A DNA stretch of 33,812 bases from Candidatus Omnitrophota bacterium (GTDB taxonomy: Bacteria > Omnitrophota > Gorgyraeia > Zapsychrales > Fredricksoniimonadaceae). The translations under genes were made by a program, and so were the position numbers. Shown in pieces: positions 1 through 33,812 of the stretch. The stretch is from the NCBI GenBank assembly GCA_028865345.1, contig JAGWKL010000017.1, forward strand, positions 1 to 33,812. The letters run 5' to 3'. Below the pieces are notes generated by a model. It worked only from the letters and a program-made list of their open reading frames with translations. It had not been told where the DNA came from and did no database searches. Position 1 is the first letter of the stretch; every line of letters begins with the position of its first letter.

Positions 1-3000
1 TCACTCCAGTTGATCCCCGTCTTGCTCAACACTTGCAAGTCATTCCAGTTGAGCCCCGTCTTGCTCAACACTCCAAAGTCAGCCCAGTTGATCCCTGTGC
101 GGCCAAGCACATTGATATCAGCCCAGTTGATCCCTGTATTGCTCAACACGGATAAGTCATACCAATTAATGGAAGAATTGGTGAATACTCCAAAGTCCTG
201 CCAATTGATTCCCGAGCCGCTTAATACGGCCAGGTAGGACCAATTGACGCCGGCCTGGGTGAATACTTGCAGGGCCTGCCAGTTGATATTGGAATTTGTC
301 AGGCTTCCTAATGAAACCCAGTTGATCCCGGTCTTGGTCATTACTCCTAAATCACTCCAATTGATCCCTGTCTTGCTCAACACTTGCAAGTCATTCCAGT
401 TGATTCCTGTATTGCTCAATACTCCAAAATCGCTCCAGTTGATCCCGGTCTTGCCCAACACTCCAAAATCAGCCCAGTTGATCCCAGCCTTGCTCCACAC
501 TCCGAAATCATTCCAGTTGATGCCCGCCTTGCCCAACACGCCCCAATCGCTCCAGTTGATGCCCGTCGATGTAAATACCGCCATGTCCTGCCAGTTGATC
601 CCCGTCTTCGTCATCACCGCAAAGTCGCTCCAGTTGATACCCGCCTCAGACAGCGTGTTGATGTAACTGCCCAGATCCATCCAGTTGACGCCTGTCGTAG
701 ACAACACCCGGAAATCACTCCAGTTGACGCCCGTGCGGCTCAACACGTCCATATCATTCCAATTGATCCCGGTGTTGCTCAATACTCCAAGATCGCTCCA
801 GTTGATCCCTGTCTTGCTCAACACACCAAAATCGTTCCAGTTGATCCCCGTGCGGCTGACCACATTGATGTCATTCCAGTTGATCCCCGTGCGGCCAAGC
901 ACATTGATATCAGCCCAGTTGATCCCTGTATTGCTCAATACTCCAAAGTCACTCCAGTTGACCCCGGTCTTGGTAAATACCGCCATGTCTTCCCAATTGA
1001 TCCCCGTCCTCGTCATCACCGCAAAATCGCTCCAGTTGATCCCCGCCTCGGACAGTGTATTGATGTAGCTGCCCAAATCCATCCAGTTGATCCCCGTGGT
1101 CGACAAAATCCTAAAATCATTCCAGTTGATGCCCGTCTTGCTCCACACCGCCATGTCATCCCAATTGACACCGGCATTGCTCATCACTCCGAAGTCACTC
1201 CAGTTGATCCCTGTCTTGCTCAACACTCCAAAATCATTCCAGTTGATCCCCGTGCGGCTGATCACATTGATATCATTCCAGTTCAACCCTGCCTTGCTTA
1301 AGACCCCGAAATCATTCCAGTTGATCCCTGTCTTGCTCAACACTCCGAAGTCATTCCAGTTGAGCCCGGTCTTGCTCAACACTCCGAAATCACTCCAATT
1401 AATTCCTGCATGACCCAAAACATACAAATCATTCCAATTTAGACCAGCCTTGGTCAAAACCCCCAAATCATTCCAGTTGATCCCTGTCTTGCTCATTACT
1501 CCGAAGTCATTCCAATTGATCCCCGTGCGGCCAAGCACATTGATGTCAGCCCAGTTGATCCCTGTGCTGCTCAACACTCCCAAATCGCTCCAATTGATCC
1601 CTGTGTGGCCCAAAACATACAAATCATTCCAATTCAACCCCGTCTTGGTCAAAACCCCCAAATCATTCCAGTTGATCCCCGTATTACTCAAAACTCCTAA
1701 ATCACTCCAGTTGATCCCTGTGTGGCCCAAAACATACAAATCATTCCAATTCAGCCCCGCCTTGGTCAAAACCCCCAAATCATTCCAGTTGATCCCTGTC
1801 TTGCTCAAGACTCCAAAGTCATTCCAGTTGATCCCCGTGCGGCCAAGCACATTGATGTCAGCCCAGTTGATCCCTGTGTTGCTCAACACTCCCAAATCAC
1901 TCCAGTTGATCCCTGTGTGGCCCAAAACATACAAATCATTCCAATTCAGCCCTGCCTTGGTCAAAACTCCCAAATCACTCCAATTGATCCCTGTGTGGCC
2001 CAAAACATACAAATCATTCCAATTCAGCCCCGTCTTGGTCAAAACCCCCAAATCGTTCCAGTTGATCCCTGTCTTGCTCATCACGCCCAAATCGTTCCAG
2101 TTGATCCCTGTCTTGCTCATCACACCGAAGTCATTCCAATTAATGCCTGTATGGCTGACCAAATAAATATCATTCCAGTTCAGGCCCGCGCGGCTGAGCA
2201 CATTCAAATCGTACCAATTAATACCCGTCTTACTTAATATTCCGAAGTCCTCCCAGTTGATGCCTGTGGTGCTTAACACATCCAGGTCATTCCAGTTGAT
2301 TCCTGTATTGCTCAACACTCCAAAATCACTCCAGTTGATCCCGGTTTTACTCAACACTCCAAAATCACTCCAGTTGATCCCGGTTTTACTCAACACTCCA
2401 AAATCACTCCAATTGATCCCGGTTTTACTCAACACTCCAAAATCACTCCAGTTGATCCCGGTTTTACTCAACACTCCGAAATCATTCCAATTGATTCCGG
2501 TCGTGGTAAATACCGCCATGTCCTGCCAGTTGATCCCCGTCTTCGTCATCACCGCAAAATCGCTCCAGTTGATCCCCGCCTCGGAGAGCGTATTGATGTA
2601 GCTGCCCAGATCCATCCAGTTGATCCCGGTGGTCGACAATATCCTGAAATCATTCCAGTTGATCCCTGCCTTGCTCCACGTCGCAAAGTCACCCCAGTTG
2701 ACGCCCGCCTTGCTCAACACACCCAAATCACTCCAGTTGACGCCCGTCGCAGACAACACCTGGAAATTATTCCAGTTGATCCCTGTCTTGCTTAAGACTC
2801 CCAGGTCATTCCAATTGATCCCCGCTTTGCCCAAGACGCCGAAATCACTCCAATTGACCCCTGTCCTGGACAAGACATCCAAATCACCCCAGTTAATGCC
2901 TGTATTACTCAATACGCCAAAATCGCTCCAGTTGATCCCCGTCTTACTTAACACCCCGAAATCGCTCCAGTTGACGCCCGTCGCAGACAACACCTGGAAG

Positions 3001-6000
3001 TTATTCCAGTTGATCCCTGTCTTGCTTAATACCCCCAAATCATTCCAATTCACACCCGCATTGCTCATCACGCTGAAATTGTTCCAATTCACACCGGTCT
3101 TGGTCAATACGCTCAAATCGCTCCAATTCAAGCCCGTCTTGGTCATCACCGCCAGATCGCTCCAGTTGATCCCCGCTTCGGACAAGGTATTGACGAAACT
3201 GCCGATGTCCATCCAGTTGACCCCGACGGTCGTCAAGGTTTGAAAATCGCTCCAGTTGATGCCTGTGCGGCTCAAGGCGTTGAGGTCACTCCAATTGATC
3301 CCGGTGTTGCTCAAAACCCCCAAATCGCTCCAGTTGACTCCTGTCTTGCTTAAGACCCCGAAATCATTCCAATTGATCCCTGTTTTGCTTAAAACCTCAA
3401 AGTCATTCCAGTTGACGCCTGTCTTGCTCATGACCCCAAAATCAGCCCAATTGATCCCTGTTTTGCTTAAAACCTGCATATCATTCCAATTAATTCCCGT
3501 CTTGCTTAATACGCCCAGGTCAGACCAATTGATTGAGGAATTGGTAAACACCCCAAAGTCATTCCAATTGATCCCCGCAGAGCTTAATACGGCCAAATAG
3601 TTCCAGTTGATGCCGGCCTGAGTGAATAATTGCAGGGAATCCCAATTAACGCCTGAATTCGTCAAGATCTGGAAGGACGACCAATTGACCCCTATCCTGG
3701 TCATGACGCTCAGATCACTCCAGTTGATCCCTATCCTGCTCATCACCTCAAAATCATTCCAATTAATGCCCGTCTTGCTCAACACGCCGAAATCGTTCCA
3801 ATTGACACCCGTCTTGCTTAACACACCGAAATCAGCCCAGTTGATCCCTGTCTTTCCCAGCACGCCGAAATCAGCCCAATTGACACCCGTCTTGCTCAAA
3901 ACGTTGAGATCGTTCCAGTTGATCCCTGTCTTGCCCAGCACGCCGAGATCAGCCCAATTGATTCCCGTCGTGCTCAACACGGCAAAATCATTCCAATTGA
4001 TCCCTGTTCGGCTTACAACATTCAAATCATTCCAATTGACTCCCGTCGTGCTTAATACCGATATGTTAGACCAGTTGATGGAAGAATTGGTAAACACCGC
4101 AAAGTCCTGCCAATTGATCCCCGAAGAGCTTAATATGGCCAGATAATCCCAGTTGACACCGGCCTGAGTGAATATTTGCAGGGCCTCCCAGTTAACGTTG
4201 GAATTTGTCAGGCTTCCCATGGATGCCCAATTGATCCCGGTCTTGGTCATCACGCTCAGATCATCCCAGTTGATCCCGGCCTTGCTTAAGACCCCGAAAT
4301 TATTCCAGTTGATCCCAGCCTTACTCCACACTCCAAAATCGCTCCAGTTGATCCCTGTCTTGCTCAACACGCCAAAATCATTCCAGTTGACCCCGACCGT
4401 GCTCATGACCCCGAGGTCATTCCAATTAATACCCGCCTCGGAAAGGACAGCAAGGTCCGACCAATTAATATTCGACGATCCCCCGAGAGTGGACCCTATG
4501 ACCGCGGTCAAATTGGCCCAGTTGATCCCCCGGGTGGTTAAAACAGTCATGTCCTCCCAATTGACGCTTGCCGTACTCATTACCTCAAGATCGTCCCAAT
4601 TGACACCCGTCCTGCTCAACACCTCAAAGTCATTCCAGTTGATCCCCGCTTTGCCTAACACCCCGAAATCGCTCCAGTTGATGCCGGTCTTGCTCAACAC
4701 GCCGAAATCGTTCCAGTTGATGCCGGTCTTGCTCAACACGCCGAAATCGTTCCAGTTGACCCCTGTCCTGCTCAATACCCCCCAATCGCTCCAATTGATC
4801 CCCGTTGTGGTGAAAACCGCCATGTCCTGCCAATTGACCCCTGTCCTGGTCATCACCGCCAGATCGCTCCAGTTGATCCCCGCTTCGGACAAGGTGTTGA
4901 CGAAACTGCCGATGTCCATCCAGTTGACCCCGACGGTCGTCAATGATTGAAAATCGCTCCAGTTGATGCCCGTGCGGCTCAAGGCGTTCAAATCATTCCA
5001 GTTGATCCCTCTGGTGCTCATTACTCCCAAATCGCTCCAGTTGATCCCCGTCTTGCTTAAGACCCCAAAGTCGCTCCAATTGATCCCCGTCTTGCCTAAA
5101 ACGTTAAGATCGTTCCAATTGATCCCTGTCGTGGTTAATACGCCAAGGTCACTCCAATTGATCCCCGCCTTGCCCAGCACGCCGAAATCATTCCAGTTGA
5201 TCCCTGTGCGGCTTACAACATTCAAATCATTCCAATTGATCCCCGTCTTGGTCAATACGCCCAGGTCATTCCAATTGACCCCCGCCTTGCCCAACACGCC
5301 GAAATCAGCCCAGTTGATCCCTGTACGGCTTACAACATTCAAGTCATTCCAATTGATCCCCGTCGTGCTTAACACGCCAAGGTCATTCCAATTGACCCCT
5401 GCGTTACTCAACACCCCGAAATCGCTCCAATTGACACCGATCTTGGAGAATACGGCCAAATCGCTCCAATTCATGCCTGTCTTGGTCATCACCGCCAAAT
5501 CGCTCCAGTTGATCCCTGCTTCAGACAAGGTATTAAAGAAGCTGCCGATGTCCATCCAGTTGATCCCCACCGTTGTGAACACCTGGAAATCGCTCCAGTT
5601 GATGCCGGTCCTGGACCATACGTTGATATCATTCCAGTTAATGCCGGCATTGCTCATGACGCCCAGGCTGCTCCAATTGATCCCGGTGCGGCTTAAAACA
5701 TCAAAATCATTCCAATTGATTCCTGTATAACTTAAAACATGAAAATCATTCCAGTTGACCCCGGCCTTGGTCAACACGCCGAAATCATTCCAGTTGATGC
5801 CTGTACGGCTTAAAACATCAAAATCATTCCAATTCACCCCCGTACGGCTTAAGACATTAAAATCATTCCAATTGACCCCGGCCTTGGTCAACACCCCGAA
5901 ATCACTCCAGTTGACGCCTGATAAACTGATAGTATTAAGGCCGCTCCAATTGATTCCTGTATAAGTTAAAACGCGAAGATCATTCCAGTTGATGCCCGCC

Positions 6001-9000
6001 TTGGTCAGCACCCCGAAATCATTCCAGTTGATGCCTGTCTTGCTCAACACATTAAAATCATTCCAGTTGATCCCTGTACGGCTTAAAACATTAAGATCAT
6101 TCCAATTGACCCCAGCATTGCTCAACACCCCGAAATCGCTCCAGTTGACCCCTGTCTTGGTCATTACAGCCAGGTCTTCCCAGTTCAAACCATTTCTTGT
6201 CAGTATGGCCAAATCGCTCCAGTTGATCCCCGCCTCAGACAAGGTATTAAAGAAGCCGCCGATATCCGACCAGTTGATCGATGTGGTCGTCATCTGTTGA
6301 AGGTCAGACCAGTTGATGCCTGTGTGGCTCCAAACCTCCATATCATTCCAATTGATGCCCGCCTTGCTCATGACGCCAAAACTGCTCCAGTTGACGCCGG
6401 TGCGGCTCAAGACCTGCCAATCATTCCAGTTGATTCCCGTTTTGCTCCACACCGCAAAGTCAGCCCAGTTGATCCCGGCCTTGCCCAACACGCCAAGATC
6501 AGCCCAGTTGATCCCGGTTTTGCCCAACACGCCAAGATCAGCCCAGTTGATCCCCGTGGAACTTAAAACATTAAGATCGCTCCAATTAACGCCCGCCTTG
6601 GTCATCACCCCGAAATCATTCCAGTTGATCCCGTTTTTGCTTAATACGGTGAAATCATTCCAGTTGATGCCCACCGTGCTTATTCGATTCACATCATTCC
6701 AGTTGACGCCCTTGTTGGTCAGCACCGCAAAATCAGTCCAGTTAACGCCGGCATTGGCCATGATGTACAAACCCGTCCAATTGACCTGGCTTGTCTGGAG
6801 TTCGTTTATGGCCGTCCAATTGACCTGGGACAGGTTGGAAAAAGCCTCCCAATTGATCCCCTGGTGGGACAAAAGTTCGAAATCCAACCAGTTGACGCCG
6901 TTGGTCGTCATGACCCTTAAATCAAGCCAGTTGATGCCTATCTTTGTCATCACGGCCAGGTCGCTCCAATTGATCCCCGCTTCGGACAAGGTATTGATGT
7001 AGCTGCCCAGGTCAGACCAGTTGATCCCTGTCTTGCTCAACACGCCGAAGTCATTCCAGTTGATTCCCCTTGTCGACATCACCCCGAAATCGTTCCAGTT
7101 GATGCCTGCCGCGCTTAAGGTCTGGAGATTCTGCCAGTTCATGCCCGTGGTGGAAATGTTGGCCCAATATTGCCAGTTCACGCCTGCCCTGGTCATCACC
7201 GCAAAATCACTCCAGTTGATCCCTGCTTCGGAAAGCGTGTTGAAATAGCTTCCCAGATCCGACCAATTGATGCCTGTCCGCGTCAGGATGTTCAGATCAT
7301 TCCAGTTGATCCCTCTCGTCGACACTGTATACAGGTCATTCCAGTTGATCCCCGCCTTGGACAAAACCCCGAAATCACTCCAGTTGACCCCTGAGGCGCC
7401 TACCACGACCAGGGCCTGCCAATTGACATTGGCCGCACTCAGCGCGTTAATGCCGGCCCAATTGACCCCTGCTTTGGATAAAACACCGAGACCGGCCCAA
7501 TTGATGCCGTTCGTGCCCATCACTGCGAAGTCATTCCAATTAATACCGGTTTTGGTCATCACTGCCAAATCGCTCCAGTTGATCCCTGCTTCGGAAAGCG
7601 TGTTAAGGGAACCGCCCAAATTCGCCCAATTGATCCCTGAACGGCTTAAGACATTCAATCCGTTCCAGTTAATTCCCGTCTTACTTAAGACACCCATGTC
7701 AGCCCAATTGATCCCTGCCTTGCCCAAGACGCCAAAATCGTTCCAGTTGATGCCGGTCTTGCTCAAGACGTTGAAATCGCTCCAGTTGATGCCCGTCTTC
7801 CCTAATACTCCCAGGTCAGCCCAATTGAGGCCTGCCTTGCTCAGCACGCCGAAATCATTCCAGTTGATGCCTGCATAGCTCAAAGTGCGAAAATCATTCC
7901 AATTGATATTATTTTCAGACAGGACCGTCAAGTCGCTCCAGTTGACCCCCACCTGGCTCAAAGCCGCCAGGTCATACCAGTTGATCCCCTGGGACCAGAC
8001 CACACCGGCATGGGTCAAGACCTCAAAATCATACCAATTGACCCCCACCTTGCTGGAAACGGCCAGATCGTTCCAGTTGATCCCTGCCTTGGCCAATACG
8101 GCCAGGTCATTCCAGTTGACGCCCGTGTTGAAAAGCCTTTGCACATCGGCCCAGTTGACGCCTTTTTTGGTGAGCACTCCGAAATCGCTCCAGTTGATAC
8201 CCACGTTGGAAAGCACGTTCAAGTCCTGCCAGTTGATGCCATCGGCGGACATTTTGGCGATATCGCTCCAATTGACCCCGGCGTTGGTTTGCACCGCGAA
8301 ACTGTTCCAGTTGATGCCGTAGGAATTCGACAACTGAGTGAAATCGTAAATGCTGCTGACGCGCGTTTGGAGAACGCCGACGTCCTGCCAGTTGACGGTA
8401 TCGGTCTTGGCTTTAATGGCTGCTATATCCGCCCAGTTGATCTTATCGGTATTGGCCTTGATGACGCCGATGTCTTCCCAGTTGATGACATTGCCGTAGG
8501 AATCTTGAGTAATAATACCGGCGTTTCCGTTGAGGGCCAATGGGACGTCAGCTGTACAGGAGGCTGCCCCGCAAGGTGTCTGGCCGGTAACAGTTACTAC
8601 GGCGCTAAATCCATTGGCAAATGTAGCGCTGTTAAAAGCAGCTGGAGTCCAGACAGAAGTTGAAACGCACCAATTATTGGTATAGTTGGCAGTAAAGGCA
8701 GTTGAACCAAGGGTCGAGCCGTTCTGAGTCCCATCCGGATTATAAATAGCAACAGAACACTCATCGCCTGCATTTGTATTATCGGATGAAGCAAAAGGTT
8801 CGGCTTGATTATCATGGGCCACCCACACGTAGATGTAATACCCGCCTTTACCGCTATTGGCTCCGTTATCCCATACAGCCGAAGCTTGAGGGCCGGTACC
8901 GGGATTGATATTAAAGGTAGCTGAGACGCCCGGTGTCAAATTAGAAGATGTGGGTGATGTCGCTTGAAGGGTATATAATTGGCCGGCAGCTGTAATGCCC

Positions 9001-9482
9001 AAATTGGAAAATTGCGCCAATCCATTGACAACATTTACTGTAGCGGTACCCATCAAACCGCCATTGCCGGGATTGCTTAAAATCGTCACCGTCACCTGGT
9101 CCGTATTGTCATTGGCAACGATATTGCCGTAGGCATCTTCAACAGCCACCACCGGCTGGCGAGAGAACGGCTGCGAGTGATTGGTATCCGACGGGCTTAC
9201 AGTAAAGACCAGCTTGGCCGGCGTGCCGTAAGACAAGGTGCCGGTCGAGCCGGAAGTGGCATAGGGAGAATTGTTCTGTGCCCCGCCGTTGTAGATATCG
9301 CTGCCGATGGAGGATTCCGCGGGGTCGGTGGTTTCGTTGCCGCCGCTGTATTGGGCCCAGGCCGAAGAGAGAAAGGCGCTCCCAAAGAAAATCGCCCAAA
9401 AGGCAAAAATTTTCCATAGGCCGGGTCTTAGCTTCAATTTTAAAACCGTGTCTTTGTCAGGCATGCAATTCTTTTTTACCAT
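1..9482 (-). CDS. Giant exported repeat protein (3' end beyond window), 13-residue NW repeats
   Basis: I translated the start, the N-terminal region and samples of the repeats by hand; the frame (codons at + positions divisible by 3) is the same at 9464 and at base 3. No minus-strand ORF in this frame is listed in the track, as expected if it has no stop before the window edge, so at least 3160 codons are visible. Residues 1-43 are a Sec signal peptide (basic stretch KLKLRPGLWK, hydrophobic core, AWA|QY cleavage). Residues about 60-165 look like a bacterial Ig/invasin-type domain (VVAVEDAYGNIV), and about 170-320 form a second extracellular segment with four Cys. From about residue 331 the protein is only 13-residue repeats, consensus GINWNDFGVLSKT. 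I do not recognise the repeat as a named family. Start: ATG 9482 follows an in-frame stop by one codon; ATG 9464 is an equally good alternative. It is last in a compact run with the secretin genes. Probable surface protein or adhesin; fold unknown. Confidence 0.85.
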   Translation of the reverse strand, partial: MVKKNCMPDKDTVLKLKLRPGLWKIFAFWAIFFGSAFLSSAWAQYSGGNETTDPAESSIGSDIYNGGAQNNSPYATSGSTGTLSYGTPAKLVFTVSPSDTNHSQPFSRQPVVAVEDAYGNIVANDNTDQVTVTILSNPGNGGLMGTATVNVVNGLAQFSNLGITAAGQLYTLQATSPTSSNLTPGVSATFNINPGTGPQASAVWDNGANSGKGGYYIYVWVAHDNQAEPFASSDNTNAGDECSVAIYNPDGTQNGSTLGSTAFTANYTNNWCVSTSVWTPAAFNSATFANGFSAVVTVTGQTPCGAASCTADVPLALNGNAGIITQDSYGNVINWEDIGVIKANTDKINWADIAAIKAKTDTVNWQDVGVLQTRVSSIYDFTQLSNSYGINWNSFAVQTNAGVNWSDIAKMSADGINWQDLNVLSNVGINWSDFGVLTKKGVNWADVQRLFNTGVNWNDLAVLAKAGINWNDLAVSSKVGVNWYDFEVLTHAGVVWSQGINWYDLAALSQVGVNWSDLTVLSENNINWNDFRTLSYAGINWNDFGVLSKAGLNWADLGVLGKTGINWSDFNVLSKTGINWNDFGVLGKAGINWADMGVLSKTGINWNGLNVLSRSGINWANLGGSLNTLSEAGINWSDLAVMTKTGINWNDFAVMGTNGINWAGLGVLSKAGVNWAGINALSAANVNWQALVVVGASGVNWSDFGVLSKAGINWNDLYTVSTRGINWNDLNILTRTGINWSDLGSYFNTLSEAGINWSDFAVMTRAGVNWQYWANISTTGMNWQNLQTLSAAGINWNDFGVMSTRGINWNDFGVLSKTGINWSDLGSYINTLSEAGINWSDLAVMTKIGINWLDLRVMTTNGVNWLDFELLSHQGINWEAFSNLSQVNWTAINELQTSQVNWTGLYIMANAGVNWTDFAVLTNKGVNWNDVNRISTVGINWNDFTVLSKNGINWNDFGVMTKAGVNWSDLNVLSSTGINWADLGVLGKTGINWADLGVLGKAGINWADFAVWSKTGINWNDWQVLSRTGVNWSSFGVMSKAGINWNDMEVWSHTGINWSDLQQMTTTSINWSDIGGFFNTLSEAGINWSDLAILTRNGLNWEDLAVMTKTGVNWSDFGVLSNAGVNWNDLNVLSRTGINWNDFNVLSKTGINWNDFGVLTKAGINWNDLRVLTYTGINWSGLNTISLSGVNWSDFGVLTKAGVNWNDFNVLSRTGVNWNDFDVLSRTGINWNDFGVLTKAGVNWNDFHVLSYTGINWNDFDVLSRTGINWSSLGVMSNAGINWNDINVWSRTGINWSDFQVFTTVGINWMDIGSFFNTLSEAGINWSDLAVMTKTGMNWSDLAVFSKIGVNWSDFGVLSNAGVNWNDLGVLSTTGINWNDLNVVSRTGINWADFGVLGKAGVNWNDLGVLTKTGINWNDLNVVSRTGINWNDFGVLGKAGINWSDLGVLTTTGINWNDLNVLGKTGINWSDFGVLSKTGINWSDLGVMSTRGINWNDLNALSRTGINWSDFQSLTTVGVNWMDIGSFVNTLSEAGINWSDLAVMTRTGVNWQDMAVFTTTGINWSDWGVLSRTGVNWNDFGVLSKTGINWNDFGVLSKTGINWSDFGVLGKAGINWNDFEVLSRTGVNWDDLEVMSTASVNWEDMTVLTTRGINWANLTAVIGSTLGGSSNINWSDLAVLSEAGINWNDLGVMSTVGVNWNDFGVLSKTGINWSDFGVWSKAGINWNNFGVLSKAGINWDDLSVMTKTGINWASMGSLTNSNVNWEALQIFTQAGVNWDYLAILSSSGINWQDFAVFTNSSINWSNISVLSTTGVNWNDLNVVSRTGINWNDFAVLSTTGINWADLGVLGKTGINWNDLNVLSKTGVNWADFGVLGKTGINWADFGVLSKTGVNWNDFGVLSKTGINWNDFEVMSRIGINWSDLSVMTRIGVNWSSFQILTNSGVNWDSLQLFTQAGINWNYLAVLSSAGINWNDFGVFTNSSINWSDLGVLSKTGINWNDMQVLSKTGINWADFGVMSKTGVNWNDFEVLSKTGINWNDFGVLSKTGVNWSDLGVLSNTGINWSDLNALSRTGINWSDFQTLTTVGVNWMDIGSFVNTLSEAGINWSDLAVMTKTGLNWSDLSVLTKTGVNWNNFSVMSNAGVNWNDLGVLSKTGINWNNFQVLSATGVNWSDFGVLSKTGINWSDFGVLSNTGINWGDLDVLSRTGVNWSDFGVLGKAGINWNDLGVLSKTGINWNNFQVLSATGVNWSDLGVLSKAGVNWGDFATWSKAGINWNDFRILSTTGINWMDLGSYINTLSEAGINWSDFAVMTKTGINWQDMAVFTTTGINWNDFGVLSKTGINWSDFGVLSKTGINWSDFGVLSKTGINWSDFGVLSKTGINWSDFGVLSNTGINWNDLDVLSTTGINWEDFGILSKTGINWYDLNVLSRAGLNWNDIYLVSHTGINWNDFGVMSKTGINWNDLGVMSKTGINWNDLGVLTKTGLNWNDLYVLGHTGINWSDLGVLTKAGLNWNDLYVLGHTGINWSDLGVLSNTGINWADINVLGRTGINWNDFGVLSKTGINWNDLGVLTKAGLNWNDLYVLGHTGINWSDLGVLSNTGINWNDLGVLTKTGLNWNDLYVLGHTGINWSDLGVLSSTGINWADINVLGRTGINWNDFGVMSKTGINWNDLGVLTKAGLNWNDLYVLGHAGINWSDFGVLSKTGLNWNDFGVLSKTGINWNDFGVLSKAGLNWNDINVISRTGINWNDFGVLSKTGINWSDFGVMSNAGVNWDDMAVWSKTGINWNDFRILSTTGINWMDLGSYINTLSEAGINWSDFAVMTRTGINWEDMAVFTKTGVNWSDFGVLSNTGINWADINVLGRTGINWNDINVVSRTGINWNDFGVLSKTGINWSDLGVLSNTGINWNDMDVLSRTGVNWSDFRVLSTTGVNWMDLGSYINTLSEAGINWSDFAVMTKTGINWQDMAVFTSTGINWSDWGVLGKAGINWNDFGVWSKAGINWADFGVLGKTGINWSDFGVLSNTGINWNDLQVLSKTGINWSDLGVMTKTGINWVSLGSLTNSNINWQALQVFTQAGVNWSYLAVLSGSGINWQDFGVFTNSSINWYDLSVLSNTGINWADINVLGRTGINWADFGVLSKTGLNWNDLQVLSKTGINWS
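1602..2070 (-). repeat. Recently amplified 78/117-bp block inside the array
   Basis: The string ctgtgtggcccaaaacatac recurs near 1602, 1718, 1912 and 1990, that is at multiples of 39 bp, each time followed by a near-identical LTKAGLNW-coding unit. It encodes alternating NWNDLYVLGHTGI and NWSDLGVLTKAGL units. Near identity at the nucleotide level, including synonymous sites, indicates duplication of two- or three-unit blocks more recent than the rest of the array. Confidence 0.75.
2335..2490 (-). repeat. Four near-identical consecutive 39-bp units
   Basis: Units starting at 2335, 2374, 2413 and 2452 all begin ttgatcccggttttactcaa. The first three differ only at the last base and the fourth at three positions. 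This is the most homogeneous patch I found in the array and looks like a fresh slippage or unequal-crossover expansion. Confidence 0.8.
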
Positions 9483-9536
9483 CTGTCATTCCCGCATGCT
9501 TTTGCTCCGAGTCTGGGGCCAGGCGCGGGAATCCAG
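9483..9536. repeat. REP-like inverted repeat at the giant gene's start
   Basis: The arms attcccgc (9488-9495) and gcgggaat (9525-9532) flank a ~29-bp loop, with weaker pairing outside. The layout (ctggattcccgc ... gcgggaatgacag on the minus strand) is that of a common dispersed bacterial repeat. It fills most of the 62-bp gap between the upstream FGE-fold gene and the giant gene, and its minus-strand right end runs directly into the ATG at 9482. It could act as an mRNA hairpin between the cistrons, but that is inference. Confidence 0.6.
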
Positions 9537-9544
9537 ATCAAGTC

Positions 9545-11212
9545 TTACGTCGCGTTTCTCCCTAAACGACCCCCGTAAAACACACCGCAACTGGGATCGT
9601 AACGTTCCATACACCCTTGTGAATCAGGGTCTTTAGCTGCATAAAATCTCGAAGATGTCGCGTACACGGATGAGTTGGGCGACTGGAAATCCCCGCCGCG
9701 GTAACCGATGCCGACGGTGCCGTCCACCCCGTTGGCGGTATTGGAATCCATGCCCGGCCAGTCCGCGTTGGTGGCAAAGCCATATGTCGTCAGCACTCCG
9801 GTGCCGTCCGTGCCCTGGAAATTAAGCCCTTCCGGCCGCCCCACGGTCACCACCGGCTCGGCCAGGTTGCCGGAAAGCTCCATGTTGCCGTAATAACCTG
9901 CGCCGGCGCTTGCCCTGGGATTGGTGGAAGTCCCGACACTCGCCGCAAAAATACCCACACGCAACGGCCCCATCTGTCCGGCGGCAATGCCCCCGCTGCG
10001 ACCGTCGCCGGAGGTCCATGCCACGGAGTTGCTGTTGATATTGGCCGTATCTTTCAAGGTCTCCGCGCCGTTTTCATCGCCATTGGGAACAATGTCCCCG
10101 GCGCCGGGCGCCGTGTATGAAGTTGTGCCCCACACAAATTCTCCCGGTGTGGGCGGATCGTCCTTACCGCGCGCCGCCTTTTCATATTCCAATTCCGTGA
10201 TGGGGCGCAACGCGGCCCATTCGGCGTACGCCGCCAAATCCGGCCAGGAAATATAACTGACCGGCCTGGCAGGCCTTAAAGTCGTTGCCGGGCTCGAAGG
10301 GATCGCGGCATTCCAGGAGATCGTATTGCGGTTGACGACTCCTTCGGAATTCTTGCCGCCTGTTCTCGTGTTGGCGGATGTGATGTCGCGGTAAGGACGG
10401 GCCGCCACCGGAAGCGTGTTAAAGAAAGCCACCCATTCGCCTTCAGTAAGCTCATATTTCATCAGATAAAAAGCTCCATAACCTTTAGGGAAGGACGCGG
10501 GTATCAAAAATGAAGAGCCGCTGGCAAATTCATCACCCTTGGCGCCGGTGTTCTGATAATAATACGTACCGCTTGCGGCACCGGTCGTTTGGATGGCGTT
10601 TTCATTTTGGATATACCAGGGCTCCGTCACCGCGCTGCCTTGAGTAAAGGCGTATTCTGTTGAACTGTTTGAACTTCCGTCGCCGGCATAAAAAGCGCCT
10701 TGAGGAATGTAGACCATCTCAATGCCGTAGATGGTGGTCAGCGTGTTGCCGGACTGGGCCACCGCCGCCGAAAGCCCGTCCAGCGCGTAATTCCATGTAA
10801 ATTGAATGCCGGTCAAAGCAATGTTTCCTGAGGCTTGGGCCGACCGCTGCACGAAAAACCCTTTTTGATCGGAAGGGACAAACACCTCGAATTGGCTGGC
10901 AAATTGAGCAGGGATGGAAAAGCCGGCAGGATTGATCCCGGAACCGGCCATGGAGGCATGCTTCCATGTGGCCCCGCCGTCCGTTGAATATTTCATGAAG
11001 ACCCATACGGCATCATAATTTGTCTGGTTGCGCCAGCTGTTGTCCTGGCTCAAATTAAAAGAGAAGGTCATGGTGCCGCCGGCCGTATTGGCGCTGACTT
11101 CATCCAAACCGCTCAATTGCAGATTACTGGCCCATGCCGTAGACGCAAACATGGATGTCATTGCGAGAAGCGCAGCCACGAAGCAATCTCTGACCGAATT
11201 AACTCCCATCAT
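9545..11212 (-). CDS. Exported FGE/SUMF1-fold protein with N-terminal beta domain (paralogue 2)
   Basis: 555 residues. The N-terminus has a signal peptide (hydrophobic DCFVAALLAMTSMFASTAWA, cleavage near AWA|SN). Residues about 30-165 form a beta-rich domain shared with the upstream paralogue (DNSWRNQTNYDAVW here, QNSWRNKINYDAAW there). Residues about 165-550 carry FGE-sulfatase/SUMF1 family motifs: EMVYIPQGAFYAGD, FYLMKYELTEGEW, a substrate-loop-like RPITELEYEKAARG, and a C-terminal GYRGGDF. I see no active-site Cys pair of true formylglycine-generating enzymes, so a catalytic role is doubtful; the fold is also used as a C-type-lectin-like binding module. The gene overlaps the previous one by 14 bp and has gggag upstream of ATG 11212. 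The signal-peptide core is encoded by a dispersed repeat (see 11156-11190). Confidence 0.85.
   Translation of the reverse strand: MMGVNSVRDCFVAALLAMTSMFASTAWASNLQLSGLDEVSANTAGGTMTFSFNLSQDNSWRNQTNYDAVWVFMKYSTDGGATWKHASMAGSGINPAGFSIPAQFASQFEVFVPSDQKGFFVQRSAQASGNIALTGIQFTWNYALDGLSAAVAQSGNTLTTIYGIEMVYIPQGAFYAGDGSSNSSTEYAFTQGSAVTEPWYIQNENAIQTTGAASGTYYYQNTGAKGDEFASGSSFLIPASFPKGYGAFYLMKYELTEGEWVAFFNTLPVAARPYRDITSANTRTGGKNSEGVVNRNTISWNAAIPSSPATTLRPARPVSYISWPDLAAYAEWAALRPITELEYEKAARGKDDPPTPGEFVWGTTSYTAPGAGDIVPNGDENGAETLKDTANINSNSVAWTSGDGRSGGIAAGQMGPLRVGIFAASVGTSTNPRASAGAGYYGNMELSGNLAEPVVTVGRPEGLNFQGTDGTGVLTTYGFATNADWPGMDSNTANGVDGTVGIGYRGGDFQSPNSSVYATSSRFYAAKDPDSQGCMERYDPSCGVFYGGRLGRNAT
11156..11190. 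repeat. Dispersed 'DCFVAALLAMT' repeat within a signal-peptide region
   Basis: The plus strand tgtcattgcgagaagcgcag ccacgaagcaatctc matches the widespread intergenic repeat that, read from the other strand, is often mistranslated as RDCFVAALLAMT. Here that reading frame lies inside a supported gene and supplies the hydrophobic core of its signal peptide. Recognition rests on memory of the repeat; only one copy is in this window. Confidence 0.6.
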
Positions 11213-12782
11213 AAGTCCTGACTCCCCTGCCGCCGTAATTATTCAAAGCCGCTGTATCCGTCCTTGCCGCCTCGGCGCGGTCCGATGTCCTTAAATAATT
11301 CGCGCCGTCAGACCATGAGCCGCCGCGAAACCCGGACCCTGCCGCACCGTCAACGCCGTTGGCAGGCGTGCCCTGGTCCATCCCCGGCCAGCCGGCGACA
11401 TCGGCATTACCTTCAAAGCCCGCCGTTGTATCAAGGGCCCCGTTGCCGTCAGTTCCTGTAAAAGCCAAACCTGAGGCATTGCCGATAGTTACAACACGTT
11501 CTTTCAAATTACCGCCTAGGTCCATGACCCCGTAAAAAGACGCTCCGGCGGCGGTTCTTGTAGAATTTGTCCCTGCAAATATCCCGCCGCGCAAAGGCCC
11601 CTGGTTATAACCGGCGCCCAATGAAGAATCCCCTCCTGTAAAAATGGTGTCGCCGTAATTGGCATTGGCATTGGCGGGTGCCGTGATAGTCTCTGTCCCG
11701 TCCTCAGTTGTGCCGCTGATGGCAACGGCCGGAGCAATGGTCTGGTTTCCCCAAATATATTCGCCGGGAACAGGCACCAGCGGCCCGCGGGACATTTTTT
11801 CAAATTCCAATTCCGTCATGGGGCGCAAAGCGTCCCAATCCAGAAAAGCCGCCAAATCCATCCAGCTCAAATAACCCACCGCGCGGCCCGGCCTCTGGGT
11901 CGAGCACAACAAAGGCGTGCCTGCGCAACTGATCGTGTTACGGGCAATGACGTTGGTGGAGTTCTTATGATTATTGTCCGACAAGTCCCGGTTGATGCGC
12001 GCCGCCGCCGGTAAAGAATTGACAAACTGCGCCCATTCCCCTTCGTTGATCTCATACTTCATCACATAAAACGCGTTATATCCTTTAGGGAAGGCGGCCG
12101 GGATGGTGAAGCCGGCGCCGCTGGCGAATTCTCCGGGATTATTGGCGGAAACATAATAATAAGCTCCGGACGCGGCATTGGTGACGGGAATGGGATTTTC
12201 GCTGGTGATATGCCATGGGGTGCTGTCCGCAGAGCCGCTATTTAAGGAAGCCACACTGGCGTTATAGTCGCCCGCGTAAAAAGAGCCTTGGGGGATAAAG
12301 ACCATTTCCAGGCCGAATACGCTGGCGTAGATCTGGTCGGAATCGGTGAACCCGCAGGACTGATAGTTGACGGTCAGCTGCACATTTTGGGTATTGACAT
12401 TGCCGATAAAACCCGGGTTGGCAGGTTGCAAAAAGGCGCCGGCGGCGTCCTGGGGCACATAGATCTGCAAATTAGACCCTGTCCCGACGGAAGTGCCCGC
12501 CGGATTCAAACCGGTGGCGGTAATTGGGCATAACACGGCGTCAGTGGGTGAAGCGGCAGAGTTGATCAAGCGCACGGTGAGCCACGCTGCGTCATAATTG
12601 ATCTTATTGCGCCAGGAATTCTGCCAGCTGACATTAAATGTCACGACCACTGTATGGGCATTCGGGTCGCGCGTGCCTAAGGTCACATTGGTCACTGACA
12701 GGTTATTGGCAAAACTTGGGGTCGCACTTACCGCTAAGATCAGCACTGCCGCTGCTAATATTTTTCCGAAATATCCGGTCAT
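11199..12782 (-). CDS. Exported FGE/SUMF1-fold protein with N-terminal beta domain (paralogue 1)
   Basis: 527 residues. Signal peptide about 1-25 (ILAAAVLILAVSATPSFA|NN), then a beta-rich N-terminal domain to about 150, then an FGE-sulfatase/SUMF1-type domain: EMVFIPQGSFYAGD, FYVMKYEINEGEWAQF, RPMTELEFEKMSRG, YIWGN, and a C-terminal GSGFRGGSWSDGANYLRTSD segment ending in GRGVRTYDGS. It shares this architecture throughout with the next gene, so the pair is a tandem duplication followed by divergence, strongest near the C-terminus, where this fold carries its ligand-binding face. No paired active-site Cys is visible. It starts five bases after the TPR gene's stop without a clear Shine-Dalgarno sequence, consistent with coupled translation. 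It probably acts in the periplasm or outside the cell; ligand unknown. Confidence 0.86.
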   Translation of the reverse strand: MTGYFGKILAAAVLILAVSATPSFANNLSVTNVTLGTRDPNAHTVVVTFNVSWQNSWRNKINYDAAWLTVRLINSAASPTDAVLCPITATGLNPAGTSVGTGSNLQIYVPQDAAGAFLQPANPGFIGNVNTQNVQLTVNYQSCGFTDSDQIYASVFGLEMVFIPQGSFYAGDYNASVASLNSGSADSTPWHITSENPIPVTNAASGAYYYVSANNPGEFASGAGFTIPAAFPKGYNAFYVMKYEINEGEWAQFVNSLPAAARINRDLSDNNHKNSTNVIARNTISCAGTPLLCSTQRPGRAVGYLSWMDLAAFLDWDALRPMTELEFEKMSRGPLVPVPGEYIWGNQTIAPAVAISGTTEDGTETITAPANANANYGDTIFTGGDSSLGAGYNQGPLRGGIFAGTNSTRTAAGASFYGVMDLGGNLKERVVTIGNASGLAFTGTDGNGALDTTAGFEGNADVAGWPGMDQGTPANGVDGAAGSGFRGGSWSDGANYLRTSDRAEAARTDTAALNNYGGRGVRTYDGS

Positions 12783-12787
12783 TTGTT

Positions 12788-13567
12788 TTACCGCGTCAAA
12801 TTAAAATTACCGTCATGGTTCTCAATGGGGGAATTGATCTGGCTGCGCAGGCTGAGCCTGGCCTGAATGATCTTTTCCTGGACCGCGGCCTTATCAGACG
12901 CGTTGGGCTTAAGGTACAGATACATTTGATAATGCTTCAGGGCCGTTTCCTGGTCCCCTAAATATTCGCCGCTGACAAAGGCCAGGTTGTAATGGGTGTC
13001 CGGATCATTGGGGTCCAGGTCCACGGCCTGGTAATATTCCACCACGGCCCTCTGGTATTCGCCCTGTTCAAAATAAATATTCCCCATGTTGTAATGGGCC
13101 TTGGCCAGCTCTTTCCTGAAAGCCTTGTCTTCAGGGTTAAGGTCTCCGCCTTTGGAGAGCATCTCGTTGGTCTTGGCTTCCAGTTCCTGGGTCGTGGCCT
13201 GGCTCTGCTGCGCCACCACCTGCTGTTTGGCTTCCTGGCTCTGCTGGGCCGCCAGCTGGTCTTCCAACTCCTGCATGCGTTTTTGATAGTCCGCGTCACG
13301 GGCAGAGAGCAAGGCACGGACGCTTTTGATCTCGGAGGTATATTGCGTATTAAGATACTCCACATGACGGATCTCCTTGATCAACGCATCCTGTTCCGCC
13401 TGGGTTTCGCCGGCAGTGCTGCCCACCGTCTGTTGCGGCGGGCCCGCGGAATTGTCTTCATCCTGGGCATACGCGCGAGCGCCGCCCGTCCCCAGGCCGA
13501 TGGCGATGATGACAGCCGCGGTCATCCAGATTTTCCGGTCATGCAATTGGTTCCATAGTTTGCCCAT
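12788..13567 (-). CDS. Periplasmic coiled-coil/TPR protein
   Basis: 259 residues. A long N-terminal signal peptide or anchor (WMTAAVIIAIGLGTGGARAYAQ) is followed by a Gln- and Glu-rich coiled coil at about 75-145 (LEDQLAAQQSQEAKQQ) and two or three TPR units at about 150-230 (AHYNMGNIYFEQGEYQRAVV, then a second A-x-x-x-Y-x-x-A type repeat at LDPNDPDTHYNLAFVSG). TPR proteins of this shape often serve as assembly factors or pilotin-like partners of envelope complexes. The position between the secretin (17-bp gap) and the FGE-fold genes (5-bp gap) suggests such a scaffold role here. Ggag lies about nine bases before ATG 13567. The biochemical function is not determined by the sequence. Confidence 0.82.
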   Translation of the reverse strand: MGKLWNQLHDRKIWMTAAVIIAIGLGTGGARAYAQDEDNSAGPPQQTVGSTAGETQAEQDALIKEIRHVEYLNTQYTSEIKSVRALLSARDADYQKRMQELEDQLAAQQSQEAKQQVVAQQSQATTQELEAKTNEMLSKGGDLNPEDKAFRKELAKAHYNMGNIYFEQGEYQRAVVEYYQAVDLDPNDPDTHYNLAFVSGEYLGDQETALKHYQMYLYLKPNASDKAAVQEKIIQARLSLRSQINSPIENHDGNFNLTR

Positions 13568-13584
13568 AAGATTGATCTCCGTCC

Positions 13585-15264
13585 TTAGGAATGATTGAGA
13601 TTCGGTACCGCCGCCTGCGTAGCAGGTCCATCTAATTTAAAATCGTTGTCATTATATGTTTTTGGTCCTTTGATGGTGCCCATGACTCTCTTGATATCGT
13701 CATTAGTACCTTCAACAATATGGGGAGTGATTAAAATGATGATTTCCGTATTGGTCATCGTATCGGACTGATGGCTGAAGAGATAACCCAGATAAGGAAT
13801 GTCCATCAGGCCCGGAATGCCCTGCTTCGTATGCACCTTGTTCTGGTCGCGCAAACCGGCCATCACGATCGTCTGGCCGTCCTTGACCATGACCGATGTT
13901 TCCACTTCGGTCTTGTTCACCTCGGGGATGGTGCTGCCTTCGGAGGAGGCGATATTTTTGACCACCTCCGAAATCTCCGGAGTAAGCTTCATGGTGATGT
14001 AGCCGTCATCATTGATGGTGGGGGTGACGCTTAATTTGATGCCCACATCCACGAAACGCACATCATCGGAGGTGATGGCATTGGACCCGGTCCCGTTGGT
14101 GGTGGCCACAATATAAGGAACAGTGTCACCGACATGGATCTTGGCTTCCTCATTATTGGTCACCAAAAGCTGGGGCGTGGAAAGGATCTTGGTATCGCTG
14201 ACCGATTGCAGGGAACGGATGGCCGCGGTAAATTGATTGCCGGTGAAATTGCCCACCACCGCCGATCCGAAGGTATTAGCCAGGTTGGCGCCCGATCCCG
14301 ACGGGGCCGTGGCCGCCGCTCCGGAAGCAATGCCCAGCGCCGTACTTTGCAAGTCGAACTTCTGGCTTCCGTTGTGGGTGATCGGGGCGTTGAAGTCCGT
14401 GCCCACATCGTAATTGGGGTTGAATACGATCTGCAAAATCCGCGCCTCGATGAGCACTTCCTTGGTGGGGACATCCAGGTCGTGGATGATCTTTTCCACC
14501 TCTTCGCGGCGTCCGGGAAAGACCCTCACCAAAAGCTCATTGGAACGCTCGTCCGGCGTGATGGAGCCCACGGCCTTGGCATCGATGCGCGCGCGCAGCT
14601 TCTCGGCCACCACGTCGGCTTTGGCGTATTTCAGGTCGAAGACCATGGTGTCCAGCGGCTTTTCGATCTGGGCGATGGCTTTTTTCATGAGCGCGATGGA
14701 TTGGGGCGTGTCGATCAGCACGACGCTGCCGGTGTCGTCGTCAATGATGATCTTGCCGCGGTTGCTGCGTATATTGTCGAGCGCGGCCAGCACATAGCTG
14801 GGTTTCGCGTATTGCAAATGGATGATGCTGACCTCCGTCTGGTCATTGAACTGCTTGCCGTACATGGCCTCGTATTCGCCGGCGGTCATCACGCTGATGA
14901 TGCCGTCCTCCATGTGGTAGGCCAGCTTGTCGGACCCGATGACGATGTCCAGGGCGTCCTTGATGGCAACACCATGCAAAAACACCGTGGTCCGGCCCTG
15001 CACCGACGGGGCGATGACGACGTTGAAATCGCCCTTTTGGGCCAGGAACTTGATGACGTCAACAATGTTCATGTCCCGCACGTCCAGCGTGATCTTGCGC
15101 GCCAGCCTCTCGTCCAAAGACTGCTTGGGCTCGGTCATGATGATGGGCAGAATGGGCTTGCCGGGGTCATCGTCCGCCGCCGACCGTGAGGCCCAGGAGA
15201 CGGCCGCCGCGAGGCCGACCAGAAAAAGGAACAGGAATTTGGAAAGTGGGGTATGTTTGCTCAT
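13585..15264 (-). CDS. Secretin (GspD/PilQ family outer-membrane channel)
   Basis: 559 residues. Signal peptide about 1-30 (FLFLFLVGLAAAVSWASRSA). Residues about 55-130 resemble the secretin N0/STN domain (LDVRDMNIVDVIKFLAQKG). Two N1-type repeats follow at about 140-285 (IIHLQYAKPSYVLAALDNI, then VFDLKYAKADVVAEKLRAR). The C-terminal secretin barrel runs from about 285 (VLIEARILQIVF) and ends with the hallmark IPGLMDIPYLGYLFS and IIILITPHIVEG. It should form the gated multimeric outer-membrane pore of a type II secretion or type IV pilus-like machine. GspD is usually longer (about 650 residues); this one has fewer N-domains. ATG 15264 overlaps the GspC-like stop (ATGA), implying translational coupling. 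No ATPase or pseudopilin genes are in the window. Confidence 0.93.
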   Translation of the reverse strand: MSKHTPLSKFLFLFLVGLAAAVSWASRSAADDDPGKPILPIIMTEPKQSLDERLARKITLDVRDMNIVDVIKFLAQKGDFNVVIAPSVQGRTTVFLHGVAIKDALDIVIGSDKLAYHMEDGIISVMTAGEYEAMYGKQFNDQTEVSIIHLQYAKPSYVLAALDNIRSNRGKIIIDDDTGSVVLIDTPQSIALMKKAIAQIEKPLDTMVFDLKYAKADVVAEKLRARIDAKAVGSITPDERSNELLVRVFPGRREEVEKIIHDLDVPTKEVLIEARILQIVFNPNYDVGTDFNAPITHNGSQKFDLQSTALGIASGAAATAPSGSGANLANTFGSAVVGNFTGNQFTAAIRSLQSVSDTKILSTPQLLVTNNEEAKIHVGDTVPYIVATTNGTGSNAITSDDVRFVDVGIKLSVTPTINDDGYITMKLTPEISEVVKNIASSEGSTIPEVNKTEVETSVMVKDGQTIVMAGLRDQNKVHTKQGIPGLMDIPYLGYLFSHQSDTMTNTEIIILITPHIVEGTNDDIKRVMGTIKGPKTYNDNDFKLDGPATQAAVPNLNHS

Positions 15265-15833
15265 AGCTTGATTGTTATCTCCTCATTTTCGTGACTGAAG
15301 ACCACTCTATCCGTATAGATGGTCTTGACAGTGACGCCTTCTAATTGTTGGCCCTGCTTCAGGAAGTACGTTTTATTATTGTCCGTATCTTCGATCATGA
15401 CCGTGGCCGTGTCGGGCAAATCCAGCCAGGAGATGCCCACCAATTTATACTTGGACATCTGCTGGGCCAGGCCCTGCGCCGCCGGATGTTCGGTCTTCGG
15501 GGCATACGGATTAAAAATATCGCGCTCGTTGATCTGTTGCAGGTAATAATCAACGCTGTGCGCGGAAGGCAATGCAGTCTCGGATAATGAAGAACGGCCT
15601 CTTAACTCGGGAGGGAATTGGGCCGGTGAGGCAAGCAGCGAAATCCCGGCGTGCAACTCGAGGCCCAGGACGATGAGGCAGGCCACGATCCCCGCAAACA
15701 GGCAAATGTTTAAAGCGGCGATGCTGAAAGCGAATTGAAATTTTTTCCGGGGAGCCGATTGTGGTTTAGCAGCGACGGAGGATGATTTTTGCATCATCCT
15801 CACCAACTTTTCTTCCGCAGATTCTTTAGGCAT
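15261..15833 (-). CDS. GspC-like inner-membrane partner of the secretin
   Basis: 190 residues. A basic cytoplasmic N-terminus (to about 32) precedes one membrane span at about 33-58 (IAALNICLFAGIVACLIVLGL), a periplasmic linker with YYLQQINERDIFNPY, and a C-terminal small beta domain (YKLVGISWLDLPDTATVMIE, then FLKQGQQLEGVTVKTIYTDR) that matches the homology region of GspC/PilP proteins. In known type II systems this domain contacts the N0 domain of the secretin and links inner and outer membranes. The 4-bp overlap with the secretin gene supports that pairing. The gene is first in the minus-strand cluster and has a candidate promoter upstream. PilP is the main alternative name. Confidence 0.82.
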   Translation of the reverse strand: MPKESAEEKLVRMMQKSSSVAAKPQSAPRKKFQFAFSIAALNICLFAGIVACLIVLGLELHAGISLLASPAQFPPELRGRSSLSETALPSAHSVDYYLQQINERDIFNPYAPKTEHPAAQGLAQQMSKYKLVGISWLDLPDTATVMIEDTDNNKTYFLKQGQQLEGVTVKTIYTDRVVFSHENEEITIKL

Positions 15834-15926
15834 AAAAGGACCCTAAATGAACTTTCCCGTCGGTAAAATTAAACTCCTGGATCTATGTGGTACGCCGTTT
15901 GAAATTCTTTTTGATTTATTATTATA

Positions 15927-15954
15927 ATCTTAACATAGGAGAAAGGTGTTTCAA
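15927..15954 (-). promoter_or_regulatory. Candidate sigma-70 promoter for the secretin/giant-protein cluster
   Basis: On the minus strand TTGAAA (15949-15954) and TAAGAT (15927-15932) are separated by 16 bp, in an AT-rich stretch about 95 bp before the GspC-like ATG at 15833. This is the only sizeable gap (127 bp) upstream of the cluster, so it is the natural place for its promoter. Overlapping TATAAT-like bases leave the exact -10 uncertain. Confidence 0.45.
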
Positions 15955-15961
15955 GGAATCT

Positions 15962-16960
15962 TTAAGAAATCTTTTCCTTCTTCCCAGGCAGGAAGATCAA
16001 AATCCCCGTCGAGAAACCGGCCAGGCGCGCCAGGGCCCGCAGGAACATCACGCCACCGTATAAAATCCCTTCAAAAAAAAGCCGCGTCATCATCCATGCG
16101 CAAAAAATTTCAAAAAACAGGAAGGACAAGGCCGCCCAACAAACCATGCCCATATATATAAAATTGAAACCCGCGCTTAAGACTGCCCCCGCAGCCAGAA
16201 AGGCCGCCCAGGGTATTTCGATCATGTCCTTCCAGTAGGTATACCCGTCCCCGCGCATCATGGCGGGGTGGTCTTTGTACATCTTCAGGCGCCAGAAGCC
16301 GTGCCGGAATTGTTCCTTCAGATATTTGGACAGGATTTGCGGGTGGTAATGGTCCACCAGAGCCATGCGTTGAAAATAAATCCGTTGGCCCGAACGGATG
16401 ATCTTATAACTTAAGTCATTGTCCTCCCCGCTGGCATGGCGGTATGCTGTATTGAACCCCCCCACCGCCTCAAAAACATCTTTTCTGGCGCAAAAGTTAT
16501 AACTGCCGAAGGAGTTGGGAAAATCCGGCATCAAATGGGTATGGCGCCAAAGGATCTCTTTGTACACACACCGGGCCAGTAGGCTTTGGGGGTTGGCGAT
16601 CCCGTAACTTCCCGCCACAACGCCCGTTTGCGCGCGCTTCAAACCCTCCATCAACAAAGAGATCCAGTCCTCGTGCGGGACACAGTCGGAATCCGTAAAG
16701 GCGAGATAAGCGCCCCGGGCGAGCCGGGCGCCGTGATTGCGCGCCGCGGCAGGGCCGGCGTTGTCCTGGCGCGCGTATTTGACCGACGAAAACGAGCGGA
16801 CGATGTCTGCCGTGTTGTCGCGGGAACCGTCATCCACGACGATCACCTCGAAGGGCTGGGAACATTTTTGCCGGGACAGCGCTTCCAGAGTCCGGCCGAT
16901 CGTGGCCGAGGCGTTGTAAGCAGGAACTATAACACTGACGGTTACATCCGTTACAGACAT
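15962..16960 (-). CDS. Glycosyltransferase family 2, membrane-anchored
   Basis: 332 residues from ATG 16960 (343 from ATG 16993). The GT-A fold begins at once with VSVIVPAYNASATIGRTLEA and VIVVDDGSRDNT; the metal-binding DxD is FTDSDCVPHEDW, and the acceptor-side acidic motif is ASGEDNDLSYKI. Two or three membrane spans follow in the last ~90 residues (WAAFLAAGAVLSAGFNFIYM, then VCWAALSFLFFEIFCAWMM), so the enzyme sits on the inner membrane and probably adds a sugar to a lipid-linked or surface glycan. I prefer ATG 16960 because the extra N-terminal MSVFAGMTMKE is translated from a dispersed repeat half (gcgggcatgaca) and adds nothing to the domain. It is preceded by the 241-bp palindromic element. 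Confidence 0.88.
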   Translation of the reverse strand: MSVTDVTVSVIVPAYNASATIGRTLEALSRQKCSQPFEVIVVDDGSRDNTADIVRSFSSVKYARQDNAGPAAARNHGARLARGAYLAFTDSDCVPHEDWISLLMEGLKRAQTGVVAGSYGIANPQSLLARCVYKEILWRHTHLMPDFPNSFGSYNFCARKDVFEAVGGFNTAYRHASGEDNDLSYKIIRSGQRIYFQRMALVDHYHPQILSKYLKEQFRHGFWRLKMYKDHPAMMRGDGYTYWKDMIEIPWAAFLAAGAVLSAGFNFIYMGMVCWAALSFLFFEIFCAWMMTRLFFEGILYGGVMFLRALARLAGFSTGILIFLPGKKEKIS

Positions 16961-17007
16961 TTCTTTCATTGTCATGCCCGCGAAAACAGACATCCAAAGG
17001 TGTTAAT

Positions 17008-17248
17008 GACGGGATAGGTTCGTCTTTTGGCGAGGAGTAAGTTTTTTAGCCAAAGCAACTCATGGCTTGAAGGGCAGCCCGAGGCTTTTGGCCGAGGGCT
17101 GGCCAAACCTGTTCGAGCTTTGAAGCTCCAGAGAGCTTCAAAGCGAGTTGTTTGGCCACCTTCGAGCCATGAGGCCTTTGGCGGCCCCGCCGCAGGCGGG
17201 GCAAAAAACGAGCGAAGCCTCCTCGCCAAAAGACAAACCTATCCCGTC
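17008..17248. mobile_element. MITE-like 241-bp palindromic element
   Basis: Thirty-bp terminal inverted repeats (17008-17037 and 17219-17248) match at 29 of 30 positions, starting gacgggataggtt. Inside are nested inverted repeats: gccaaagcaactcatggctt against ccttcgagccatgaggcctt (about 17049-17182), tggccaaac/gtttggcca (17100-17108, 17149-17157), a central gctttgaagc/gcttcaaag stem, and a gccccgcc/ggcggggc hairpin near 17183-17201. The whole element folds into one long imperfect hairpin. It lies exactly between the DUF2304 stop (17251) and the downstream glycosyltransferase start, and has no convincing ORF. Non-autonomous transposon or structured RNA repeat; no transposase is nearby. Confidence 0.65.
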
Positions 17249-17250
17249 GT

Positions 17251-17604
17251 TTATTTCTCGGATTTCTTTTTCAATTCCTTCAGCTCGAATTCCAGCAACG
17301 CGATTTTCTGGGCCATCAGGTCGTTTCTGATATTTTGCTGGCACAAAAACACCGTCATTACAAGGCTTAAGAACACAAACACGCAAAACAACGTGAAGAA
17401 AATGAAGTTGCTGGGCAGTTCAAACCCGAAAAAATCGGCGCAGGCAAAGATCAACCGGTAAAAGACCGCGAAAAAAATCCCGACCGCGGAAACCGAAAGC
17501 CAGCCCACCGCGTACTTGAACGTCAACCGGCGCCGGCGCACCAGATCTATGACGAACAAGAAAACGGCCACTGAAACAAGGAACGCCACCAGATGAATGT
17601 TCAT
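17251..17604 (-). CDS. DUF2304 family membrane protein
   Basis: 117 residues with three hydrophobic segments: about 3-22 (VAFLVSVAVFLFVIDLV), 33-57 (YAVGWLSVSAVGIFFAVFYRLI) and 67-88 (IFFTLFCVFVFLSLVMTVFL), then a short charged coiled-coil tail (IALLEFELKELKKKSEK). Size, topology and the early F-K-Y-A-x-G-W-L-x-x-S pattern match DUF2304. Members commonly sit next to a DPM1-like GT2 gene, as here, where the two overlap by 4 bp. The role is unknown; partnering the glycosyltransferase at the membrane is the usual guess. Confidence 0.82.
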   Translation of the reverse strand: MNIHLVAFLVSVAVFLFVIDLVRRRRLTFKYAVGWLSVSAVGIFFAVFYRLIFACADFFGFELPSNFIFFTLFCVFVFLSLVMTVFLCQQNIRNDLMAQKIALLEFELKELKKKSEK

Positions 17605-18326
17605 GACAATCTCCTCCGTCTGCGGGCCATCTGCAAAAGGATCGCCAGCGTCACCTTCACCATGTAATACAAGGTCTTGAAATAGCGGATGGAACTGCTG
17701 CCCGCCTCACGGGGACGCATGGCGACGGGCAATTCAACGATCCGCGCCCGGGCCTGCTGGGCCAGCACAATGGCTTCCGGTTCCGGAAAATCGTAGGGGT
17801 AATAATCGGCGAATAAATCGATCATCCTTGAGTTGTACGCCCTGAACCCCGAGGTCGGGTCATTGATCCTGACGCCGGTCAAGGCATTGATCAGGTGCAC
17901 AAAGAAGCTGATCCCCATCCTGCGGCTAAACGATGACCGGTATCCTGCGGAGCCTTCCAGAAAGCGGCTGCCCACCGCCATATCAGCCTCGCCGCGCGCC
18001 AAAGGCTCCACGAGCCTGTCCATGAAGGACGGGTCGTGCTGGCCGTCACCGTCGATCTGCACGGCGATATCGTACCGGCGGCTTTGGGCGAATTGGAACC
18101 CCGTCTGCACCGCGGCGCCGATCCCCAGGTTAAACGGCAGGGAAACCACCATGCCGCCGGCCTTTGCAGCCTCCTTAGCCGTCTCATCTTTCGAGCCGTC
18201 ATCGATGACCAAAACATCGACGCGTTGTCCCCAAGCCTTGCGGATCTCCCCCACCGTACGGCCGACATTGCCGCACTCGTTAAAAGCGGGGACAATGGCA
18301 AGGATCTTTTTGTCCGCAGGGTTCAT
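17601..18326 (-). CDS. GT2 glycosyltransferase, DPM1/polyprenyl-phosphate type
   Basis: 241 residues from ATG 18326. Motifs in order: ILAIVPAFNECGNVGRTV, VLVIDDGSKDET, the metal-binding VQIDGDGQHDP, MAVGSRFLEG, and the DPTSGFRAYN motif typical of dolichyl- or undecaprenyl-phosphate sugar transferases. It likely loads a sugar from a nucleotide donor onto a polyprenyl phosphate at the cytoplasmic face. The C-terminus has a weakly hydrophobic YYMVKVTLAILLQMARRR segment. The track start (18350) adds eight residues; ATG 18326 overlaps the stop of an upstream 30-codon ORF as ATGA and fits the family's N-terminus, so I chose it. The 3' end overlaps the DUF2304 gene by 4 bp. Confidence 0.88.
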   Translation of the reverse strand: MNPADKKILAIVPAFNECGNVGRTVGEIRKAWGQRVDVLVIDDGSKDETAKEAAKAGGMVVSLPFNLGIGAAVQTGFQFAQSRRYDIAVQIDGDGQHDPSFMDRLVEPLARGEADMAVGSRFLEGSAGYRSSFSRRMGISFFVHLINALTGVRINDPTSGFRAYNSRMIDLFADYYPYDFPEPEAIVLAQQARARIVELPVAMRPREAGSSSIRYFKTLYYMVKVTLAILLQMARRRRRLS

Positions 18327-18415
18327 TTTCCGCATTCCTTGTCCCAGCACCGCTTAAGAAAGATGACGGCCATTAAAACAAAAAAAATCTGAACGGCTAT
18401 GAGGATAAAGACCAT
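18323..18415 (-). CDS. Small 30-residue membrane peptide (not in ORF track)
   Basis: ATG 18415 opens a 30-codon frame: MVFILIAVQIFFVLMAVIFL followed by KRCWDKECGK and TGA. It is one hydrophobic helix followed by a basic tail containing two Cys, and its stop overlaps the glycosyltransferase ATG (ATGA). Purine-rich gggggcagg lies about five bases before the start. The coupling and the clean transmembrane design argue for a real gene, but I cannot name a family. It may be a small subunit of the GT2/DUF2304 set. Confidence 0.5.
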   Translation of the reverse strand: MVFILIAVQIFFVLMAVIFLKRCWDKECGK

Positions 18416-18423
18416 AAGGGCCT

Positions 18424-18441
18424 GCCCCCAAATGCGGGGGC
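18424..18441. other. Perfect GC hairpin between S41 gene and small peptide gene
   Basis: Gccccc/gggggc arms around a 6-base loop, starting five bases after the S41 homologue's stop. No T-run follows on the minus strand, so a complete rho-independent terminator is unlikely. A processing or mRNA-stability hairpin between the two transcription segments is possible, and it overlaps the likely ribosome-binding region of the 30-residue peptide. Confidence 0.5.
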
Positions 18442-18446
18442 AACGA

Positions 18447-19691
18447 TTACTGCTGCTGCGTTTGCATTTCAATATAGGCCGCGGCCAGATTGATCAGCCC
18501 GTCCTTGGGGGCGCCGGTGATGATTTTATTGGGCGTAATCCCGTCGAAACCAAACACCTGGCCGTCGGGATAATATCCCCGGGCCACGACCAAAGCCAGC
18601 ATGGATCCGTCTCCCATGGGGAACATCCTCTTGAGCAGGATCTGCCCGGCGGTGTTGACCCCCAGCACCACGGCACGCTTCCTGAATTGCATGATGCCGG
18701 TGAACAACTCCGCGGCAGAGCCCGTATCGGCATCGACGAGGATGACGATGGGGCCGTCAAATTGGTATTGGGCGCCGATATCCGGCACGTCCAGATCGGC
18801 CTTGGGCCCGTTACGTTCCTGAAAGTAGGCAAATTCCTGGCCGCCTTTCAGGAAAAAAGCGGAAATTTCCCGCGCGGCCAACGGCGGTCCGCCGGGATTG
18901 CCCCGCAAATCCAGCACCAGGCCCTTGGGGCGCTGCTCTTCTATCCAGGAAAGGAAACGGTACATGTCCTGTCCGGTCATGCGGTTGAATTTGGGCACTT
19001 CCAGGCAAAACACGCCGGGCACCGGCACCGGATGGAGAAACACGGTCTGCTTGAAATATTTCTTGCTGACGGCGACAATGGTCTTTCGCGTTGCGGTCTC
19101 ATGGCTCAGATAGGTCAACCGGACACGGGTATTGACCAGCGGCGTCAATTCTTTTTCGATCTCCTCCTGGGTCATGCGCGCCACAGCGCGGCCGTTGATT
19201 TGCAGGATGACATCATTTTCACGCAAACCTTTCTCATAGGCGTCGGAACGCGGCTCCATGCGGGTCACCAAAAACCCGGTATCATTCTTTTGGCCGATGA
19301 TGCCCAGGTCGATTTTTTCGCCCAGGGCTTCACGTTTGAATTTGACGGCGGGTTTGGGCGGATAAAACTGGGTGAACTTATCGTCCCTGGACCTCAAAGC
19401 GTCGGCCAGATACCAGGCGCTGCGCCAGCGGACGTAATCGATGCTTTTGCCCTCGCCTTTAAGCTGCGGATAAATGATGGTATTGAACTCTTTCAGAAAA
19501 TGGTCGTAGATCTTACGGTCAGGCGCGAGGTAATAATTTTCCTGGAAAGTTTTATAGACCTTCTCAAAAAAGGCCGTGTATTGTTTGTATGCGCGGCCGC
19601 TGAAAGCTGCGGGAGCGGCGGCAAGAACCGGGGATGAAACCGCGCCGAGGCTTGCGGCCATCAAAAAAATGCATATGATCCTGGAACACAT
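18447..19691 (-). CDS. S41 (C-terminal processing peptidase) homologue with altered active site
   Basis: 414 residues. Signal peptide about 1-25 (FLMAASLGAVSSPVLA). An N-terminal helical domain precedes a PDZ domain at about 110-210 (SDAYEKGLRENDVILQINGR) and the S41 core at about 225-405 (GLVLDLRGNPGGPP, ILVDADTGSAAELF). In Prc and CtpB the catalytic residues are Ser, Lys at +25 and Gln at +29. Here Ser325 is in place, but +25 is Gln350 and +29 is Lys354 (TAGQILLKR), an exact exchange. It may be inactive, or may use the relocated Lys. Probably periplasmic. It follows the TMTC-like gene after 37 bp. CTP-type proteases normally trim C-termini or activate other envelope enzymes. Confidence 0.86.
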   Translation of the reverse strand: MCSRIICIFLMAASLGAVSSPVLAAAPAAFSGRAYKQYTAFFEKVYKTFQENYYLAPDRKIYDHFLKEFNTIIYPQLKGEGKSIDYVRWRSAWYLADALRSRDDKFTQFYPPKPAVKFKREALGEKIDLGIIGQKNDTGFLVTRMEPRSDAYEKGLRENDVILQINGRAVARMTQEEIEKELTPLVNTRVRLTYLSHETATRKTIVAVSKKYFKQTVFLHPVPVPGVFCLEVPKFNRMTGQDMYRFLSWIEEQRPKGLVLDLRGNPGGPPLAAREISAFFLKGGQEFAYFQERNGPKADLDVPDIGAQYQFDGPIVILVDADTGSAAELFTGIMQFRKRAVVLGVNTAGQILLKRMFPMGDGSMLALVVARGYYPDGQVFGFDGITPNKIITGAPKDGLINLAAAYIEMQTQQQ

Positions 19692-19729
19692 CTTTTCTAT
19701 CTTATCAAATTTATATTATCCATCATTAA

Positions 19730-21868
19730 TTATCTCGAAAAATTTTGCTCCAGACGGTCCCGTTTCATCCGCGCCACCGGGTCGCCCTGAGAAAAAAGGA
19801 TCGCCAGGTCATAATCCTTGAGGGCCTTTTGCCTGCGTCCCATGACATAATACAGGTCCCCCCGCGTGATTAAAGCATGATAAGGATAAAGCTCCAGGCT
19901 TATGGCCTTCGTGTAATCTTTCAGCGCCAGGCCGAATTTCTTTTGTTGAATATAAACGATACCCCGGTTGCTGTAGGCATTGTCGTAATAAGGGTGCAGG
20001 GAAATGGCCCTGGTGAACACTTCCAGGGCCTTGCGGTCATTGCCGTTCCTAAGATAGGCGATCCCCAGCTCATTGAGCACCTTGACATCATAGGGGGCCT
20101 GCTGCAGCGCCCTCTTGAAATCGTCCACGGCTTCAGGCAGGCGCCTCAACGCCGTGTAACTTTCCGCTCTTCTGCAGTAACTGTCTTTCAAATCGTTCTT
20201 CAATGCGATCGACTTTGTGAAATCATCGACGGCACGGCCGGTATCGCCCAGGCTGCTGTATAAGATCCCCCGTTGATAATAGATCGCCCCCATGGAGGGA
20301 TCGGCCTGGATGGCTTTATCAAAACACGCCAGGGCATCAACGGTCTCATGCATTTGTTTTAAGATCGCCGCTTTCTGGATGTAGGCCAGGGCGCTTTTTG
20401 TTTTGAGGGCGATGGCCCGGTCAAAATCCTCCAGCGCTTTTTCATTTTTCCCTCTCAAGGCGTACAGCTGGCCGCGCATGATGTAGGCCATTGCGTCGCG
20501 AGGGTCAAGCTTTACGGCCCTGTTGAAATCGCTGAAGGCCAGAAAATAATCCCCTTCGCCCAATAAGGCGGCTCCCCGGTCAAAATAACCCCGGGCCCCC
20601 GAAGGGTTTTTATCGATGGCGCGGTCCAATTTTTTAAAATCGGGGATTCCTTTTCCGGGGCCGTAAATGGCCTCATCCTGGTTTCCTTTGGCGATCGCGT
20701 TTCTGGGATCATGCTTCAGCGTCCAGGTCCACAGCGTCCGGTCATTCTTCCATATCCGGCACTGGTTGAACGTCATGCATCCCAAAACAAAAATGAGCAA
20801 AAAGGCCGCGGCCTTAAATCTTGATAAACGCGCCCCCAGCCAGAGGCAAAACCCCAGGGAAGGCAGATACATGAAACGGTCCGCCACGATGTTGTTGTCG
20901 TTAAAATCGAACCTCCAGAAGAAGAAAATCGTCGCCATCCAAAACAGGCAGGCGAAAATAAACAGCCTGTCCTTGCGTCCGATGATCATGGAACCCAGGA
21001 AAACGGCAAAAACAACCAGCGCCAAAATGTAGCTGGGATCGGACAATGTGACGGGCAGGGCCGGAGAATACGCGGGAATAAAATAAACCGGGAGAAAGAA
21101 TTTTTCCAGATACCACGAAAAAGACCAGACGCCGCACAGAAAAGACTGGGGGCCGATCGCCGGATGCGGCGATAATTTAAAGACCGTTATCAGCGCGACG
21201 GGAAAGATCAAAACGGCAAAAGGCAGCTTGTCTGCTATCATCGTTTTGCTCAAGCGCCGCTGATAAAACCAATCCAGCAATAACAACACCCACGGGATGC
21301 TGACGGCCATGGCCTTGGTCAAAACGCTTAAAAACCCGAAAAGCAGGCTTAAGCCATACTGTTTTGTGGATTTGCTTTTGAGATACTGTCCGTATTGCTT
21401 TAAACACAACATATAAAACAGGATGCCCAGGACATCCTTGCGTTCGGTCACCCATGCCACCGATTCCACGTGCATGGGATGGACCGCGAAAACAGCGGCG
21501 GCGATAAAGCCTGCCCAGCAGGACATCCCCAGCATACGGGCAAAATCGAAAACCAAGAGCACCACGGCCAGATGCAGCAGCACGTTGATGCCGTGGGCCG
21601 CCCAGCTCGCAAGGCCGAAGAGGTGGTATTCCAGATTGAACGAGAGGGTGGTTAACGGGATGTAGGTGTCATTGATGGTTTGCCTAAAGAGACTGCAAAT
21701 ATTATTCCAGGACAGGCTGTAAACGCAGGGATTGGCGATAAAATGCTGGTAATCGTCCCAGTTTAGGAACCCGCAACGAAGGCAGGGACCAAACGCCGCC
21801 GCCGTAAGCGCGGCCAGAAAAATCAAAAACAGGAAAACGTTGTCTTTTTCAGCTTTCTTGGATTTCAT
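19730..21868 (-). CDS. TMTC-like integral membrane GT-C protein with TPR tail
   Basis: 712 residues. The first ~390 form about ten membrane spans. A luminal/periplasmic acidic motif just after span 1 (FLNWDDYQHFIANP) and AVHPMHVESVAWVTERKDVL are hallmarks of TMTC-type O-mannosyltransferase relatives in the GT-C class. About eight TPR units follow from ~405 to 705, such as AIDKNPSGARGYFDRGAALL and AISLHPYYDNAYSNRGIVYI. In animals TMTC proteins O-mannosylate cadherins; bacterial homologues are uncharacterised, so lipid-linked sugar transfer to an exported protein is an inference. ATG 21868 overlaps the lipoate-ligase gene by 20 bp. With two GT2 genes downstream this looks like a surface glycosylation set. 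Confidence 0.82.
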   Translation of the reverse strand: MKSKKAEKDNVFLFLIFLAALTAAAFGPCLRCGFLNWDDYQHFIANPCVYSLSWNNICSLFRQTINDTYIPLTTLSFNLEYHLFGLASWAAHGINVLLHLAVVLLVFDFARMLGMSCWAGFIAAAVFAVHPMHVESVAWVTERKDVLGILFYMLCLKQYGQYLKSKSTKQYGLSLLFGFLSVLTKAMAVSIPWVLLLLDWFYQRRLSKTMIADKLPFAVLIFPVALITVFKLSPHPAIGPQSFLCGVWSFSWYLEKFFLPVYFIPAYSPALPVTLSDPSYILALVVFAVFLGSMIIGRKDRLFIFACLFWMATIFFFWRFDFNDNNIVADRFMYLPSLGFCLWLGARLSRFKAAAFLLIFVLGCMTFNQCRIWKNDRTLWTWTLKHDPRNAIAKGNQDEAIYGPGKGIPDFKKLDRAIDKNPSGARGYFDRGAALLGEGDYFLAFSDFNRAVKLDPRDAMAYIMRGQLYALRGKNEKALEDFDRAIALKTKSALAYIQKAAILKQMHETVDALACFDKAIQADPSMGAIYYQRGILYSSLGDTGRAVDDFTKSIALKNDLKDSYCRRAESYTALRRLPEAVDDFKRALQQAPYDVKVLNELGIAYLRNGNDRKALEVFTRAISLHPYYDNAYSNRGIVYIQQKKFGLALKDYTKAISLELYPYHALITRGDLYYVMGRRQKALKDYDLAILFSQGDPVARMKRDRLEQNFSR

Positions 21869-22553
21869 AGAGCTGTTTCATCAATGAAAACTCCTGCGTG
21901 CTGGGATCTGCGGGCATGGCGGCCTGAAAAACCTGCGACAAATGGTTTTTAAAAACACCGGGATCGACGGGAACATTGGTGACGAAATCCTCATGGCTGC
22001 GGCCCCTGCGGTATTCCGGGATGTCCTGCGGGTGCCTCAAATAGCGGTGGATGAGCGCCAGGTCAAAGTTATAAAGGATGGTGCCGTGGTGCAAAATATA
22101 TTTCTTCAACCGGCGCTGGGCATTGCCGGAAAACTTTTTCTCCGCCGGCCCGAAGGCCAAATCCGAAAGCGGCCTGAAATAAGCTTCCGTTCCGGCCCGC
22201 TGCAGCGCTTCGATGACTTGGCCGGCGATCCATTGATAAGACCGGCGCAAATCGTTAAGCTCGGGACGCTTGTCCTTGGAAAGGACCAGCGTGTAATTCA
22301 GGCAGCCCGGCCCCTGGACAACCGTGCCCCCTCCTGAAAAACGCCTTAACACGGGGATATGGTCTTTTTTTGTTTGGAACAAATGAATATCCGCCTCTGC
22401 GCTTCCGGTGCGGCCCAGCACGATAAATACCCGGGAAGATTCCCAAAAACGCAGATACTCGCCGCTGCCTTCTTTTTCCGCCAGGCGCAGCAAGGCTTCA
22501 TCAAAGGCGATATTTTCCTGAGGTGTGGGAAACGAAATGTCTCTAAGCTGCAT
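21849..22553 (-). CDS. Lipoate-protein ligase A family protein
   Basis: 234 residues from ATG 22553. Family motifs: FDEALLRLAE, YLRFWESSRVFIVLGR, RRFSGGGTVVQGPGCLNYTL for the lipoyl-AMP pocket, and the Lys-containing KKFSGNAQRRLKKYILHHGT. It attaches lipoate, or transfers an octanoyl/lipoyl group, to the lysine of a lipoyl domain; position after the glycine cleavage genes points to GcvH as acceptor. The track start (22607) would overlap gcvPB by 65 bp with a low-complexity N-terminus; ATG 22553 overlaps by 11 bp and begins QLRDISFPTPQENIAFDEAL, as the family does. LplA, LipM-type octanoyltransferase and LipL cannot be separated by eye. Confidence 0.87.
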   Translation of the reverse strand: MQLRDISFPTPQENIAFDEALLRLAEKEGSGEYLRFWESSRVFIVLGRTGSAEADIHLFQTKKDHIPVLRRFSGGGTVVQGPGCLNYTLVLSKDKRPELNDLRRSYQWIAGQVIEALQRAGTEAYFRPLSDLAFGPAEKKFSGNAQRRLKKYILHHGTILYNFDLALIHRYLRHPQDIPEYRRGRSHEDFVTNVPVDPGVFKNHLSQVFQAAMPADPSTQEFSLMKQLYEIQES

Positions 22554-24012
22554 CTGTTGTTGCCGCGAAGAAACTGGTTTTGACGTCCCGCGCGGCCTTG
22601 ACTTCATCCGGCCGTGAAACGGGCATGGTCTTGGGGAACTCTTTAAAAACCGCCGGATCCGTTTGCGAAAGCTTGTCGGCCTCGACCATCTTCCCTATAT
22701 AATAGTCCATGGTCTGCTTGGATTCCGTTTCGGTCGGCTCGATCATGATGGCCTCGGGAACGCTGATGGGGAAATACACCGTCGGAGGATGCACCTGCTG
22801 GTCGATGAGAAATTTGGCGATGTCGATGGCGTGCACCCCGCGCGCCGCCTGCTGCGATGCGGAAAAAACGCTTTCGTGCATGCATATCCTGTCAAAACAA
22901 AGTTTATAATAAGGCGCCAGTTTTTTCATGATGTAATTCGCGTTCAGGACCGCGTGATCGGCGGTATCGGCGAGGCCTTCCCTGCCCAGCATCAGCAGGT
23001 ACGCGTAGGCCCGCACCAAAAGGCCGAAGTTCCCGTAAAATGAGGCGATATAACCGATGGATTGCGCGAAGTTGTAATCCAGCGCAAAGGCGCCGTCTGC
23101 GCGCCTGACCACCCTGGAAACCGGCAGGAATGGGGCAAGTTTGTCATTGACCCCGACGGGCCCGGCGCCCGGTCCGCCGCCGCCGTGGGGGGTCGTGAAG
23201 GTCTTGTGGGTGTTGATGTGCATCACGTCAAAGCCGACATCGCCGGGACGGAACCGGCCCAGGACCGCGTTTAAATTGGCGCCGTCATAATACATGATGC
23301 CGTCGACGGCATGGATGACCTCGGCGATGGCGCTGATATTGGGTTCAAAGACGCCGTAGGTGCTGGGCACCGTCATCATCAGGCCGGCGGTTTGCTCATT
23401 GACGGCGTCTCGAAGCGCCTGCAGGTCCATGCCGCCGTCTTTATTGGACGGGATGGTGATCGTTTCATAACCGGCGATGGCCGCGGAAGCGGGGTTGGTG
23501 CCGTGCGCGGAATCCGGGATGATGACATATTTCTTTTTGTGGTTGCCCTTGGATTTGTGATAGGCGGCCATGAGCATGATGCCGGTCAATTCGCCGTGCG
23601 CGCCCGCCAGGGGCTGCATGGTGAAATGCTTGAAACCGGTGATCTCACCCATCCACTGTTGAAGTTCGTACAGGATCTGAAGGGCGCCTTGCGTCCAGCG
23701 TTCTCCGCCGGAGAGCTGGGCCAGCAAGGGATGCAGGTCGGTGAACCCGGACAAACGCGCCAGCGCCTCGGTGAATTTGGGGTTGTACTTCATCGTGCAG
23801 GAACCCAGCGGATAGAAATGGGTGTCGATGGAAAAATTCATCTGCGACAAACGGGTGTAATGGCGCACCACGTCGAGCTCTGAGACTTCGGGCAAAGGCG
23901 CATCCTGCGTGCGCGCGTACGCAGCGGGCACTTGGACGCGGACCGGCACGTCCGAGTCCCCGAACCGGAATCCCTTTCGCCCTTCCACCGATTTTTCAAA
24001 AATGAGTTCCAT
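22543..24012 (-). CDS. gcvPB: Glycine dehydrogenase (decarboxylating) subunit 2
   Basis: 489 residues, the usual length for the C-terminal half of split P-protein. The PLP-binding lysine lies in INTHKTFTTPHGGGGPG. Other family blocks are FYPLGSCTMKYNPK, TMQPLAGAHGELTG, PDSAHGTNPASAA, and VYFPISVPEAIMIEPTETES near the C-terminus. With subunit 1 it decarboxylates glycine and passes the aminomethyl group to lipoyl-GcvH. An 82-bp AT-rich gap, including the small palindrome ccctaatttataggg, separates it from gcvPA. Aggga precedes the ATG at 24012. Split P-proteins occur in many Gram-positive and candidate-phylum lineages rather than in Enterobacteria. Confidence 0.96.
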   Translation of the reverse strand: MELIFEKSVEGRKGFRFGDSDVPVRVQVPAAYARTQDAPLPEVSELDVVRHYTRLSQMNFSIDTHFYPLGSCTMKYNPKFTEALARLSGFTDLHPLLAQLSGGERWTQGALQILYELQQWMGEITGFKHFTMQPLAGAHGELTGIMLMAAYHKSKGNHKKKYVIIPDSAHGTNPASAAIAGYETITIPSNKDGGMDLQALRDAVNEQTAGLMMTVPSTYGVFEPNISAIAEVIHAVDGIMYYDGANLNAVLGRFRPGDVGFDVMHINTHKTFTTPHGGGGPGAGPVGVNDKLAPFLPVSRVVRRADGAFALDYNFAQSIGYIASFYGNFGLLVRAYAYLLMLGREGLADTADHAVLNANYIMKKLAPYYKLCFDRICMHESVFSASQQAARGVHAIDIAKFLIDQQVHPPTVYFPISVPEAIMIEPTETESKQTMDYYIGKMVEADKLSQTDPAVFKEFPKTMPVSRPDEVKAARDVKTSFFAATTDAA

Positions 24013-24094
24013 GATTCGATCCCTAATTTATAGGGCTAAATTTATCCCTTATATAATTGTTTCATCGTTATGCATAATCAAAAAATAACCGTAA

Positions 24095-25432
24095 TTAAGC
24101 TAATACCTCTTCCATCGCCTTCGCGTAACCTTCGATCTGGTCCCTGGTCCTTTTCTCCGTGACGGCAACGAGCAAATAGCGCTCCATGCCCGGATAATAA
24201 CGGCCCAGCGGAAAGCCCGCGGCAAACCCTTTGGGCATCATGGCCGCGACCGCCTCGGAAGCATCCACAGGCAGGTGCACGGTGAACTCGTTGAACGTCG
24301 GCGATGAACGTTTGACCTCGACGCCCTTGATCCTGGACAAAAGCTGCTTGGCATATTCCGCCTTATCCAGGTTCAACTGCGCCATTTCCTTCAACCCGTT
24401 CTTGCCGACGAGGGCCATAAAAATGGCCGCCTGAAGCGCGCACAGGGACACATTGGTGCAAATGTTGGAGGTGGCTTTTTCCCGGCGGATATGCTGCTCA
24501 CGCGCCTGCAGGGTGTTGACAAAACAGCGCCGCCCCTTGGAATCCAGCGTTTCACCGACGATGCGGCCGGGCATCTTGCGGATATATTTCCTGCGGGCGG
24601 CCATGAACCCCAGGTAAGGCCCTCCGAAATTAAGCGGCAGCCCCAGAGACTGCCCTTCCCCCGTGACCAGATCCGCCCCCATTTCCGCCGGTGTTTTCAA
24701 CAGCCCCAGGGAAACAGGATAGACGCTGACCAGGGCCAGGGCCCCCGCGTCATGGGCTTTTTGGATGATATCGGTAAAATCATCGATGGCCCCGAAAAAA
24801 TTGGGGTTCTGCAGGATGACCGCCGCGGTATCCTTGTCCAGGAGCCGCTCTATTTCCGGGCGGCTGGTCTGGCCGTGGACCACGGGCGTTTCTGCAAACC
24901 GGTAAGACAGATGATGGGTGTACGTCTTTAAAATTTTGCGGTAAATGGGGCTGACCCCGCCGTCCATGATCACTTTATGCCTTCCGGTGATGCGGATGGC
25001 CATCATCATGGCCTCATACAGGGCCGTTCCCCCGTCGTACAAAGAGGCGTTGGCGACATCCATGCCGGTCAGGGCGCACATGGAGCTTTGGTACTCAAAA
25101 AGAGCCTGCAGGGTCCCCTGGGCGCATTCGGGCTGGTAGGGCGTATAGGCCGTGGTGAATTCCCCGCGCGAAGCCAGCGCCGGCACCGCCGACGGTATGT
25201 AGTGGTCGTAATAACCGCCGCCGATAAAAGGGATCACCTGCACGTTGTTTTTCAGGGACAGGGCCTTCACGCGGGCCGTCACCTCCTGCTCCGAAAGGCC
25301 TTTGCCCAAGTCAAATGATTTGGGCCTGTGTTCAGGCTTGATGCCGGCAAAAAGACCGTCGATCGATTTCACGCCGATGTCTTTAAGCATTTCTTCGACT
25401 TCTTGAGGGGTATTGGTGATATAAGGGTTCAA
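24095..25432 (-). CDS. gcvPA: Glycine dehydrogenase (decarboxylating) subunit 1
   Basis: 445 residues, full length for the N-terminal half of split P-protein. Motifs include FIGGGYYDHYIPSAVPALAS, YTPYQPECAQGTLQALFEYQ and ANASLYDGGTALYEA. The start codon is TTG (25432), 13 bp after the gcvH stop and with no clear Shine-Dalgarno sequence. It is supported by the family's N-terminal pattern, here NPYITNTPQEVEEML, which a later ATG would lose. Partner of the gcvPB product. Confidence 0.95.
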   Translation of the reverse strand: MNPYITNTPQEVEEMLKDIGVKSIDGLFAGIKPEHRPKSFDLGKGLSEQEVTARVKALSLKNNVQVIPFIGGGYYDHYIPSAVPALASRGEFTTAYTPYQPECAQGTLQALFEYQSSMCALTGMDVANASLYDGGTALYEAMMMAIRITGRHKVIMDGGVSPIYRKILKTYTHHLSYRFAETPVVHGQTSRPEIERLLDKDTAAVILQNPNFFGAIDDFTDIIQKAHDAGALALVSVYPVSLGLLKTPAEMGADLVTGEGQSLGLPLNFGGPYLGFMAARRKYIRKMPGRIVGETLDSKGRRCFVNTLQAREQHIRREKATSNICTNVSLCALQAAIFMALVGKNGLKEMAQLNLDKAEYAKQLLSRIKGVEVKRSSPTFNEFTVHLPVDASEAVAAMMPKGFAAGFPLGRYYPGMERYLLVAVTEKRTRDQIEGYAKAMEEVLA

Positions 25433-25445
25433 AGGAAGGTCCCGA

Positions 25446-25835
25446 TCAATGCCCGAGGGTGTCGATATAACTGCGGTATTCCTCCGCGTTCATGAGATTG
25501 GTGCTTTCATCCATATCGCGCACGTCGATTTTGGCGATCCAGCCTTTGCCGTAGCAATCCTTGTTGATTAAAGACGGGTCGTCTTCCAGCTTGTGGTTGA
25601 CTTCGATGATCCTGCCTGAAATGGGCGAAAAAATATCGCTGGCCGCCTTGACCGACTCGACGGAAACGAATTGTTCGAACTGTTCCACTTCGGATTCCAT
25701 CTCGGGGAGTTCCACATAGGTGACGTCGCCCAAAGCCTCCTGGGCGTAGTCCGTGATGCCCATGGTGGCGGTGTTTTCCTCAATGGAAATCCACTCATGC
25801 TCCTTGGTATATAGAAAACTTTCTTCGATTTCCAT
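25446..25835 (-). CDS. gcvH: Glycine cleavage system H protein
   Basis: 129 residues, normal length. The lipoyl-lysine lies in SVESVKAASDIFSPISG, flanked by GITDYAQEALGDVTYVELPE and the C-terminal GWIAKIDV typical of GcvH. It shuttles the aminomethyl group between P-, T- and L-proteins on its lipoyl arm. The N-terminus FLYTKEHEWISIEENTA is canonical. A strong ribosome-binding site (ggggga, seven bases before the ATG) suggests high expression, as expected for a carrier. It lies 23 bp after gcvT. The ligase gene after gcvPB could modify it. Confidence 0.97.
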   Translation of the reverse strand: MEIEESFLYTKEHEWISIEENTATMGITDYAQEALGDVTYVELPEMESEVEQFEQFVSVESVKAASDIFSPISGRIIEVNHKLEDDPSLINKDCYGKGWIAKIDVRDMDESTNLMNAEEYRSYIDTLGH

Positions 25836-25858
25836 GACGTGTTCCCCCGGAAGTTCTC

Positions 25859-26950
25859 CTACGCTTTTAAAGATCCGCCTTTATAAAACGGCCTTCGAAC
25901 GACTTGAGCGGCGGTTTTGCTTTTGTCATCACCAAAGAAAATTTCAGCGCCGGTGTCGGGACGGGGGACGGCCATAAACCCTATGCCGATACCGAGGCCC
26001 AAGGCCGGCGAAAAAGTGCCGCTGGTAACGGCCCCCAAAACACGGCCTGCCGCGTCAAAGATCTGATGCCCCGCTCTTGGGCTTTTGCGGGAGGCGCTGA
26101 TAAAATATCCGGTGGTCCGCAGGGCATCCCGCGCCGCGAGGGAGCGGCGCCCTATAAAATCTTTCTGGGTGTCGATAAATTTATCCAGTCCTGCTTCCAG
26201 CGGTGAGGTCGCTTCGTCCAGCTCGTGGCCGTAAAGGCTGTAGCACATCTCGATACGCAGCACATCGCGCACGCCCAAGCCTGTGGGCTTTACTGTACCA
26301 TTCTTCAAAATATTTTGCCAGATTTCTTTGGACTTTTCCCAGGGGCAATAAATTTCATAGCCCAGTTCTCCCGTGTATCCGGTGCGGCTGATCAGGCAGG
26401 GAATGCCCGTGATCGTAAAATAGCCGAAGGTGTAATAGGTCAATTGTTCGATGCCGGGCGCGAAGGCTTTCAACACATCGCGCGATTGCGGCCCCTGCAG
26501 GTCCAGTTTGGCCGTTTTAAAAGAGGCGTCTTCAAAATGGGCTCCGGCGTTCAAATGGGCCCGGATGTGGCGGGCGTCCTTCTCTATATTAGCGGCATTC
26601 ACAACGATCATCCAGTCTTCAGCGCCCTTGCGGTAAACGATCAGATCATCGATGATCCCCCCGTCTTCATTGAGCATGGCGCCGTAACGGCAGGTATGGA
26701 CAGGCATGTCCGCGATGGGCTGCATCACGATGGCGTCCAGGCCGTTTTTCAGCGGATCGCCTTTGATCATGAACTCGCCCATGTGGGAGCAGTCAAAAAG
26801 GGAGACGGTTTTGCGGTTATGTTCCCATTCGGCCAGGATGCTCTCGTATTGCAAGGGCATGTTCCAGCCGCCGAAGCCGGTCATCTTGGCGCCGAGGCTC
26901 AAATGCTCCTCGACTAAAGGAGTATTATGAAAGAAGGTTTCCACAGACAT
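25859..26950 (-). CDS. gcvT: Glycine cleavage system T protein (aminomethyltransferase)
   Basis: 363 residues, full length. Family motifs: HLSLGAKMTGFGGWNMPLQY, LFDCSHMGEFMIKG, GGIIDDLIVYR, LDLQGPQSRDVL, LISRTGYTGELGYEIYC and GLGVRDVLRIEMCYSLYGHEL. It transfers the methylene carbon from lipoyl-GcvH to tetrahydrofolate, releasing ammonia. It is first of the gcvT-H-PA-PB-ligase run. No clear Shine-Dalgarno sequence precedes ATG 26950 (MSVETFF). The region upstream carries a degenerate gene remnant, within which a promoter may lie. No glycine riboswitch fits in the 15-bp gap. Confidence 0.97.
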   Translation of the reverse strand: MSVETFFHNTPLVEEHLSLGAKMTGFGGWNMPLQYESILAEWEHNRKTVSLFDCSHMGEFMIKGDPLKNGLDAIVMQPIADMPVHTCRYGAMLNEDGGIIDDLIVYRKGAEDWMIVVNAANIEKDARHIRAHLNAGAHFEDASFKTAKLDLQGPQSRDVLKAFAPGIEQLTYYTFGYFTITGIPCLISRTGYTGELGYEIYCPWEKSKEIWQNILKNGTVKPTGLGVRDVLRIEMCYSLYGHELDEATSPLEAGLDKFIDTQKDFIGRRSLAARDALRTTGYFISASRKSPRAGHQIFDAAGRVLGAVTSGTFSPALGLGIGIGFMAVPRPDTGAEIFFGDDKSKTAAQVVRRPFYKGGSLKA

Positions 26951-26962
26951 AGATAATAGGGA

Positions 26963-26991
26963 ATATTATCCAAAAGTTATTTCAAAGTAAA
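26963..26991 (-). promoter_or_regulatory. Possible promoter for the gcv operon
   Basis: TTTACT (26986-26991) and TAATAT (26963-26968) on the minus strand, 17 bp apart, just before gcvT. If used, the leader would be only a few bases, which would fit the missing ribosome-binding site. The surrounding sequence is very AT-rich, so chance matches are easy. Confidence 0.3.
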
Positions 26992-27222
26992 GACAAAAAT
27001 GATTTTGAATCCCCCTGCCGCCTTTGAGCACTTCAGAAGCAGAACAAATTACAGGTCCCGATGGGCCATCGCAACAATGTTGGATTTGATCCCTGACCCA
27101 TTCATAGCATTTTTGGGCGATTATCATTTTATCTGTTTCGCCGGCTGCGATGACTCCGGCTTTTTTAAACACCTGCGGATGTTCCAATTGATAATCACCG
27201 TTGATTGAAGATAGTTTTTCAT
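26966..27222 (-). pseudogene. Transglutaminase-like protein remnant (frameshifted and 3'-truncated)
   Basis: ATG 27222 (agga upstream) reads MKNYLQSTVIINW, matching the N-terminus of short transglutaminase-like proteins, but the family's following H-P-x-V segment continues in the next frame (HPQVFKKAGVIAAGETDK), implying loss of one base near 27183. That second frame goes on CYEWVRDQIQHCC and CSASEVLKGGRGI and then turns into unrelated AT-rich codons, exactly before the point where the family has its catalytic Cys (G-x-C-Y/F-A-K-S-H). The track's 91-aa ORF (26966-27241) is this remnant read from an upstream ATG in the second frame. The gene cannot make an active enzyme. Confidence 0.7.
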
Positions 27223-27237
27223 CGTGACGTTCCTGAA

Positions 27238-27654
27238 TCATGACATGCTCTTTAAAATACTCAAAAGGATGGTGATTTGGGCTGCCCAGGCAACCGCAAA
27301 CGCTAAGGTTCGTACGACAGGAATGCCTAAAATATAAACAAAATAATGGACGATTCTGGCATAAAAATAAACCATGGCGGCATATTGGGTAGTCGGCGTT
27401 GAAATTCCCAGGATGCTGACTACCAAAACAGCCGGCACAAAAATGATTAAATTTTCAACCGCATTGGCATGGGCGCGGAGAGCGCGCCGGGCCCAAATGG
27501 TGGGAGTCTCTCCTGTCTCGGCCGCGGCATTCGATAGGGAAAGCCAAAGGCCCCGTGTCACCAGACGATTTAAAATATACGGCACCCACATCAGCGCAGT
27601 AAAAATAGTTACATAAATCAGCCATTTCAATTCAGGGACATAGGGATGGGACAT
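27238..27654 (-). CDS. MAPEG family membrane protein
   Basis: 138 residues with four hydrophobic segments: about 8-28, 68-88 (NLIIFVPAVLVVSILGI), 92-112 (YAAMVYFYARIVHYFVYILG) and 114-134. The ARRALRAHANAVENLIIF motif (R-A-x-x-A-x-x-N-x-x-E-N) and the later ARIVHYFVYILGIPVVRTLAF are diagnostic of MAPEG proteins (microsomal GST/FLAP relatives). Bacterial members are poorly known; glutathione-linked detoxification is the family-level guess. Aaagga sits about eight bases before ATG 27654. Confidence 0.88.
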   Translation of the reverse strand: MSHPYVPELKWLIYVTIFTALMWVPYILNRLVTRGLWLSLSNAAAETGETPTIWARRALRAHANAVENLIIFVPAVLVVSILGISTPTTQYAAMVYFYARIVHYFVYILGIPVVRTLAFAVAWAAQITILLSILKSMS

Positions 27655-27666
27655 ATTCGATCCTTT

Positions 27667-28182
27667 CTAATCACCCGGCCATGACCTGGCCATGAACCTG
27701 CCTTCGTTGCCTGCCAAAACATGCAAAGCCTTTTGGCAATTACGCTCTTTTGCCTCAATTGATTTCAGTTCTGAGAAATATCGTAAAATTTCCTTCTGCC
27801 GGCTGGGGGCAAGGCCATCCCAGCCTTGCCTTGCCTGCCGGTTACGGTCCAACTGTACGGCAAACCAGGAAGGCATAGAGTGCAGGGGGCCGTTCCTGTA
27901 CGCCTCATCAAATTCCACCATGAGTTCGACAGTATCCCCCGGCCCCACGCCGACGGCTTTCCTTATACTGCCATGCAAATAAAGATAAAAACTGCCGTCC
28001 CCCGCAGGCATCATGTTGATATGCCAGGGGCAGTCCGGCTTACCGTTAAGGCGGATCTTTACCGGCATCGGCCTGCGCCAATTCTTTTTTATAAAAGCGG
28101 CGTTCCTGCTGCTGACGTGAACATAGGGATTAATGCCCCGTATTTTTATGACAGATTTAAACTTCAGCAAACCGGACTTCAT
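27667..28182 (-). CDS. DUF1905 / YdeI-OmdA family protein
   Basis: 171 residues from ATG 28182 (a TTG at 28188 adds two). The N-terminal ~100 residues fit DUF1905 (FKSVIKIRGINPYVHVSS, YLYLHGSIRKAVGVGPGDTV), a small beta-barrel domain. The C-terminal part has the YdeI/OmpD-associated motif (LAPSRQKEILRYFSELKSIE). Proteins with this pair are common in soil and sediment bacteria and have no established biochemical role; the bacteriocin-protection label comes from YdeI. Twelve bp upstream of MAPEG and in the same direction. Confidence 0.82.
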   Translation of the reverse strand: MKSGLLKFKSVIKIRGINPYVHVSSRNAAFIKKNWRRPMPVKIRLNGKPDCPWHINMMPAGDGSFYLYLHGSIRKAVGVGPGDTVELMVEFDEAYRNGPLHSMPSWFAVQLDRNRQARQGWDGLAPSRQKEILRYFSELKSIEAKERNCQKALHVLAGNEGRFMARSWPGD

Positions 28183-28215
28183 ACTCAATCAGGACTTTAA
28201 ACCCGCGCTCGCAGT

Positions 28216-28467
28216 TCAACGATGAGAGCACCCGGGCCAACAACACGGCCTGCGCTTTCCTTTTTTAAGATTGGAACAACCCCATTCGATCCGTTTGTTC
28301 CTGGTTTCTATTTTTTTTGCTGATATGACCCAGCATATCCACTCATTGCGCGCAAGCGGCGTAATATCCTCCCACACCTCTAAAGCTTTTGGATTACAGG
28401 CCAACGCTTTTTTTAAATCTGCAGGCAGTTCATGAACCACGCCGCCTGGGATTTCTTTGTGCCCCAT
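28216..28467 (-). CDS. Small YdeI/OmdA-type protein
   Basis: 83 residues. The sequence pattern HELPADLKKALACNPKALEV, then ITPLARNEWICWVISAKKIE and the Cys-rich end GKRRPCCWPGCSHR is a well-conserved short member of the YdeI/OmpD-associated family. The Cys-Cys-Trp-x-x-Cys-x-His ending might bind a metal, but that is speculation. A strong aaggag lies six bases before ATG 28467. The function is unknown. It lies between HigA and the DUF1905 gene. Confidence 0.8.
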   Translation of the reverse strand: MGHKEIPGGVVHELPADLKKALACNPKALEVWEDITPLARNEWICWVISAKKIETRNKRIEWGCSNLKKGKRRPCCWPGCSHR

Positions 28468-28525
28468 ATCACTCCTTCGAAAACACTCAATCTCCCCCTG
28501 CTGTACGAGTTTTGCAAATGGCTGG

Positions 28526-28795
28526 CTAATTCAGAGCCATTCTCTGCTGAACGATGGCTAAATCCCTTTGTGTCTGCAAATTCATCCAAAATTCAGGGGT
28601 GGTCTTGAAAAACCGGGACAATAAAACCGCCGTCTCGGGAGTCATGTCCCTCTTTCCATTAATAAGCGTATTAATACGTTGAATAGGGACCTTGATTCTG
28701 CGGGCCAATTCGACTTGGGAAAGCTTCTTGGGGATGATAAATTCTTCAAGCAAAACTTCTCCCGGATGTATAGGTAAACGATATTTGGGAATCAT
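28526..28795 (-). CDS. higA: HigA-type antitoxin (Xre/HTH)
   Basis: 89 residues. The opening RLPIHPGEVLLEEFIIPKKL and the helix-turn-helix LSQVELARRIKVPIQRINTL, then INGKRDMTPETAVLLSRFF and EFWMNLQTQRDL, are the full HigA signature. It neutralises HigB by direct binding and represses the operon promoter. Aaggag lies seven bases before the ATG. The toxin gene precedes it by 12 bp, the usual HigBA order. A same-family orphan regulator is the only alternative, and the toxin neighbour makes that unlikely. Confidence 0.94.
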   Translation of the reverse strand: MIPKYRLPIHPGEVLLEEFIIPKKLSQVELARRIKVPIQRINTLINGKRDMTPETAVLLSRFFKTTPEFWMNLQTQRDLAIVQQRMALN

Positions 28796-28807
28796 AGCTC
28801 TTCTCCT

Positions 28808-29098
28808 TTAATGATAATCAACTATTTCAACTTCATAAGCATTCCCATCCCTGAATTCAAAAATGATACGGCACTGGTCATTAATGCGAATGCTGTACTT
28901 CCCTTTCAAATCACCCTTAAGGCCTTCCAACCTATTGGCCGGGGGTGATTTCAAATCGATCAAAGAATGTGCGGCATTCAATAAGTCCAGCTTCCTTTGG
29001 GCGACCCGCCAAATAGTTTGGGGTATTCGCCTTGCCTGCTTAGACTCCAAACCGTCATAAATATCACGCGTCGCTTCTGAAAGAAAGGTGATAATCAT
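28808..29098 (-). CDS. higB: HigB-type RelE-superfamily mRNA interferase toxin
   Basis: 96 residues from ATG 29098 (GTG 29104 adds two). ESKQARRIPQTIWRVAQRKLDLL, SPPANRLEGLKGDLKGKYSI and the C-terminal RIIFEFRDGNAYEVEIVDYH match HigB: a ribosome-dependent RNase fold with basic active-site residues and the terminal V-x-I-x-D-Y-H. A well-spaced promoter sits a few bases upstream, implying a nearly leaderless transcript. It is coupled to higA by a 12-bp gap. Length is normal and the frame intact, so the pair is probably functional. Confidence 0.93.
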   Translation of the reverse strand: MIITFLSEATRDIYDGLESKQARRIPQTIWRVAQRKLDLLNAAHSLIDLKSPPANRLEGLKGDLKGKYSIRINDQCRIIFEFRDGNAYEVEIVDYH

Positions 29099-29108
29099 AT
29101 ACACTGCG

Positions 29109-29137
29109 ATAATAACATATTAACAGTATACGTGCAA
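29109..29137 (-). promoter_or_regulatory. Sigma-70 promoter of higBA
   Basis: TTGCAC (29132-29137) and TATTAT (29109-29114) on the minus strand with exactly 17 bp between them. The expected transcript start falls at about 29102, so the mRNA would begin only a few bases before the toxin ATG. The spacer is AT-rich and partly self-complementary (gtatac, taatat), where HigA would be expected to bind. Confidence 0.6.
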
Positions 29138-29155
29138 GTAATAATTATTGCCCAT

Positions 29156-29183
29156 AAAAAAGCCCTGGGCGCAAGCTCAGGGC
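29156..29183 (-). terminator. Rho-independent terminator without an upstream gene
   Basis: On the minus strand GCCCTGAGC-TTGC-GCCCAGGGC is followed by TTTTTT, a complete nine-pair terminator. No gene enters it from the right on that strand: the neighbour at 29345 runs the other way. It directly follows repeat copy A, which looks like the leftover 3' end of an ATPase gene, so it may be that vanished gene's terminator. It could also shield higBA from read-through. Confidence 0.75.
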
Positions 29184-29187
29184 AAAA

Positions 29188-29255
29188 CTCCCCGCCCCCC
29201 AAATCCGAACTTTTTCTATGAGGTCATTTTTGGCCTTACTAACGCCAGAAGCGGC
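29188..29255 (-). repeat. Dispersed ~70-bp repeat, copy A
   Basis: Shares ctccccg, aaatccgaactttttctatg and the following gag-tcattt/ttggcc-taac segment with copies B (30543-30610) and C (32594-32668). Read on the minus strand it gives KNDLIEKVRIWG in a short open frame, and the similarity continues rightward into sequence resembling the last codons of the ATPase gene (NKPRFAAS here, NNPSVAS there). Confidence 0.75.
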
Positions 29256-29330
29256 AAACCTTGGTTTATTTCCAATTGACTTTCCCATTGCTATTTGTAT
29301 CCCCATATAGGAAAATGTGCAGTTAATTAT

Positions 29331-29336
29331 GGAGGT
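29331..29336 (+). promoter_or_regulatory. Ribosome-binding site fixing a TTG start
   Basis: A perfect ggaggt lies eight bases before TTG 29345, in the ideal window, with no nearby ATG in frame. It is the reason to accept the TTG as the start of the transporter gene. Confidence 0.75.
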
Positions 29337-29344
29337 AAAAAAAT

Positions 29345-30460
29345 TTGTCTCATCCCAATAAAGCCGCTCCAAAACATATCTTACTGATATTCCAACCCGC
29401 ATGGCTGGATTTCTTGCTGAAAGAATGGTTATTACTCATTTCAGCAGTAGGGCTGTTTCTTACTTCAATCCATATCAAAAAATTCCCGACAATCTCCCTT
29501 TCTGAATGGGAAGTTCTTTTAATCCTCTACGCTCTTTTCATAGCGGTCAAGGGCTTGGAAAAATCCGGGCTGTTTACCTGGATTTCATGGCGTATTGAAC
29601 AAGGTAAATATTTGCCTTTAAAACTCATTCTAACAACATTCTTTCTTTCAATGATTGTAACCAATGACGTGGCCCTGATCATCATAGTGCCCATCACTCT
29701 GGCCCTTAGAATACCAAGAAAAGACATTGTCGTGATCATGGAAGCCCTGGCCGCCAATGCTGGTTCAGCCCTGACCCCGATCGGTAACCCCCAAAATCTT
29801 TTTATTTATTGGTATTATCATGCTTCACCCGCTGGATTCATGATAGCGATTGCTCCTTTGACGCTTTCTTTTTTGCTTATACTGGCCTATTGGGCCGCCA
29901 ATCTACCACAAAATTCAAATAAAAATCCCTTAAAAAATTCTGCCCCTCCCGACCATTCAGCTATTTCTCACGGATTGCTGTTATTGATAATGATCCTCGT
30001 AGTTCTTCACCTTGTCCCTGTTTGGTCATCTGTCTTGGTGCTGATTTACGGAATTATATTCAGCCGCTCCTCTTTTCTCATTGATTATCCTCTGCTCTTG
30101 ACATTTTTTTGTTTCTTTGGCCTTGCCGATAATCTTCAAGGCATTCTTGCAGACCGAATAGGGAATTTGAAACATGTCTTTCTTTACTCGGCTTTTTTTA
30201 GTCAAATCATGAGCAATGTCCCCGCATCTATTCTATTTGCAAAATTCACGACTCAATGGAAAGCTCTTCTCTGGGGGGCCAACGTCGGAGGATTTGGAAG
30301 TCTTGTCGGTTCATTAGCCAATATCATTGCCTACAAACTATACATTGCGAAGAAAAGCCATAAAGAGATAATGAAATTTACCGCGAAATTCTTGCTTATT
30401 GGTTATGGTGCTTTTGTTATCGGGATAGGAATTTATTCTTTTCTAGTCGGAAAAATATAA
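29345..30460 (+). CDS. ArsB/NhaD-type (ion transporter superfamily) permease
   Basis: 371 residues, TTG start supported by ggaggt. About ten hydrophobic segments. The signature blocks are FFLSMIVTNDVALIIIVPI and the later EALAANAGSALTPIGNPQNL, matching the two conserved inverted-repeat motifs of ArsB/NhaD/CitM-type carriers (N-D in an unwound helix; N-x-G-S-x-L-T-P-I-G-N-P-Q-N). C-terminal SQIMSNVPASILFAKFT repeats the pattern. Substrate is not evident: Na+/H+ exchange, arsenite and dicarboxylates are all in the superfamily. It is shorter than typical members (400-450). The low GC and the flanking repeats suggest acquisition. The antiporter downstream points toward ion homeostasis. Confidence 0.85.
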   Translation: MSHPNKAAPKHILLIFQPAWLDFLLKEWLLLISAVGLFLTSIHIKKFPTISLSEWEVLLILYALFIAVKGLEKSGLFTWISWRIEQGKYLPLKLILTTFFLSMIVTNDVALIIIVPITLALRIPRKDIVVIMEALAANAGSALTPIGNPQNLFIYWYYHASPAGFMIAIAPLTLSFLLILAYWAANLPQNSNKNPLKNSAPPDHSAISHGLLLLIMILVVLHLVPVWSSVLVLIYGIIFSRSSFLIDYPLLLTFFCFFGLADNLQGILADRIGNLKHVFLYSAFFSQIMSNVPASILFAKFTTQWKALLWGANVGGFGSLVGSLANIIAYKLYIAKKSHKEIMKFTAKFLLIGYGAFVIGIGIYSFLVGKI

Positions 30461-30486
30461 AATTTTAAGCAATAAAATTCTCTAAT

Positions 30487-30535
30487 AAAAAACCGTTGTA
30501 AATCTATTACGTAAGCGGCTGAAATACAACGGTTT
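30487..30535 (-). terminator. Terminator-like hairpin next to repeat copy B
   Basis: Aaaccgttgta (30490-30500) and tacaacggttt (30525-30535) are perfect 11-bp arms around a 24-base loop. On the minus strand the right-hand end runs into TTTTTT, so it reads as a terminator in that direction; there is no T-run for the plus-strand permease gene that ends at 30460. The arrangement repeat copy then minus-strand terminator is the same as at copy A. Confidence 0.55.
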
Positions 30536-30542
30536 AAGTAAA

Positions 30543-30610
30543 CTCCCCGGCCACCCCCAAAATCCGAACTTTTTCTATGAGATCATTTTGAGGATAACGA
30601 ACACTAAAAG
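30543..30610 (-). repeat. Dispersed ~70-bp repeat, copy B
   Basis: Begins ctccccggccacccccaaaa and continues tccgaactttttctatgaga; in the same minus-strand frame as the other copies it reads QNDLIEKVRILGVAGE. It is more diverged than A and C beyond the core, with only a trace of the taac...ctaaaa tail. Confidence 0.75.
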
Positions 30611-30787
30611 TAATGATGCATGGTCTATTTTAAACATAAACTAAAGAATGTTTCTTAGTTTTAAAAGCGTATCAACCAGGCAACATAACGATTCCCGTTT
30701 CGGCGCTGCATTTTAGAGGCCGTCCATTCGACTTAAATACTTGTCCCCTTGCCTATAGGATATGACGCTGATAGAATAAGCCCGCCT

Positions 30788-32563
30788 ATGCAACATCTGC
30801 AACCGCTGCTAACGATCATATGCTCCATATCCGCAGGAATTTTCTGTATCATCCTCGCTGACCGGGTGAAATGGCCGTCCATTTTGCTCCTTTTACTAAC
30901 GGGGACCGGCCTTGGACCTCACGGGCTGAACCTGATCCAGCCTGCCCTATTTAAAGACCAGCTTTCTCAGTATATTTCGCTGTTAGTGGCCCTCATTTTA
31001 TTCGAAGGCGGCACATCCTTGAAATTCAAACAGCTAAAAGACATTTCAGGACCGTTGCGGCAGTTATTAAGCACGGGCGTTCTGGTGACACTGGCTGCCG
31101 CAGCCCTGGGGGCGCATGTGCTGCTTAAAATGCCCTGGACCAAGGCCATTCTTTTTGGCTCCGTCCTGGTGGTCACTGGCCCCACTGTCGTGCCGCCCAT
31201 TCTGAAAAGGATCAAAATCAAGGAAAAGCTCCACAATATCCTCAAATGGGAAAGTATTCTCATCGACCCCATCGGGGTCATCATGACCATTGTGCTCTCG
31301 GAAATCCTGCTGGTCAATTCCATCGGCCCCTTTCAAGGCATGGAATTGTTGGCGGCCAGGGTCCTTATCGGGCTCGGACTTGGGTTTCTGGCCGCAGAGA
31401 TCATGTACCTGTTCCTCAAGCACCCTTCCTTGCTGCGTTTCGAAAGCGAGGAGATTTCCGGCGTGTTCATTTTCGCCGTCAACCTGCTTTTTTACGGGAT
31501 CTCGGAAGCCCTTCTTTCTGCATCAGGCATCGTGACCGTCACGGTAGCAGGGATCCTGTTCGGCAACAAAAAGCTGGCCGGCATTGACCCCATATTGCGC
31601 TTTAAAAAGCAATTGACCATGGTGGCCCTTTCCGTCATTTTCATTCTGTTATCCGCTAATATCCCCTTGTCTAAAATTTATGGGATACTGCCCGCAGGCT
31701 CCCTGTTCCTGGCTTATTTGATCGTCCTGGTCCGGCCGCTTTCCGTGCTGTCAAGCACAGGCAAGGAGAAATCCCTCTCCCTGCAGGAAAAGCTCTTTTT
31801 ATGTTTTTTTGCTCCCCGGGGCATTGTTTCGGCGGTCATGGCCTCCCTCTTGAGCATCCTGTTCGAACAAAAGGAGTTGATCGGACGCGGCATGTTCCTA
31901 CCCGTGGCGTTTTACATCATCACCGGCACCATCATCTTCTATTCCGTGACCGGTAACCTGACGGCCAGGGTACTGAACCTCATTGAAGAAACAGGCAAAA
32001 AGATTCTTATCATCGGCGTCAACCAGACGACCTTGATGATCGCCAAAACCCTCAGAGATTGCGGATTCCATACAGTATTTATCGATACAAACCCCGGGCT
32101 CTGTCACGAGGCTGAGCAGGAACATTTCGAAGTTTATTGCGGCAACGCCACAGATAAAAATTTTCTGGAATCCTTGGAACTCAAAGGCCTCCAAAAAATG
32201 CTGGCAGCAACTCCCAATCATGAAGCAAATGTGCTTGTCTGCCAGTTGATGTCGGAATATTTTGGGAAAAAAGGCGTTTATCGGATTTGGGATAAAAATG
32301 ATTCGTGGAAAAATGCCGTTTCTATCCAGCAAGAAACCTGGGGACGGCCTCTGCTGATCGGCAGCAGTCCCGACGGTAAAATGGACGTCCCCCGCATGCA
32401 TTTAGTCAAACAAAACCTGGCTGGCGCCATACCCATCAACGAACAATACTACAAGCTCCAAACTACTCTACCTTTATTCGCGATCAAGGGCGACACCCTT
32501 TACTTCCCAGCACCGCATATCATTCTACCGCAAGACTGTGAATTGTTCTCCCTATCCACTTAA
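30788..32563 (+). CDS. CPA1-type cation/proton antiporter with C-terminal RCK (TrkA-N) domain
   Basis: 591 residues from ATG 30788. The first ~390 form 12 or so membrane spans with NhaP-type motifs: LILFEGGTSLKFKQL, VTGPTVVPPILKRIKIKEKL and the ion-site ESILIDPIGVIMT. After ~400 a Rossmann-type RCK/TrkA-N domain begins (KILIIGVNQTTLMIAKTLRD, TVFIDTNPGLCHEAEQEHFE, YCGNATDKNFLESL), which usually gates such carriers with NAD(H) or nucleotide. It probably exchanges Na+ or K+ for protons across the inner membrane. The 13 extra residues from TTG 30749 in the track lack a ribosome-binding site and precede the normal start. GC content is higher than in the permease just upstream. Confidence 0.9.
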   Translation: MQHLQPLLTIICSISAGIFCIILADRVKWPSILLLLLTGTGLGPHGLNLIQPALFKDQLSQYISLLVALILFEGGTSLKFKQLKDISGPLRQLLSTGVLVTLAAAALGAHVLLKMPWTKAILFGSVLVVTGPTVVPPILKRIKIKEKLHNILKWESILIDPIGVIMTIVLSEILLVNSIGPFQGMELLAARVLIGLGLGFLAAEIMYLFLKHPSLLRFESEEISGVFIFAVNLLFYGISEALLSASGIVTVTVAGILFGNKKLAGIDPILRFKKQLTMVALSVIFILLSANIPLSKIYGILPAGSLFLAYLIVLVRPLSVLSSTGKEKSLSLQEKLFLCFFAPRGIVSAVMASLLSILFEQKELIGRGMFLPVAFYIITGTIIFYSVTGNLTARVLNLIEETGKKILIIGVNQTTLMIAKTLRDCGFHTVFIDTNPGLCHEAEQEHFEVYCGNATDKNFLESLELKGLQKMLAATPNHEANVLVCQLMSEYFGKKGVYRIWDKNDSWKNAVSIQQETWGRPLLIGSSPDGKMDVPRMHLVKQNLAGAIPINEQYYKLQTTLPLFAIKGDTLYFPAPHIILPQDCELFSLST

Positions 32564-32593
32564 GAGAGAAAAGAAGTTGAATTCATGAGCAGG

Positions 32594-32668
32594 CTCCCCG
32601 GTCACCCCCAAAATCCGAACTTTTTCTATGAGGCCTTTTTCGGTCTAACCAATGCTAAAACTGGCGAC
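32594..32668 (-). repeat. Dispersed ~70-bp repeat, copy C (overlaps ATPase 3' end)
   Basis: Begins ctccccggtcacccccaaaa and runs through tccgaactttttctatgagg into the last codons of the ATPase gene (SVASFSIG, stop at 32645). Read on the minus strand after the stop it gives GLIEKVRILGVTGE in the same relative frame as copies A and B. This copy ties the repeat to the 3' end of that gene. Confidence 0.75.
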
Positions 32669-33812
32669 AGATGGGTTATTTTTAACTGAATTTGAGTATC
32701 TGCGTCTCAATTTAACATAGAGCCTAAAGACCGGATTAACAAATTCATATACACCTGTTTGTTCTGGTACGCGTCTTAAAATGGGGCCAAAATTTCTATC
32801 AAGTAATCGGGGAATCAACTGATCAATGAATTTAATATTAAAATCTTCTGCCTCTTTCCGCGTTGTTTTTAAAAGAATGCGACTAAAATCCTCACGATTA
32901 TCTTGCTTCTGTTCAGCCAATAAACATAAGAGTAGTTCACGATCCGGTGATTCACCTATAGCAAGCTGATATTCACTCTCTAAGGTAGGAAAAGCAATCC
33001 CTTTAGCAATGTCATCCAATACCATCCGAAAGATGTTCATTGTAATCTTGCTCATATGCTGTTCATTTGCCTTATTTACGCAAGACTTACCGACCATTTG
33101 AGTAAAATATGGATACCCTTCTGAAATTGCAATAATTTGTTCTTTGACATCAATGTCGAAGATCAGATCCCCATCAAATAATGTCTCTGCGCGTTCGAGT
33201 ATTTGTAACGATTCGTTTTGATCCATAGGGTCAACACGGACTGCACCTTGTTCTAATAATCGACTTACTGATGCATGGTCTTCTACTAAATCTTTCAAAT
33301 CATATGCTATACCACATATTCCAAACTTAACCTCATCACTACTTAATGACTTTATCAAAGAACCCAACCCTCTTTTATCAGCTATTACATCAAATTCATC
33401 AAGCAAGATCAAAAGGCCGTCTCTTCCTCTTTTTCGAACTTGATGAACTATAATCGAATTAATATAATTCCGAAAAGTTTGTACGATATCTCCAGGAACT
33501 TGGCGAGCGTATTTGGATGTCTCAATCCCCTTAGCCCCCCAATTAACTACTTGTAGGTCTATCGCAGCCTTTGCTTCAATGCTACGTGAGAATTCCACCA
33601 ACTCTTTTCCGTCATTTGGCACTAGTCTAAGGAGCCCATCTTCTCCATTTTGATCATTGCAAAGACGAGTTAATAAAGCATCGCCGTTTTTAATTAAGGA
33701 ATCACAGGCATAAAAAACAGTAAAATACTTTCGAGGATTCGTTGGAATTTCGCTGCCAAGACCAGCATTCTTTGCTATACCATAATCGCCATTCGCCATT
33801 AACTGTAATTGT
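32645..33812 (-). CDS. AAA+ family ATPase (5' part beyond window)
   Basis: The frame is open through the window edge (four more codons before the track's ATG at 33799), so about 388 C-terminal residues are visible and the Walker A loop should lie outside. Walker B is LLILLDEFDVIADKRGLG, followed by a sensor-like VKFGICGIAYDLKDLVED, an arginine-finger-like SRLLEQGAVRVDPMDQNES, the lid-type EGYPYFTQMVGKSCVNKANE and a helical C-terminus ending in FVNPVFRLYVKLRRRYSNS. This layout fits the broad 'ATP-binding protein' AAA class that includes many defence and mobile-element ATPases. The gene is clearly more AT-rich than the gcv region, suggesting transfer. No partner gene is visible. Confidence 0.8.
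   Translation of the reverse strand, partial: QLQLMANGDYGIAKNAGLGSEIPTNPRKYFTVFYACDSLIKNGDALLTRLCNDQNGEDGLLRLVPNDGKELVEFSRSIEAKAAIDLQVVNWGAKGIETSKYARQVPGDIVQTFRNYINSIIVHQVRKRGRDGLLILLDEFDVIADKRGLGSLIKSLSSDEVKFGICGIAYDLKDLVEDHASVSRLLEQGAVRVDPMDQNESLQILERAETLFDGDLIFDIDVKEQIIAISEGYPYFTQMVGKSCVNKANEQHMSKITMNIFRMVLDDIAKGIAFPTLESEYQLAIGESPDRELLLCLLAEQKQDNREDFSRILLKTTRKEAEDFNIKFIDQLIPRLLDRNFGPILRRVPEQTGVYEFVNPVFRLYVKLRRRYSNSVKNNPSVASFSIG

Follow-up and report, generated by a model that had tools for sequence, protein, structure and literature searches.

What is the long palindrome that fills the spacer between two genes of an Omnitrophota MAG, and how did it come to be there? The window, by which we mean the whole 33,812-nucleotide stretch of DNA analysed, contains at 17005–17251 a near-perfect nested palindrome that is far above chance and slightly longer than the sequence-only reading had claimed. 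The 247-base element, given here on the plus strand in the orientation of its covariance model, begins and ends in terminal inverted repeats of 33 nt each (17005–17037 and 17219–17251, 94% complementary); the shorter 30-bp arms first proposed match each other as inverted copies at 97%. A related form of the left end motif, GGGATAAATTTGTTCTT, is found again at other copies, and the right repeat touches, at its outer end, the stop codon with which the DUF2304 gene finishes. Further inverted repeats lie inside (17059–17073 with 17159–17173, and 17117–17128 with 17133–17144), and the one very long RNA hairpin that had been predicted is borne out by a minimum free energy of -159.5 kcal/mol, whereas 200 shuffled sequences gave -86.2 ± 5.3 (z -13.9). 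The conserved structured core (17044–17208, plus strand) matches the covariance model R1 at 134.9 bits. By folding and stem covariation it contains an inner hairpin with the internal loop C-GA-G / C-GA-G (17076–17100), and by folding, alignment and covariation an apical hairpin (17101–17157) with the conserved internal loop GTTCGAG / GCGAGTTGTT, a fast-changing covarying stem and a CAGA loop. Folding and alignment also place an additional GC-rich hairpin at 17184–17202, which is present in some copies only, others having GGCGTTAAAAAA.

The element fills the spacer between a glycosyltransferase family 2 gene (15962–16993) and the DUF2304 gene (17251–17604); both are on the minus strand, which makes read-through transcription of the element plausible. 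Their earlier description as cell-surface genes is only loosely right. The claim that the palindrome has no ORF of its own is literally untrue, since a 144-codon plus-strand ORF crosses it, though nothing indicates coding. Elsewhere in the window, a single minus-strand ORF of at least 3160 codons (3–9482) consists mostly of 39-bp (13-residue) repeats and runs off the contig end. We consider that the window element probably belongs, as one of many copies, to a family of mobile palindromic elements of Omnitrophota that are non-coding and non-autonomous, here called family 1, and hold with still greater confidence that family 1 itself is a mobile structured repeat.

The element is multicopy both in its own genome and across the genus. 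The own genome has about a dozen related stretches, and its count is put at about 11 family 1 copies plus core-deleted remnants: the covariance model R1, which covers the inner 147 nt, gives 12 matches there, two of which (contigs C53 and C57, both at contig ends) probably represent one locus as their flanks are in common, and two more copies are without the core. Family 1 is present in all seven genomes of the genus and, judged by R1 matches, in 55 of 384 Omnitrophota genomes, where it is patchy and often multicopy. The named matches to the core pattern are Candidatus Omnitrophota MAGs. Carriage by phages or by other phyla was considered and rejected, pattern matches in viral contigs and outside the phylum being due to chance, none of which R1 matches at E below 1. 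No Rfam covariance model matched family 1, and no earlier description of palindromic repeats of Omnitrophota was found in the literature searched. Bacterial palindromic repeats are usually described within one genus or family. Copies often lie at contig ends (C42, C53, C54 and C57 of the own genome, G000; C22 and C40 of G003; C1 of G006), so assemblies probably break at the palindromes and real copy numbers are likely to be higher. Most of 45 copies sit between tandem genes, to which 23 are antisense and 11 sense. Terminal sequences vary between copies and species; the idea that the terminal stems are locus-specific inverted repeats of the target found no support in G005 and G183, where different loci have the same ends. 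A core-less copy (L014/L139) had raised the idea of a core nested into an outer element, for which a deletion between GCA direct repeats is the simpler account. In addition, a small hairpin module, GCTGAGCAAAAAACAGGGRATCT, substitutes for or lengthens differing element hairpins across copies and species (L010, L011, L060, L004).

Evidence for mobility comes from orthologous spacers. All four loci tested have an empty orthologous spacer in one or more sister species; family 1 copies are therefore insertions. At the window locus only a few bases separate the same two genes in G003, G002 and G004, while the spacer is occupied in G001 by a different palindrome (family 3) and in G005 by family 1 in reversed orientation. 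A second locus (L137) is empty in G001, G002 and G006, and a third (L138) is empty in G004 and G002, holds a core-deleted remnant in reversed orientation in G003 and another palindrome in G005. At the fourth (L143, 3989–4993), family 1 interrupts the signal peptide of a secreted protein without breaking the frame, following ATGAAGAAG and separating MKK from the hydrophobic part; the ORF is open throughout the inserted element, and orthologues of the protein in G003, G001 and G002 are without it. In-frame coding was nevertheless rejected as a design property of the family, as none of the frames is free of stops in more than 13 of 74 copies. G281 provides a further case, two copies that agree at 99% over 214 bp yet are inverted relative to flanks that are 88% identical. 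That the same spacers are hit repeatedly in different species suggests preferred sites, though the comparison covers only four loci. Recent movement within a single species was not caught. The prospect of a single-copy palindrome with no empty site, which the sequence-only reading had set against itself, thus falls away, given the multiple copies and the empty orthologous sites.

Could these insertions be those of an ordinary MITE, that is, an internally deleted insertion sequence moved by its DDE transposase via the terminal inverted repeats? Family 1 is, as a MITE is, short, non-coding and bounded by terminal inverted repeats, and its intergenic position fits as well. However, the target-site duplication that had been proposed as a check was absent, no direct repeat of three or more bases occurring at a consistent offset among 58 copies; the ends differ between copies and species; those stray ends in the own genome that were inspected enclose no transposase gene; and the interior is conserved better than the ends. 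We therefore regard an ordinary MITE as unlikely. The original suggestion of a MITE or a structured repeat family not tied to a transposase accordingly survives in its second half, as far as tested, but not as a strict MITE, neither target-site duplication nor cognate transposase having been found.

The fold of family 1 is strongly constrained. Among 19 aligned copies, 27 of 36 consensus pairs show compensatory changes. Among 30 extra-genus copies found by R1, double compensatory changes affect 30 of the 36 pairs and 95.2% of cells are paired, and the covariation score is 0.516 against 0.141 for shuffled and at most 0.091 for slid controls, in which pairing drops to 34–46%; this alignment was fitted to R1, which favors structure, but the effect is nevertheless far above the controls. 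Conservation of this kind could point to an RNA function under selection, in a structured RNA gene or a cis-regulatory RNA that was duplicated by chance, and the very strong covariation and conserved loop residues are what such a gene would show. So too is the finding that single mismatches on the model strand are more often G.U than A.C (40 vs. 16 distinct contexts, p 0.0009), with the caveat that these contexts come from related copies and are not fully independent. However, stems switch from C-G through U-A to G-C with G-U in only 7 of about 890 paired cells (hand count, one conserved U.G pair excluded), a turnover that fits correction from the opposite arm. Copies face either way relative to genes, which speaks against a fixed regulatory RNA; presence is patchy with species-specific positions, no promoter-like site was found in the window region of the element, and core-deleted copies persist. 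An RNA gene is therefore very improbable in our judgment, and family 1 illustrates why covariation alone is no proof of one. We read the G.U excess instead as pointing to one functional strand that is recognized folded, be it RNA or single-stranded DNA, and because G-U intermediates are scarce this asymmetry supports a folded single strand only moderately.

How, then, might a mobile structured repeat of this type move? REP elements and IS200/IS605-type single-strand transposition combine palindromic form with the lack of a target-site duplication. As family 1 resembles them in both respects, movement through a folded strand is the mechanism that we prefer, tentatively and at less than even confidence. 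By analogy with REP/REPIN elements, an enzyme acting in trans would move the copies and would recognize the folded single strand, perhaps by its hairpin ends and conserved G.A-rich internal loops; such an enzyme would be absent from the own genome or unrecognized in it. Complementarity of the arms could be kept by quasi-palindrome correction, in which a mismatch is repaired from the opposite arm at replication, with selection for the folded strand acting alongside. A copy inserted between co-transcribed genes would give their operon mRNA a very long hairpin, which is probably an RNase III-type site of processing or stability and would be a by-product, not the cause, of spread. As to the enzyme, Y1 transposases (PF01797) do not co-occur with the element, being found in 46 of the 55 genomes with it and in 250 of the 329 without it (hand count); none was found in the carrier G029 or in the own genome, although the latter has copies, and two Y1 genes of the carrier G157 are flanked by other, unrelated repeats. 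A Y1/RAYT enzyme was hence rejected as the mobilizer, as it does not track the element. In a single case (G130), about 120 bases separate a minus-strand Y1 transposase gene (L166, 3584–3955) from a copy of family 1.

Compared with known systems, family 1 is best read as a new family, with REPIN-, ERIC- and MITE-like behavior but departing from each in a defining property. REP/REPIN elements are recognized as a folded strand by the RAYT (TnpA-REP) transposase (PMC3116915, PMC8266576). Family 1 shares with them intergenic imperfect palindromes that are multicopy, non-autonomous, inserted in both orientations and arranged in mosaic clusters, but has a much longer multi-hairpin fold, about ten copies and not hundreds, and no Y1 transposase found in its own genome or co-occurring with it; folded-strand recognition, known for REP/REPIN, is a proposal for family 1. 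ERIC, Correia/NEMIS, YPAL and other enterobacterial and neisserial MITE-like repeats are likewise about 100–250 bp long and non-coding, form long hairpins in operon transcripts, and show filled and empty sites and occasional in-frame fusions (PMC2229807, PMC10969869). Family 1 differs in having no TA or other target-site duplication, and in its phylum-wide range and conserved multi-hairpin interior. The Rickettsia palindromic elements (RPE) insert in frame in protein genes (PMC10969869), as family 1 does in one clear case (L143), whereas nearly all family 1 copies are intergenic and no frame is regularly free of stops. A multi-hairpin fold of about 150 nt is thus kept phylum-wide despite stem turnover, while empty sites are clean and no transposase is apparent, and family 1 is a good system in which to study how repeats without a transposase persist and how palindrome arms co-evolve at the DNA level.

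Several palindromic families make up a mosaic to which family 1 belongs, and one of them, family 3, is likewise phylum-wide. The model for family 3 (R2), built from four sequences, finds it in 38 of 384 Omnitrophota genomes at E ≤ 1e-4, and distant copies keep the conserved loop residues. Copies in the own genome include G000:C21:42600–42748 (L243), C21:25367–25525 (L242) and C41:41534–41691 (L133). Family 3 is sometimes nested in, or adjoins, family 1. Of seven distinct R2 matches in family 1 loci, six adjoin the family 1 copy on its 5′ side, and each of these six is on the strand opposite to it; as the loci were selected for family 1, it is the constancy of side and strand, not the frequency, that carries information. 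C-GA-G/C-GA-G internal loops occur in the folds of both families. It is conceivable, though doubtful, that families 1 and 3, and perhaps more, form a guild of structured hairpin elements with a common tandem G.A loop signature, adjoining in a fixed arrangement and moved by one enzyme of the phylum that recognizes the folded strand. Further long palindromes in the genus, apparently unrelated, were also seen, namely family 2 (L140, L234) and families 4 and 5 (L185, L267; G005), some of which occupy the exact spacers that hold family 1 in other species.
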